DNA from: a virus
DNA length: 45,463 nt
IMG/VR virus record: IMGVR_UViG_3300028610_000788
Location: 1-45,463 of that record
Strand: one strand, 5' to 3'
Below, piece by piece: positions 1-45,463 of the stretch. Under the pieces are notes generated by a model. It saw only the letters and a list, made by a program, of their open reading frames with translations. It ran no database searches and was not told the DNA's origin. Both the position numbers and the translations under genes were made by a program. The first letter of the stretch is position 1. Each line of letters begins with the position of its first letter.

Positions 1-62
1 GCTGCTTTAACTCACTCCCTTCGTGCGTTACCCGAAATGATATTATTCTACCATCCGTAGTG
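1..62. repeat. Terminal direct repeat, left copy (circular overlap)
   Basis: These 62 bases are identical to the last 62 bases of the window. The simplest reading is that a circular or terminally redundant phage genome was assembled as a linear contig with its overlap kept. An open reading frame runs through the join without interruption, which supports true circular continuity rather than a coincidental repeat. Confidence 0.95.
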
Positions 63-103
63 GCGTAATAGTACTTATTGTCTTTTAATGGTATTCGTTT
101 CAT
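1..103 (-). CDS. HNH homing endonuclease, N-terminal part (spans circular junction)
   Basis: Read leftward from an ATG at 103, this frame encodes about 34 residues starting MKRIPLKDNKYYYATTDGR and continues, once the 62-base overlap is collapsed, into the gene ending at 45025. The joined protein is 159 residues. The N-terminal part resembles the short segment that precedes HNH domains in phage homing nucleases, where a Gly-Arg turn is followed by beta strands. The leader before the ATG is A-rich with no Shine-Dalgarno site. The start choice is supported by the stop of the next gene upstream lying 21 bases away. Confidence 0.8.
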   Translation of the reverse strand, partial: MKRIPLKDNKYYYATTDGRIISFRVTHEGSELKQ

Positions 104-124
104 AATTTTTATTTTACCGCTGCA

Positions 125-433
125 CTATTGCAAACAAACAAGCTCGTGTTTAGTTATAGCATAATATAGATTTTGAATATCATGCAGGTACTTCCGAACA
201 CCTACACATACACCTTTATAGTGGAATACCATAACATTATCACAATAAGCCAATGTGACGCCATGCTTATCGTCATAAGGCAATCTATCTGACCAGTCCT
301 CTGTTATCATAATCGGTTTTAATTGCTTCCTGTAAAGGCTCCAATCTCTAATCATGTTTACATCCAGCTTAGTGGTGTGATCTCCGTACTCAAGCTCATT
401 TCCTATTCTTAAATCTGTTAATTCTAATTCCAT
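125..433 (-). CDS. Conserved small phage protein, unknown function
   Basis: This gene encodes 102 residues. The C-terminal half (YLHDIQNLYYAITKHEL) matches my memory of a small protein common in Bacteroidetes phages and prophages, which typically ends with a Leu-Gln-Asn-Leu-Tyr-Ala-Leu-Thr motif. The middle holds a PIMITEDW segment typical of the same family. No catalytic motif, signal peptide or membrane segment is visible. It lies in the leftward early run, between the junction-spanning HNH gene and a small membrane protein. The function is unknown; family recognition is from memory only. Confidence 0.75.
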   Translation of the reverse strand: MELELTDLRIGNELEYGDHTTKLDVNMIRDWSLYRKQLKPIMITEDWSDRLPYDDKHGVTLAYCDNVMVFHYKGVCVGVRKYLHDIQNLYYAITKHELVCLQ

Positions 434-466
434 TATCGTTTCTTTTATGTGTTTGTTATTTAGGGG

Positions 467-616
467 TTAAAGCTTACTTTTTAATTCCTCAATGTTATTC
501 CTTCGCTTCAATTCTTTCTTAATGCCGTGTAATGAAGAACATATACTACCTATTATAGCTCCAAAGGTCAGCATAAGGATTGTTGTTGCTATTTCATAAA
601 ATATTGTTGTTTCCAT
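467..616 (-). CDS. Small membrane protein (49 aa)
   Basis: An ATG at 616 opens a 49-residue frame ending in TAA at 467. Residues 9-27 form one hydrophobic segment (IATTILMLTFGAIIGSI), followed by a basic, charged tail (KKELKRRNN), so the protein is likely a single-pass inner-membrane protein with its C terminus in the cytoplasm. It fills an otherwise empty stretch of the leftward operon, with A-rich DNA before the ATG. No family was recognised. The composition and position make it likely real. Confidence 0.6.
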   Translation of the reverse strand: METTIFYEIATTILMLTFGAIIGSICSSLHGIKKELKRRNNIEELKSKL

Positions 617-663
617 CTTTCTTCTGTTTTTTATTGGGTCTTAATCTTTTAATATTCAAATAA

Positions 664-736
664 TTAGGGCGATTGTTTCACAACGTGCGCTCACTGCAAT
701 CTCTTACAGAGGATTTACGTATCGCTTACTATCGCA
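664..736 (-). repeat. Early-operon two-hairpin repeat, copy D
   Basis: On the minus strand the element begins at the stop codon of the gene ending at 729 and reads CGATAGTAAGCGATACG, then two small hairpins, then AATCGCCCTAATT. Hairpin 1 is CTCT-GTA-AGAG and hairpin 2 is TTGT-GAA-ACAA. The other copies (1369-1436, 2464-2528, 43487-43558, and half of it at 44993-45020) keep the hairpins with different paired bases, which points to selection on RNA or DNA secondary structure. Confidence 0.75.
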
Positions 737-899
737 AACACGACATTGCCGTAACAAACCCACAGGCGTAAGACAATAAGCTTATAAATATTATCTTAAT
801 CATTGTGTTCCTGAACCGCTTCTTTTTATCTAAGTCGGCGATAACATCATTTAATATTTTACTCTGCCGTTGTTGTTCCTCTAAGCTTCCTTTACTCAT
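729..899 (-). CDS. Small membrane protein (56 aa)
   Basis: An ATG at 899 opens a 56-residue frame ending at the TAG at 729. The first half is charged and probably helical (EEQQRQSKILNDVIADLDKKKR). The second half (residues 35-53, KIIFISLLSYACGFVTAMS) is hydrophobic and probably a single transmembrane helix near the C terminus. Tail-anchored small membrane proteins are common in phage early regions, but no family was recognised. Its stop codon lies at the start of repeat copy D. Confidence 0.6.
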   Translation of the reverse strand: MSKGSLEEQQRQSKILNDVIADLDKKKRFRNTMIKIIFISLLSYACGFVTAMSCLR

Positions 900-930
900 G
901 CTTTCTCCATTTGTAGGTGTATGTTAAGTG

Positions 931-1101
931 TTAATAGTCGTTGAGCCAATCGTCCATTTCCTTGTCTTCAGCAGTATATTCATCTTCTGGATCACGTTCA
1001 CGGGGTACATGCCAATCCACTCCATTTAAATGATCTACCATATACTCTTCGCCACCTTCTTGATAACGGTCTCCGTGTTGATTTGCGTTTTCTCTTTCCA
1101 T
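931..1101 (-). CDS. Acidic small protein (56 aa), unknown
   Basis: An ATG at 1101 opens a 56-residue frame ending in TAA at 931. The product is very acidic and rich in Asp, Glu, Trp and Tyr (for example DPEDEYTAEDKEMDDWLNDY at the C terminus). Strongly acidic small early phage proteins sometimes mimic DNA or bind host enzymes, but nothing here shows that directly. It sits between a small membrane protein gene and the gene at 1123, in the same direction, with short spacing. Confidence 0.6.
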   Translation of the reverse strand: MERENANQHGDRYQEGGEEYMVDHLNGVDWHVPRERDPEDEYTAEDKEMDDWLNDY

Positions 1102-1122
1102 TAGTCTTTTTCTTTGTTTGGT

Positions 1123-1317
1123 TTAATCTAATTCAGAATACATTATACAGCAAAAGTCACTCGTTCCGTTATTCCAATTACCTGTAATCTTAGCTCTGTC
1201 TGTCATGTATTCACCGTCTCCGTTGAACCATTCTAATTCGATGCTGTATTCGTCTGGGTATGATGTAAAATGCTTACTCCAGTTTTCTTCAAAATATAAT
1301 GTTACTTTATCTTCCAT
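1123..1317 (-). CDS. Small acidic protein (64 aa), unknown
   Basis: This 64-residue protein has alternating hydrophobic and charged residues (VTLYFEENW, YSIELEWFNGDGEYM, RAKITGNWNNG), consistent with a small beta-rich fold. It has no membrane segment and no recognised motif. It starts about 50 bases downstream of repeat copy C, with an A-rich leader (CTTTAACAAAG) before the ATG. It belongs to the leftward early operon. The function is unknown. Confidence 0.65.
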   Translation of the reverse strand: MEDKVTLYFEENWSKHFTSYPDEYSIELEWFNGDGEYMTDRAKITGNWNNGTSDFCCIMYSELD

Positions 1318-1368
1318 CTTTGTTAAAGGGTTTGGTTATTTATATTGGGTTAATAATTAGTTAGTTAT

Positions 1369-1436
1369 GGGGATTCGTTCCGATCTTTCGCTCTCTCCAA
1401 TACCCTACGGGTGATTTTCAAATCGCTCACTATCCC
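1369..1436 (-). repeat. Early-operon two-hairpin repeat, copy C
   Basis: On the minus strand this copy reads GGATAGTGAGCGAT, then TGAAAATC, hairpin ACCC-GTA-GGGT, ATTGGAGAGAG, then a second hairpin (GATCG-GAA-CGA with one bulged A before TC) and AATCCCC. It overlaps the TAG stop of the repeat-protein gene (1430) and precedes the gene starting at 1317. Compared with copy A, hairpin 1 is identical while hairpin 2 is re-paired with different bases. Confidence 0.75.
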
Positions 1437-2197
1437 ACGCATTTGATAAGTAAATCTCTCATCCATTCATAGTGCGATCCTCTAGCAGCAGACTCAGCAG
1501 ACTCAGCAGCAGACCAAGCAGCAGACTCAGCAGACCTAGCAGCAGACTCAGCAGACCTAGCAGCAGACCTAGCAGCAGACTCAGCAGCAGACCAAGCAGC
1601 AGACTCAGCAGCAGACCAAGCAGACCTAGCAGCAGACCAAGCAGCAGACTCAGCAGCAGACCAAGCAGCAGACTCAGCAGCAGACCAAGCAGCAGACTCA
1701 GCAGCAGACTCAGCAGACCTAGCAGCAGACCAAGCAGCAGACTCAGCAGCATCTTCATCTATGTTATCCATCTTAAACAGATTAGCGCACTGAATAACAG
1801 CTTTATATTGTTCTGAGTCCTTCTCGGTAAATGTTATCTGGCCTCTCTTTTTATCCATCAATAATTTATATTGAAAGTCTTTCCAAGATTGCTCCAAATC
1901 TTTTTTAGGACTTATCGCCTCTAATAACTGAACGGGAAACTTAATAGCCTTTTTCTCTGGAAGTCCTTCAAATATCCTCTCAGATACATGAACCAACCAC
2001 AAAGGAAGCTCCATCACCTTAGAGGCCTCGTTTAACGTATTGTCTTCTGCCTGTGTCATGCAGCCGAAAAAACAACCCTTAAATCCCTTCTTGGTTTTTT
2101 GTTCTTCGTCTATCCAACATCCCTGAATAAACATGTCTAAATCCTGGTGTTGTTGGGCTATCTTAAGCCACTTTTTCTTTTTTGTTTCTGTTTTCAT
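1430..2197 (-). CDS. Repeat protein with long Ser-Ala-Ala-X tract
   Basis: This gene encodes 255 residues. Residues 1-150 are ordinary sequence (WLKIAQQHQDLDMFIQGCW, then a Lys-rich mixed region) with no recognised domain. Residues 150-240 are almost wholly built from SAAE, SAAW, SAAR and SAE units, ending in a normal tail (HYEWMRDLLIKCVG). The units would form an amphipathic helix or a helical repeat stack with Trp, Glu and Arg on one face. I recall Ala-rich repeats of this style in other phage and Bacteroidetes proteins, but no function is known to me. The repeat units are multiples of three bases, so gain or loss of units keeps the frame. Confidence 0.8.
   Translation of the reverse strand: MKTETKKKKWLKIAQQHQDLDMFIQGCWIDEEQKTKKGFKGCFFGCMTQAEDNTLNEASKVMELPLWLVHVSERIFEGLPEKKAIKFPVQLLEAISPKKDLEQSWKDFQYKLLMDKKRGQITFTEKDSEQYKAVIQCANLFKMDNIDEDAAESAAWSAARSAESAAESAAWSAAESAAWSAAESAAWSAARSAWSAAESAAWSAAESAARSAARSAESAARSAESAAWSAAESAESAARGSHYEWMRDLLIKCVG
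1481..1752 (-). repeat. Tandem 9/12-bp minisatellite inside the repeat-protein gene
   Basis: About 270 bases consist of imperfect tandem 12-base units (on the plus strand AGCAGCAGACTC, AGCAGCAGACCA, AGCAGACCTAGC) and 9-base variants. The tract leaves several reading frames open on both strands, which explains long Leu-rich and Arg/Ser-rich shadow frames here. All unit lengths are multiples of three, so slippage would change protein length without frameshifts. Confidence 0.9.
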
Positions 2198-2201
2198 CTT
2201 T

Positions 2202-2450
2202 TTATTTCTTTAGTTTTAATTCAAATCCATCTCCTACATAAAGTCCAGTCTCCTCTAACATCATTACATCCTTATAGGTTATTCCTAGTCTTATGTTTAT
2301 CTCTCCTGGGGTTATACTTACCTTTGTTAAAGGAACTCTTGTAGTGATGCTTAAATATATCTCTGCTATACCATTAGGGTTTTTTATTGTTGCTCTCTTA
2401 TCATTCTTTAACTCTTCTATTTGCTCTTGAGTTATGTTTATTTCTATCAT
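2202..2450 (-). CDS. Small protein, unknown (82 aa)
   Basis: I take the ATG at 2450 (MIEINITQEQIEELKNDKR) as the start. The frame is open to 2483, but those extra codons come from repeat copy B, which ends just before this point, and an A-rich leader (CCAAAAGAAAAAGAT) precedes the ATG at 2450. The protein has a Lys-rich middle and beta-like segments (GIAEIYLSITTR, VSITPGEINIRLG). No motif identifies it. It lies between the repeat protein and the SpoU methyltransferase. Confidence 0.7.
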   Translation of the reverse strand: MIEINITQEQIEELKNDKRATIKNPNGIAEIYLSITTRVPLTKVSITPGEINIRLGITYKDVMMLEETGLYVGDGFELKLKK

Positions 2451-2463
2451 ATCTTTTTCTTTT

Positions 2464-2528
2464 GGGGATTGCTTACGCAACATTCTCTCACTACAATATC
2501 GAAGATGATTTTCGTATCGTTCATTATC
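2464..2528 (-). repeat. Early-operon two-hairpin repeat, copy B
   Basis: The minus strand reads GGGATAATGAACGATACG, then AAAATC, a hairpin of ATC-TTC-GAT type, ATTGTAGTGAGAGAATG, then hairpin TTGC-GTAA-GCAA and ATCCCC. The flanks are almost identical to copy A (43487-43558), while both stems differ by paired changes. It starts at the stop codon of the SpoU gene (2524). Confidence 0.8.
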
Positions 2529-2967
2529 CCGTTTTTAGTTTTGTTTGACGATCATACATAACGATACTGCCCGCCACGCTTACATTTAAACAATATTTAC
2601 TGTCAAACTGAATAAGGCTATGGCATTTCTCAAGAGCCTTTTTAGTGAGCCCGTTATCCTCTGCGCCTAATAAGTAAATCCCTCTTTCTGGATGTCCGTA
2701 AGTAGCTAAATCCCTCGCCTTTTCATGTAATTCAACGCCAATTAACCTACAGTCTTTTGGCATGTTGTCGTAAAACTCATCGAAAGTATCATAATGATAC
2801 ATAGGGATATGCCTCATAGCCTTTACAGTGTCGCTGGCCTGCTTTTTATATCTATTGCCTATTACAAAGATAAACGAAGCTCCAAGGCCGTAAGCTGATC
2901 TCCATAGCGTTCCTATATTCATCTTAGTTTTGGTATTCTCTATTCCGATTCCGTAATATCCTCTCAT
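2524..2967 (-). CDS. SpoU (TrmH)-family RNA 2'-O-methyltransferase, minimal
   Basis: The 147-residue protein carries the three SpoU signatures: motif 1 at 17-30 (NIGTLWRSAYGLGA, with the catalytic-type Asn and Arg), motif 2 at 99-107 (LLGAEDNGL) and motif 3 at 126-138 (CLNVSVAGSIVMY). These form the knotted SAM site of SPOUT enzymes that methylate ribose 2'-OH in tRNA or rRNA. The length equals a bare catalytic domain with no separate RNA-binding domain, as in the wobble-base enzyme TrmL. The substrate is therefore plausibly tRNA, but this is inference. It overlaps the next gene upstream by one base (TAATG). Confidence 0.88.
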   Translation of the reverse strand: MRGYYGIGIENTKTKMNIGTLWRSAYGLGASFIFVIGNRYKKQASDTVKAMRHIPMYHYDTFDEFYDNMPKDCRLIGVELHEKARDLATYGHPERGIYLLGAEDNGLTKKALEKCHSLIQFDSKYCLNVSVAGSIVMYDRQTKLKTG

Positions 2968-3260
2968 TATTTATCCTCCATTTGATAAGTCCATCTCTCT
3001 GTTCTGGTGATTTGTATTAATCCATATTCTATTAAAGGTTCGGGCTCGTTGAATATCACCGTATTATCACCGTCAGTGAATACTATTAACTTGCCTTGTG
3101 TTATTATCATTCTTTTTTCTTTTCCGTCCGATATGTTATCTAAGTCGAAATCATTGTTTAATGTAGTAAGATGGAGTTGATTGAGGTCCATTAATACCTC
3201 TCCGAATAAATCGTAGTTTGATTCTTTTAGGTTTCTTTTTTGTAGTCTTGGTGATACCAT
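2967..3260 (-). CDS. Unknown protein (97 aa)
   Basis: This gene encodes 97 residues with a basic N terminus (MVSPRLQKRNLKESN), an acidic centre (DFDLDNISDGKEKR) and a beta-like C-terminal half (MIITQGKLIVFTDGDNTVIF). No domain was recognised. Its stop overlaps the start of the SpoU gene and its start abuts the stop of the gene at 3260, so it is translationally coupled on both sides. Confidence 0.7.
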   Translation of the reverse strand: MVSPRLQKRNLKESNYDLFGEVLMDLNQLHLTTLNNDFDLDNISDGKEKRMIITQGKLIVFTDGDNTVIFNEPEPLIEYGLIQITRTERWTYQMEDK

Positions 3261-3460
3261 TATTTGTCCTCCTGTTTAATATGACACAATGTAAGCCCTT
3301 TAGATAAAGGGAATTTAAAGCCAAAATATAAGTACTTTTCGCAGGTGTAGCTTTCATAAGGACACACTGTTATATCTTCGTGCAACTTAAACCTTTCTCT
3401 AAACCCGTTTCTTGAACATTCTACTTCGGTTCCTTTGGATATTGTTACTTGATTTTCCAT
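3260..3460 (-). CDS. Unknown small protein (66 aa)
   Basis: The 66-residue protein contains three Cys among basic and aromatic residues (VECSRNGFRERFKLHEDI, CPYESYTCEKYLYFGF). The Cys spacing does not form a clear zinc finger. It ends in QEDK, similar to the MEDK end of its downstream neighbour. It is the first gene after a 170-base non-coding gap and has an A-rich leader. The function is unknown. Confidence 0.65.
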   Translation of the reverse strand: MENQVTISKGTEVECSRNGFRERFKLHEDITVCPYESYTCEKYLYFGFKFPLSKGLTLCHIKQEDK

Positions 3461-3629
3461 AATTCTCGGTTTTTAGTGGCGTGAAGGGTGGAAGCGGTTT
3501 TCCGAGAACCTACTTCCGAAGATCCCCTCACTATCGTTAAATATTATTTGGTGTCTCGGTTTCTTTGTTGTACGCAACATACTAACATTTTGTTACAATT
3601 ACAAGTTAATTTATTAACAATTCTATTAT
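3461..3629 (-). other. Non-coding gap with GC-rich stem-loop
   Basis: No credible gene is seen here. On the minus strand it contains CGATAGTGAG, the same bases that open the early two-hairpin repeats, followed by a long imperfect stem-loop (GGAAG paired with CTTCC around GGTT paired with AACC) at about 3487-3516. It may be a diverged or different member of that repeat family located 5' of the gene starting at 3460. Confidence 0.4.
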
Positions 3630-4097
3630 TTATTGTTCATAACACAAGTCTATCAGGCTCTCTACTTGCTTAGAAAACGCCCTGGAGGTTTCCATTAAAT
3701 TAGTTACCGTCTTTACTGCGTGTATTACCGTAGCATGATCCCTCTTATACATCCTTCCAATGGCTTTTAAGCTCATCCTCCCATCGAACGTAGTGTGTAT
3801 GATATACATTCCAATTTGTCTCGCTGTCACGAATATCCTATCTCTTTTTTTACTGATTAGATCCTGCCTCCTAACCGCAAATCTATTGGCTACCGTTATC
3901 ATTATTCGCTCGGATTCATGCTTTACATCAGCCCTCGCCAGCTCTTCCATTATAGGTAATGGCTTTAACATGCCCGTTAAGCTGTAGGCTTTTGGTTTGT
4001 AAGGCTTTGTCATCTCTCCTGCTACTATTCTATTGCCATATTCCTCCAGGTCTAATAGTGGTTGCACTGTTATTTGTTCTCTTGTTCCTACTGTCAT
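3630..4097 (-). CDS. DnaA domain IV-like DNA-binding protein
   Basis: Of 155 residues, about 63-150 match the C-terminal DNA-binding domain of the bacterial initiator DnaA: VANRFAVRRQDLISKKR, an aromatic-rich helix, then GRMYKRDHATVIHAV (114-128), the equivalent of the DnaA signature that reads bases in the DnaA box. The AAA+ ATPase domain is absent, so it can bind DnaA-box-like sites but not assemble an ATP-driven filament. The first 60 residues are unrelated. It probably marks the phage origin or competes with host DnaA at oriC. It sits in the replication part of the early operon, upstream of NinG in the map but transcribed after it. Confidence 0.85.
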   Translation of the reverse strand: MTVGTREQITVQPLLDLEEYGNRIVAGEMTKPYKPKAYSLTGMLKPLPIMEELARADVKHESERIMITVANRFAVRRQDLISKKRDRIFVTARQIGMYIIHTTFDGRMSLKAIGRMYKRDHATVIHAVKTVTNLMETSRAFSKQVESLIDLCYEQ

Positions 4098-4157
4098 ATT
4101 TTTTATGTGTAAATACCCAAACGGGCGTTAATCTCTTTTCTTAATCGTATCCTTACT

Positions 4158-4709
4158 TTAGGAGGATTGAATTGTGAAATTCTTTTCTTTTTTTAACTCG
4201 CCTACTCTTTTCTTGTAGTGTTCAATGTAATTTCTTAATTCATTAAGCCCTGGCTTCCAGTCCATTTTGCTTCTATCAAGCATTGCCTTGGCAATACCTT
4301 TTCCGTGTAATTTATCTATATAAATGCTGAACTTAAATTGCTCCCCGTCTCTATAAGTATTGCATCCTGGGCACTGCAAAGCGCAATTAAGATTATTCCA
4401 CCTTGTAGTCTTTCTTCCTCGCTTCATAAAATGACCGCAATGGCCCTCTTTGTAATGAAGTGACTTATCACAAGTACAACAGTGTCCGTTACCGTTTTCG
4501 TCTGTGTCTCTCATTCGAATATATTGAGAAAATAATTTATCTAGTTTTCTTGTTAGACTACTTACGGTATCCTTGCGTTTCTTTTTCTTAGGCTTTAATT
4601 TGGCGCTAGAGCCCTTTTTTAAGCCCGTGGCGGCATTATCTCCCTTTTTAGATGGCTTTTGTTGCTTAAGCTCTTTTATTCTATTCTCGATAATATTATT
4701 CTTGCTCAT
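4158..4709 (-). CDS. ninG: NinG/Rap-like recombination nuclease
   Basis: The protein has 183 residues with a Lys-rich N terminus (1-50) and then the NinG core: SLTRKLDKLFSQYIRMRD, a CCTC cluster (77-80), GHCGHF (89-94), WNNLNCALQCPGCN (104-117). This Cys/His arrangement is a zinc-bound HNH-like nuclease centre. The lambda homologue (Rap) promotes phage recombination by cutting branched DNA and D-loops. It overlaps the PD-(D/E)XK-like gene at 4696 by 14 bases, so two DNA-structure nucleases may be made together. Confidence 0.88.
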   Translation of the reverse strand: MSKNNIIENRIKELKQQKPSKKGDNAATGLKKGSSAKLKPKKKKRKDTVSSLTRKLDKLFSQYIRMRDTDENGNGHCCTCDKSLHYKEGHCGHFMKRGRKTTRWNNLNCALQCPGCNTYRDGEQFKFSIYIDKLHGKGIAKAMLDRSKMDWKPGLNELRNYIEHYKKRVGELKKEKNFTIQSS

Positions 4710-5037
4710 CTGGTAAATCTTTTGACCAATAACATTTTTCTTTTTCTATATCGACTACAATAACTAATATGCCGTAATCGTTTCTGTCCTTTTCTTTTGA
4801 GTAATTCAGTTTATTTTTGCCGCTTTTTGACTGATAAACCATAGCCGTGGTAACGTCTACAAAAGTAGGTTTTCTTTCTCCAGGTATCCATGCAACTAAA
4901 TCGGCTTCTCCATGTGATGAGACATTTAAAAATACCTCATATCCTTTTTTTAGTAACCAGGTACAAACTAATAATTCACAATAACTCCCTTTATGTTTTT
5001 GATTCATTGGGTGCTTTATAGTATTACTTTTTCCCAT
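4696..5037 (-). CDS. PD-(D/E)XK-like nuclease, possible Holliday junction resolvase
   Basis: The 113-residue protein shows the archaeal-resolvase-like pattern: KGSYCELLVCTWLLKKGYEV (an early Glu at 21), then SHGEADLVAW (Asp 46) and TFVDVTTA (Asp 61). The expected Lys two residues after the last acidic residue is replaced by Thr, with Lys-rich sequence following, so catalytic competence is uncertain. Fold assignment is by pattern only. Its place next to NinG suggests a role in processing recombination or replication intermediates. Confidence 0.65.
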   Translation of the reverse strand: MGKSNTIKHPMNQKHKGSYCELLVCTWLLKKGYEVFLNVSSHGEADLVAWIPGERKPTFVDVTTAMVYQSKSGKNKLNYSKEKDRNDYGILVIVVDIEKEKCYWSKDLPDEQE

Positions 5038-5084
5038 CGGTATTTCTTTTCGAATTTAATATTGCAGTGAAGGCATCTCATGGG

Positions 5085-5288
5085 CTAAAACTGTTCTGGT
5101 AACGCTAACCATTCTTTATCAGTCATCCATTTTGGATTGATTGTGTATTGGTAAAGCTCTTTTTCATCTAAGTGGTGTTCGTCCAGCTCTGCCTGAATTA
5201 ACTCCATTGCTTGCTCAAATGACGAGGCGGTTACACTCATGTCGCCGTTATCCCATATTTCAAATCTTAGTGTTTTTACTTCTTCCAT
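5085..5288 (-). CDS. Unknown small protein (67 aa)
   Basis: The 67-residue acidic protein begins MEEVKTLRFEIWDNGDMSV and continues with a helical acidic stretch (QAMELIQAELDEHHLDEKEL). It has the look of a small alpha/beta protein. The C-terminal MTDKEWLALPEQF is reminiscent of short phage early proteins. No family was recognised, and no membrane segment or metal site is seen. Confidence 0.65.
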   Translation of the reverse strand: MEEVKTLRFEIWDNGDMSVTASSFEQAMELIQAELDEHHLDEKELYQYTINPKWMTDKEWLALPEQF

Positions 5289-5306
5289 TGTCTGTGGTGT
5301 TGGTTA

Positions 5307-5486
5307 TCAAATAGTTAGCTTTCTTTTCTCCCAATGATGACGAAGCTTTTCTGTGTATTTCTTTTCAAATTTCTCATATGCTTCTTCAGATAAAGCGCCT
5401 ATATCAATAGTGGTTTTTTGATCTTTAATTCTCAAAAAGTTAGGCATCATTGGGATTTCAATTTCTAATGTTAAGTCTATCTCCAT
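5307..5486 (-). CDS. Unknown small protein (59 aa)
   Basis: An ATG at 5486 opens a 59-residue frame ending in TGA at 5307, filling the gap between 5289 and 5488. It begins MEIDLTLEIEIPMMPNFLRI and has a helical, charged C-terminal half (EEAYEKFEKKYTEKLRHHW). Position, spacing (two bases after the preceding stop region) and composition support a real gene. The function is unknown. Confidence 0.65.
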   Translation of the reverse strand: MEIDLTLEIEIPMMPNFLRIKDQKTTIDIGALSEEAYEKFEKKYTEKLRHHWEKRKLTI

Positions 5487-5488
5487 AG

Positions 5489-6157
5489 TTATAGTATTTG
5501 GGTTGGTCTTGTTAGTCCGTATTTCATTTCAAAGTATTGTAACACGTATTCTTTTTTACAGGCACGCGAAAACTCCGCTTTGTCCTTTACGCTGTTCGTT
5601 TGCGCGGCGACATAGCGAGCGTTAGCCTTTTCCTCATCGGTCGGGTTTATGATATTCTCTCTAAACATATAATCGTAAGCCTGACTCCAGTTAGCTCCGC
5701 AAGGCATTTTCTTTTCTCTCTGACAATAAGCGTCTATGAATTGCCAACAATCCTTGTAATCGATATGAGCGACAATCCCCGAAGGCTCCAGTTCTTTTCT
5801 TTGTTCTGCGCCCCTGTGTTTATCACGCCAGTACTTGTAGGCATCCATAACGTCCTTCAGATAAGCAGGGGAGAGTTTTCCGTAGTGCTCGTGTTCGCAA
5901 ATATATTCGTTTGCTGCAAGGTTTTTAAAAGCTAAAATCATTTCATCCAGGGTATAGATATTTAACTTCTCTTTTACGAAATTGATTAAGATTGTGGTGG
6001 CGAAATTATCAGGCTGATTTGAAATCCCCAAATAAGAACAGCACGTCGCTAACGTAGCTTTGATTTGCTCGTCCTTCGAATCAGTTACTAATATTCCCTG
6101 CCTCGCTTGGGCTATTAACCCAATTGGCCCACCCGTTTGTTTTTGTAAATTGCTCAT
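5489..6157 (-). CDS. Replication-associated protein, possible helicase-loader partner
   Basis: The 222-residue protein follows the replisome-organiser gene and overlaps it by 77 bases. It starts with a Gln-rich segment (NLQKQTGGPIGLIAQARQG) and then a mostly helical region (TLDEMILAFKNLAANEY, AYLKDVMDAYKYWRDKHRG). In many phages of Bacteroidetes and Firmicutes a helical protein in this place, just after an O-like initiator, loads or recruits the helicase. I see no ATPase motif, so a DnaC-type loader is excluded. The function is inferred from position and general appearance. Confidence 0.6.
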   Translation of the reverse strand: MSNLQKQTGGPIGLIAQARQGILVTDSKDEQIKATLATCCSYLGISNQPDNFATTILINFVKEKLNIYTLDEMILAFKNLAANEYICEHEHYGKLSPAYLKDVMDAYKYWRDKHRGAEQRKELEPSGIVAHIDYKDCWQFIDAYCQREKKMPCGANWSQAYDYMFRENIINPTDEEKANARYVAAQTNSVKDKAEFSRACKKEYVLQYFEMKYGLTRPTQIL

Positions 6158-6794
6158 TCAATTTTGCTTTATTTTCTTTTAAGTCGCGTAACATCCAGTT
6201 CTTGGCCGTGGCAATCCAATCTAATTTCATCTTGCCTTCTGCGCTCCAGTTTTTAATGGATTCGTGATAGTGGTCTAAATCAAAACAAAGGTACTTTTCC
6301 TCCTCCTGAAATTTCGCGCGGAATAATTCTATTTGGTAAAATTCAGAATTTAAGAAAAGGTGTTTCCCTTTAACTTTATCTTTAACCATATCTTTATCTT
6401 GTTCTTTATCCTTACCCCCTTCCAAGGGGCTTACTAGCCCCATACTAGCCCCTTCCAGATATTTAGTTAACTCATACTTATTCAACAAGTTAATAACAGA
6501 AAGATGCGCTCGGTTGTTTTCTCGCAGTTCTCCGTACTGAAAATGGATAAAATCTGGTATAAACCACTTTTCGTTATTATCAAAAGGAAGGATTTTGCCC
6601 GCGAATTTTTGCACCGCGATTTTTTCATCGATTACAGCTCCGATCTTTATTTTAGCTACGTCAATATCTACGTGCCATATTCCAGCGTGATCACAGTCGT
6701 CTAATATATAAAACCAAAGGAGCTTATAAGGAGAGTTCAGCCCCCTTATAAACTTCTTTTTCCATTTATCAGTGTCGGTAAATCGTTTAGCCAT
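6081..6794 (-). CDS. Replisome organiser / O-like replication initiation protein
   Basis: The 237-residue protein begins MAKRFTDTDKWKKKFIRGL, then SPYKLLWFYILDDCDHAGIWHVD, the typical opening winged-helix region of phage replisome organisers and DnaD-like proteins. WFIPDFIHFQYGELRENNRAH and a linker rich in Lys and Asp (EGGKDKEQDKDMVKDKVKG, about 123-142) separate it from a C-terminal helical part. It probably binds the phage origin and recruits the helicase. Its start overlaps the ParB-like stop by one base. Note the unusually long overlap with the next gene (77 bases). Confidence 0.75.
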   Translation of the reverse strand: MAKRFTDTDKWKKKFIRGLNSPYKLLWFYILDDCDHAGIWHVDIDVAKIKIGAVIDEKIAVQKFAGKILPFDNNEKWFIPDFIHFQYGELRENNRAHLSVINLLNKYELTKYLEGASMGLVSPLEGGKDKEQDKDMVKDKVKGKHLFLNSEFYQIELFRAKFQEEEKYLCFDLDHYHESIKNWSAEGKMKLDWIATAKNWMLRDLKENKAKLNEQFTKTNGWANWVNSPSEAGNISN

Positions 6795-7543
6795 TAAACA
6801 ATCCTGATTAGTTTTTGGTTATGAAAATTGTACGCTTTCTCTATCTCGATAATCCAAGACTTTTTACGTTCTTGCTGGTTAATAATATTGCCTTTAGACT
6901 TGAGCTTTTTCATCATTGTCTCATGGTCGTACTTATCGCTTCTGTTCAGGCTGCACAGCGCGGCAATAAAGTGCATGGTGACCCGCCCTATATGAGGTTT
7001 TAAATCCTCAACCATCTGCCCTACTTCTTGCGCGAATACTAAATAGTTACACTTAAAATCACCGTCTTTAAAGGCATTTTTATACTGTGTGCCGTCCAGT
7101 CTTGCTTTGCCAGTCATCATTAATCCTACAGCACTTGAAACAGGGACAGGATATGTTTCTATAAACCTTTTAAGCTTCTTATAGTGTTCATTTCCTAAAC
7201 TACAGTAACATTTAATATAGTCGGCGCCTTTCCATGTTGAGGTGTTAGAGTTTAGCTTAGCAATTCCTTGGATTTTAATACTGCCGTTCTTAATATAATA
7301 GATTGGTAATTTCAAATCCTTACACACATGGAATCTGTGTTGGCCATCTACTATGCTGTAGCTGTCATCAACCAAAATAGGGGCGGCCGACATAATATTT
7401 ATTTTATCGCCCTTAATAGTAAGGGCCATCTTTTTTAATTGACCTTTATTTAAGGCGCGATTGCCTTTGATTTTCTTGAAACGACTATAATCTCGCGTTT
7501 CATAGACTGTTACGTCTTTTGCTTTTACATCTTTGTAATTCAT
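6794..7543 (-). CDS. ParB-like nuclease-domain protein
   Basis: I choose the ATG at 7543 (MNYKDVKAKDVTVYETRDYSR), giving 249 residues. The frame stays open upstream only through a terminator-like hairpin. Residues 10-75 resemble the ParB/sulfiredoxin N-terminal domain: the variable strand pair, then APILVDDSYSIVDGQHR with the hallmark DGQHR box (66-70) that binds nucleotide. The rest (80-249) is helical and unrecognised. Phage proteins of this kind act in DNA modification, nuclease or regulatory roles. It begins about 20 bases after a strong terminator and so may be conditionally expressed. Confidence 0.75.
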   Translation of the reverse strand: MNYKDVKAKDVTVYETRDYSRFKKIKGNRALNKGQLKKMALTIKGDKINIMSAAPILVDDSYSIVDGQHRFHVCKDLKLPIYYIKNGSIKIQGIAKLNSNTSTWKGADYIKCYCSLGNEHYKKLKRFIETYPVPVSSAVGLMMTGKARLDGTQYKNAFKDGDFKCNYLVFAQEVGQMVEDLKPHIGRVTMHFIAALCSLNRSDKYDHETMMKKLKSKGNIINQQERKKSWIIEIEKAYNFHNQKLIRIV

Positions 7544-7552
7544 AATATTTAA

Positions 7553-7621
7553 TAATTGGTTTAAAAAAAAGAGCCTTGCAAAATTCGGGTCCGTACTCCT
7601 CCATTTCACAAAGCTCCTATG
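7553..7621 (-). terminator. Strong leftward terminator/attenuator before the ParB-like gene
   Basis: On the minus strand GAGCTTTGTGAAAT pairs with ATTTTGCAAGGCTC through 14 consecutive pairs (three G-U), with a loop of about 20 bases, followed directly by eight U. It lies within about 20 bases of the ATG at 7543 and about 60 bases after a good promoter, so most transcripts from that promoter should stop here unless readthrough is regulated. Confidence 0.8.
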
Positions 7622-7686
7622 CTTGTAGTATATTCGTTTTTCTAAGGTACGGAAAAAACGATACTTATGCTCTTTTAAACTTACTT

Positions 7687-7717
7687 CAAAAGTACTATAA
7701 AATATTCTTTATCTCAA
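7687..7717 (-). promoter_or_regulatory. Leftward Bacteroidetes-type promoter
   Basis: On the minus strand TTG (7717-7715) is followed after exactly 20 bases by TACTTTTG (7694-7687), matching the Bacteroidetes primary sigma -33/-7 consensus TTG...TAnnTTTG. The predicted transcript starts near 7680 and meets the terminator at 7553-7621 after about 60-120 bases. Confidence 0.75.
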
Positions 7718-7730
7718 TAGTAAAGAGAGG

Positions 7731-8249
7731 TTAATCCGAAGAGTTATTAACTATCTTATTCATTAATTTTTTCTTAAGGCCGTGTATGCGCATTGTACCT
7801 AAGCGAGCCAAATTAAATCGTTCGGCTTCAGTCCACTTAACAGCACTCTTATTTGGCTCGCATCCTTTTTCGATACGAACATAATAAACCCACTTACCTT
7901 TAGGGCATAGTAAATTCTGGTACCATTTCTTTTCAACTGTATAAAGCCCCGCGCGTTCAGGTATTTCAGCCAACGCCTTATCCTTCATTTTAAGCGGCAC
8001 AGCAAAAAATAGATATCTAATGTGATTGTGTTGATGTCCGTGCCTCTTTTCCTTATCTTTTTTTAGATCGCTAACACTTACTTTTATTTCAATTTCAGTA
8101 GCATAACCAGCCACAGATAAGCTTATTAAATCACATTCATGTAAACCAGATGCGGCTCCCCAACTTGCATTAGGAACAATTAAATTTTGTCTTACCCCGA
8201 AATATCCCATGATAGCAACTTCTATTTCTAAGGTTGTTGTCTTACTCAT
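7731..8249 (-). CDS. PD-(D/E)XK-like protein (MmcB-like)
   Basis: The 172-residue protein shows a restriction-endonuclease-like core: LHECDLISLS (Asp 40), then YATEIEIKVS (Glu 54, Lys 56), followed by a Lys/His-rich segment. The family includes small nuclease-fold proteins with DNA-repair roles. No second domain is seen in the C-terminal third (MRIHGLKKKLMNKIVNN, basic). It overlaps the downstream-transcribed order by four bases with the HTH gene (ATGA at 8246-8249), so both are probably translated together. Nuclease activity is inferred from the D...ExK pattern. Confidence 0.65.
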   Translation of the reverse strand: MSKTTTLEIEVAIMGYFGVRQNLIVPNASWGAASGLHECDLISLSVAGYATEIEIKVSVSDLKKDKEKRHGHQHNHIRYLFFAVPLKMKDKALAEIPERAGLYTVEKKWYQNLLCPKGKWVYYVRIEKGCEPNKSAVKWTEAERFNLARLGTMRIHGLKKKLMNKIVNNSSD

Positions 8250-8533
8250 AATTTCATTAATCCTTGTACGTATTCTACTTTCTTAGATTTTCTCTCCCGA
8301 TATTCATTACCTCTTAAAGAGATGTTTTCTTCTTTTATTTTTCTTCCCCAGCGGGATATTGTGCCGAAACTAGGGATCTCTTTCCTCTCAATTTTTCCCA
8401 AAATTGCCTGTAAAGACATAGCAGGGTACTGAGGATTAATAAGCTCTAAAACTCGGTAAATTAATACAATGTCTTTGTCCCTTGCTAAAGAGTGGTTTTC
8501 TAAAGTAGTTTTTACTAATTCTTTCGGTGTCAT
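8246..8533 (-). CDS. Helix-turn-helix-like DNA-binding protein
   Basis: The 95-residue protein has a region QAILGKIERKEIPSFGTISRWGRKIKEEN (split: QAILGKIERKEIPSF then GTISRWGRKIKEE) and a following LRGNEYRER segment, which I recognise as a common small phage protein with a likely helix-turn-helix recognising DNA. It lacks a multimerisation domain. It is coupled by ATGA overlaps to both neighbours. It could be a replication accessory or transcription factor. Confidence 0.65.
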   Translation of the reverse strand: MTPKELVKTTLENHSLARDKDIVLIYRVLELINPQYPAMSLQAILGKIERKEIPSFGTISRWGRKIKEENISLRGNEYRERKSKKVEYVQGLMKL

Positions 8534-8871
8534 TCTATTATCTTCACCTTATAACCTAGCTCTTTGTTTACCTCTTCCAAGGTCATTTCTTGCGGCGGCT
8601 GGCGCTCCCAAAGCAATTCACAATGTTTCAGAATATTATCGTCCTTTAACCAAAATTCAAAATTACCAGATAAATCTGTTGCTTTTTGGGGCTCGCTATA
8701 TACGTGTGTAATATCCCTGTCTCCACAATCTACTGTTAAGTCGCTATTTATTCTGTCGTTAATGATACCTCCTGATTTTCCAACGCCTATAGCTGTTCCT
8801 GCCAGCATTACGCGTAGTTCTCCTTCATTCGTTCGTACAATCATTCCTGTTTTTAAATCTTTCTTTTTCAT
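8530..8871 (-). CDS. Conserved phage protein, unknown (113 aa)
   Basis: The protein begins KKKDLKTGMIVRTNEGELR, a pattern I recall from short phage proteins in which an N-terminal small beta-barrel starts K-x-D-L-K-T-G-M-x-V. The middle (LTVDCGDRDITHVYSEP) and the C-terminal helix (MTLEEVNKELGYKVKIIE) also fit that family. No catalytic motif is visible. It overlaps the downstream HTH-like gene by four bases. Confidence 0.7.
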   Translation of the reverse strand: MKKKDLKTGMIVRTNEGELRVMLAGTAIGVGKSGGIINDRINSDLTVDCGDRDITHVYSEPQKATDLSGNFEFWLKDDNILKHCELLWERQPPQEMTLEEVNKELGYKVKIIE

Positions 8872-8883
8872 ATTCCTTGTGTT

Positions 8884-9288
8884 TTAAACCTGTTTATTAG
8901 CATGATAACGTTCCTTTTGAGCTACGCTTATTCGTTGATTCATGGCTCCTAAAACTTCATTTACCTGGTTTAGAATTAACTTTAGTTTGTTCTTATACCC
9001 CTCTGAGATTATCTCTTTTTCTTTTTCGAGACGCTTCTCTATCATTGCTTTCTCTTTAGAGGCGGCGTGAGAGAACTTCTTTGAATGAAACTCAATGGAT
9101 TGGGCTAGTTCAATCTTATAATTGAACTCGTCCCTTAAATACTGTGTCATAGCATCTCCTGTGATCTCTGCGAGACGAAACGAACCGATTGCTAAACGGT
9201 CTCTCAAAAGAAGAATATTAGTAACATCTTCTTTAGAGCATTGATTATACTCTTCAATTATTCCTGATATTGTCTCTAATGTGTTCAT
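8884..9288 (-). CDS. Coiled-coil protein, unknown (134 aa)
   Basis: The protein is almost entirely alpha-helical, with long charged heptad-like stretches (FHSKKFSHAASKEKAMIEKR then LEKEKEIISEGYKNKLKLIL) that predict a coiled coil from about residue 65 to 125. Similar helical proteins in phage early regions precede DNA-binding or recombination genes. No further function is evident. Its ATG overlaps the stop of a 23-codon gene by four bases (ATGA). Confidence 0.65.
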   Translation of the reverse strand: MNTLETISGIIEEYNQCSKEDVTNILLLRDRLAIGSFRLAEITGDAMTQYLRDEFNYKIELAQSIEFHSKKFSHAASKEKAMIEKRLEKEKEIISEGYKNKLKLILNQVNEVLGAMNQRISVAQKERYHANKQV

Positions 9289-9356
9289 ATAAAGAGGATT
9301 ACAACTATGATTAACATACAGTTGAGGATAAGTAAATTAATTTTCTCTTCGTTCAT
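9285..9356 (-). CDS. Predicted 23-residue membrane peptide
   Basis: An ATG at 9356, four bases after the preceding stop, opens a frame of 23 codons ending in TGA at 9285 in an ATGA overlap with the next gene. The product is MNEEKINLLILNCMLIIVVI plus LFI, a short acidic start followed by one hydrophobic helix. The double coupling on both sides is the main evidence that it is translated. It could be a small membrane regulator, holin-like or inhibitor peptide. Confidence 0.5.
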   Translation of the reverse strand: MNEEKINLLILNCMLIIVVILFI

Positions 9357-9357
9357 T

Positions 9358-9519
9358 TTAATGTTCTTCTAAAATCTTATACTTTGATTCATCATCATAT
9401 AAAGCCGTGTACATTAGTTCCATATTATCAACCCAAAACTCTTCTTTAGTTTTTAAATCCAGAACTAAGCTTTCGCCCTTTTCTATTTCGTCATTTAAAT
9501 AATCTGCCATTTCTCCCAT
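9358..9519 (-). CDS. Acidic small protein (53 aa)
   Basis: An ATG at 9519 opens a 53-residue frame ending in TAA at 9358. The product is acidic and rich in Glu, Asp and Tyr (GEMADYLNDEIEKGESLVLD, LYDDESKYKILEEH). It starts three bases from the stop of the gene at 9522 and is followed directly by the small membrane peptide, so the three are likely co-translated. No family was recognised. Confidence 0.6.
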   Translation of the reverse strand: MGEMADYLNDEIEKGESLVLDLKTKEEFWVDNMELMYTALYDDESKYKILEEH

Positions 9520-9521
9520 AA

Positions 9522-9764
9522 CTACACCTGAGTTTTTATTTTACCGTCTTTTACCTCGTGGAAATGCCAGCCCCCTACCTTAAACCCTAAGTCCTCTACC
9601 TCTTTAAGATATTGCTGAAAGAACACGCCTGAAAACTTTTTATCAAACTCATTAACTATCTCTATCTTAAACTTATAATAAGTAATGTCAGGCTCAGGGC
9701 TCCATGTGCCGTCTCGTTCAAGTAAGGTTATTCTAGCGTATACTATGTTTTCAAATGGGTTCAT
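9522..9764 (-). CDS. Unknown small protein (80 aa)
   Basis: The 80-residue protein has beta-like segments (ENIVYARITLLERDGTW, FKIEIVNEFDKKFSGVFF) and a C-terminal half with aromatic residues (GGWHFHEVKDGKIKTQV). It overlaps the upstream zinc-ribbon gene by 14 bases. No motif identifies it. Confidence 0.65.
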   Translation of the reverse strand: MNPFENIVYARITLLERDGTWSPEPDITYYKFKIEIVNEFDKKFSGVFFQQYLKEVEDLGFKVGGWHFHEVKDGKIKTQV

Positions 9765-10158
9765 TACAGATTTTAATTACTTCGTTACACTGTGCCAAAT
9801 CAAACATTCCAATATGGCATTTATCTACTTCTATATCCATTTCGTTGGCTAACCACGCATAAGCCTTTCTACGCCAATTACCACCCCTTATCTTATTGGC
9901 TTTCTTCCACATCACATCAAACGCGTTATGAGCCTTTATTTTAGCTTTACGTAACTTCTTATCAGCTAGTCTCCCTAAAGGCTTCTTGGTAGCTTTATGC
10001 GTTCCTACATACGAATCACAATCAGGGTATCTCTCACAAACAATTACATGACCTCCGTAACCGCCAGCATAGACAACAAAGTCTTTAACGAGTGTTGTTT
10101 CGCTGTCACAGTAAGGGCAAATCTCACCTTTCAATATTTTTGACTTACTACTTGCCAT
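9751..10158 (-). CDS. Zinc-ribbon phage protein (DUF3268-like)
   Basis: The 135-residue protein starts with a topoisomerase-like zinc ribbon: CPYCDSETTLV (Cys 14, Cys 17), then VIVCERYPDCDSYVGTHKA, completing a four-Cys site. A conserved helical part follows (KPLGRLADKKLRKAKIKAH, MWKKANKIRGGNWRRKAYAW). This layout matches the phage family DUF3268. It probably binds nucleic acid. It overlaps the OB-like gene at 10148. Confidence 0.8.
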   Translation of the reverse strand: MASSKSKILKGEICPYCDSETTLVKDFVVYAGGYGGHVIVCERYPDCDSYVGTHKATKKPLGRLADKKLRKAKIKAHNAFDVMWKKANKIRGGNWRRKAYAWLANEMDIEVDKCHIGMFDLAQCNEVIKICNEPI

Positions 10159-10567
10159 TCATTATATAATTAGCGTATATCTCAGCTACATCAATCTGTT
10201 GAGAGGTTTTAGTTCCGTATTGAGTCTCTTCTAGGTATTCGTTAGAAGCAAAATATCCCTCAGCTCTTGTAAGTCCTGAATTTCTGGCTATCTGCCATTG
10301 CTCTTCAATGCTTTTGCCATAGGATTTCCCTTTAGAACTTGGTGTAAATTCATCTTTTATCCACTTTATTTTAGATCCGTGGTCATTAGTGGTTATTTCA
10401 AATTCCTTCTCGTCGCCTTTCTTATTCTTTAAAGTGTCTACTCCCTGGGTCTTGTGGGCGGCTTGTCCTGATTCTCCATTCTCAAAGGTATACTCGTAAG
10501 TATAAAACTGCCCGTGATCATTACTAAACTCACCTACCTGTTCTATGTTTGTTATTTTGCTTTTCAT
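10148..10567 (-). CDS. Possible OB-fold / single-strand-binding-like protein
   Basis: The first 75 residues are beta-rich and contain KITNIEQVGEFSNDHGQFYT, YEYTFENGESG and FEITTNDHGSKIKW, an appearance I associate with small OB-fold DNA-binding proteins of phages. The C-terminal half is helical with no clear domain. The assignment rests on appearance only. It overlaps the membrane protein gene at 10564 by four bases. Confidence 0.45.
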   Translation of the reverse strand: MKSKITNIEQVGEFSNDHGQFYTYEYTFENGESGQAAHKTQGVDTLKNKKGDEKEFEITTNDHGSKIKWIKDEFTPSSKGKSYGKSIEEQWQIARNSGLTRAEGYFASNEYLEETQYGTKTSQQIDVAEIYANYIMNGK

Positions 10568-10830
10568 TTGTCTTCAAATTTTTGTACGGATATTGCTATT
10601 ACGCGTATTATCATAATCACCGATATTATAAACCAACACCAGTTCCATAGATAATGCCTATTGCCCCATGATATATCTCCTCTGCCGAAACCACAACCAT
10701 TTTCATCAAGACATTCGGTATCACCAAAAACTCCTGTTATCTCCATCCAGTCACCTACAAATGACCATATAAACCATATGCCAAACATTACTATTGTCTG
10801 CACACAAAGCGCTATAAATTTCCTATTCAT
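10564..10830 (-). CDS. Small membrane protein (88 aa)
   Basis: The protein has two hydrophobic segments, residues 4-25 (KFIALCVQTIVMFGIWFIWSFV) read as 4-23, and about 60-80 (WCWFIISVIMIIRVIAISV), separated by an acidic, Cys-containing loop (ECLDENGCGFGRGD) that probably faces the periplasm. Two-pass membrane proteins of this size can be superinfection or membrane-stress factors, but no family was recognised. Confidence 0.6.
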   Translation of the reverse strand: MNRKFIALCVQTIVMFGIWFIWSFVGDWMEITGVFGDTECLDENGCGFGRGDISWGNRHYLWNWCWFIISVIMIIRVIAISVQKFEDK

Positions 10831-10943
10831 TTCTTTTGTTTTTTTCTTGATTGAGTTAATTCTTTTAAATACTCGGCCTCTAAAACACGGATCTCTTCCA
10901 TGTCATCGTAAGTATCCATGAATAGTTCTTTAGTTTTCCCCAT
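10827..10943 (-). CDS. Small charged protein (38 aa)
   Basis: An ATG at 10943 opens a 38-residue frame ending in TGA at 10827 (ATGA overlap with the next gene). It reads MGKTKELFMDTYDDMEEIRV and ends in a Lys-rich tail (QSRKKQKK), a single charged helix. It overlaps the end of the HNH gene by 14 bases. The coupling supports translation, but the function is unknown. Confidence 0.5.
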   Translation of the reverse strand: MGKTKELFMDTYDDMEEIRVLEAEYLKELTQSRKKQKK

Positions 10944-11475
10944 CTTGTATATGATTATAGGTTTCAGTTCTCCATGTCTTGTTATTAAATATATCACTTA
11001 TGGTCATCTCCTTAACGCCATACCATTTCTGTATTGATTTTCTTTCAGCGCCCTCATTTAGAAGATGTCTAATCTGTTTAGCTTTATTTATGTCTAGTTT
11101 TCTCCAAGGCCTATTATTTCTGGCGTGCAGTATATTTTCCTGATGAGTTACCCATTCTAAATTAGACACTTCGTTATTAGAAGGATTAAAGTCTTTATGA
11201 TTAACAAATGGTTTGTTTTCGGGGTTTAAAATAAACGCATTTGCGACTAACCGATGTATAAAGAGGTGTGTATCGCCTTTTATGCCACGAAGACATATCC
11301 TGCAATATCCATCTTTATTGACGTTAAATTTCAACATGCCGCCTTTATGGTCCTTGATATATCCTGTTTTAAATAAAATATATCTACTTAAAGACTTAAC
11401 TTGTCCATAATTACTAATCTTGTACGACCCTTCAAATCCCTCAATGTCTCTCCATATCTCTTTAGATTTTTTCAT
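10930..11475 (-). CDS. NUMOD4/HNH homing endonuclease
   Basis: I take the start at 11475 (MKKSKEIWRDIEGFEGSY), which overlaps the preceding stop as ATGA. Residues 5-50 form the NUMOD4 segment (EIWRDIEGFEGSYKISNYG). The HNH centre is FIHRLVANAFILNP, then NHKDFNPSNNEVSNLEW (about 75-115), with the two His and the Asn of the family. The C-terminal 60 residues hold a helix-turn-helix DNA-recognition region (ERKSIQKWYGVKEMTISDI). Such genes are selfish, invade phage intergenic sites, and cut a related uninterrupted genome. Confidence 0.88.
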   Translation of the reverse strand: MKKSKEIWRDIEGFEGSYKISNYGQVKSLSRYILFKTGYIKDHKGGMLKFNVNKDGYCRICLRGIKGDTHLFIHRLVANAFILNPENKPFVNHKDFNPSNNEVSNLEWVTHQENILHARNNRPWRKLDINKAKQIRHLLNEGAERKSIQKWYGVKEMTISDIFNNKTWRTETYNHIQDGEN

Positions 11476-11648
11476 AACTCGTTGTAATTTTCCCACAACA
11501 AATGAATGTTTAATTCTTTTTCTAAAGTATCAGTAGAGTCATTCCTAAGAGCTTCTAGCTCCCTTGACGCTGTTTCTATTGTTTCTAAGAGTAAAAGCTT
11601 CTTATTAAGCCTCTCTCGCTCTGATTCTATGTTGTTTAGTTGGGTCAT
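11472..11648 (-). CDS. Small coiled-coil protein (58 aa)
   Basis: An ATG at 11648 opens a 58-residue frame ending in TGA at 11472. It reads MTQLNNIESERERLNKKLLL and is rich in Leu and Glu, predicting a single long helix or coiled coil. Both ends overlap neighbours as ATGA, strong evidence for coupled translation in the early operon. No function was recognised. Confidence 0.65.
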   Translation of the reverse strand: MTQLNNIESERERLNKKLLLLETIETASRELEALRNDSTDTLEKELNIHLLWENYNEL

Positions 11649-12028
11649 ATTATTTCTCGATCTTCTTTAATCTGTTTTGTGTCACATGGAATACAAATGA
11701 ATTGTACGTTAAGCCAGTTTTCTTCACCATAACCCATATAATGATCCATCCTTAACCCTGATTGACCGTTTTTTAAAGGGATGGGTATTTGGTTGCATAA
11801 TTCGCAGCGTTCGGGACGGGTTAATTTTCCCTTCGTTAACGCATAGTTGGCCATACCTCGCGCAATTCGTTTATTGGCAAATACAGGGTCGCCAGCTCTT
11901 TTGTCCTTAGATGCCTGTATTTGTTTAAGGCGTCGCTTGTAAGCGCACTTCTCGCATCTTCTGGCCTTTGGTCTTTTAAACTCTATTGCGCTCGGACAAT
12001 CAAGACACGTTTTTGTTTTAAACTTCAT
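11645..12028 (-). CDS. Zinc-finger/HNH-like protein
   Basis: The 127-residue protein has a Cys-rich N-terminal zinc ribbon (CLDCPSAIEFKRPKARRCEKC, given here as CLDC and CEKC at about 8-11 and 24-27), then a second site: CELCNQIPIPLKNG, MDHYMGYGEENWLNVQFICI, PCDTKQ. The Asp-His pair between two Cys pairs resembles the HNH core of restriction-like phage proteins. Activity is unproven. It lies next to the XRE gene and overlaps it by 11 bases. Confidence 0.7.
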   Translation of the reverse strand: MKFKTKTCLDCPSAIEFKRPKARRCEKCAYKRRLKQIQASKDKRAGDPVFANKRIARGMANYALTKGKLTRPERCELCNQIPIPLKNGQSGLRMDHYMGYGEENWLNVQFICIPCDTKQIKEDREII

Positions 12029-12212
12029 CTGCTACAAATTCGAGCTTAACTTTAAGCACCTTTAGTATAGACTCAAGCGTTTCTTTCCTTGGAAAAGCCC
12101 TGTCATTTTCAATTGCGCTTAAATAGGTTTGCGATATTCCTGCGGATATTCTTAGCTGGTCTTGAGTAATCTCTTGTTTGGCTCTTTCGACGCGTATCAG
12201 TCTTCCTAACAT
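12018..12212 (-). CDS. XRE-family transcription regulator (64 aa)
   Basis: Start chosen at the ATG at 12212 because the frame extends further upstream only into the promoter. The 64-residue protein has a classic helix-turn-helix: ITQDQLRISAGISQTYLSAI (15-34), then ENDRAFPRKETLESILKVL, as in small XRE repressors. With no dimerisation domain, it is probably a short repressor or early-lytic switch protein. It is the first gene of the leftward operon and may bind the inverted repeat at 12306-12341 to control the divergent promoters. Confidence 0.85.
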   Translation of the reverse strand: MLGRLIRVERAKQEITQDQLRISAGISQTYLSAIENDRAFPRKETLESILKVLKVKLEFVADEV

Positions 12213-12244
12213 CTTTATGATTGTTTGTTTCTTATATATACGCA

Positions 12245-12275
12245 CAAAGCTACACTAATGTTTCGTTCGTGTCAA
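12245..12275 (-). promoter_or_regulatory. Leftward early promoter
   Basis: On the minus strand TTG (12275-12273) is followed after 20 bases by TAGCTTTG (12252-12245), a full match to the Bacteroidetes consensus. A start near 12238 would give a short leader to the ATG at 12212. Confidence 0.8.
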
Positions 12276-12305
12276 GCAAAACAAGCCAAGATAATGTAAA
12301 TAAAA

Positions 12306-12341
12306 TTGTGCAGATGTAAGGTTTGTTAAAGTTTTGCACAA
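12306..12341. promoter_or_regulatory. Inverted repeat, possible operator
   Basis: TTGTGCA (12306-12312) and TGCACAA (12335-12341) form a 7-bp inverted repeat with a 22-base spacer, lying between the two divergent promoters. The position suits an operator for the adjacent XRE protein. No binding evidence exists. Confidence 0.5.
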
Positions 12342-12362
12342 AACAGTTGTTCATAAGTAATC

Positions 12363-12393
12363 TTGTAGATTGCATATATATCCGTTACGTTTG
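12363..12393 (+). promoter_or_regulatory. Rightward promoter for the Rep/lipoprotein block
   Basis: TTG (12363-12365), 20 bases, then TACGTTTG (12386-12393), a full Bacteroidetes-type promoter. A start near 12400 would transcribe the genes from 12499 to 13785. Confidence 0.78.
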
Positions 12394-12498
12394 TGGTCAT
12401 ATGATTACAGTGTACAATAAAATATACGCTTGTATAGCTGGCTCATGCACATTAAAAAACTATAACTAACAGATAATCAATATTTTAAATAAATAATT

Positions 12499-12645
12499 AT
12501 GGAAAAACAAGGAAATGAATTTAAAGAGGGGCTTTATCGGAGAAAACTTCTAAAAAAAGTGCTTTGGAGGGCGATATTAGCGCGAAACACACATTATAAC
12601 ATCCTAAGGGTATATTTATTAGCGAATCGTTTGTCTTATAATTAA
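12499..12645 (+). CDS. Small basic protein (48 aa)
   Basis: An ATG at 12499 opens a 48-residue frame ending in TAA at 12645. It is strongly basic (LYRRKLLKKVLWRAILARN) and probably helical. The ATG lies after an A/T-rich leader downstream of the rightward promoter. It could be a regulator or a Rep accessory. No family was recognised, so this rests on position and reading-frame length. Confidence 0.5.
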   Translation: MEKQGNEFKEGLYRRKLLKKVLWRAILARNTHYNILRVYLLANRLSYN

Positions 12646-12680
12646 TGTTCCGTTAATTAGAATTTTTGGGTAGTTAAAGG

Positions 12681-12708
12681 GCCCTCCCCTATCGAGGTAG
12701 GCGGGGCT
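12681..12708. other. GC-rich imperfect stem-loop, candidate nick/origin site
   Basis: CCTA-TCGAGG-TAGG (12688-12701) is flanked by C-rich (GCCCTCC) and G-rich (CGGGGC) arms that extend the stem. It is a GC island in otherwise AT-rich DNA, 30 bases before the HUH Rep-like gene. Rolling-circle initiators often nick in such hairpins. Equally, it could be a structured mRNA leader. Confidence 0.4.
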
Positions 12709-12736
12709 ATAAATTTACAAAAAACTTTCAAATAAA

Positions 12737-13147
12737 ATGTTAGAAACCTACGCAACCTGGATAGAAACTATCCCTTGGAATTATTTTTGCACGTTCACAA
12801 CGCCTTACGAAATGAGTTTGAAAAGCGCCCGAAGAATCATGGTGAGATACCACAGTAAACTAGAAATCGAAGGACAAGACAGTTGGATGTTTTGGGTTGC
12901 CGAAAGGTTTAAGGTAAAGGATGGCTATCACATTCATGCTTTATTAAAAGTACAATTCCCTTGGGAGTTCGAAACGTTAAGATTGTTGTGGCAGGACGTG
13001 TCACATTATAAAGAACAAGGCAAAGTCTTTAATCGGTGTGATGTAAGGAAAAGAGATTCTAAAAGGAGTGCAGCTAGTTATATGTTCAAGGATGTAAGGT
13101 ATGTATCGAAGGATCTGTTTAAGTGTGATTATGATATATTGGTGTAA
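12737..13147 (+). CDS. HUH-type Rep-like protein
   Basis: The 136-residue protein shows the three motifs of rolling-circle initiators in order: FCTFTT (17-22), a GYHIHALL segment with the HxH metal pair (His 65 and His 67), and SAASYMFKD (Tyr 115 with Lys 118, the nucleophile-type motif). These enzymes nick one DNA strand and stay covalently bound through Tyr. The protein is short, so it is a bare HUH domain with no helicase. It lies behind the rightward promoter and a GC-rich hairpin. Alternatives are a mobilisation-type relaxase remnant or transposase-like HUH protein. Confidence 0.75.
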   Translation: MLETYATWIETIPWNYFCTFTTPYEMSLKSARRIMVRYHSKLEIEGQDSWMFWVAERFKVKDGYHIHALLKVQFPWEFETLRLLWQDVSHYKEQGKVFNRCDVRKRDSKRSAASYMFKDVRYVSKDLFKCDYDILV

Positions 13148-13207
13148 GGTTTTTGGATAAATTAAACTATTTAGCCAATTTAACGTAATAACTTACAAAA
13201 ACATATT

Positions 13208-13576
13208 ATGAAAAGAGCGTATTTAATTGTGTCAATTGCCTTGGTGTTAGGTGGTTGTGAGAAAGAGGATGGTCCTGTAGATCCTCCAGATAATACTCCA
13301 GCAAAGGGAAAAATTACATTTTATTTGACTACAGCAGATGTTGGTAAAATAAACCTGCCTGTTGTGATAATGATTAACGATTCGATTTATGAAGATCGTT
13401 TAAACGGGGCTTCAAGCGGCACCCCTTCATGCGAACAACCAAGCACATTAGGAAGAAGGGTGTTTTTAGAACCAGGGAGCCATTCTTATTTGGCTTACGA
13501 TAAGGATAGTTTATGGACTCAATCAGGCACTATAGTATCAGAATCAGACATTTGTAAACTTCAAAGACTACAATAA
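13208..13576 (+). CDS. Secreted lipoprotein (122 aa)
   Basis: The protein begins MKRAYLIVSIALVLGGCEKE, a lipoprotein signal peptide with the lipobox LGGC (Cys 17). The mature part starts with an acidic/Pro-rich linker (EDGPVDPPDNTPAKG) and then a beta-rich domain. It is probably anchored to the host's outer or inner membrane. Phage lipoproteins often block infection by related phages or alter the cell surface. It is rightward, unlike the late genes, and so may be expressed early or constitutively. Confidence 0.85.
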   Translation: MKRAYLIVSIALVLGGCEKEDGPVDPPDNTPAKGKITFYLTTADVGKINLPVVIMINDSIYEDRLNGASSGTPSCEQPSTLGRRVFLEPGSHSYLAYDKDSLWTQSGTIVSESDICKLQRLQ

Positions 13577-13785
13577 TGATGGAAATTATATCAATAGGAT
13601 TAAACCTAGTATTATTAATAGCTTTTTTTGTAATGTCTTCTAATATAGGCTCTATGAGGAAAATATTATCAGACATGTACACTAATGGTTATAAGCAATA
13701 TTCTTGCGGTCAGGCAGAGTGTAAACGACCGTTTTTTGGTAAACAAGCAAATTGCCCTAGTTGTAAAAAACCCGTGGGGTGGTAA
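13576..13785 (+). CDS. Membrane-anchored zinc-ribbon protein (69 aa)
   Basis: The protein has an N-terminal hydrophobic helix (ISIGLNLVLLIAFFVM) and a C-terminal ribbon with two Cys pairs (CGQAECKRPFFG, ANCPSCKKPVGW). It overlaps the lipoprotein stop by one base. The topology suggests a single-pass membrane protein with a metal-bound tail in the cytoplasm. The function is unknown but shared transcription suggests it works with the lipoprotein. Confidence 0.75.
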   Translation: MMEIISIGLNLVLLIAFFVMSSNIGSMRKILSDMYTNGYKQYSCGQAECKRPFFGKQANCPSCKKPVGW

Positions 13786-13841
13786 AATCTTTTCCCTTAG
13801 TAAAGCGGTAAGACACATTTATTAAGGGTTTCTACAAAGGC

Positions 13842-13876
13842 AAAAAGGGCTTCATTTGATTATGAGGCTCTTTTTT
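13842..13876 (+). terminator. Strong terminator of the rightward block (likely bidirectional)
   Basis: AAAAAGGGCTTCA pairs with TGAGGCTCTTTTT (13 pairs, two G-U), 8-base loop, then T6. A T run also follows on the other strand, so it could also stop leftward transcripts. Confidence 0.85.
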
Positions 13877-13929
13877 ATTGCCTGGTAGAAAACTATTTGG
13901 TGTCTTCAGCCTAGCGTATCCTTGTACAA

Positions 13930-13960
13930 TAAAGGCCCGCTAACTCAATAACAGGCCTTC
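13930..13960 (-). terminator. Probable leftward late terminator
   Basis: On the minus strand AAGGCC (13959-13954) pairs with GGCCTT (13937-13932), followed by TATTG. It is downstream of the last late gene (ends 14000). The U run is short, so the stem at 13842-13876 may be the main stop. Confidence 0.6.
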
Positions 13961-13999
13961 AAAGCGTATTTACTAATCAAATTAGAAAGCTCTAAGATA

Positions 14000-14263
14000 C
14001 TAATTTGTTGCTGAATTAATCAAGTCTTGTTCTGCCGTAATTTCTTCCGCGCTTGCGCCTGTAGCTAATCTGTATAAAGTCCAAGCCACCGAAACTAAAG
14101 CTATTAAAGCATATATCCAGCTTACTATTGCTGAAGGAATGTGTGTTTTGCCTTCTCCTCCAGTCTCCATTGCCTTGTTTGATGTTAGATTAGGGATGGC
14201 TGTATTAAGTAACTGTAAGCCTATTCCTTTTACACCTCTTAGTAGTTTTCCAATAAATGTCAT
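14000..14263 (-). CDS. Putative holin
   Basis: The 87-residue protein has one clear transmembrane helix (AIVSWIYALIALVSVAWTLY, about 44-63) after an amphipathic N terminus (TFIGKLLRGVKGIGLQLLN). Its place directly after the endolysin-like gene (four-base overlap) and its small size fit a holin. No residues prove it. Confidence 0.65.
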   Translation of the reverse strand: MTFIGKLLRGVKGIGLQLLNTAIPNLTSNKAMETGGEGKTHIPSAIVSWIYALIALVSVAWTLYRLATGASAEEITAEQDLINSATN

Positions 14264-14838
14264 AAGTCGTCTATGTTAATTAATGTATAACTTAATGCGT
14301 TGCCCCAAATAACAGAAGCCTTTTTGCTTACCGATATAAACTCGGCATATTCATAAGGGTTTAATCTTGCCTGACATCCCGCGCTATACTTGCCTATCTT
14401 AGGAACTTCTAATTCTGCATGTGCTCTATGGTGATTAATGCCATACCATCCCTCATCACTTAACTTGTTTAAATCAAGCTCTGCGTTTCTGTCGTTGTCT
14501 CTAAAGACCTTAACTTCTTTGCGCTGTACCCAAGCGTCATAAGCTCCTTTATGCCTTCCTAGCTCCCACCCTCCTAAGTATTGGCCTTCAGGCAGAATAG
14601 CACATCCCTTTTCGTTTAAAGGATTTTCTAAATAATACTTCCCTGGATCTGTGGTTCCTTTATGGATTAAGTGACTCCAGTTGCCTTCGTGCTTCCAGAA
14701 AAGGTGAAATTCATCATTAAACTCCCCTCCTGAGCTACGTATACCCCAATGGTTTATATTATAAGGTCTTGAGTCGTTCTCAAAAATCTTATATCCTTTG
14801 AGATTCGCTACTCGCATTAAGTCTTGTATGCTTATCAT
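14260..14838 (-). CDS. Endolysin-like / L,D-transpeptidase-like lysis protein
   Basis: The 192-residue protein has GINHHRAH (133-140) and KYSAGCQARL (150-159), a His...Ser-x-Gly-Cys pattern like the YkuD (L,D-transpeptidase) active site, and GGWELGRHKGAYDAWVQRKE upstream, which is typical of a Bacteroidetes-phage family of putative lysis proteins. Thus it likely cuts or rearranges peptidoglycan through Cys 155. Its place between holin-like and spanin-like genes supports a lysis role. Confidence 0.75.
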   Translation of the reverse strand: MISIQDLMRVANLKGYKIFENDSRPYNINHWGIRSSGGEFNDEFHLFWKHEGNWSHLIHKGTTDPGKYYLENPLNEKGCAILPEGQYLGGWELGRHKGAYDAWVQRKEVKVFRDNDRNAELDLNKLSDEGWYGINHHRAHAELEVPKIGKYSAGCQARLNPYEYAEFISVSKKASVIWGNALSYTLINIDDL

Positions 14839-15185
14839 CTATTCATTTTGATTTTTAATTCTGTAATCTCCTTAGTGACGCCCTCTATCTTGGTTAAGAT
14901 TTCAGTTTTATTATCCTCCATCTTACTAAAGATGCTTTTTAATGTTCTATCTACTTGCTGTTCGTACTTATCCTGATCACCTTTAACTACTTCGAATCGC
15001 TCTTTATAGTCATCCTCAAGGCGCTTAACTTCTTTTCCTACATTGATCTCTAAAGAAGTAAATTGCTTCTCCATAGCCTTATTTTCAGCTATTAGCTTAG
15101 CTATGGCTTTATTAATGATAACCCAAGCGCCTAAAGGTCCGCCTATCAAAGCTAAAAACCCTACAAATACTCCTAAGTCTTCCAT
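14835..15185 (-). CDS. Membrane-anchored coiled-coil protein, possible spanin/lysis accessory
   Basis: The 116-residue protein starts with a hydrophobic segment (LGVFVGFLALIGGPLGAWVI, 4-23), followed by a charged coiled coil (LIAENKAMEKQF, EVKRLEDDYKERFEVVKGDQ). This resembles an inner-membrane spanin or a holin-associated protein. It is coupled by overlap to the endolysin-like gene. A holin role is also possible. Confidence 0.55.
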   Translation of the reverse strand: MEDLGVFVGFLALIGGPLGAWVIINKAIAKLIAENKAMEKQFTSLEINVGKEVKRLEDDYKERFEVVKGDQDKYEQQVDRTLKSIFSKMEDNKTEILTKIEGVTKEITELKIKMNR

Positions 15186-15745
15186 CAGTCACACTCTCCT
15201 ATTATACAGTCTTGTCTTATAAGCACCACTATATCAATCCTTAACGAAAAATAAGCCAGGTTATAATTGATATTATCAACTGTAGAATATTCCTCTGTCA
15301 AAACCTTAACATTATTCGTCTCATAACCAGATGGGTTGACATCTACTTGTTTTGCTTTTAAGGCCGTTTTAAGTCCTGTCTCAGCCAAAGCCTTAATAAT
15401 AGTAATAATCATCCTGTCCTCTGAATAAGAATCATCTTTGCTTAGCCTATCTTTAGGAACAGCGCCTACGAGGACTAGAGGAAAAGTAAATTGATAATAA
15501 TCCAAACAAGCCACTAGCTGTTCTGCGTCTTCAGTCGTTACAGTGATAGGATCTGATTTCCTCCAATAGCTTACCCCGTTTTTATTATCTAAATTAATGC
15601 TATCTAACTGGCCTTTAGTACAATAGATTTTAGGTTGTACTTTACCGTTGCCGTCAGTAATCTGCCCTGCAAGTTCGAAGCGTTGCTCAAAATACTTCAG
15701 GGTTTTAAGCTGAGTATTTAAAGTAGGTATGATAACATCAAGCAC
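15185..15745 (-). CDS. Tail terminator/completion-like protein
   Basis: The 186-residue protein is a mixed alpha/beta protein without a recognised motif. It sits after the connector genes and the neck protein, at the place where tail terminator or completion proteins usually occur (15185-16307, small overlap of 8 bases with the neck gene). The role is inferred from order only. Confidence 0.45.
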   Translation of the reverse strand: MLDVIIPTLNTQLKTLKYFEQRFELAGQITDGNGKVQPKIYCTKGQLDSINLDNKNGVSYWRKSDPITVTTEDAEQLVACLDYYQFTFPLVLVGAVPKDRLSKDDSYSEDRMIITIIKALAETGLKTALKAKQVDVNPSGYETNNVKVLTEEYSTVDNINYNLAYFSLRIDIVVLIRQDCIIGECD

Positions 15746-16307
15746 CGAAAACCTTATTAACTAATTTACCAAGCAAGAAATCACTGGTTTTGGTGAATTG
15801 AACTTCTTCATCTACAGTTAACTGAAAGATAGTTCCATATTTTTTTTCTAATCCTGCTTTTTTATCGATGTTAATCTGTTTGTTTAGAGTAATCAAATAA
15901 GTATTGTTGTTTACTTTAATAGGCACTCCTTTGGCGACTTGATCGGCCTTAACGGAAATCTTAGCATTAGCATAATCGCTTTGGAGCTCATTGGTTAGTC
16001 TCCAGTTAACAAAAGAGTTTTCACGCCCCTGCTGACTTCTGAACTCAGCATAACCGCCAGGGTAAAATCCTGTTTTAATGGTTTTTCCTGTCTTGCCTTT
16101 TTTATTACTGGCCTTCGGACCGTTCGTAAAGTAACCAGGCTTAGTAGAATAAGTAAAAGACCCTCCGTTAGTAGTTATGCCTTTTTGAAATATCCTAGGC
16201 ACACTAAGAGTCATAGTGTCTCTAGCGGCGAGTTCGACTATTTTACCCGTAGCAAATTCAGCAGCAAATTGTTTAAACTTTTTCGCAAGATCACCTACAC
16301 TAGCCAT
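15738..16307 (-). CDS. Head-tail connector/neck protein (HK97 gp10-like position)
   Basis: The 189-residue protein contains TTNGGSFTYSTKPGYFTNG and a Lys/Gly-rich region (KASNKKGKTGKTIKTGF), then a mixed C terminus. Its size and place between the 333-residue connector gene and the tail terminator-like gene fit the small HK97 gp10-type tail proteins. It may be a neck or stopper protein. Motif evidence is weak. Confidence 0.45.
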   Translation of the reverse strand: MASVGDLAKKFKQFAAEFATGKIVELAARDTMTLSVPRIFQKGITTNGGSFTYSTKPGYFTNGPKASNKKGKTGKTIKTGFYPGGYAEFRSQQGRENSFVNWRLTNELQSDYANAKISVKADQVAKGVPIKVNNNTYLITLNKQINIDKKAGLEKKYGTIFQLTVDEEVQFTKTSDFLLGKLVNKVFGA

Positions 16308-17308
16308 TACGGTAGAATTACAGTTTGTTTACTTCTTATCGCACATTCAAAACACTTTCCTCTTGGCAGCCTTATTCTTTTGAGAACAGAATCTAATTGC
16401 TCTTTCCATTTCATCTCATAAAATCCCATCCTATCTTCCCACACATCAGTATTAATGCTTACGCTGGTATTGGTTCGTTGGTTTTGGGCGACATGCAAAG
16501 CATGTACAGCTAGTTCAAAAGCAGCCCTATATAATATGGTAGTCCCTAATATGTCTCTTTGAGCGCACATCCAGTCTAACTTATTACAGTTAATAGAGTA
16601 GATTAAAGACATCCCTCCTGTGTCGCCTATACCTTCAAGATTTGAATCTATCTTAGCGTCTGCGCCGTCAATCTTAATAGCCCTAGCCTGAACGTGTTGA
16701 TTAAACCTATGCAAGTTATTGCTACACGAAGTACACCCAGTCCTTAAAGTTGTTCTTATTGAGCTATTGGCCGTTGAGTCGTAAATAAACGCCAGGTGAA
16801 GATCCCTTAAATTACTTTGATAAGTCTTATTAGGGAAAATAGTAACTATCTCATTAGCTACTGTAGTAATAGGTAAGGTATCTAAGAGCTTATTTTGAAG
16901 TAAATCAAAGACCAATATGTTAACTAAGCCCCCTGTAGTTAGCTGAAGGCTAAGCTCTGACAAATAAAAGTCAACGTAATCCCTACTGCATAGCTCAACA
17001 TTAATCCCTTTAAACTTACTTCCTGGCTCTACGGTTAGGTTTTCTTGAGTAAATCCTAGCCTATGATTTTCTAAGACTGAGTTAGTGCGGATTTTATCAG
17101 CGAAATGCTGGTTTATCTCGTTTGTAAGGAGGGTAATGGCAAAATCTATCTTATCCTCTCCTAAAGCTTTTCCGTTATCGTAATCATCTGTTACGAGTTC
17201 ATTAAGCTCAGAAATAGGCAATCCTACCTTTTTTAAGGTAAGACCGCTTTCAGGCGTAGCATCATTACAGCTACCCTCTACAGTAACAAAATCATCGAAA
17301 CAAGCCAT
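16307..17308 (-). CDS. Head-tail connector-like structural protein
   Basis: The 333-residue protein is Cys-containing (TGCTSCSNNLHRFNQHVQ, MACFDDFVTVEGSC) and follows the major capsid gene. A C-terminal Cys pair (KCFECAIRS) is also present. The abundance of Cys parallels the capsid protein and suggests disulfide or metal stabilisation. It fits a connector or accessory head protein. No named family was recognised. Confidence 0.5.
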   Translation of the reverse strand: MACFDDFVTVEGSCNDATPESGLTLKKVGLPISELNELVTDDYDNGKALGEDKIDFAITLLTNEINQHFADKIRTNSVLENHRLGFTQENLTVEPGSKFKGINVELCSRDYVDFYLSELSLQLTTGGLVNILVFDLLQNKLLDTLPITTVANEIVTIFPNKTYQSNLRDLHLAFIYDSTANSSIRTTLRTGCTSCSNNLHRFNQHVQARAIKIDGADAKIDSNLEGIGDTGGMSLIYSINCNKLDWMCAQRDILGTTILYRAAFELAVHALHVAQNQRTNTSVSINTDVWEDRMGFYEMKWKEQLDSVLKRIRLPRGKCFECAIRSKQTVILP

Positions 17309-17341
17309 AAAAGGAGGGGGGAAATTAATCCCCCCATTTTA

Positions 17342-18418
17342 TTAAGAGTTGTCTACTAAGATAACGTTAGCCCATTTAACGCCGTCTTTAGAGTCTCCAG
17401 TTCCAAACTGATCATCTGGCAACGACACTAATTGAGTAGTCGCAGTCAAAACAACCTGAAGCCCACCACAAGTAGTTTGTAGGTTCAAGTCCATTTTAAG
17501 ACCAGACGGGCCAAAGATTACCATGTGAGTAAAGTCTCCCGTACCCCATATGCTTCTCACTCCTGCGTCATCAAAGAACTCGTTTTGAGAATACATAAGT
17601 AAAGCTTGGGCTCCTGGCTGAATAACCAAAGCTTCTCCATCTCCGAAAGCTGCTCTGATTCGTCTGTCATAAGCCACGGCCTTTCCGTGAACTCTTGCCA
17701 ATTCACCAAGGTCGACACCCTGATCTGCACAACATCCCTGAAGGACTTTCCCATAATACTGAAACAGTTCAGCATCAGAGAAGCAAATAGGAGTGCCACA
17801 GTATCCTGTTTGGTTTAATGCAAGATCGATATTTTGCATAGTCCAGGGGAATATCTCGTCCAAAGCTCCTGCTCTTCGGGTTCTTACCACTAATCGGTTT
17901 TGACCATCAACAGTAATATCAGGATTAGAATTTACTTCCGTGTCCCATGTTCCTGTTAAAGCAGCGGCTTCTTCAGTAGTTTTAGTGGCTACTCTTCGCT
18001 CAAGAACATTAACCAGTCTGTCAATAACATTCCTTAGATAAGTCCCGTCATCCTGACAAACTGTTCGCAAGTCAGAGGCTTCGATAAACTCATCTACTTG
18101 TAGATTCGCGTCGGTATCGATTTCATATTGTTCGACACAATTGCCTCTTTTCCGATCAGAGCTACAATTAGGATTAGTTTGATTTTCCTGTACGTTATCT
18201 TCATTAATTCTCTGAAAAAACGTAAGGTTAATAGTTCTGGTCTTTCCTTTTCCTGGGTTAACAACTTGGTCTAAACCAAAGTTATTAAAAGGAGAAAGAA
18301 TAAAATCAAAGAAAGGAGTTGGCTCCTTTAGGCGAGAAGCATCACAGGTTTCCCAAAAATCATCTAATTGGCCCTGCAAGTTCTCGCACTGTGTTAATAC
18401 AGCACTTCCGTATGACAT
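17342..18418 (-). CDS. Major capsid protein (putative)
   Basis: The 358-residue protein has the right size, lies after a scaffold-like protein, and is preceded by an untranslated region with hairpins shared with two other late genes. It is Cys-rich (CVEQYEI, GYCGTPICFSDAEL, VLQGCCADQGVDLGEL). No HK97 signature is visible by eye, so the assignment relies on synteny and composition. The N terminus MSYGSAVLTQCENLQGQLDD fits Bacteroidetes-phage capsids that I recall. Confidence 0.7.
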   Translation of the reverse strand: MSYGSAVLTQCENLQGQLDDFWETCDASRLKEPTPFFDFILSPFNNFGLDQVVNPGKGKTRTINLTFFQRINEDNVQENQTNPNCSSDRKRGNCVEQYEIDTDANLQVDEFIEASDLRTVCQDDGTYLRNVIDRLVNVLERRVATKTTEEAAALTGTWDTEVNSNPDITVDGQNRLVVRTRRAGALDEIFPWTMQNIDLALNQTGYCGTPICFSDAELFQYYGKVLQGCCADQGVDLGELARVHGKAVAYDRRIRAAFGDGEALVIQPGAQALLMYSQNEFFDDAGVRSIWGTGDFTHMVIFGPSGLKMDLNLQTTCGGLQVVLTATTQLVSLPDDQFGTGDSKDGVKWANVILVDNS

Positions 18419-18450
18419 AATAATAAATTTAAAATATAGTCACTTAATCT

Positions 18451-18496
18451 TATGCCTAAGTGAGTTATGGCACGGGTTTATTGTCCTTGCAGGACA
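18451..18496 (-). repeat. Late-leader hairpin, copy 1 (before the capsid gene), with second hairpin
   Basis: On the minus strand, CCGTGCC-ATAACTCACT-TAGGCA forms a TGCC/GGCA stem with inner TAA/TTA pairs; copies occur at 25298-25325 and 37450-37475, all just upstream of late genes. A second hairpin (TGTCC-TGCAA-GGACA, 18482-18496) lies 5' of it. Likely an mRNA-leader or processing element. No good promoter is visible for this copy. Confidence 0.65.
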
Positions 18497-18502
18497 CGGA
18501 TA

Positions 18503-19351
18503 TTATCGCGTAGCGCGATTTATATTTCTTGCGGGCTGACCATTCGCTGGCGGTGTTGTCTCCGCTGGCGCAGGAGTAAAAGTACCATTAACAGGCTTGC
18601 CGCCTTGAGGGTTAACTTTTAACAATCCTGCCTTTTCAGCCTCTTCATTTAATATTTTATCGTAACTCTTAAATTCTCCAGTTACTTTATCATCTTTTAT
18701 ACGCTCTCCTTTGCTATCGGTTACAACGAATGTTCCATCATCTGTTATCGAACGTTTATAAGTCTCATTCATCTGGGTTTGAAATCCTTTATACTTAAGA
18801 TCAAATCCCTCTCCTTCTCTGGCCCATTTAACTTTATTATTAGCCTCGTTAGTCAATGTATCTATCTTGATCTGAGTAAACTTTTCATTAGAACTTGTTT
18901 CCAGTTCATTATATTTTGTTACAGCATCCTCTTTCAGTCCTTCAAGGTCGGTGTATTTCTTTCCTTGAGACTCTTTAAAAGTGTCAAACTCAGTTTGAAG
19001 TTTAGTTAATGCCTCGTCATCTGTGTTTCCCGCTTTGTCTTTCCACTCATTAACCTGGGAGTCTCTTAACTCTGTTGCTTTGGTGAATAGAATGTCAATC
19101 ACTTCATCTGTTTTTGTTCCTTCTGGGATGCCGTCTTTTAAGTCTACTCCAAAATCACGCGCCTTGCTTCTTAATTTAGTCTCTAGCTCTCCTAAAGTTT
19201 TCCCAAAATGAGGGCTTAATAGATCCTTTCTCCCCGCTAGTTTATCAATTCTTACAAAATCCTTTTCAAATTCTTTCTTGAAATCGTCTAAGTTCTCAGA
19301 TTTGAGGTTTAGAAATTCACTAATGTCTTTGTTTAATTCGAAATCAGCCAT
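18503..19351 (-). CDS. Capsid scaffold-like protein
   Basis: The 282-residue protein is highly charged with a long alpha-helical/coiled-coil region (residues about 90-190) typical of phage scaffolds (GP20-like). The C-terminus is Pro/Gly-rich and disordered (PQGGKPVNGTFTPAPAETTP). It lies between a small head gene and the major capsid gene. Scaffolds guide capsid assembly and then leave. The assignment is by synteny and composition. Confidence 0.7.
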   Translation of the reverse strand: MADFELNKDISEFLNLKSENLDDFKKEFEKDFVRIDKLAGRKDLLSPHFGKTLGELETKLRSKARDFGVDLKDGIPEGTKTDEVIDILFTKATELRDSQVNEWKDKAGNTDDEALTKLQTEFDTFKESQGKKYTDLEGLKEDAVTKYNELETSSNEKFTQIKIDTLTNEANNKVKWAREGEGFDLKYKGFQTQMNETYKRSITDDGTFVVTDSKGERIKDDKVTGEFKSYDKILNEEAEKAGLLKVNPQGGKPVNGTFTPAPAETTPPANGQPARNINRATR

Positions 19352-19638
19352 TAATCTTTTTTAAGTTCAGCGTTAATTTTTTCATTTAGCTTGTCCACGT
19401 CCCAAGAGTGGTGAGGCTTTTTATTAAATACATCTTTGTATTTTGCTTTAGCTTCATCCAGAGTGGTTACCCCTGTCTCTTTCGGCGCTTCTTCTTTTTC
19501 GGCAGGTGGCTTGATATTTGGTGTTTTTATTTCGTCGAGAGTAAGCTTCATCCTTTTAAGATAGGAGGGGTTGCCCGCTAGTTTAGGATTGAGAAATACT
19601 TCTCTTCCTTTATCATTAACAAATCTGATTTTATCCAT
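19351..19638 (-). CDS. Small head-module protein, unknown (95 aa)
   Basis: The 95-residue protein has a short basic start (MDKIRFVNDKGREVFLNPKL), a Pro/Glu linker (IKPPAEKEEAPKETG) and a helical tail. It is coupled to the scaffold gene (one-base overlap). It may be a scaffold-associated or head-fibre protein. No motif was recognised. Confidence 0.6.
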   Translation of the reverse strand: MDKIRFVNDKGREVFLNPKLAGNPSYLKRMKLTLDEIKTPNIKPPAEKEEAPKETGVTTLDEAKAKYKDVFNKKPHHSWDVDKLNEKINAELKKD

Positions 19639-19737
19639 ATCACAAATATATTGAATAGTTAGATACTTAAGTAATTGTAAATCAAATCACTTGCATAGGT
19701 TAAATAGTTTATATAACTTGCGTAAACCTTTTAAAGA

Positions 19738-19893
19738 ATGAGTAAAAAACACCCACCTGGCATCACTTATAATCCCAGCAAAGACAACTATAATTACTTA
19801 GTAGACCTACAGGCCGACTATAGAAAAGACGGCAAGACCAGAGGATTTGATAAAATCATTGATTTAATAATAACAGAAAGGAGATTAGGATGA
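19738..19893 (+). CDS. Rightward small gene 1 in the head module (51 aa)
   Basis: An ATG at 19738 opens a 51-residue frame (MSKKHPPGITYNPSKDNYNY start) ending in TGA at 19893, overlapping the next start as ATGA. It is opposite to all late neighbours. Upstream, TTG-20 bases-TAACTTG is a weak match to a Bacteroidetes promoter (-33 at about 19701). The function is unknown; it is likely a moron (an accessory insert). Confidence 0.6.
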   Translation: MSKKHPPGITYNPSKDNYNYLVDLQADYRKDGKTRGFDKIIDLIITERRLG

Positions 19894-20135
19894 AATTTTT
19901 ACTACTATGGAGCCACAAAGGCCATGAATACCATTTCGAGACAGATAAATTAGATGATTTAGGAGATCCTTTAAGACAGATTTATGCTAATCGTGAAGAC
20001 AAGGCTAATCAAACGAGTATTCCTAGAATATTTCATGGAGAACTAATGAAAATAACTCCTATTTTTAAAGAGGCTGAAAGAGACGGAGAAATAAGTAAAC
20101 AAGTATTAGATAAATTTCAAATAGAGGATATTTAA
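19890..20135 (+). CDS. Rightward small gene 2 in the head module (81 aa)
   Basis: The 81-residue protein begins MKFLLLWSHKGHEYHFETDK and has alternating charged and hydrophobic segments. It is coupled to the preceding rightward gene by ATGA and ends 3 bases inside the converging MuF gene's stop. No domain was recognised. Confidence 0.65.
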   Translation: MKFLLLWSHKGHEYHFETDKLDDLGDPLRQIYANREDKANQTSIPRIFHGELMKITPIFKEAERDGEISKQVLDKFQIEDI

Positions 20136-21094
20136 ATCCCTAGAAACTCCCGTTCAAAAGCCGTAGGGACAAAATTACCATTATCGATATTTCTTTGAAC
20201 ATCTTTCTTAGGAACAACAGCCAGAGTTCCAGGCATCAAACTGTGGAGACAGTTAAACCCTCCTAATAAAGTAAATATAGTAGTCTCGTTAGTTAAAGGG
20301 TTTTTGCCTTGCCAATCTACTCCTACAGCCGTTGGCTTGCCTTTAGTGTTTCGTGGCTTACATCCTTTGATTTCAATATTAATGCCTATCCCCCAATCAA
20401 CAACTTCTTGTCTGTGAAACCATCCCCCATTACGGCACTGACAAAAAGCCCTCGAATCACTTACTAAGCCTCCAGAATAAAAAAACCATTCTAAATCTAT
20501 CCCAATAGCCTGGGTGTAGCTTCTGTCGGCTTGAGCAAAAGAATCAACACTTATCTGTTTTACATAACGATCTAACTGACCTAACCTTTCCTCGTCGCCC
20601 TCAATCAACGTTCTTAAATTCCCTATCGTATCTCTCAAGGAAGACCCATTAGCCACAGCATCACTTAAGCTATCTCGAATAGGATTATAAAACGGAGCCT
20701 CCAAAGAGCCCTGGATTAACTTTCTAATTGTGTTACGTTTGTTTATTCTGGTTAAGTCAGTATCAGGGACGTCTACATCGAGCCCTTTAAAATATCCATC
20801 GTTTAATCCTTGCTGTACATCAAACTCACGAGCAAATACTGTTAAGGCCTCGTTATATCCTGTTTCAGGCAAGAAGTCTTGTAGTTGAACTATAATAGTC
20901 TCTACGCGAAGTAAATTCTCCTCGCTCATCACCAAAGCCCCTGCCGATACTTCTAATTGATTGATTAATGAAGTTATCTCAACAAATAAACCCTGCTGTA
21001 CCTTTAAAACCTTATTAGAAAGATTATTAGGTATATCCTCTAAGCGTTGATTTTTCTGGTTTACTATCGCCTGTAAACTCTTCTTAAGTGCCAC
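20132..21094 (-). CDS. MuF-like head morphogenesis protein
   Basis: The 320-residue protein follows the portal gene with an 11-base overlap. The C-terminal part (DRSYTQAIGIDLEWFFYSGG, then SRAFCQCRNGGWFHRQEVVD) matches the MuF/SPP1 gp7-type head protein in length and place, with a Cys/His motif (CQCRNGGWFH) in the conserved domain. It attaches inside the capsid next to the portal. Confidence 0.7.
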   Translation of the reverse strand: MALKKSLQAIVNQKNQRLEDIPNNLSNKVLKVQQGLFVEITSLINQLEVSAGALVMSEENLLRVETIIVQLQDFLPETGYNEALTVFAREFDVQQGLNDGYFKGLDVDVPDTDLTRINKRNTIRKLIQGSLEAPFYNPIRDSLSDAVANGSSLRDTIGNLRTLIEGDEERLGQLDRYVKQISVDSFAQADRSYTQAIGIDLEWFFYSGGLVSDSRAFCQCRNGGWFHRQEVVDWGIGINIEIKGCKPRNTKGKPTAVGVDWQGKNPLTNETTIFTLLGGFNCLHSLMPGTLAVVPKKDVQRNIDNGNFVPTAFEREFLGI

Positions 21095-22964
21095 TAATTT
21101 CTTCTAAGGTGGGAGCCTGAGCAACTACTTTTCTGGTAGCTAAAGCAATCAATTGCTCTTGCTGGGCTTTAATATCTTGTTCTAAGAAATTTTCATTATC
21201 CTGGACGAGTTCATCAATTAATGTAGTAGGAGAACAGTGTAGTACTTCTTGCCATTTCTCAGCGGTGCCGTTTCTTAACTTCAATTGGATGGTATCGTCT
21301 TTAACGCCAAGCAAGGAATCAGTTCTTTCTATTAAATTAAATACTTTAGCCTGCTTCTCTTCTGTGAAGTAAATCGTTTCAAGGAATTGAATTATAATCT
21401 GTCGTATCACTATAGGAGGAGCCCCCGCGTCTAAGGCGTCTTTTAATCTATTTACATAGTCTTCCTCCGTAGAAAAGTCGAAGGTAATAGGAACTCTTAA
21501 AGTAGGCTTCGTGAAGTTATTCCCAAACCTCATACATCCTATATCAGCTAAAAGTAATTTATAAATATCAAAATCCTGATCACTTATAGTGCTTACAAAA
21601 GCAGCTTGACTTTTTAAATCTATCGCTTTAGCGGTAGCGGTTATATCCGAACGGGGTTGTGCTACTTGGTTTGTAGTAGAAAGATGTAAAATTTGTCTTG
21701 CCCTGCTTTCGTTCTCTGTTATCTCACTTCTTAAAAATGTAGGGGTTTCTGTAGAAGGGCTTACATATTGCATTAAAGGCTGAGATATACTAGATTCGGC
21801 GTTATCGTCTCTTTCGGGAGCTGCAAATAACATCTCTCCTAGCTTACTAACCCTTGATTTAAGGCCAGATCCATTACAATCAGGACATGTCTTTTCATGG
21901 CTTCCGTTATCATCATGAAAACTAATCAATCCATTTAAGCATTTATTATTGTCCTTATCTTCAAACTCACACCTGTCTCCTAGCATAATCCGATAAGGGT
22001 ATACACACTTATTAATAACAGCCTGTAAGTTGTTTTGATTGATAAGCACTAAGTCAAGATTAGGCACCGCGTATAAAAAAGGGCTTTGCCATAACACATG
22101 GTCTTCATTATAAACAGGAACGCCTTTTAACTTATGAACAGGCAAATGTTCACAACCATGCTCAAATGTAATCTGAATCTCAAACGTAAAGTCTATTCTT
22201 TTGCCTACCTGTACGATGCGATAAATATTAACATCGTCATAAAACTCGAATATAAACCCTGCGCGTAGTTTCTTATTACCTTCAAATACAATGCTTTTCT
22301 CAGTAAGTAATATAAGTGCGTGCTCAAATCCAAACGAAACCACTTGAGCTACGGTATAATAAACAGGGATAGGCTCGGTTAGTTCATTCTCTGCTATGAT
22401 AGTTTCTCCTTGATCATTAACAGTAGTAGGGATTCTAAACGGCTTAGTCGCTATAACTCCTTCTGCGTCTTTGGCTTTAATAGCAGGGAGTACAAACTTC
22501 ATAAAGTTTTCTAAGCTACCGTGAATAGGAATGTTTTCAGCATAATCCCTAAACTCCTGATCATCATTGTAGTTTATTCCCCAATTGGATTTATGAAATG
22601 GCCTTGAGGTAACGGATACATAATCCATAAAAATAGGGCGAGTAGTATTTTTATAGTTGTTTTTATAATACTCGAACTCCTTGTCTGTCTGGTTAGGGGC
22701 TGGATCTAAAAATAACTTTTCAGGAAATTCAGCCCTTTCCGCATGTACTAAAATAGATTGCCATTCCTCTACTCTTAAGTTATATCCTGGATAAAACTCT
22801 GGAAGCTCCTTAAGATCCGAATCCCTTTGCTTAACACCTGGTATGGGATCGTTTTTTTTAGGATGTATCAGCCCGTCCCTATTACCGTTTTTATTTATAA
22901 ACGGGATAGCAATATGAACCTTTTGATTAACAAGTGCTAGTATTTCCTCTTCTTCGAAAGCCAT
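21084..22964 (-). CDS. Portal protein (putative)
   Basis: The 626-residue protein is the expected size for a portal and sits directly upstream of the MuF gene. Features are an aromatic N-terminal part, a zinc-like Cys cluster (CEFEDKDNNKCLNG then CPDCNGSGLKS, about 330-370), and a C-terminal helical, glutamine-rich region (EQDIKAQQEQLIALATRK) typical of the portal's clip/wing helices. The inserted Cys cluster is unusual. The assignment is by size and position. Confidence 0.65.
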   Translation of the reverse strand: MAFEEEEILALVNQKVHIAIPFINKNGNRDGLIHPKKNDPIPGVKQRDSDLKELPEFYPGYNLRVEEWQSILVHAERAEFPEKLFLDPAPNQTDKEFEYYKNNYKNTTRPIFMDYVSVTSRPFHKSNWGINYNDDQEFRDYAENIPIHGSLENFMKFVLPAIKAKDAEGVIATKPFRIPTTVNDQGETIIAENELTEPIPVYYTVAQVVSFGFEHALILLTEKSIVFEGNKKLRAGFIFEFYDDVNIYRIVQVGKRIDFTFEIQITFEHGCEHLPVHKLKGVPVYNEDHVLWQSPFLYAVPNLDLVLINQNNLQAVINKCVYPYRIMLGDRCEFEDKDNNKCLNGLISFHDDNGSHEKTCPDCNGSGLKSRVSKLGEMLFAAPERDDNAESSISQPLMQYVSPSTETPTFLRSEITENESRARQILHLSTTNQVAQPRSDITATAKAIDLKSQAAFVSTISDQDFDIYKLLLADIGCMRFGNNFTKPTLRVPITFDFSTEEDYVNRLKDALDAGAPPIVIRQIIIQFLETIYFTEEKQAKVFNLIERTDSLLGVKDDTIQLKLRNGTAEKWQEVLHCSPTTLIDELVQDNENFLEQDIKAQQEQLIALATRKVVAQAPTLEEISGT

Positions 22965-23281
22965 TATTTACCTTGAATACAAATAGTTGTAGTGCTTGCA
23001 ATAGCGGATTTTGTTTTTACTTTTATTCTGAAATATCTAAAGCTAGACTGAATATTATCCTTCATAACCATTTGATTTGTCATTGTTAAAGTAATGGCTG
23101 ACTCGTTCCAATTAACGTCATCTGTAGAACATTCAACAACTAAAACACATCCATCAGTATCTCCCGCTGTCTTTAGAGCTTCCACAAATATAAATGATAC
23201 ATATCTTATGTCTGCCGCTTCTGTGACTTGATCCGCAGTTCCAGTGTCTAAATCAGCGTATATCTCGTTAAAAAATCCCAT
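22964..23281 (-). CDS. Small structural protein, unknown (105 aa)
   Basis: The 105-residue protein is beta-rich and Thr/Ala-rich (VLVVECSTDDVNWNESAI) with an acidic surface. It is coupled to its upstream neighbour (23281) by a one-base overlap. It may be a decoration or head-fibre protein. Confidence 0.5.
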   Translation of the reverse strand: MGFFNEIYADLDTGTADQVTEAADIRYVSFIFVEALKTAGDTDGCVLVVECSTDDVNWNESAITLTMTNQMVMKDNIQSSFRYFRIKVKTKSAIASTTTICIQGK

Positions 23282-23817
23282 TATGTAGTTGTTTCAGTTT
23301 CTTGAATTGCTAATACTGCCGCTACGCCTCCAGTTGTTATAGCATGAATATCTCCTACTCCTATATCAGAGGCATTAAATTCCACTTCTCCTTGGTTTTG
23401 GACAAGGCCTATTCCGTTATTTAAAACAGCCGCCTGACCCATAGCTAAGAACACATTCTTTGTGCCTAGATTTGTAAAACTAACCCAAACTCGGTTAGGA
23501 TTAGCGGGGACTATAATACTATCAGCGCTCGTAACGCTTGCTGTAGTTGGTGCTTTTGCGGTAACATTTATTCCCGTTACACCCGCTGGGGTTTCTAGCA
23601 TCAATTCAATAACCGCTATTAAGGCATCGGCGTCAATTGCTGAAGGAACAGTAACGTCACTAAACTCAAACTCTTCGCTATATTCAGCGTCAATAATTTC
23701 AATTGCATTGCCTTTTTTTCTTAAAGACGTTCCTCGTTTATTGAAGTTTACAGTTTTATCATTGACATCGTCTACAAATTTTATTGTAGCTCCATCGTCT
23801 GTTATTTGTATAGCCAT
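23281..23817 (-). CDS. Structural protein, possible head decoration/fibre (178 aa)
   Basis: The 178-residue protein starts with a beta-like N-terminal region (IQITDDGATIKFVDDV) and has a central jelly-roll-like Thr/Val/Ala region (VSFTNLGTKNVFLAMGQAA, GDIHAITTGGVAAVLAIQET). It lacks catalytic motifs. The appearance fits phage head or tail decoration proteins. It lies between a glycosyltransferase and the portal-adjacent genes. Confidence 0.5.
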   Translation of the reverse strand: MAIQITDDGATIKFVDDVNDKTVNFNKRGTSLRKKGNAIEIIDAEYSEEFEFSDVTVPSAIDADALIAVIELMLETPAGVTGINVTAKAPTTASVTSADSIIVPANPNRVWVSFTNLGTKNVFLAMGQAAVLNNGIGLVQNQGEVEFNASDIGVGDIHAITTGGVAAVLAIQETETTT

Positions 23818-23843
23818 AATTTTATCTGCCGCAGCATTTACGT

Positions 23844-24716
23844 TTACCCATTTGCGTGTTTATTGGTTTTGATATGTAGGTTTTTAAAGAATGGGCGCCC
23901 CATCTTCTTAGCATATTGAGATCCGAGCTTATCATATAAATCCCAATATTGCTTCTTTGTTAGAGTTCTGCCTTTGCCATTACCATAAATAGCGAGTAAA
24001 TAATAATCCTCTGCTAATGTAGTGGGGCTTCTTGGGTCGTATTTCCATCCAAAAAATATAGGACTCACTCCACTATCAGGGATTAAATTCACTTTAGCAC
24101 AAGTACCAGAAAACAATAACTCATCAGCTATCGTCCCTCCCCACCGCATTGTCTGTCTTTCAATTGGAAATCCTTTGAAATAATATTCCTTTACCTTCTC
24201 AAAGAATTTTTCTGCCGCCTTACACTTTTTTATGTAAGCATACGAACTTTGAATAGCAGGATATACAGATTTTGAATTAAGCTCAAACCACTCCCAAATA
24301 AAATCATTTGGAGCCCATATCGAATAGTTGATAACATCTGCTTTTTTCCCTTGGCCTACAACATCGGTTAAATAATACCCTTTTTTCTTTTTTAATAACT
24401 CGAATAAAGGCATTATGTCTTTAAAGGCTAACGCATCTACATCCAGGTAAAGAAAGTCTTTACCAGGTAATTGCTCTACCAAATCATAGATATGAACCTT
24501 GACTTTTGCAGGATCTAACTTTCCCTTGTTATAGACCTGGTCCTGCTTTAACTCAATAGCCGTATCAAAAACCGAAAAATCAGTCAATTGTCCTACTGTT
24601 TTCTTCTCATAGAATAACGCAATAGGAACTTCGTGATTGAAGTTTTTTAACGATACCGCTAAGTTGTAGGCAGCAAATCCATAGGACGGCTTACCAAAAG
24701 CTAAGAGCACTATCAT
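23844..24716 (-). CDS. Glycosyltransferase-like protein (GT-A, GT8-like)
   Basis: The 290-residue protein has a nucleotide-sugar-type N terminus (IVLLAFGKPSYGFAAYNLA) and FLYLDVDALAF (about 96-106) with a DxD motif for metal-nucleotide binding. The C-terminal helix/strand region contains RQTMRWGGTIADELLFSGT. This fits a GT8-like retaining enzyme. It is the last sugar enzyme of the tail cassette and separated from the others by the probable tail tube gene. Confidence 0.7.
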   Translation of the reverse strand: MIVLLAFGKPSYGFAAYNLAVSLKNFNHEVPIALFYEKKTVGQLTDFSVFDTAIELKQDQVYNKGKLDPAKVKVHIYDLVEQLPGKDFLYLDVDALAFKDIMPLFELLKKKKGYYLTDVVGQGKKADVINYSIWAPNDFIWEWFELNSKSVYPAIQSSYAYIKKCKAAEKFFEKVKEYYFKGFPIERQTMRWGGTIADELLFSGTCAKVNLIPDSGVSPIFFGWKYDPRSPTTLAEDYYLLAIYGNGKGRTLTKKQYWDLYDKLGSQYAKKMGRPFFKNLHIKTNKHANG

Positions 24717-25267
24717 TAATCGAATATATTCGCTGGCGTTGAAAATATTCTTCCATCTACATTATCGGGGTCCGTCTCCCACGTTCCTGTGCCTGCAAAG
24801 GTTTGAAACTCATTATTATTATTAGGGATTATCCTTGACCCTGTAAAGCGAATCTCTTCGTCAATAAAAGTGACTTCGTCTTTACCACACTCATGAAGTA
24901 TAATGCCTCCAAAGCTTCTTGAGGAGTTTACTTCATTATAAAAAACAACGTTTACATCACTTACGTTACCGTCTATATAAGCCAACGTTCTGTCGTACCT
25001 AGCTACCTTTTGAGTAGAACAAGCCACGGTAGAATCTACTAAAACTGGCGCCGCTGCTGGTAATTCATAAGATACATTTTTTATTAATGTTGCTGTGCCG
25101 TCAGTTAATGCGGCGTTGATTTGAGTAGCGTTAGAAGGGTCAGTTATTACGTGATCACATTCAAGAAGGATAACATCTTTAATCCCTCCTGGTAATTCTT
25201 CTCCACATTGGTTTAGAGTATGATCACCTATTACGTCCTGACAGTCGTAATTAACACAATTTGCCAT
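24716..25267 (-). CDS. Probable major tail tube protein (abundant late product)
   Basis: The 183-residue protein starts MANCVNYDCQDVIGDHTLNQ and is Cys-rich near its N terminus, then Thr/Ala-rich with beta-like segments (GGIKDVILLECDHVITDP, ALTDGTATLIKNVSYEL). I recall a similar style (Cys-rich start, then GGIKxVxL) for tail tube proteins of Bacteroidetes phages. It has its own strong promoter and hairpin leader, which fits a highly expressed structural protein. The identity is not proven. Confidence 0.55.
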   Translation of the reverse strand: MANCVNYDCQDVIGDHTLNQCGEELPGGIKDVILLECDHVITDPSNATQINAALTDGTATLIKNVSYELPAAAPVLVDSTVACSTQKVARYDRTLAYIDGNVSDVNVVFYNEVNSSRSFGGIILHECGKDEVTFIDEEIRFTGSRIIPNNNNEFQTFAGTGTWETDPDNVDGRIFSTPANIFD

Positions 25268-25297
25268 GATTATAAGTTTAAAATAACTCTGACAATT

Positions 25298-25325
25298 GTG
25301 CTGCCCGTCTGAGATAAGGCACGGT
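25298..25325 (-). repeat. Late-leader hairpin, copy 2
   Basis: On the minus strand CCGTGCC-TTATCTCAGACG-GGCA, with the TGCC/GGCA stem shared with copies at 18451 and 37450. It begins about 5 bases after the -7 box, so it is the 5' end of the predicted transcript. Confidence 0.7.
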
Positions 25326-25329
25326 TAAA

Positions 25330-25359
25330 CAAATATAATAATTATCTACGGAAATTCAA
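25330..25359 (-). promoter_or_regulatory. Strong late promoter
   Basis: Minus strand TTG (25359-25357), 19 bases, TATATTTG (25337-25330): a full Bacteroidetes-type promoter. It lies inside the end of the upstream gene (stop 25342) and drives the probable tail tube gene. Confidence 0.82.
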
Positions 25360-25986
25360 TCCAGAAGTTTCCTTTGAGTGAATATGCCCTATAGTACTGG
25401 AGAATCCAATATGATTAGCCAAAGAAGGATTTGGATACCATTGATCTAAGCCTAACTGATAGCAAACTTCAGGTATACAGTGGTCTATCTGTTGATTTTT
25501 CTCGTAGTTATTTAAATGATTTTGATAAAATTCATGCTCCATAATTCTCTTTGCCATTTCGGTTTTCATCAGATAAAGCCCCCCAAAGCTAGTTTTCCAT
25601 CCCGTATTTACTTTATTCCATCCTCTTTCAGTTAAGCTACAAGGAGGATGTATCATGCCTGTAGGGGTAAATAACGCGTAGTACCCACATCTAGGATTAA
25701 ACGGGATTTTTTTAAATAAGTTTCTTGCATAAACAAAATCATCACTCAAAACTAATACATGAGGCTTCCCCCTAGTCACTAAATCGCTTAACGCATTGTG
25801 ATAGTTTTTAAAACATCCTAATTTTTCCTTGTTGATCTTTAAGTTAACTCCTTGATCTTTAATGTCATATTCTCCTGGCTCCGCATAAACATTAATAACA
25901 TCATAAAAAGACTGTCGTAAAGACTCTATACTTTTATTAAGAGTCTCGTTAATTCGAGGAGTTGTTATGATGCCTATCTCTATCAA
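25342..25986 (-). CDS. Glycosyltransferase-like protein (214 aa)
   Basis: The 214-residue protein has IEIGIITTPRINETLNKSIE at the start and VLVLSDDFVYARN (about 75-87) with an acidic DD motif, as in GT-A glycosyltransferases (Asp-Asp replaces DxD). The C-terminal part has HCIPEVCYQLGLDQWYPNPS, a family-typical region. It overlaps the methyltransferase by four bases. A sugar-transfer role is likely; the acceptor is unknown. Confidence 0.6.
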   Translation of the reverse strand: MIEIGIITTPRINETLNKSIESLRQSFYDVINVYAEPGEYDIKDQGVNLKINKEKLGCFKNYHNALSDLVTRGKPHVLVLSDDFVYARNLFKKIPFNPRCGYYALFTPTGMIHPPCSLTERGWNKVNTGWKTSFGGLYLMKTEMAKRIMEHEFYQNHLNNYEKNQQIDHCIPEVCYQLGLDQWYPNPSLANHIGFSSTIGHIHSKETSGLNFRR

Positions 25987-26546
25987 CTTCTTACGGCTTT
26001 TAGGTAAACGCGCTCTTGCTCATTATCAATACTTTCTCCTAACTGTCCGATTTCCTTAACATCATATCCGCTTGAATAGAATAGTTTCATTAAATCATAT
26101 TGGTCGAAATGCCTAATAACTGTATCGTCAGGCTTATATCCTTCGCTATCACACTTATCTAAGTACGCTTTATTGGGAGTGAGGACAAAAACTTCGCCTC
26201 CTTCCATTAAAAACGTCTCATGTAAGTCTTTTAATATCCTGTCAATGTCTTCTATATGAGCTATAGAGTGCATGAAATATATCTTATTCATCTGGAAATG
26301 AAAAGAATCCCTGAATAAAAAACTTTCTTTAGAATCTTCGCCCATTCTCAGATTTTGTACATCAAACCCAAAGCATTTAGAATCTTCAAAATTCTTAAGG
26401 ATGTGTTTTACCATAGTCCCAGCCCCGCAACCATAGTCCAATATGTTGTCTTTTTTATGAGGATCAATATTATTTATCATAAACTCCATCTCCTCCAGGT
26501 ATTTGTCGGTAGAGTTAAACTGAACTAATTTTTCTTTGTAGCTCAT
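25983..26546 (-). CDS. SAM-dependent methyltransferase (class I)
   Basis: Residues 32-50 carry motif I (DNILDYGCGAGTMVKHIL), the SAM-binding Gly-rich loop, with GFDVQN (60-65) as the acidic strand-2 motif that holds the ribose. The next conserved block (YFMHSIAHIEDIDRIL) fits motif IV/V. It is a small-molecule or sugar methyltransferase, not a DNA methylase (no target-recognition domain). It is sandwiched between glycosyltransferases with ATGA overlaps, so it probably methylates a glycan. Confidence 0.82.
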   Translation of the reverse strand: MSYKEKLVQFNSTDKYLEEMEFMINNIDPHKKDNILDYGCGAGTMVKHILKNFEDSKCFGFDVQNLRMGEDSKESFLFRDSFHFQMNKIYFMHSIAHIEDIDRILKDLHETFLMEGGEVFVLTPNKAYLDKCDSEGYKPDDTVIRHFDQYDLMKLFYSSGYDVKEIGQLGESIDNEQERVYLKAVRS

Positions 26547-27463
26547 AAGATATGTTTAAGCATATATTCTCCAGAAGCCTTATAGCCGTGGGTTTTAACT
26601 ATCCATTCGCGAGACTCTTTTTGTAAGCCTTCTATCTCATTAATACTTAGCCCGTTAAGATATTGAATTGTATTTATGAATTTCTCTTTGTCGTTAGCTA
26701 TTAAAAGCTTAATTGACCCATAATGCTTTTCATAGACTTCAATCCCTAAGCAATTGGTAACAACAATCTTGCCCATAGAAGCGGCCTCTAAAGCGCTTAT
26801 TCCGAAATTACCATAGGGAGATCCGTTACTATCTCGCATTGAAAAAAGCTCAATATATACATTACATGAATCGTTAAACCTCCGAAGATGTCTTTTATAT
26901 TGCACTGCTTTTAAGGAAGATTTAAACCTTTGCATTAAGCCCATTTCCAACATCATTTGATTTATTTGAGACGTTCCCTTAACCTCTGGATTAGAGGGAT
27001 AGTGGGCGAACTTTGTGTGCTGAAAGGTTCTGCTTGAAGGGCTAAGTCTATCCGTGTCAACAGCGCCAACCATATATATGACATTTCTATTATTACATAG
27101 CCCCATAAATTCAGGCATTGCGCACACAACTTTATCTGCATAGATATTCATTATGTGATCTATACTAGCGTAGTTTTTTCTGTAATAACTTGAGGTATGA
27201 TATACGACTAGTCTTTTGTCTGCGCACACATCTTTAATCTCATTAAACAAATCCAGGCTATCATGAAAAAACTGTATAACATCATATTGTCTAATTGACT
27301 CTCTTGTCTGATTAATATCCTGAACAACTGACTCCTTATCATACCCCCACACATGAGGATTCCTTTTGACAGAATCAGCCTCTACTCCCACAGAACGTAA
27401 TGCCATCGAATTATCATAGGCAAAGTTAGCCCAATCATCCTGGGATATATTCAATACCTTCAT
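26543..27463 (-). CDS. Glycosyltransferase, GT-B (GT4-like)
   Basis: The 306-residue protein has an N-terminal part (FAYDNSMALRSVGVEADSVK) and a C-terminal GT-B catalytic region: HYPSNPEVKGTSQI, ELFSMRDSNGSPYGNFGIS, ALEAASMGKIVVTNCLGIE, with the Glu-rich EAASMG motif of GT4 retaining enzymes (about 225-235). It is coupled on both sides by ATGA overlaps. It probably uses a nucleotide sugar to extend the glycan. Confidence 0.78.
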   Translation of the reverse strand: MKVLNISQDDWANFAYDNSMALRSVGVEADSVKRNPHVWGYDKESVVQDINQTRESIRQYDVIQFFHDSLDLFNEIKDVCADKRLVVYHTSSYYRKNYASIDHIMNIYADKVVCAMPEFMGLCNNRNVIYMVGAVDTDRLSPSSRTFQHTKFAHYPSNPEVKGTSQINQMMLEMGLMQRFKSSLKAVQYKRHLRRFNDSCNVYIELFSMRDSNGSPYGNFGISALEAASMGKIVVTNCLGIEVYEKHYGSIKLLIANDKEKFINTIQYLNGLSINEIEGLQKESREWIVKTHGYKASGEYMLKHIL

Positions 27464-27996
27464 TGTTGTTTTTTATGCGTCTCGGTTAGTAAAGTTATTT
27501 CATCCAGTCCTTTTTCAGGAGCCCTTAGCCCTTTAAATTCAAGTATTAATTTTTCAGATAAGTTATTTGGCATATTAAGAATATTGCTAATTGTATGAAT
27601 TAAGATTCTAATATCACTATTTAAATCAATAAAATTCTGTATATAATCAGCGCTCTTAACCCACCTTTCTGCGTGTGACCATGCGTAATCAAGATTATCG
27701 ATATTTCCAGCGTTAGAAAATTTATTATCTACTTTTGTTTTTGATAATGCTAACATGCTACTATATACATCATCATATTTTCTATGGGCTACAAAAACCT
27801 TATAGGCTTTATCCGCTAATCCTTCATTAAAGGTATGAGTTTTAATAAGTTGATATTCTTTATTAGATTCCGTTTTACCATTCCAGAAATAAGCATCATA
27901 TTCTACATCCGAATACTTTAGAATAAGCCTAACGATATTAAATAAAGCCGTGGTTCCGCTTCTATAACACCCCGCTATTATGATGTGTTTACTCAT
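27460..27996 (-). CDS. Sulfotransferase-like P-loop protein
   Basis: I take the ATG at 27996 (MSKHIIIAGCYRSGTTALFN), which overlaps the preceding gene by eight bases. Residues 8-17 (AGCYRSGTTA) match the 5'-phosphosulfate-binding loop of sulfotransferases, which bind the donor PAPS, and follow a hydrophobic strand. A later Arg/Ser region (VFVAHRKYDDVYSSML) fits the 3'-phosphate loop (Arg and Ser). The size (178) is small for the family. A role in sulfating a virion glycan is likely. An alternative is a different P-loop kinase-like enzyme. Confidence 0.65.
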   Translation of the reverse strand: MSKHIIIAGCYRSGTTALFNIVRLILKYSDVEYDAYFWNGKTESNKEYQLIKTHTFNEGLADKAYKVFVAHRKYDDVYSSMLALSKTKVDNKFSNAGNIDNLDYAWSHAERWVKSADYIQNFIDLNSDIRILIHTISNILNMPNNLSEKLILEFKGLRAPEKGLDEITLLTETHKKQQ

Positions 27997-28708
27997 ATAA
28001 GGGTTTTTTTGGACGTTGTATGATCTGGTTATAAAGAGAATACTTATAGGCATGTCCTAATCTTTTAAGGGTGCCATTACGCAAGTACTGGTTATACATA
28101 TATATAGGCTTATAAATCACTCCTATACGTTTTTCACCACACATCTCTAAACAACTAAACATGACCTCGCTTTCTGTTGTAGAGTCGATCCATTTACCGT
28201 TTAATTTAAAGTCATCTTCAGGGATTTTTAAAAACAACTTAGCATAAAAAGTATTAGGAGCAGTAGAACGGTAGAGTACTTTTCTGTAATCTCTATTTTC
28301 ATGGGTGTCTTTATTAAATTCCAAACTGAAGTCATCTGGGAGCCCATTTCCTTTTTGATTTATCCAATTGCCGTAAGTCATCCATTTGCCATTTTGGTAT
28401 TGTTTCGCTATGGTTTCAAGGCAATCGGGAAATAGCTCGTCATCTAAACCAAGCAATAAGATAACATCCTCTGAATATGCTTTTCGATGAATAGCGATAT
28501 AACGGCTATAGGCAGCGCCCATATTAACCTCATTAGTAATGACCTCAAAATCAAATCTTTGAATCATGTTTAAGGTGCCGTCGACACTGGCGTCATCAAC
28601 TACTATTACTCTATAATTAGAATAAGTTTGATTCTGAATAGATTTTAAACACTTCTGGACATATCTCTTACAGTTACATCCCGTAACTACGATTAAAAAA
28701 TTTACCAT
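27989..28708 (-). CDS. Glycosyltransferase family 2
   Basis: Start at the ATG at 28708 (239 residues). Residues 1-40 have the GT2 pattern (MVNFLIVVTGCNCKRYVQKC, then QTYSNYRVIVVDDASVDGT) with the DDA nucleotide motif (38-40) and LLGLDDELF (85-93) with the DxD/DD metal site. The enzyme transfers a sugar with inversion. It is the first enzyme of the coupled decorating cassette (28708 to 25342). Confidence 0.85.
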   Translation of the reverse strand: MVNFLIVVTGCNCKRYVQKCLKSIQNQTYSNYRVIVVDDASVDGTLNMIQRFDFEVITNEVNMGAAYSRYIAIHRKAYSEDVILLLGLDDELFPDCLETIAKQYQNGKWMTYGNWINQKGNGLPDDFSLEFNKDTHENRDYRKVLYRSTAPNTFYAKLFLKIPEDDFKLNGKWIDSTTESEVMFSCLEMCGEKRIGVIYKPIYMYNQYLRNGTLKRLGHAYKYSLYNQIIQRPKKPLYE

Positions 28709-28788
28709 ACAATCCAAATGAGTACCGACCAGAAAATTATGCAGAATGTTACTGCAAAAAGAAATCCTCTTCTTTTGTGTTTGTTCAC
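28702..28788 (-). CDS. Predicted 28-residue membrane peptide
   Basis: A GTG at 28788 overlaps the preceding TGA as GTGA and opens 28 codons ending in TAA at 28702, inside the start of the GT2 gene. The product is basic at the N terminus (NKHKRRG) followed by one hydrophobic helix (FLFAVTFCIIFWSVLIWIVW). The couplings and composition support it, but the GTG start and size keep it uncertain. Confidence 0.4.
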   Translation of the reverse strand: MNKHKRRGFLFAVTFCIIFWSVLIWIVW

Positions 28789-29093
28789 TCTAATAGCTTT
28801 TCAATAAGCTCCAGGTTGTCCGCCGTAACCTTTTCTTTTTCTTTAATATTAACGGCTGAGTTTTGTAATAGGGTAAGCTCATCTTCGGTAAAGCTAATCT
28901 TAACGTCAGGGTTTTTCCCTACTACATTTCCATTCTCAAGGGTTTGAAAGCCAGCTTCTTTTATTTCATCGGCTGTTAATTGGATTTTTACTCGGATGTC
29001 ACGGGATAGAGCCATGTTAAACATGCTGCCTTCTTCAGGAAGGATACTATTTATTACCGTCTTGTCCTTTACCGTCCATTTTATCTTTGTCAT
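28785..29093 (-). CDS. Unknown protein (102 aa)
   Basis: The 102-residue protein is charged with a helical C-terminal part (VNIKEKEKVTADNLELIEKL) and a beta-like N terminus (TKIKWTVKDKTVINSILPEE). It overlaps the upstream 94-residue protein gene by 47 bases. It may be a small tail or fibre-associated protein, given its place between fibre genes and the sugar cassette. No motif was recognised. Confidence 0.6.
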   Translation of the reverse strand: MTKIKWTVKDKTVINSILPEEGSMFNMALSRDIRVKIQLTADEIKEAGFQTLENGNVVGKNPDVKISFTEDELTLLQNSAVNIKEKEKVTADNLELIEKLLE

Positions 29094-29331
29094 TTTTAAT
29101 AATTGTTACTTTAGATTTCTGTGGTTGTTTTTCAATGGTTTGAAAATATTTTGTTTTTGCATCTTCAATTTCTTTGAATGTGGCTTTTTCTGTAAGAATT
29201 AGATCAATAGCTATCTTTTTGTTAGCAGGAGTTACTATATCAAGCTTGTGACAGATGTATTTATCTGTAACAACACATTTAACGTCTCCGATAATCTTAA
29301 ATTTCTCTGCTTCTTTTTTAGAGTATTTCAT
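29047..29331 (-). CDS. Small tail-module protein B, paralogue of protein A (94 aa)
   Basis: Both this protein and its neighbour at 29328 have exactly 94 residues and begin MKYS/T followed by charged residues and EA, suggesting an old tandem duplication. It has a beta-rich centre (VVTDKYICHKLDIVTP). The C-terminal tail is Lys-rich and probably disordered. Its function is unknown; the site suggests tail fibre assembly or adhesion. Confidence 0.6.
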   Translation of the reverse strand: MKYSKKEAEKFKIIGDVKCVVTDKYICHKLDIVTPANKKIAIDLILTEKATFKEIEDAKTKYFQTIEKQPQKSKVTIIKNDKDKMDGKGQDGNK

Positions 29332-29612
29332 GATCCTAGTGTTTCTCCTTTACCGCCTATATTCTTTTTATTGATAATATCAGGTGTGGCAGGTATTTCT
29401 GTTTTCTGTAAGTCTATGATGGCTTGAGTTTTACATTGCTCTAAAGTAGCCGCATATCCTTGAGGGACATCACAATACAAGGTTTGTGGGTTGCCCCACT
29501 CGTCTACGACATCTACCTCGGTATGCACATAAACTTTACCTGTATTATTTTGCATTGCCTCTACGTCTACTTGTATGATGCAATTCTTTGCTTCCTGTTC
29601 AGTGTATTTCAT
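29328..29612 (-). CDS. Small tail-module protein A, paralogue of protein B (94 aa)
   Basis: The protein begins MKYTEQEAKNCIIQVDVEAM and carries a beta-like centre (VYVHTEVDVVDEWGNPQTLY). It overlaps protein B by four bases (ATGA) and follows the fibre-like gene by two bases. The repeated opening pattern suggests descent from a common ancestor with protein B. The function is unknown. Confidence 0.6.
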   Translation of the reverse strand: MKYTEQEAKNCIIQVDVEAMQNNTGKVYVHTEVDVVDEWGNPQTLYCDVPQGYAATLEQCKTQAIIDLQKTEIPATPDIINKKNIGGKGETLGS

Positions 29613-29614
29613 AA

Positions 29615-31087
29615 TTATACTGCGTCTAGTTGCATTCTGTACTCTACTCCGTTGATCCAGATTGCTAATTTATGTGAAGGGGTGAATGTTCCTATCGCTT
29701 CTACGCCTTGTTCCGTGAAGAGCCCTAAAGTGGCTTCTGCGTCTCCTACGGTAGCATCATCAGAGAATATCTGTATAGCGTCCGTTACATCTGTTGTCGG
29801 GGCCGTTCCATTTAAAATAGTAAATACTAAGACCCCGTTAGTTCCAGTGCTTAGGGTTCCTAATCCTATATTTCTTCCGTTGTTTATCGTAAAAACGGTG
29901 TTACCAGTGTTGTCTGCCGAAGAAAACATGGCTGTTCCTACTAAATCATCTTTACCCCTAAATAAAACAGTTTGACTTGACGGAACTTCTATGGCGTTGA
30001 GGGTTGCGGTGCCTACTGCGAAAAATCTAGTAGTAGCGTCTCCCACAACATGCAGGATAGCGCTAGGGGAGGCAAAGACTATATTGGTAAACGCGCTTAA
30101 TCGGCTTCGCTCCATTATAAACCCTCTGCTTAATACTCCAGCGGTATCCTTCACAAACATAGATATCTGTCCGTCAGGCCCTCCAGCAGTAGATCCCTTC
30201 ATGTCTATCTGGGCGATGTTAGTCCCTCCGCTATTCGCAAAAAGCGTTAGTCCATTGCCTCTTTCGTCTGTTCTGTTGCCTTGGCCGATTATTATTGAAG
30301 TCTCTGCGCCTATAGCTGTTTCAGCGTTCTCTAATAGTAAAGTAACGCTTCCAGATTTTGTTTTTAGAGCATGTAAATCTTGAGTGGGCGTGCCTGAACC
30401 AAATCCTATAAACCCATCTGATCCTTGAACAAAAAAAGCATTAGATAAAGTATTGCTTTCTATCCTAAAGTCTTGATCTGTTCCTCCGTCATTAAACACC
30501 GCTGCCGCATCACAACTAAACACCCCAAATCCAGTGTCAAATGTGAACAGGGAAGAGGCCCCGAAAACACCAGCCGCATTAAATTGTATCTCTGTGTTGG
30601 CTCCCGCTGGAGTTCCAGCGCCAAAAATTTCCCATACACTTGTTGTGGGGTCAAAATGCCTTACATCGCCAGTGTCATTTAGGGTGCATAAAAACCCTGA
30701 TACGGCTGTTATTTCTTTCCATAATCCTGCCGTGCCGTCAAATCTTACCCATGAATTAGTTGCCGCGCCATCCCAAGCCGCATTAGTAGCGCCTGTGTCA
30801 TCTAAGAGATAAATATCCCCGTTTACCTCTGTAGGAGGGACGGCGGTGTTATCTACAAAGCTCAAGGCCCTTGGGAGAGTAATTCTTTGTTCTAAGGCAA
30901 CTACACCTTTCTCGTCTTTGACAATCATGTCATTTACTACTCCATTTAAGAGCAGTCCTCCAGGGTTACCGCTAACACCAGATTGATCAACTTTAAAGTT
31001 AACGCCGCCTCTTTCGATTACGTAGTTATCGCCAGCCTGTCCTGCGCCGCCGTCTACTAATTGTGATATTTTCTTATTTCCTGCCAT
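29615..31087 (-). CDS. Tail fibre-like protein
   Basis: The 490-residue protein begins AGNKKISQLVDGGAGQAGDN, a short N-terminal adaptor common in Bacteroidetes-phage fibres (K-I-S-Q-L...GD). The rest is Thr/Gly/Ala-rich with beta-helix-like repeats, few charged residues, and a Gln/Ile-rich end (IWINGVEYRMQLDAV). It is likely the receptor-binding fibre, trimeric by analogy with other fibres. Confidence 0.7.
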   Translation of the reverse strand: MAGNKKISQLVDGGAGQAGDNYVIERGGVNFKVDQSGVSGNPGGLLLNGVVNDMIVKDEKGVVALEQRITLPRALSFVDNTAVPPTEVNGDIYLLDDTGATNAAWDGAATNSWVRFDGTAGLWKEITAVSGFLCTLNDTGDVRHFDPTTSVWEIFGAGTPAGANTEIQFNAAGVFGASSLFTFDTGFGVFSCDAAAVFNDGGTDQDFRIESNTLSNAFFVQGSDGFIGFGSGTPTQDLHALKTKSGSVTLLLENAETAIGAETSIIIGQGNRTDERGNGLTLFANSGGTNIAQIDMKGSTAGGPDGQISMFVKDTAGVLSRGFIMERSRLSAFTNIVFASPSAILHVVGDATTRFFAVGTATLNAIEVPSSQTVLFRGKDDLVGTAMFSSADNTGNTVFTINNGRNIGLGTLSTGTNGVLVFTILNGTAPTTDVTDAIQIFSDDATVGDAEATLGLFTEQGVEAIGTFTPSHKLAIWINGVEYRMQLDAV

Positions 31088-32754
31088 TATGATACGATTA
31101 TGATTTTTGCTCCGTCCTCAAGCCTTATGAAATCTGTATCATCAAAGTCATCTTCGTTTAACAAGAAGTTAGGAGGTAATGTACACCCCGATCCTTCTGG
31201 TTGACATTTGACATTTCTAATTAACTCTTCTTTTACTGTTACAGCAAATTCTACGCTTCCCCTGTTGTCTTGTTCGTCGTAGTTAGGTACGTATTCCTCA
31301 TCTTCAGGAACAAAGTACTCTATTGAGTCGATGTAAAAATGATCAAACCCTAGTAACAAAGATAGAAAATCATGTACAAATTCGGGCTGAGTATCTATAA
31401 TTAATTGTTTTGTTTTCGTTCGTTGGTAAAATACGTTGGTAAAACGTGCTCTTGAATTTCTTTCTATATCTCTTTCTGCTGGATATTGGCTTTTAGCCAG
31501 TTTAGCGTGCAGCCTTATCGTAGGAGAGAAGTTACTTTCGTCAAATTCAAAACCAAATTGATCGGTATCGTTACATCCGTTTACTAAAAGCGTACATGTA
31601 TGTACTCCTAGTTCGAAATCGTTGCTTATATCATCCTTGACGATGTCTGAGTCGTTGGTTAGGCTTAGTTCTATATCGTCTATCTCGGCTGTTCCTGCTG
31701 CCGTGGAGTCGGCGAATATCTTGAAGTCACTTCCGTTAGCGATTATAGTATCTGAGAATGTTCCGTTAGTATTTCGTGTAGTTCCTCCCGCAGTGCCTAA
31801 TTGAATCGTTAGGTCAGTGTTGCTCATATTACTTAAGGTGTAAGTAACATCATAACTAAGCCCTGCTAACACTTGAGTTTCGTCATTAGTAAACGTAGAT
31901 TCTGAGGGCGCTCCTGTTCCTGCGTAACTTCCCTTCCCTGCCAAGACAACCCAAGCGCCCCCTGCCACATTGGCGGCTATCCATCCGTCATCTATGGTGA
32001 AGTCTCCGTTAAACACCCCGTTTTGGCCGTTTTGATTAACACAAGGATCTAATATAAATATACTTCGGCATCCGTTAGTTATTCCTAAATCCGTCCAGTC
32101 AATAAAGACTGTTAACTTTCCGTTCGTGAGATTAAATTGAGCATCGTTAATACTAGGAGGGTTAAACTCACTACCTGGAGTCAGAGAGTCTAATAAGTTA
32201 ATCGTTGTTAAAACATTCCCGTCTTTATCACAAACTCCGAATATGTAGTTTATCTGTACCTCAAATACACTAACATTATCTACGCATACATCGGCGCCGC
32301 TGGCAGCTAAGATGATAAAGTTTGCTGTATTCGCAAATCCACTAACGGTAAACGTGCCTATGCCTGTAATGGTAAATGGTGTAAATCCACCTATGTCTAC
32401 TATTAAATCGCCAGCTACGCCTGTATTCTCTGTTACCTCTATTGTTACTTGATAATATTTATTTTGAGTAAGAATAGCTTGAAAGAGTGTCCCTTGTTGA
32501 TTTCCTGAGTGACAAGCTTCATTGTCAAGTGAGATCCACCCCGCGCCCGTAGTAGCCCATCCGTTTAGATTACCGTTAAACCCTCCATTAGTAACTAAGT
32601 CTTGAGATAGTAGACAGGGATTTATACATATTTGAAACTGCGTGATATCTCCTTGGTTCACAAGCTGAGTCACTTGTAACGTATCACAATTACAATCATC
32701 AACATCTGGAAGAATGTTGAATTTTACAGGTTGATTATCTATAAACTCAGGCAT
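31087..32754 (-). CDS. Tail protein with carbohydrate-binding-like domains
   Basis: The 555-residue protein contains two jelly-roll-like modules: LVTNGGFNGNLNGWATTGAG (about 55-170) ending with CVDNVSVFE, and GVFNGDFTIDDGWIAANVAG (about 245-365) ending with IDDIELSLTN. These match the style of CBM4/9-like galactose-binding folds. It shares a one-base overlap with the fibre gene and is probably a tip or baseplate protein that touches host surface sugars. Confidence 0.65.
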   Translation of the reverse strand: MPEFIDNQPVKFNILPDVDDCNCDTLQVTQLVNQGDITQFQICINPCLLSQDLVTNGGFNGNLNGWATTGAGWISLDNEACHSGNQQGTLFQAILTQNKYYQVTIEVTENTGVAGDLIVDIGGFTPFTITGIGTFTVSGFANTANFIILAASGADVCVDNVSVFEVQINYIFGVCDKDGNVLTTINLLDSLTPGSEFNPPSINDAQFNLTNGKLTVFIDWTDLGITNGCRSIFILDPCVNQNGQNGVFNGDFTIDDGWIAANVAGGAWVVLAGKGSYAGTGAPSESTFTNDETQVLAGLSYDVTYTLSNMSNTDLTIQLGTAGGTTRNTNGTFSDTIIANGSDFKIFADSTAAGTAEIDDIELSLTNDSDIVKDDISNDFELGVHTCTLLVNGCNDTDQFGFEFDESNFSPTIRLHAKLAKSQYPAERDIERNSRARFTNVFYQRTKTKQLIIDTQPEFVHDFLSLLLGFDHFYIDSIEYFVPEDEEYVPNYDEQDNRGSVEFAVTVKEELIRNVKCQPEGSGCTLPPNFLLNEDDFDDTDFIRLEDGAKIIIVS

Positions 32755-34669
32755 TGTTAATGTTTCTTATCATTTGCCAATTCGTTATTCCCTTATAGGC
32801 GTTTATGTTAACATCATCTACAAAGGTTATTTTTTGTGTTACTCCATCATGATCTACCGTAACGCTCTTAAAAGGTTGATCCGTTAACTCTTTTATTTGT
32901 TGGGCGTCCATAGCTCTGTCGAAAGACACTTTAATAATTCGGTATTCATCTATGTCTTTTTCTTCAAATAAACCACCGCCGTTATCTGTTGCTATCGCTG
33001 CATAGGTACTTCCTGTTAAATATCTTAAGTCTCCTGTGGCGCCAGGACCCGTAACAAGAGCTAGCGGGCTTGCAATTATATAATCTGTAGCATTACCATT
33101 GACACCAAATATCCTATTTATCGTATATGGAGTGTTAGGCGCGGGATTTGGCGCAAACTCTGTTTCCCCTCCTAAGATTAAGGTTTCTTGCAGAACATCT
33201 CCAGCATCAAATCTTTTAAGCCTTATCTGTACGGTTCCCGAAACCATTCCTGCTCCAAATACATCCCATCGATATAATTGGTTTACTTGAAAAGTGTAAA
33301 CTCCAGTTAAAGGGAAGGTATATCTAAAGTCGGGACCTAGCGTATAATTACCATTGGGATCGAAATTAGGAGGCGTAAAGTCATCATCATACGGAAATGG
33401 CTCTGTAATAGTCCCTGCATTTGGGACGGCTAGTTCTATAACGTCAACTGTATTACTGGCTTGAAATTCATCATCACCATCACCTAAAAATCTGGTTATA
33501 TTTCCTTGAAGATCATAACGGACTGACACGTCGCTGTTTAGATATTGTTCATTATAAATAGTGTCCGCTGGTATATTATTTTGAGGATTGGTCTTGGTAG
33601 CTGCGCTCGTCGATTTCGTGTACTGAATAAATACTATATCATCATCAAAATCATCATCCCCTCCTAAAATAGCTTCTATTACGTTCGAGTTCGTAACTGA
33701 ATCTATGGTTAAATCAAGTTGATTATCAGAATTACACTGGCCTGATATGATAAACTCTTCATCGTTCCAGCTCTGAAAAGTAAATTGTGGAAATGTGCCT
33801 ATAGTCCCCGATCCTTCAGATCCAAACTTAACACTAGAAAATAAATCTTCTTCGATAACACTCTCTATCATGTCATCAAGATCCGTTAACGATATGGTAT
33901 TGCCTGATCCGAAGAAAAACTCATCATCTTCTACTCGAAGGAATACCGAGCCATCGGGATCTGTTTCAATGGTCATCAATAAGTTATACAGCTTTCTTTG
34001 ATCTTGGAATAGCTCGTCAAAGCTTAAAGTGGGCGCTACACCCGCAAATGTCCTTATCTGTGTTCCTGTGGCTATGCTTGTGCTCTCATCATCAGCTAGA
34101 TTGTCATAAAAGTCACTTCTAAATCCTATCTCTCCATCGCTCATCCACTGCGTTAAGAAAGTAAACACATCTTTAACATCGTAAACTTCTCTTGTATCGG
34201 GAAGGTCAGCGCCAGTACTTGGAGTGAATAAAGTCAAATCTATAGCCGTAGGCGTGGTTATTACCACATCATTCTTGCTCTTCCCTACATCTATCGTGGC
34301 TGGGAGACTTTTATTATTAAACACCCTAGCAAAGAATGAGTTATCTTCTATCTGAGATTCAGCGGTTTTCTTATTTAAATTAAACTCTATCTTGGAGATG
34401 AATATTTTTGCTCTGAATAAAGTTGTAAATCCAGCATCACAGCTTTTCTCTACTCTATAATCAAAATCCTCACAATATCCCTGAGGCTCATCGAACTTAT
34501 CTTTTAAGATGTTAAACCCATCACCTATAAACTTTAGGGTAATAGGAAACTTCACGATAAGAGCTTGAGCATCCCTATCTCGTACGATGTTAATGACAAA
34601 GTTCTCCCATCCATCAGGCTCGTCCTCTAAAAGAACTTCATTTATGAAATGCTTAAATATGGCGCCCAT
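32747..34669 (-). CDS. Distal tail / baseplate-like protein
   Basis: The 640-residue protein follows the tape measure gene, the place of the distal tail protein and tail-associated proteins. The first 150 residues (FKHFINEVLLEDEPDGWENF, FRAKIFISKIEFNLNKKTAE) look like a distal-tail/hub domain, and the rest is beta-rich with acidic patches. No lytic motif was seen. Assignment by order. Confidence 0.6.
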   Translation of the reverse strand: MGAIFKHFINEVLLEDEPDGWENFVINIVRDRDAQALIVKFPITLKFIGDGFNILKDKFDEPQGYCEDFDYRVEKSCDAGFTTLFRAKIFISKIEFNLNKKTAESQIEDNSFFARVFNNKSLPATIDVGKSKNDVVITTPTAIDLTLFTPSTGADLPDTREVYDVKDVFTFLTQWMSDGEIGFRSDFYDNLADDESTSIATGTQIRTFAGVAPTLSFDELFQDQRKLYNLLMTIETDPDGSVFLRVEDDEFFFGSGNTISLTDLDDMIESVIEEDLFSSVKFGSEGSGTIGTFPQFTFQSWNDEEFIISGQCNSDNQLDLTIDSVTNSNVIEAILGGDDDFDDDIVFIQYTKSTSAATKTNPQNNIPADTIYNEQYLNSDVSVRYDLQGNITRFLGDGDDEFQASNTVDVIELAVPNAGTITEPFPYDDDFTPPNFDPNGNYTLGPDFRYTFPLTGVYTFQVNQLYRWDVFGAGMVSGTVQIRLKRFDAGDVLQETLILGGETEFAPNPAPNTPYTINRIFGVNGNATDYIIASPLALVTGPGATGDLRYLTGSTYAAIATDNGGGLFEEKDIDEYRIIKVSFDRAMDAQQIKELTDQPFKSVTVDHDGVTQKITFVDDVNINAYKGITNWQMIRNINNA

Positions 34670-37427
34670 GTCTGAAGTTTGGTTTACGAACAGGCTTATT
34701 AGACTCTTCTTCCATACGTTTATAAAACGAGTAAGTACGTTTCATATACCGTTTCATCTCTTCGCTTTCCCTCATAATAGGATTAAGGCTAAGACTGTTC
34801 ATCATGTTCTCAGCAAAGCTCTTATCGCGGGTATCTTCTATCTCTAAAAGGACTTTCTTAATCTCTGGGTTTACATAATGCTGATTGATGTAATCTTCTA
34901 ATTTACCTTCATGTATAGCTTGTAGCTCAGGCTTATACTGCTTTGTCCGTCTTCTTGTAGTCACTGTCTCGCCCTTTTGAAGCTTAGCGTCAAATTCATC
35001 ATTGGCATTCCCTATGTCTACCCCTCCAGAGTGAAACGTAGGGATAGGAGTGGCTATTATAGTAGCTAAGTTAAGAGCAGCCGCAATACCCGCTGCAATA
35101 GCAAGAGCAGGCCCAGCGCCAGGAACCGTTAACTGAGCTATGATAGCAGCGGCGCCGTTCACGGTAGCCTGAAATATAGCCAAAGCTTTATCTTGTACCG
35201 CCTGTTCTCTTAATATTTCTTTACGCTCTTCCTCAAACTGTTCTTGTATTAATTGACGCTCTTCCTCAGTTAGATTCTCGTTTTCTAAAGCGGCTTCTCT
35301 TCTCTCGTCTAGTTCGGTTATCTCTCGCTGTGTACGGGCTTCATTTAAGCTTCTTGCGAAATCAGCCACAGCATTTAAGCTCTGAACAGTGGCGTCTATA
35401 GCTTCCTGTTGACGTTGTTTTTGCTTGTCGTTAGCCTCTTTCTCCTCCTCGTCCTCCTTCTCTCTTAATTCATCATTAAGTTCAAGAATCTTTTTATTTG
35501 CTTCTTCCTTGATTAAAATTCTTTCGTTCTCTGTTAGCTTAAGGTTTTGTAACTCTAAATCTCTTTGAGCAATGATAGCCTTTTGCTGTTCCTGGAAGTC
35601 TGTAGCCCTTATCTCTTGTAATCTTATGCCAGCTTCGGCATCTCTTTTTAAAGCGTCCTCATTCTCTTTTTGTCGTTGATCAAATAATTTAGCGTCTAAC
35701 TCAAATTGTTTAATGGTGTCTTTTTGAGCTTTTTCTCTTTCTTCTCGTAATTTCTTAGCGGCTTCTGTCTCTTTTCCTGTGGCTGTTGCTACTTGTTGGC
35801 TTACGTCTCTTATCTGGACTTGTAAGTCGTTAAACTCTTTAGATCCTATCTCTGCCCTTTTCAATTCGGCGTTTAATTCACTTAACTTCTTTTGAAGAGC
35901 GCCAATGCTATTTACTTCTTCCTCTACTATTTCTGTTTGCTCTTCTAGCGCTTCGGTAGTGTCGGCTGTAGGTCGGCTTAACTCCAAATAAGCTTTACTA
36001 AGTTCTTCTAGCCTTTCTTTTTGTAAGAGAACAGTCTCAGAGTTCTTATCTCCTTCTAATGAAGCCTCCTTGAGTACTGCTACTTGTAATCGTATAGCTT
36101 CCGTTAGCTCTTCCTTAGTAGCCCTCGCAGCGTCAATCGTTAACAGTCTTAACTTTTCTAATGGGTTGTTAGTCTCATCTATCCCATCTACCAGTAAGCT
36201 GGTTGCCTTAGAAAAGAATCCTACTACATCAGAAAAATCATTTATCTCCATATTAAGAGCCGCTACTTGGTTTACCGTCTCGGTAAATGACTCCACTATT
36301 GCTTGGGCGAATTGACTTAATACTCCCGTTCCATCTTCGAAAGTAAGTATGAGAGAATCTACGGCGTTACCTGCCTTGATTTGAGCAGAGGCAAAGTTAT
36401 CGGTATTTACTTCAGCTTGTTCAAAGGCTGTGCCCGTTCCAGTTACAGCGGCGGTTAATTCAACCAGCCTGTCTTGATTTTCGATTAATAATTGGGCGGC
36501 TATCTGGTTTTCTCTACCGAATCTCTTTGTTAAACTAGCTCCTTGCTCTACTTGGTCGCCTAAATTTGCTATCGCTGTATTTAGCCCTACAACTGCTGGA
36601 TTGGTATCGTCAGCACCATCTTGAAGTATAGTAAATATATTTCTTAATTGTATTCCAACTCTGGAAGCGCCTTTTATTCGTTCTCCCAATATCTCTACCA
36701 AGGCAGCGCTTTGTTCTACGCTTACATTAGAGCTTCTTGCTACAGTTCCAAACTCTCCTAATGCGGTAGTTAAATCAGGTATTAAGACCGATCCTTCCTG
36801 TGCTGCCGCTGCTAATACATTGATAAATCTCCCCGCTTCACTTGCTGGTGCATTAAATTGTGCTAAAGCGTCTGTTAAAGCTATAGCGGCGGGTTCTAAA
36901 TCAGTATTAGCGGCGTCTGCTAAAATAATAGCTTGTTCAGTGACAAAGGCTAAAGCCTCTCCGTCTCTTAACAGTTCTGGTCTTGCGCTAGCGATTAATT
37001 GAAATCCCCTTACTACTTCTTCTGCGCTGGAGGTAGAAGTTCTTCCTAATTCAATAGCCCTTTGTCTTAAGAAGTCTAAGTCATCTCCTGTGGCTCCTGT
37101 GATAGCTTGAAGCTCACTCATAGCCTTTTGGAAGTCTATAATCGTAGTAGTTACCCTGCTTATCACTTGTTGGATAGCGAAAGCAGCTACAAGCCTTGTG
37201 CCTATCTGGAGGGCTTTCTTCCCTATTCCGTCTAATGATGTTCCCAGCTTTTTTGTTGACTGAGTGGTGTCGTCTACACTTTTGGTGGTGTCGTCAAAAG
37301 CTTTCTCTCCTGTCTTGGCGCTTTTCTTCTCGGCGTCACTTAAATTACCTAACTCTTTCTCAAGCTGTTTTACCTTCTTGAGGTAGTCTTCGGTAATCGC
37401 CTTAAATTCGGTAATTGTAACGGCCAT
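34653..37427 (-). CDS. Tape measure protein
   Basis: The 924-residue protein is the largest in the window. Residues 80-350 carry the TP901-like tape-measure core (FQKAMSELQAITGATGDDLD, GRTSTSSAEEVVRGFQLIAS). There follow coiled coils (about 490-720), a hydrophobic stretch (VNGAAAIIAQLTVPGAGPAL, 775-795 region) and a basic tail. It sets tail length and helps DNA entry; length predicts a tail of roughly 140 nm if the usual 0.15 nm per residue applies (inference). Confidence 0.9.
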   Translation of the reverse strand: MAVTITEFKAITEDYLKKVKQLEKELGNLSDAEKKSAKTGEKAFDDTTKSVDDTTQSTKKLGTSLDGIGKKALQIGTRLVAAFAIQQVISRVTTTIIDFQKAMSELQAITGATGDDLDFLRQRAIELGRTSTSSAEEVVRGFQLIASARPELLRDGEALAFVTEQAIILADAANTDLEPAAIALTDALAQFNAPASEAGRFINVLAAAAQEGSVLIPDLTTALGEFGTVARSSNVSVEQSAALVEILGERIKGASRVGIQLRNIFTILQDGADDTNPAVVGLNTAIANLGDQVEQGASLTKRFGRENQIAAQLLIENQDRLVELTAAVTGTGTAFEQAEVNTDNFASAQIKAGNAVDSLILTFEDGTGVLSQFAQAIVESFTETVNQVAALNMEINDFSDVVGFFSKATSLLVDGIDETNNPLEKLRLLTIDAARATKEELTEAIRLQVAVLKEASLEGDKNSETVLLQKERLEELSKAYLELSRPTADTTEALEEQTEIVEEEVNSIGALQKKLSELNAELKRAEIGSKEFNDLQVQIRDVSQQVATATGKETEAAKKLREEREKAQKDTIKQFELDAKLFDQRQKENEDALKRDAEAGIRLQEIRATDFQEQQKAIIAQRDLELQNLKLTENERILIKEEANKKILELNDELREKEDEEEKEANDKQKQRQQEAIDATVQSLNAVADFARSLNEARTQREITELDERREAALENENLTEEERQLIQEQFEEERKEILREQAVQDKALAIFQATVNGAAAIIAQLTVPGAGPALAIAAGIAAALNLATIIATPIPTFHSGGVDIGNANDEFDAKLQKGETVTTRRRTKQYKPELQAIHEGKLEDYINQHYVNPEIKKVLLEIEDTRDKSFAENMMNSLSLNPIMRESEEMKRYMKRTYSFYKRMEEESNKPVRKPNFRHGRHI

Positions 37428-37449
37428 AGAACTTTTATTAGCCGTTTAT

Positions 37450-37475
37450 TGTATGCCTAACGGTTATATGGCACG
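37450..37475 (-). repeat. Late-leader hairpin, copy 3
   Basis: Minus strand CCGTGCC-ATATAACCGT-TAGGCA, a TGCC/GGCA stem with TAA/TTA inner pairs. Upstream is TATCTTTA (37490-37483), one mismatch from TAnnTTTG, with a weak TTT-type -33 about 20 bases away. It is 23 bases before the tape measure start. Confidence 0.65.
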
Positions 37476-37482
37476 GTAAGGA

Positions 37483-37513
37483 TAAAGATACTTATTTTTT
37501 TCTAGCTTCTAAA
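37483..37513 (-). promoter_or_regulatory. Candidate late promoter (tape measure)
   Basis: TATCTTTA (37490-37483) with TTT near 37511-37513 at 20 bases' spacing. The -7 box has one mismatch and the -33 is weak. Supported by the shared hairpin leader directly downstream, as in the strong copy at 25330. Confidence 0.5.
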
Positions 37514-37755
37514 TCCTTTATGAAAGATTCATACTTCATTAAATAGTCTTGTACGTTGAGTTTTTTGATTTCGTTATATTGAGTGACATTTCCTTGTGCC
37601 AGAGTCATCATTAACTCCTTATCGCCTTCGTTCTTTTTCTGCACCACTCCCGAATGAGTGCCGTCATGTAACTTATAAGAGGTTATGAATAAATCTCCAA
37701 AGTCTCTTTTAGTATTTTTTGTTGTAATACCGATTCGTTTACGTATTGCTCCCAT
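37492..37755 (-). CDS. Tail assembly chaperone 2 (possible frameshift product, T-like)
   Basis: The 87-residue protein is Lys-rich (MGAIRKRIGITTKNTKRDFG, then KDLEARKK at the end). It lies between the 198-residue chaperone-like gene and the tape measure, and its start overlaps the former by 73 bases in the -1 frame. In siphoviruses the pair before the tape measure is typically G and GT, made by programmed frameshifting. It could also simply start at its own ATG. Confidence 0.6.
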   Translation of the reverse strand: MGAIRKRIGITTKNTKRDFGDLFITSYKLHDGTHSGVVQKKNEGDKELMMTLAQGNVTQYNEIKKLNVQDYLMKYESFIKDLEARKK

Positions 37756-38279
37756 TCTGTTTCTGACATAGTCGTCAAATCGAATAGTTTCTTCAATTCT
37801 GGTAGATGAAAAAAAAAGCGGTTATCTGAGTTAGCCATGAGGTCATCTACCTTCTCCATGTGAATCTGATTGTTAAATACCTGAGGGTCTTCGTCTTCCC
37901 TAACAAATTGCACAGCTAAGTAGTTGTAGATTAGCTGGTGAGGTATTACTTTGTCGTTACGGTCTTTTAGTTGGTGGAGTATGGCGGTGACCTTTGAGGC
38001 TCCGTGATCGTTTTGTATGCCTTTCTCAATTATGTCAATGCCTTTGTCTATAAGTAAGTCTATGTTTTCTGCTGTGAGGCGTGCAGACATATACATGAGG
38101 TATTCTTGTAACTTGCCATACCTGGATACTGGTAAGGTGATATGAGCAGGAAATCTATAATACTTCTTCTTGGTGGTGAAGGCAAATAAAAGCTCTTTAA
38201 GCTCTATGGGGTTGTTTTCTTCTGAGATATAATACTCTCTAAGCTTCTTACCGAATAGTTTCCAGATTAGCTTAATCAT
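37683..38279 (-). CDS. Tail assembly chaperone 1 (G-like)
   Basis: The 198-residue helical protein lies two genes before the tape measure, in the usual chaperone position. It begins MIKLIWKLFGKKLREYYISE and ends with KILKETLEIYS. The last 25 codons overlap the next gene in the -1 frame. A run of six A on the minus strand (37720-37715) within CAA AAA ATA is a candidate slip site. Function by position. Confidence 0.6.
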   Translation of the reverse strand: MIKLIWKLFGKKLREYYISEENNPIELKELLFAFTTKKKYYRFPAHITLPVSRYGKLQEYLMYMSARLTAENIDLLIDKGIDIIEKGIQNDHGASKVTAILHQLKDRNDKVIPHQLIYNYLAVQFVREDEDPQVFNNQIHMEKVDDLMANSDNRFFFHLPELKKLFDLTTMSETEWEQYVNESVLQQKILKETLEIYS

Positions 38280-38424
38280 TTATTTTGATTTTAGGAGCGG
38301 TTATCATTGCATCCCAAAACCCTTTATTAGCTGAAGAATAGTAATATCCTGTTACGCTACACTTGCATATAGTCCCTTCATTAATCATTTCCTCTTTTGT
38401 TTTGAATCTAAATGTTTTATTCAT
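38272..38424 (-). CDS. Small protein (50 aa)
   Basis: An ATG at 38424 overlaps the preceding TGA (TGATG) and opens a 50-residue frame ending in TAA at 38272, eight bases into the next gene. It contains a CKC motif and SVTGYYYSSANKGFWD. The overlaps on both sides support translation. No family was recognised. Confidence 0.65.
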   Translation of the reverse strand: MNKTFRFKTKEEMINEGTICKCSVTGYYYSSANKGFWDAMITAPKIKIND

Positions 38425-38714
38425 CAGAATACCCTTTCAAAAGCTCCCTTTACAAATCCATTCAAAGGTATACATATTATTATTGTGGTTATCCAAACTC
38501 TCCAAAGGTGCGGATCTGTGCCGTAAACTAATATAAATCCTACGGTTCCCCATATAGAAGCCATACATAATATACAGTCGTACAATGGCTTAGCGATTAA
38601 ATCAGGTAGATTAAGCTTTCTTATCGGCTCGAAGATAAATCCTTCCTCACAGGTTAAGTGTATGCCATTACAGAAAAGACTGATTACTAAGGCGCTAAGT
38701 AATAGCTCAAGCAT
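38424..38714 (-). CDS. Small membrane protein (96 aa)
   Basis: The protein has three hydrophobic segments: MLELLLSALVISLFCNGI, then IAKPLYDCILCMASIWGTVG (around 40-60, with CILCMAS, a Cys pair), and VWITTIIICIPLNGFVKG. The motif Y-D-C-x-x-C-x-x-S-x-W-G is typical of a small membrane family I recall in phages and Bacteroidetes. It overlaps neighbours on both sides. The role is unknown, perhaps a late membrane factor. Confidence 0.6.
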   Translation of the reverse strand: MLELLLSALVISLFCNGIHLTCEEGFIFEPIRKLNLPDLIAKPLYDCILCMASIWGTVGFILVYGTDPHLWRVWITTIIICIPLNGFVKGAFERVF

Positions 38715-38928
38715 TTAAAAATGTTACGTTTTCGATGTCTATTTTATTTAATCGCCCCGACTCGTGCTCTATTAACATCTTTTGCTCTTTATACGGAATG
38801 TCGTTTTTTCGAGAAATAGGATTAAAAGCAAGCTCAATTACTTCACATAATGAGTGAAATTTACCTGTATATGTTTGCCCTGTACCGTCTCCATATTTAA
38901 CAATACACTTTCTGTATTTACCTATCAC
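38707..38928 (-). CDS. Unknown small protein (73 aa)
   Basis: This 73-residue protein has a basic beta-like N terminus (KYRKCIVKYGDGTGQTYTGK) and a helical C-terminal half (PYKEQKMLIEHESGRL). It overlaps both neighbours. No recognised motif. Likely a tail-region accessory protein. Confidence 0.6.
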   Translation of the reverse strand: MIGKYRKCIVKYGDGTGQTYTGKFHSLCEVIELAFNPISRKNDIPYKEQKMLIEHESGRLNKIDIENVTFLNA

Positions 38929-39293
38929 GCGTTGACCGTTATACTTGTGTAAGTTTCTCCAGTGTATTCGAAGTTAATAGCGATACACTCGGTTGTAGGG
39001 ACTGAGCCAGGAACCGTTATGTCTTCTCGTGCATCTGCGCTTGTGGCGCTAGCGAGGGTGATCCAAACTTCATAAGAGTGATTAGGCATGAAATCAGGAC
39101 TTGTATCTAATCCCGTTACAGTGACGAGTCCTGCTCCACTGCTCGTCTCTTCAAATCGTATGACCTTTTTTGTAGCAGTGTCTTTGAAATAAATAAATAC
39201 CGCTGTTGTTAAGCTAGTTATTGTACCTATTACTAAGCTAGTAATACATACAGGGACAAAGTCCGTTTCTAAACAAGGATTACAAACGCTCAT
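38925..39293 (-). CDS. Possible structural protein, Ig-like (122 aa)
   Basis: The protein begins MSVCNPCLETDFVPVCITSL and continues with beta strands (VIGTITSLTTAVFIYFKDTA) and a Thr/Ser-rich C terminus. It resembles small Ig-like virion proteins. It overlaps its upstream neighbour (ATGA). Function unknown. Confidence 0.5.
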   Translation of the reverse strand: MSVCNPCLETDFVPVCITSLVIGTITSLTTAVFIYFKDTATKKVIRFEETSSGAGLVTVTGLDTSPDFMPNHSYEVWITLASATSADAREDITVPGSVPTTECIAINFEYTGETYTSITVNA

Positions 39294-39469
39294 AATATAC
39301 CGCCTTTAAGTAAAAATAATATCATTGTGTTTACGTCTCCCTGAGTTTTTAGATATTCTTTATTCTCTTCTCTAAACACCGTAAAGCCTTTTAATAAGTT
39401 GTCAAACGAGTTCTTTTCGTTATCAGTTAGCTTGAGTGTTCTGGGTGTTTCTATCTTCGTCTCCCGCAT
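39290..39469 (-). CDS. Unknown small protein (59 aa)
   Basis: An ATG at 39469 opens a 59-residue frame (MRETKIETPRTLKLTDNEKN) ending in TGA at 39290, overlapping the next ATG as ATGA. It is charged and helical. It lies within the frame-shifted tail of the 38-residue gene. Coupling to 38925 gene is strong. Function unknown. Confidence 0.6.
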   Translation of the reverse strand: MRETKIETPRTLKLTDNEKNSFDNLLKGFTVFREENKEYLKTQGDVNTMILFLLKGGIL

Positions 39470-39567
39470 ATAGCTCCAAATCTTCCGCGTTGCGCTGTTG
39501 TTAACTTCTTGCCTCTGATCTTGCCGTCCCTAAGAATCTTACAGGCCTTTTGTATGTGTTTAGCCAT
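39451..39567 (-). CDS. Small basic protein (38 aa), phage family by appearance
   Basis: An ATG at 39567 opens a 38-residue frame: MAKHIQKACKILRDGKIRG, then KKLTTAQRGRFGAICGRRR. The pattern ILRDGKIRGKKLT-AQRGFFGAI occurs in a small protein of many phages, so it is likely real. It overlaps the preceding stop (TAATG). It is strongly basic, possibly DNA- or virion-associated. Confidence 0.65.
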   Translation of the reverse strand: MAKHIQKACKILRDGKIRGKKLTTAQRGRFGAICGRRR

Positions 39568-39710
39568 TAGTTCCAGTTTAATACTTCAGTAATACAATAT
39601 ACCGTTGTTATGCCTCTTTGGTGAAAGTTAAAGTGCATCCTCACTCCTTTACGCTCTTTTCGCCAATAAGGTTTTATCATTTTAAAGGTGGTATATCTTA
39701 CGTGTTCCAT
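39567..39710 (-). CDS. Small basic protein (47 aa)
   Basis: An ATG at 39710 opens a 47-residue frame ending in TAA that overlaps the next ATG (TAATG). It is basic and aromatic (FKMIKPYWRKERKGVRMHFN). It is the first leftward gene after the opposing HNH gene, so its transcription needs its own promoter; only a weak TATATTTC box lies upstream (about 39727-39734). Confidence 0.55.
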   Translation of the reverse strand: MEHVRYTTFKMIKPYWRKERKGVRMHFNFHQRGITTVYCITEVLNWN

Positions 39711-39784
39711 ATACGAATATACGAAATATATTTTTGTCTCCACTGTGTATATATCTTATCTTTTTTTATGTAAAAGACAATTTG

Positions 39785-39792
39785 TAGTTTTG
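39785..39792 (+). promoter_or_regulatory. Possible -7 box for the rightward HNH gene
   Basis: TAGTTTTG matches TAnnTTTG, with a T-rich -33 region 20 bases upstream. It ends 4 bases before the ATG at 39797, so a transcript from it would be leaderless or start at the second ATG (39803). Confidence 0.4.
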
Positions 39793-39796
39793 TTAA

Positions 39797-40249
39797 ATGA
39801 GAATGAGAATATGTGTAATATGTGGTTCTAAGTATAGAAAAAATTTTAATGGAGGAACAACAAAGTATTGTAGTGTCTTTTGTAAGAATACAGTAAGAAA
39901 TAGAGTACAAAAAAGACAAAGACAAAGAAGTAAGAAGAAGGCGGAACACAATTTAGACTATTGTAGCCATACAACATATATTAAGTATAGGTATGGATCA
40001 CCAAAAAGGGGCTTAGAATTTAGTTTGACCACTCAAGACTTTAGAGATAATATAGAGAAGCCTTGTTACTATTGTAATGATGTATACAAAGGAATAGGAT
40101 TTGATAGAATAGATAATGATATAGGCTACCACTTGTATAATATAGTTCCTTGTTGCCCAGAATGCAATAGGATGAAAAGAACACAATCAAAAGCAGATTT
40201 TATTGAGCGGTGCGTCAAGATTGCTGAGACATTTGGATATATTAAATAA
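39797..40249 (+). CDS. HNH endonuclease with zinc-ribbon N terminus, inserted in opposite orientation
   Basis: The 150-residue protein begins with a ribbon (ICVICGSKYRKNF, then YCSVFCKNTV, four Cys), followed by an HNH-like core (PCYYCNDVYKGIGFDRIDND, then CCPECNRMKRTQS) with Cys pairs bracketing a GxDRID motif, as in small HNH nucleases of the zinc-finger type. It lies between terminase and the next late genes and runs against them. It is probably a selfish homing gene. Its AT-rich coding differs from its neighbours. Confidence 0.85.
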   Translation: MRMRICVICGSKYRKNFNGGTTKYCSVFCKNTVRNRVQKRQRQRSKKKAEHNLDYCSHTTYIKYRYGSPKRGLEFSLTTQDFRDNIEKPCYYCNDVYKGIGFDRIDNDIGYHLYNIVPCCPECNRMKRTQSKADFIERCVKIAETFGYIK

Positions 40250-40276
40250 TGAACATTGGCATTTTTAAGCACGAAT

Positions 40277-41599
40277 CTATTTTCTATAATGTCCTTTTTG
40301 ATGGCGCTTAATCCACTCAAAAAAGAAAGCATTAGTCTCATACCTCACACAATCGAGGTGATCAGCCCTTTGATTGGCGTCATTCCTATTCTTTTTTAGT
40401 AGTGAGTTAAAAGCATCTACTTGAACGGTTCTCATGTCTCTACAGGTATTAGGGCATGTCTCAGGGTTTATAATCCAATCAGGGTGGTGTGTTAAAAGAT
40501 AGTTAACCTGGTCTTTAGAATTACTGTGCATTGGATTAGCGTAGGTCTTAATCTGTGCTTTTCTTAGCTTTAAACCCCTCTCAAGTCTCATGTAGTAACT
40601 CGCTCTGTCTCTACGCCCGAAGTCTCTTCTGTCACCCATCTTATCGCCTGTGATGGTTATAGAGTGGATCTTATCACCGTAATATTCTTTGATGTAGTCT
40701 ATGCCTTGTTCTAAGTCAGCGTCTTCTATCGTTGCCTCGTCAAACTGGTGACGATGAAACCCGTCTTTATCTTGCCAGATATGAGAAAAGATAAACCCAA
40801 AAGGATTAAGGTTAAAGTCAAGGCTTACAAATATGGGCTTATCTTCTTGATATATAGCCTTTAATGATTCGTGTTTAGGTTTTTCGTACCTCGTTGCAAA
40901 CGGCCTAGTCCCTGAGGCTTCGATAAATTCAGCATGTATCTCCTGCAATACCATTTGCTCATCCATTACCGCTATCTCGTCTTCTAATTGCTTGATGTCT
41001 TCAGCGTTCAATAGCGGATTGTCATAGCTAGATAGCTGGTAATTTTGGTAAGTGTCGTCCTCTAAGCCCTTTTGGTATAATTTATAGAAAATATGCTCAT
41101 CACCTGACTTAGTTACTTTCCCTTTCGGAACCCCAGCAGCTATAAGCTGAGACTCTGGAAAGTCCATTAACATAGGTAGTAACGCATTAGTATATAAGTA
41201 GTTGTTCTTTAGGATTATACCAGCTTCATTGAGGAATATTTTTTTATATCCAAAGCCCTCAATACTTTCTGGAGCGTCTGCACTTCTAAAGTCACAGTAA
41301 GCTTCTCCTATCTTTAAAACTTTCTTTTGGAGGTTCCAGGTGTATTCTATTTTATTCTCTCTTAAACAAGGCTCAAAGTACCTCTCAAAGTATCTATCTA
41401 TGTTGCCGTTGATGGTATCGACCCATAAAAGAGGGAATATCCCTTTGATCATCCATTTAATATAGGCTAAGGCTGCGCCGTGGGTTATTCCAGCCCTTCG
41501 TCCTTTTCTTACTATCTTGAACTTTTTGTCTTCGTTGAGAAAGAATACTTCCCTCTGTTTAGGAGTAAACCTTAGCCTAATCCTTTTTACGGTCTCCAA
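40277..41599 (-). CDS. terL: Terminase large subunit
   Basis: The 440-residue protein has an ATPase core with a Walker A-like loop (VRKGRRAGITHGAA, 30-43), Walker B (KKIFLNEAG, 119-127), and then a RNase-H-like nuclease domain from about 256 (PIFVSLDFNLNPFGF with Asp 261; TGDKMGDRRDFGRRD near 316-330; RADHLDCVRYET near 415-426). It cuts and pumps DNA into capsids. Start and the small-subunit stop overlap by 23 bases. The C terminus converges on the opposing HNH gene. Confidence 0.95.
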   Translation of the reverse strand: METVKRIRLRFTPKQREVFFLNEDKKFKIVRKGRRAGITHGAALAYIKWMIKGIFPLLWVDTINGNIDRYFERYFEPCLRENKIEYTWNLQKKVLKIGEAYCDFRSADAPESIEGFGYKKIFLNEAGIILKNNYLYTNALLPMLMDFPESQLIAAGVPKGKVTKSGDEHIFYKLYQKGLEDDTYQNYQLSSYDNPLLNAEDIKQLEDEIAVMDEQMVLQEIHAEFIEASGTRPFATRYEKPKHESLKAIYQEDKPIFVSLDFNLNPFGFIFSHIWQDKDGFHRHQFDEATIEDADLEQGIDYIKEYYGDKIHSITITGDKMGDRRDFGRRDRASYYMRLERGLKLRKAQIKTYANPMHSNSKDQVNYLLTHHPDWIINPETCPNTCRDMRTVQVDAFNSLLKKNRNDANQRADHLDCVRYETNAFFFEWIKRHQKGHYRK

Positions 41600-41861
41600 T
41601 GACTTCTTCTTCTATGATGATTCTAACGGTGCCTGTTTGCTCTTGTTCGCCCCTTGATAACTTTGGCTTGTGGAACTCTAAAAGATTGGTAAAAGCGTTA
41701 ACGAATGCAGATCCCTCTAATTTATTGAGTTCTTTTTCGAACTTAGCTAATCCTGAATTAAGACAATATTGAGAGAAAGCTTCCCATTGCGCAGTCTTCT
41801 TGTTCTTGGCGCCTTTGCCTCGGCCACCCTTCTTTTCATGTCCTTCTTTGAACTTTGTCAC
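41577..41861 (-). CDS. terS: Terminase small subunit (putative)
   Basis: The 94-residue protein starts with a basic segment (KFKEGHEKKGGRGKGAKNKK) of the type seen in Gly/Lys-rich small terminases, then a helical core (WEAFSQYCLNSGLAKFEKEL, LEFHKPKLSRGEQEQTGTVR). Its place directly before the large subunit with overlap fits a DNA-recognising small subunit. It binds the pac or cos site. Sequence evidence is modest. Confidence 0.75.
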   Translation of the reverse strand: MTKFKEGHEKKGGRGKGAKNKKTAQWEAFSQYCLNSGLAKFEKELNKLEGSAFVNAFTNLLEFHKPKLSRGEQEQTGTVRIIIEEEVIGDRKKD

Positions 41862-41949
41862 TGTATTTCACTAAGATAGTGCGAATAGGTCTTTTAGGTT
41901 TTGTTGATAGCTTGTGTCTGTTATTTACGATGGTCACCCCTTAAAGTTA

Positions 41950-41990
41950 CAAAAAAAAGAGGAACCACGCATATCAACGGCTCCTCTAAT
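41950..41990 (-). terminator. Strong leftward terminator
   Basis: Minus strand AGAGGAGCC (41987-41979) pairs with GGTTCCTCT (41966-41958), 9 pairs with one G-U, 12-base loop, then eight U. It ends leftward transcription from the early region before the terminase genes and lies 5' (on the plus strand) of the RNA candidate. Confidence 0.88.
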
Positions 41991-42038
41991 TTTATGTATT
42001 CCTGAGATAAGAATGGGTTAAAGTTAGTAAAGTTTAGT

Positions 42039-42330
42039 TATCTTTGCAAAGTATTGTGCGGTTGTATGAATTGTACCGCCCTAAAACAAAAACAACCCTG
42101 AGATAAGATACTCTAAAGTCCCGCAATGTCTACAAGCTTGACAACGGGCAATGCATATCGAAAGATAATCATAGAGTAAACGAAGACGCCTAAGCCGAAA
42201 GGCTGAAGTAAATAAGAAGAGGTAGCAGACGGAAGTGCTTATTATTCAGGAGTAGCTTGTGCTAGAGTGCGTGTTTCTCTAAATGCAGCATAAAAGCTTT
42301 CTTTACTCCAAACTATAAATACAAAGTAAG
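42039..42330 (+). ncRNA. Candidate structured non-coding RNA, unclassified
   Basis: No convincing protein gene is found between 41870 and 42473. On the plus strand, TATCTTTG (42039-42046, a perfect -7 box with a weak -33) is followed by paired elements: GCGGT/ACCGC (42058-42062/42075-42079), TACTCTA/TAGAGTA (42109-42115/42172-42178) enclosing CCCG/CGGG (42120-42123/42145-42148) with TGTC/GACA inside, TATC-GAAA-GATA (42156-42167), AGCC-GAAA-GGCT (42193-42204), AATAAG/CTTATT (42211-42216/42238-42243) and GGAGTA/TACTCC (42249-42254/42304-42309). GAAA tetraloops only make sense on this strand. A group I intron core was sought and not found. Confidence 0.45.
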
Positions 42331-42334
42331 CAAA

Positions 42335-42406
42335 ATGAATAACCAATACCCAATGATCATTCCTAAGCAGAGGTATGTTAACTCCAGGTTGTTAGATATT
42401 ACCTGA
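42335..42406 (+). CDS. Possible 23-codon peptide after the RNA candidate
   Basis: An ATG at 42335 after an A-rich leader (AAAGTAAGCAAA) opens MNNQYPMIIPKQRYVNSRLL and then DIT, ending in TGA. The composition looks protein-like, so it might be a leader peptide or a degraded gene, but nothing confirms it. A following hairpin CAGGT/ACCTG (about 42384-42404) overlaps its end. Confidence 0.25.
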   Translation: MNNQYPMIIPKQRYVNSRLLDIT

Positions 42407-42472
42407 AAACACCATTTCATTATCTTTTGGCAGATCTGCATTCATCTTCGAAGTTAGTCTTTTTGTTTTGTA
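42407..42472. other. Short intergenic stretch, nothing recognised
   Basis: About 65 bases between the plus-strand RNA region and the end of the HNH gene. It holds a palindrome (GCAGATCTGC) and a T-rich end, but no clear terminator for the rightward RNA. Confidence 0.4.
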
Positions 42473-42991
42473 TTAGTGAAATCGTGATATATTTGGATGT
42501 AAAGTTCCGTTCTTAATAAGCTCAATAGTCCTTTTCCCTCTATCGTATAGCGTTGCTATTTCCTTACAAGAGCACCCTTCGTCCAAAAGATGTTTAATTT
42601 CTATTACTTGACTTTTAGTAAGCTCCTTGTACCCCTTTCTCCTTTTAGAAAAATCTATGAGTCCGCTTGCGTGAGCATGTTTCATGTTTTCCTTATGAGT
42701 GCACCATTCGAGATTTTCAACTCGATTATCGTTCTTTACGCCGTTCTTATGATTAACCTCATGCTTGTTGTATGGATTTGGAATAAATGTAATGGCTATA
42801 AGCCTGTGAGAAGTAATTGTTCTGCGATAAAGCCTGACCTGTAAATAGCCGTGGGCATCTTTAGATTGATTCATTTTAAAGAACCCCTTTGTTCTAGTAG
42901 AATAAATGTTTCCTTTGCGGTCGGCGTAATAGTGGGAATTTCCTTCTAATGGAATTAATCGTAACTTTGGCATGTCTTTGATTTTAAGCAT
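42473..42991 (-). CDS. HNH homing endonuclease
   Basis: Start taken at the ATG at 42991 (MLKIKDMPKLRLIPLEGNSH); a TTG at 43024 overlapping the previous stop is an alternative. The N-terminal strand region (YYADRKGNIYSTRTKG) leads to the HNH centre (HRLIAITFIPNPYNKHEVNH, then KNGVKNDNRVENLEWCTHKE). The C-terminal part is a helix-turn-helix (LLDEGCSCKEIATLYDRGKR). It belongs to the same family as the junction-spanning HNH and the one at 10930. Confidence 0.85.
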   Translation of the reverse strand: MLKIKDMPKLRLIPLEGNSHYYADRKGNIYSTRTKGFFKMNQSKDAHGYLQVRLYRRTITSHRLIAITFIPNPYNKHEVNHKNGVKNDNRVENLEWCTHKENMKHAHASGLIDFSKRRKGYKELTKSQVIEIKHLLDEGCSCKEIATLYDRGKRTIELIKNGTLHPNISRFH

Positions 42992-43020
42992 GTTAAAGAT
43001 ACGAAATGGCTCTGTCTCTA

Positions 43021-43458
43021 TCAAGATTCAGGGCCTTTCTTTTCCCTAAAAATATCTTCTGGATTAATGGGTGGGCCAATTTCACTTGGTAGCCTAAAAT
43101 AATGCTTGAAGGTTTCGAAATCGTATTGCTTTGCCATGTGCTGAACACTTTTTAAATAATCGTCAGTCTTCCCTTCCTCCGCTGAAGGCTTTTGTTCTTT
43201 ATTCTCTGTAGGCAGGGGCCCGTATTCCCTTAACAGATCAATAACGCTTTCCTCTCTGAAGTAGTTAATGTTGTTTTCTTCATCATACCAATCGACATCC
43301 TGATTAGCTGTTACATAAATAAATTCTGTTATGCTCTCGGTGCTTTCTTTTGTTAAGGGAGGGGAGGAAAACAAGGCTTCAATTAATTTTATTTTAGATT
43401 CTAAGTGGTTGCCTGAACACAATATTTCTCGTAATCCGATTTCTGTTTCTCTCTTCAT
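43021..43458 (-). CDS. Unknown protein (145 aa)
   Basis: I start at the ATG at 43458 (MKRETEIGLREILCSGNHLE). Upstream codons derive from repeat copy A. The protein is helical and charged, with a C-terminal acidic/proline part (PSAEEGKTDDYLKSVQHM, LPSEIGPPINPEDIFREK). No domain was recognised. It may be an early regulatory or host-takeover protein. Confidence 0.65.
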   Translation of the reverse strand: MKRETEIGLREILCSGNHLESKIKLIEALFSSPPLTKESTESITEFIYVTANQDVDWYDEENNINYFREESVIDLLREYGPLPTENKEQKPSAEEGKTDDYLKSVQHMAKQYDFETFKHYFRLPSEIGPPINPEDIFREKKGPES

Positions 43459-43486
43459 AGTTTGTTTCTTGTTGATTATCATTGTT

Positions 43487-43558
43487 TTAGGGCGATTACT
43501 TCGTAACATTCTCTCACTACAATACCCTACGGGTGATTTTCGTATCGATCATTATCGC
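43487..43558 (-). repeat. Early-operon two-hairpin repeat, copy A
   Basis: Minus strand: CGATAATGATCGATACG, AAAATC, hairpin ACCC-GTA-GGGT (43534-43524), ATTGTAGTGAGAGAATG, hairpin TTAC-GAA-GTAA, ATCGCCCTAA. It lies between the gene ending at 43568 and the gene starting at 43458. Flanks match copy B nearly exactly while stems differ. Confidence 0.8.
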
Positions 43559-43567
43559 AAAAGTAAA

Positions 43568-43738
43568 TTAGCAATTTACCGCTTTAGTTTCTCTGTTATC
43601 CATCTTGATTATAGCGGTCCCATTATCCCAATCTATCAATTCGCCTTCATATTTTTTCCCGATTACGGTTTCCCATTTTACACGATCTCCTATTATGGAA
43701 TGAATGTTTAATTGGTCTATATTAATTTTGGTTTTCAT
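43568..43738 (-). CDS. Small protein (56 aa), beta-rich
   Basis: An ATG at 43738 opens a 56-residue frame ending in TAA at 43568. It reads MKTKINIDQLNIHSIIGDRV, then VKWETVIGKKYEGELIDWDN, a small barrel-like pattern. It ends just before repeat copy A. No family was recognised. Confidence 0.6.
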   Translation of the reverse strand: MKTKINIDQLNIHSIIGDRVKWETVIGKKYEGELIDWDNGTAIIKMDNRETKAVNC

Positions 43739-43742
43739 CTGT

Positions 43743-43868
43743 TTAAAATTGTTTAAATGTTATTTCCTTCCATTGACCCTCACGCTTACCTAAAATAATA
43801 AATCTGTTTTCTAAGGTTAACCTCAGATAATGATTGAATATTTTAAAGTTCCATTTTGTTTGTTCCAT
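43743..43868 (-). CDS. Small basic protein (41 aa)
   Basis: An ATG at 43868 opens a 41-residue frame ending in TAA at 43743, four bases before the next start. It reads MEQTKWNFKIFNHYLRLTLE and ends EITFKQF, a short beta-like protein. Position and spacing support it. Confidence 0.5.
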   Translation of the reverse strand: MEQTKWNFKIFNHYLRLTLENRFIILGKREGQWKEITFKQF

Positions 43869-43903
43869 TGTCTTCGTCTTTAGGGGGATTATTTATTGGT
43901 TAG

Positions 43904-44185
43904 TTAATCAAATGTTAATTTCTGAATGTTTTCAGGACGAATTAATGTTATTTCTTTTTTAAATGCGCTTTTTAGTTTTGAGATTGGAGTGTGATAGCCG
44001 TTATCAAATCCTTTGTCGTGGTCGTAGAGGACGATGTTATCCATTGTTAGCCCAAAATTGTCCCCAAACCCCTCCTGCTTAATTTCTTCAACAGGAATGC
44101 CGTAATGAAGTATAACACCTCCCGACTTTTTAAATGCTATTAGCTTTTTCCCAAGTTTATCTATGAACAATCTTTTATTTTCCAT
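43904..44185 (-). CDS. Unknown small protein (93 aa)
   Basis: The 93-residue protein starts MENKRLFIDKLGKKLIAFKK and has a basic N-terminal helix and a mixed C-terminal half (DNIVLYDHDKGFDNGYHTPI). No domain was recognised. It is part of the leftward early region. Confidence 0.65.
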   Translation of the reverse strand: MENKRLFIDKLGKKLIAFKKSGGVILHYGIPVEEIKQEGFGDNFGLTMDNIVLYDHDKGFDNGYHTPISKLKSAFKKEITLIRPENIQKLTFD

Positions 44186-44207
44186 TCTCTTTATTTGTTA
44201 GTGGTGT

Positions 44208-44492
44208 TTACTTAGGGGGATTAATCCATTTCATATAAGCATGTAATCCAGCTTCTTTTATATAGAAAATAATTCTTTCATATCCTCCAAAGTAATAGTC
44301 GTACCCCCCTTTAAGTGTAATTGTGATGCTTGCACCCGATCCATAATAAGAGTCGTACGGGCCAATCTTATACCCTGTTAAATTAGGAAGCTTAAGTAAT
44401 AATACTTTTGCCCTGCCTGTGTTTTTAGTGCCGCATAGCTCATCTCTTAAACGCCTGACTTTTTTGATGTTTTTAAGTTTACGTGATCTCAT
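44208..44492 (-). CDS. Unknown basic small protein (94 aa)
   Basis: The 94-residue protein begins with a strongly basic segment (RSRKLKNIKKVRRLRDELCG) and then has a Gly/Tyr-rich beta region (YGSGASITITLKGGYDYYFG). It could bind nucleic acid. It overlaps the upstream gene by four bases (ATGA). Confidence 0.65.
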   Translation of the reverse strand: MRSRKLKNIKKVRRLRDELCGTKNTGRAKVLLLKLPNLTGYKIGPYDSYYGSGASITITLKGGYDYYFGGYERIIFYIKEAGLHAYMKWINPPK

Positions 44493-44968
44493 TTGTTAGG
44501 TTCTTGGGTTAGCTTGGATAGTATTTCTTCAGCACATTTATAAGTTTCTTCAGCATCATTCAAATCGTATTTATACATGATGTTGCCAATTTTCATTATC
44601 TCCTCTTCGCTTATACTGTTATTGTTTTGTTGGGCAGAGGACATTAATTTAGAAAAAGCTTCGGCTAAATTTTTAGAATATTTTTCTGCTTTCTCAGGGT
44701 CATTAAATTGCATACTTCTAAAAAGCTGTACTCCTATCATAAATTCTACACACCAGCCCTCTCGAAATGTATTGACGTTTAAAGTCACCTCTGTCTCTTC
44801 CTTTGTAGAAGTGTTTTGTTCTTCCTCCCTTTTATGGGTTTCTAAACCCTTGTCCCATAGATATTTAATGGCTTTTTGTTCTGAAGTTAAGGGCTTGTCC
44901 AGGTCGATTATAACAACTCCTTCTTCGTAATTTATTACTAATTCGTTTATTATCTCTTTTCTTTCCAT
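44489..44968 (-). CDS. Unknown acidic protein (159 aa)
   Basis: The protein is acidic and helical, with a basic/acidic N-terminal part (MERKEIINELVINYEEGVVI) and a helix-rich C-terminal half (ETYKCAEEILSKLTQEPNK). The middle (TLNVNTFREGWCVEFMIGVQ) is mixed. No motif was recognised. Early-region accessory protein. Confidence 0.65.
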   Translation of the reverse strand: MERKEIINELVINYEEGVVIIDLDKPLTSEQKAIKYLWDKGLETHKREEEQNTSTKEETEVTLNVNTFREGWCVEFMIGVQLFRSMQFNDPEKAEKYSKNLAEAFSKLMSSAQQNNNSISEEEIMKIGNIMYKYDLNDAEETYKCAEEILSKLTQEPNK

Positions 44969-44992
44969 GATGTGGGTTTTGTTATTAAATTA

Positions 44993-45020
44993 TTAGGGCA
45001 ATTCCTTCGGAACGTTGGCT
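44993..45020 (-). repeat. Early-operon repeat, half copy E
   Basis: Minus strand AACGTTCC-GAA-GGAATTGCCCTAAT: only the second hairpin (TTCC-GAA-GGAA) and the following tail match the other copies. It lies just after the stop codon of the HNH gene (45025). Confidence 0.65.
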
Positions 45021-45024
45021 CCTT

Positions 45025-45463
45025 CTAAATATGCTTCCAGCTTTTTCTAAGTTTAATTTTTGATATTGCTTCTGGCCTAACTCCAAATTCTTTTGCAAGA
45101 TCAATACCTTTTTCTCCCCGCCAAATTCTATCTCTTATTTCAAGCACCTTCTCTTTAGTCAGCTTAGAGAGGTTGTTTCTTTCTCCGCTTAAGCCTAAGC
45201 CCCTTTTCATGGCATGCAGCATATTTTCCGACCTCGTGCACCATTCCAAGTTGTGAGCCTGATTGTCTCTTTTTAATCCGTTAACATGGTTTACTTCGGG
45301 CTTGCCGTCAGGATTAGGTAGATAAGTTAATGCTATAAGCCTATGAACTTTAAATGATTTACCATGAAGACTGACCATTAAATACCCATTCCCATCGTTT
45401 TGCTGCTTTAACTCACTCCCTTCGTGCGTTACCCGAAATGATATTATTCTACCATCCGTAGTG
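45025..45463 (-). CDS. HNH homing endonuclease, main part (5' end continues at position 103 across the junction)
   Basis: From the overlap the frame runs MVSLHGKSFKVHRLIALTYL and through an HNH core (HRLIALTYLPNPDGKPEVNH, then HNLEWCTRSENMLHAMKRG) to a C-terminal helix-turn-helix (IDLAKEFGVRPEAISKIKL). In the window this part is open to the right edge. When the ends are joined, the complete gene starts at 103. Its stop lies at 45025, next to half repeat E. Confidence 0.85.
   Translation of the reverse strand, partial: TTDGRIISFRVTHEGSELKQQNDGNGYLMVSLHGKSFKVHRLIALTYLPNPDGKPEVNHVNGLKRDNQAHNLEWCTRSENMLHAMKRGLGLSGERNNLSKLTKEKVLEIRDRIWRGEKGIDLAKEFGVRPEAISKIKLRKSWKHI
45402..45463. repeat. Terminal direct repeat, right copy (circular overlap)
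   Basis: Identical to positions 1-62. Collapsing this copy gives a circle of 45,401 bp. Confidence 0.95.

What the first reader, a model, noticed from the sequence alone, without database searches (positions are those of the whole stretch)
42039..42330. Gene-free, highly structured plus-strand RNA candidate beside the terminase genes
About 600 bases between early and late modules lack a gene. On the plus strand a perfect TAnnTTTG box is followed by at least six helices, two closed by GAAA tetraloops and one long-range 7-bp helix enclosing a nested hairpin. This density of strand-specific structure is what large phage-borne structured RNAs show. A group I intron core and tmRNA features were sought and not found, so it may be an undescribed RNA class.
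Basis: partly seen in the sequence, partly recalled or inferred. Interest (0 to 1): 0.78.

Follow-up and report, generated by a model that had tools for sequence, protein, structure and literature searches.

The report
Undescribed structured RNA in phage and plasmids
A gene-free stretch of a virus that probably infects Bacteroidota carries what looks like a small folded RNA, and unnamed relatives of it sit beside anti-virus defence genes on three bacterial plasmids; its job is unknown, and a role in conflicts between viruses, plasmids and their hosts would be worth testing.

Summary
The 611-nt gap (41862-42472) is gene-free. Folding energy on the plus strand equals shuffled sequence, and the TAnnTTTG box alone is common. 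What settles it is homology. Window 42111-42237 (+) matches unannotated intergenic DNA on three Chryseobacterium plasmids at 71-73% identity. The alignment score is 73, against a best of 37 in 500 shuffles; the reverse strand scores 24. A covariance model built from the plasmids alone finds 42107-42241 (+) as the only hit in the window (54.8 bits, E 1.9e-12). Two plasmids and the phage share TATCTTTG upstream. Indels break every reading frame. Rfam 15 has no match to phage or plasmid copies.

It is therefore most likely a stand-alone structured RNA gene of about 260 nt, of a class I did not find described. Two plasmid copies lie immediately beside Druantia III-like and Gabija genes. A trans-acting role in phage-plasmid-host conflict is my best guess (about 35%); function is untested.

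Weak points: only four sequences, three near-identical, and no transcript data. The two GAAA loops are not conserved in the plasmids.

The parts
42039..42046 (+). TATCTTTG, match to the Bacteroidota -7 promoter box TAnnTTTG
   Evidence: Sequence; same box upstream of the homologues L027 and L031; motif described in PMC7366714. No -33 TTG; motif common by chance.
42052..42315 (+). Inferred RNA gene, about 260 nt; both ends estimated
   Evidence: 5' end inferred from the -7 box; 3' end inferred from the last conserved block (GCATAAAA) and the following T-rich stretch. No transcript data.
42107..42241 (+). Conserved structured core
   Evidence: Plasmid-only covariance model R3: 54.8 bits, E 1.9e-12, only hit in window; blastn 71-73% identity over 42111-42237.
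42109..42115 (+). Helix H1, 5' strand TACTCTA (pairs with 42172-42178 TAGAGTA)
   Evidence: CTCTCT/AGAGAG in plasmids; compensatory changes; pair probability 0.49-0.84 in the phage alone.
42172..42178 (+). Helix H1, 3' strand TAGAGTA
   Evidence: As above.
42120..42148 (+). Helix H2 CCCG/CGGG with inner GTC/GAC; sequence CCCGCAATGTCT..TTGACAACGGG nearly invariant
   Evidence: All pairs present in all four sequences, no variation.
42156..42167 (+). Hairpin H3 TATC-GAAA-GATA
   Evidence: TAAA-CTTA-TTTA in C. shandongense; not well formed in the other two plasmids.
42188..42223 (+). Helix H5 GCCT/AGGT enclosing hairpin H4 AGCC-GAAA-GGCT (42193-42204)
   Evidence: CCCA/TGGG and AGCA-AAT-TGCT in plasmids; 3 pairs changed on both sides; depends on a 1-nt shift relative to the structure-blind alignment. 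H5 pair probability is only 0.01 in the phage fold.
42224..42239 (+). Hairpin H6 AGCA-GACGGAAG-TGCT; loop GACGGAAG conserved
   Evidence: CGCA...TGtCG in plasmids, one pair changed on both sides.
42249..42309 (+). 3' domain, GGAGTA...TACTCC with inner hairpins; divergent from the plasmids
   Evidence: Phage fold -16.7 kcal/mol; plasmid counterparts weak. Role inferred.
41958..41987 (-). Intrinsic terminator on the opposite strand (11-bp stem, then 8 T); probably ends the leftward transcript before terS; not part of the RNA
   Evidence: fold z-score -4.2.
41577..41861 (-). Terminase small subunit; start intact
   Evidence: 56% identical to L004, 49% to L005, which begin at the same place.
42473..43024 (-). 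HNH endonuclease, probable free-standing homing endonuclease
   Evidence: PF13392 E 2.3e-11; phrog_59 E 1.3e-40.

Best explanation
The plus strand of 42039-42315 is a stand-alone gene for a structured non-coding RNA of about 260 nt. It belongs to a family, not described as far as I could find, that is also carried on Chryseobacterium plasmids, where it is about 350 nt long with a larger 5' domain. It is inserted against the direction of the surrounding phage genes, like a moron, and appears to have its own promoter. Shown here: homology on the same strand, conserved helices with compensatory changes, absence of any conserved reading frame, and absence from Rfam. Inferred: that it is transcribed, and its exact ends. 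Mechanism, inferred (about 35% likely): the RNA acts in trans, through its conserved loops (CAATGTC...TTGACAA and GACGGAAGTG) presented by the H1/H2 and H6 hairpins, by binding a host or rival-element protein. It would help its carrier in conflict with other mobile elements, either as part of a defence or counter-defence function or as a decoy. The reason is that plasmid copies lie in defence islands, two of them directly beside Druantia III-like and Gabija genes, and the phage carries a divergent copy. The confidence given is for the RNA family being real, not for this mechanism.
For: Homology: blastn E 8e-4 to 3e-3 in 7.3 Gb and 1.3e-8, 9.8e-8 and 1.7e-5 in the three plasmids alone. Local alignment 73 against a shuffle mean of 23 and maximum of 37; wrong strand 24. 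Three plasmids are 91-96% identical over about 350 nt in two different gene contexts, with mostly unalignable flanks. Structure: one search gives 95.7% of cells paired (42-44% when slid), 12 pairs changed on both sides, 0 of 500 shuffles; structure-blind alignment keeps H1 with 5 double changes. H1, H2 and H4 are in the phage fold and in the C. oryzae fold, each computed alone. Plasmid-only model finds the locus as the only hit in the window. Conserved -7 box. Non-coding: indels of 1, 2 and 4 nt between relatives and no shared ORF. Defence neighbours: DruE3 2692 bits, DruH3 E 8.5e-39, GajA E 1e-194, GajB E 1.4e-148.
Against: Folding energy is no better than shuffled in the phage and worse in the plasmid (z +1.75). 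Only two diverged lineages are known, so each compensatory change is one event. H4-H6 need a 1-nt shift from the plain alignment, R3's structure was drawn with the phage in view, and H1 lies in a CTCTCT repeat whose register can slip. C. balustinum lacks the TATCTTTG box. Defence islands are crowded, so adjacency may be incidental. No transcript evidence.
Confidence: 0.82

Rival explanations
1. The conserved stretch works as DNA, for example a packaging (cos/pac) site beside terS, or a recombination or transfer site on the plasmids.
For: It lies between an HNH gene and terS; HK97-like phages have an HNH gene next to terminase and cos (PMC10448857). A 12-nt direct repeat CCTGAGATAAGA at 42001 and 42097 (1.8% of shuffles). 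A recombinase gene lies near all three plasmid copies.
Against: Base changes are compensatory in helices, which a protein-binding DNA site does not need. A promoter-like box is shared. The 12-nt repeat is outside the conserved core and not seen in the plasmids. The plasmids have no terminase among the genes listed.
Confidence: 0.08
2. It is a cis-acting leader RNA, for example of the WYL regulator gene on the plasmids.
For: In C. balustinum and C. oryzae the element lies about 330 nt upstream of a WYL gene on the same strand.
Against: In C. shandongense the nearby genes are divergent and there is no WYL gene. In the phage the downstream plus strand has no gene.
Confidence: 0.06
3. It is ordinary AT-rich spacer, and the helices are chance.
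For: MFE equals shuffles; genome rank about 30%; no homologue in phage records or in the viral relatives examined.
Against: Alignment score against plasmids far above 500 shuffles; plasmid-only model hit E 1.9e-12.
Confidence: 0.03
4. A small protein is encoded on either strand.
For: Minus-strand open stretches of 40-59 codons exist in the phage and plasmids.
Against: A 1-nt indel between near-identical plasmids and several 1-, 2- and 4-nt indels against the phage break the frame. No Pfam or PHROG match to the phage stretches.
Confidence: 0.02

Closest known systems
ROOL and GOLLD RNAs (large phage/prophage RNAs of unknown function)
   Same: Stand-alone structured non-coding RNA on a phage, function unknown (PMC12286853).
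   Different: Much smaller, about 260-350 nt (GOLLD often exceeds 800 nt); no Rfam match; no tRNA in the window; also on defence-island plasmids.
Racr RNA anti-CRISPRs
   Same: Small RNA carried by phages and plasmids that acts in host-element conflict (PMC10651486).
   Different: Racrs are solitary CRISPR repeats; this is a multi-helix RNA of about 260 nt, and no link to a CRISPR system was shown.
Group I introns and HNH-associated mobile RNAs
   Same: Structured RNA next to an HNH gene and a terminase gene.
   Different: No Rfam intron match; terS and terL are intact; the HNH gene is on the opposite strand and none is listed directly beside the plasmid copies.

Membership tests
Any Rfam 15 family | Score at or above gathering threshold, phage copy | tested here: not met
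   best sub-threshold match 22.2 bits against a cut-off of 94.4.
Any Rfam 15 family | Score at or above gathering threshold, plasmid copies | tested here: not met
   none.
tmRNA / tRNA | ARAGORN detection | tested here: not met
   zero genes in the window.
Group I intron | Interrupts a gene; conserved catalytic core | tested here: not met
   No Rfam match; neighbouring terS and terL align to relatives from their first residues.
ROOL / GOLLD | Match to the family covariance model | tested here: not met
   No gathering-level Rfam match.
Retron non-coding RNA | Reverse transcriptase gene directly beside it | tested here: not met
   Plasmid gene tables: none adjacent; the only listed RT, in C. oryzae, is about 11 kb away. 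PLSDB tables are incomplete.
Type III toxin-antitoxin RNA | Tandem repeats beside a toxin gene | tested here: not met
   No tandem repeats in the gap; no toxin gene recognised adjacent in the phage.
Racr (CRISPR-repeat mimic) | Similarity to a CRISPR repeat | not tested
   No CRISPR repeat set was available.
Homologous family with the Chryseobacterium plasmid RNA | Same strand, alignable core, conserved helices | tested here: met

The most novel reading that the evidence does not exclude
A new class of mobile structured RNA in Bacteroidota works in the arms race itself: plasmids carry it in defence islands, where it supports or regulates immunity, and phages carry a divergent copy as an RNA counter-defence (decoy or mimic), extending RNA-based anti-defence beyond CRISPR.
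Probability: 0.2. Interest if true: 0.92.

Novelty: new variant of a known kind. Interest (0 to 1): 0.7.

Why it matters
It would add an RNA class absent from Rfam that is shared between a phage and defence-island plasmids of Bacteroidota. Known phage RNAs such as ROOL and GOLLD still have no function; this one comes with a genetic context (Druantia-like and Gabija neighbours) that makes a specific role directly testable. It also shows that folding energy can miss a conserved RNA: neither the phage nor the plasmid copy folds better than shuffled sequence.

Tried and rejected
Folding-energy z-scores, sliding-window z-scores, entropy and stem counts gave no excess and had pushed me towards rejection until the plasmid search. 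Rfam at permissive E-value gave only chance matches. DNA of the gap against phage records, terminase and HNH relatives and an exact 24-mer in viral contigs found nothing. Codon statistics and domain searches of the longest open stretches gave no gene. A weak hit of the repeated leader element (see noticed in passing) at 42056-42093 (+) was at chance level. A Flammeovirga plasmid hit (E 3) was not supported by the covariance model. An nhmmer run printed nothing and was not used.

Full report
SETTING. The window is a virus record whose first and last 62 bases are identical, and an HNH gene reads across the join, so it is a circularly closed genome of about 45.4 kb. Almost all genes run leftwards. 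The finding lies between an HNH gene (42473-43024, -) and the small terminase gene (41577-41861, -). The TAnnTTTG motif and the plasmid relatives point to a Bacteroidota host; this is inference.

CHECK OF THE OBSERVATION. The gap is gene-free. The features named are present, but by themselves most are what chance gives: MFE z-score -0.03, structure measures at about the 25-30th percentile of the genome, TAnnTTTG at its expected frequency, long stems at P 0.14. Two GAAA hairpins in one 292-nt stretch are rare, but this was noticed after the fact. The strongest single-sequence RNA signal in the gap is on the other strand: an intrinsic terminator at 41987-41958 (-), which probably ends leftward transcription before terS.

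HOMOLOGUES. Searches of phage records and of viral relatives found nothing. A search of plasmids with 42090-42300 found two Chryseobacterium plasmids matching 42111-42237, and one of these found a third. All matches are intergenic and unannotated. Against the three plasmids alone the E-values are 1.3e-8, 9.8e-8 and 1.7e-5. The local alignment score of the gap against C. oryzae is 73, against a mean of 23 and a maximum of 37 in 500 dinucleotide shuffles, and 24 for the reverse strand. Among themselves the plasmid copies are 91-96% identical over about 350 nt, with mostly unrelated flanks in C. shandongense.

STRUCTURE. In plain MAFFT alignments, made without structure, six of its seven pairs are kept and five of them through changes on both sides; a fourth setting with a low gap penalty misaligned it. 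Inside it CCCG/CGGG and GTC/GAC are invariant. Downstream, GCCT/AGGT becomes CCCA/TGGG, AGCC-GAAA-GGCT becomes AGCA-AAT-TGCT, and AGCA/TGCT becomes CGCA/TG(t)CG. These three need a one-base shift from the plain alignment. On the model-fitted alignment, 95.7% of cells pair (42-44% when partners are slid), 12 of 29 pairs change on both sides, and none of 500 shuffles reaches this. Caveats: the alignment leans towards the structure, I drew the structure with the phage in view, and three of the four sequences are close relatives. Independently of that, H1, H2 and H4 appear in the folds of the phage alone and of the C. oryzae plasmid alone. A covariance model built only from the plasmids finds 42107-42241 (+) as the single hit in the window at 54.8 bits, E 1.9e-12; the next best locus in about 200 kb of other sequence scored 12.9 bits.

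TRANSCRIPTION AND CODING. TATCTTTG lies upstream in the phage, C. oryzae and C. shandongense; C. balustinum lacks it. The box is the -7 element of Bacteroidota promoters (PMC7366714). Because the motif is common, its shared position is support, not proof. Indels of 1, 2 and 4 nt between relatives and the lack of a shared ORF argue against a protein.

NEIGHBOURS OF THE PLASMID COPIES. In C. balustinum the element precedes WYL, DruH3-like and DruE3-like genes (Druantia type III) and a type I methyltransferase. In C. shandongense it is divergent from GajA and GajB (Gabija), with restriction and Abi genes nearby. In C. oryzae it precedes WYL, DUF2130 and a type I restriction-modification locus. 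Two unrelated defence systems beside the same RNA suggest a link to defence islands, but such islands collect many genes and three plasmids are few.

HOW IT MAY WORK. Shown: a conserved, strand-specific RNA fold shared by a phage and plasmids. Inferred: an independent transcript. Guess, about 35%: a trans-acting RNA whose conserved loops bind a protein in conflicts between mobile elements and hosts. Phages are known to use RNA mimics against CRISPR (PMC10651486), so the principle exists, but this RNA was not tested against CRISPR repeats and is not filed as a Racr.

COMPARISON WITH KNOWN FAMILIES. No Rfam 15 family reaches its threshold in the phage or plasmid copies. ROOL, GOLLD, tmRNA and group I introns fail tests done here. 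Paper searches found no description, but the library is partial. I rate it a new family of the known kind 'mobile-element structured RNA of unknown function'.

Noticed in passing
window 43478-43560, 655-737, 1356-1438, 2451-2532 (all -): A repeated element of about 80 nt lies upstream of small leftward genes, with compensatory changes between copies (GCGAT/ATCGC versus GGGAT/ATCCC; 7 of 19 pairs changed on both sides). No Rfam match for the copy tested and no pattern match in viral or genome contigs: possibly a second undescribed RNA element.
   Followed up: partly
window about 118-133 (-) and 44984-45017 (-): A fifth copy of that element appears to be split by an HNH gene that reads across the circular join: the halves keep the outer helix (GCAAT/ATTGC) and the 3' hairpin GTTCC-GAA-GGAAT. 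The HNH gene seems to have inserted into the element's central hairpin.
   Followed up: partly
window 1460-1780: A dense 9- and 12-nt repeat array (AGCAGACTC, AGCAGACCA and similar) inside the leftward ORF 1430-2197.
   Followed up: no
window 42001-42012 and 42097-42108: Exact 12-nt direct repeat CCTGAGATAAGA, 1.8% of shuffles; a possible terminase-binding or packaging site.
   Followed up: no
window 13801-13920: Strongest fold signal of the genome scan (z -6.0), between converging genes; probably a bidirectional terminator.
   Followed up: no
L027 780-870 and the matching parts of L026 and L031: A second block conserved in all three plasmids downstream of the RNA (AGGGTT..TCCCTTTAT, TTAAATGCAGTTATAAAAAC.TGTCA), absent from the phage; it may belong to the plasmid element.
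   Followed up: no
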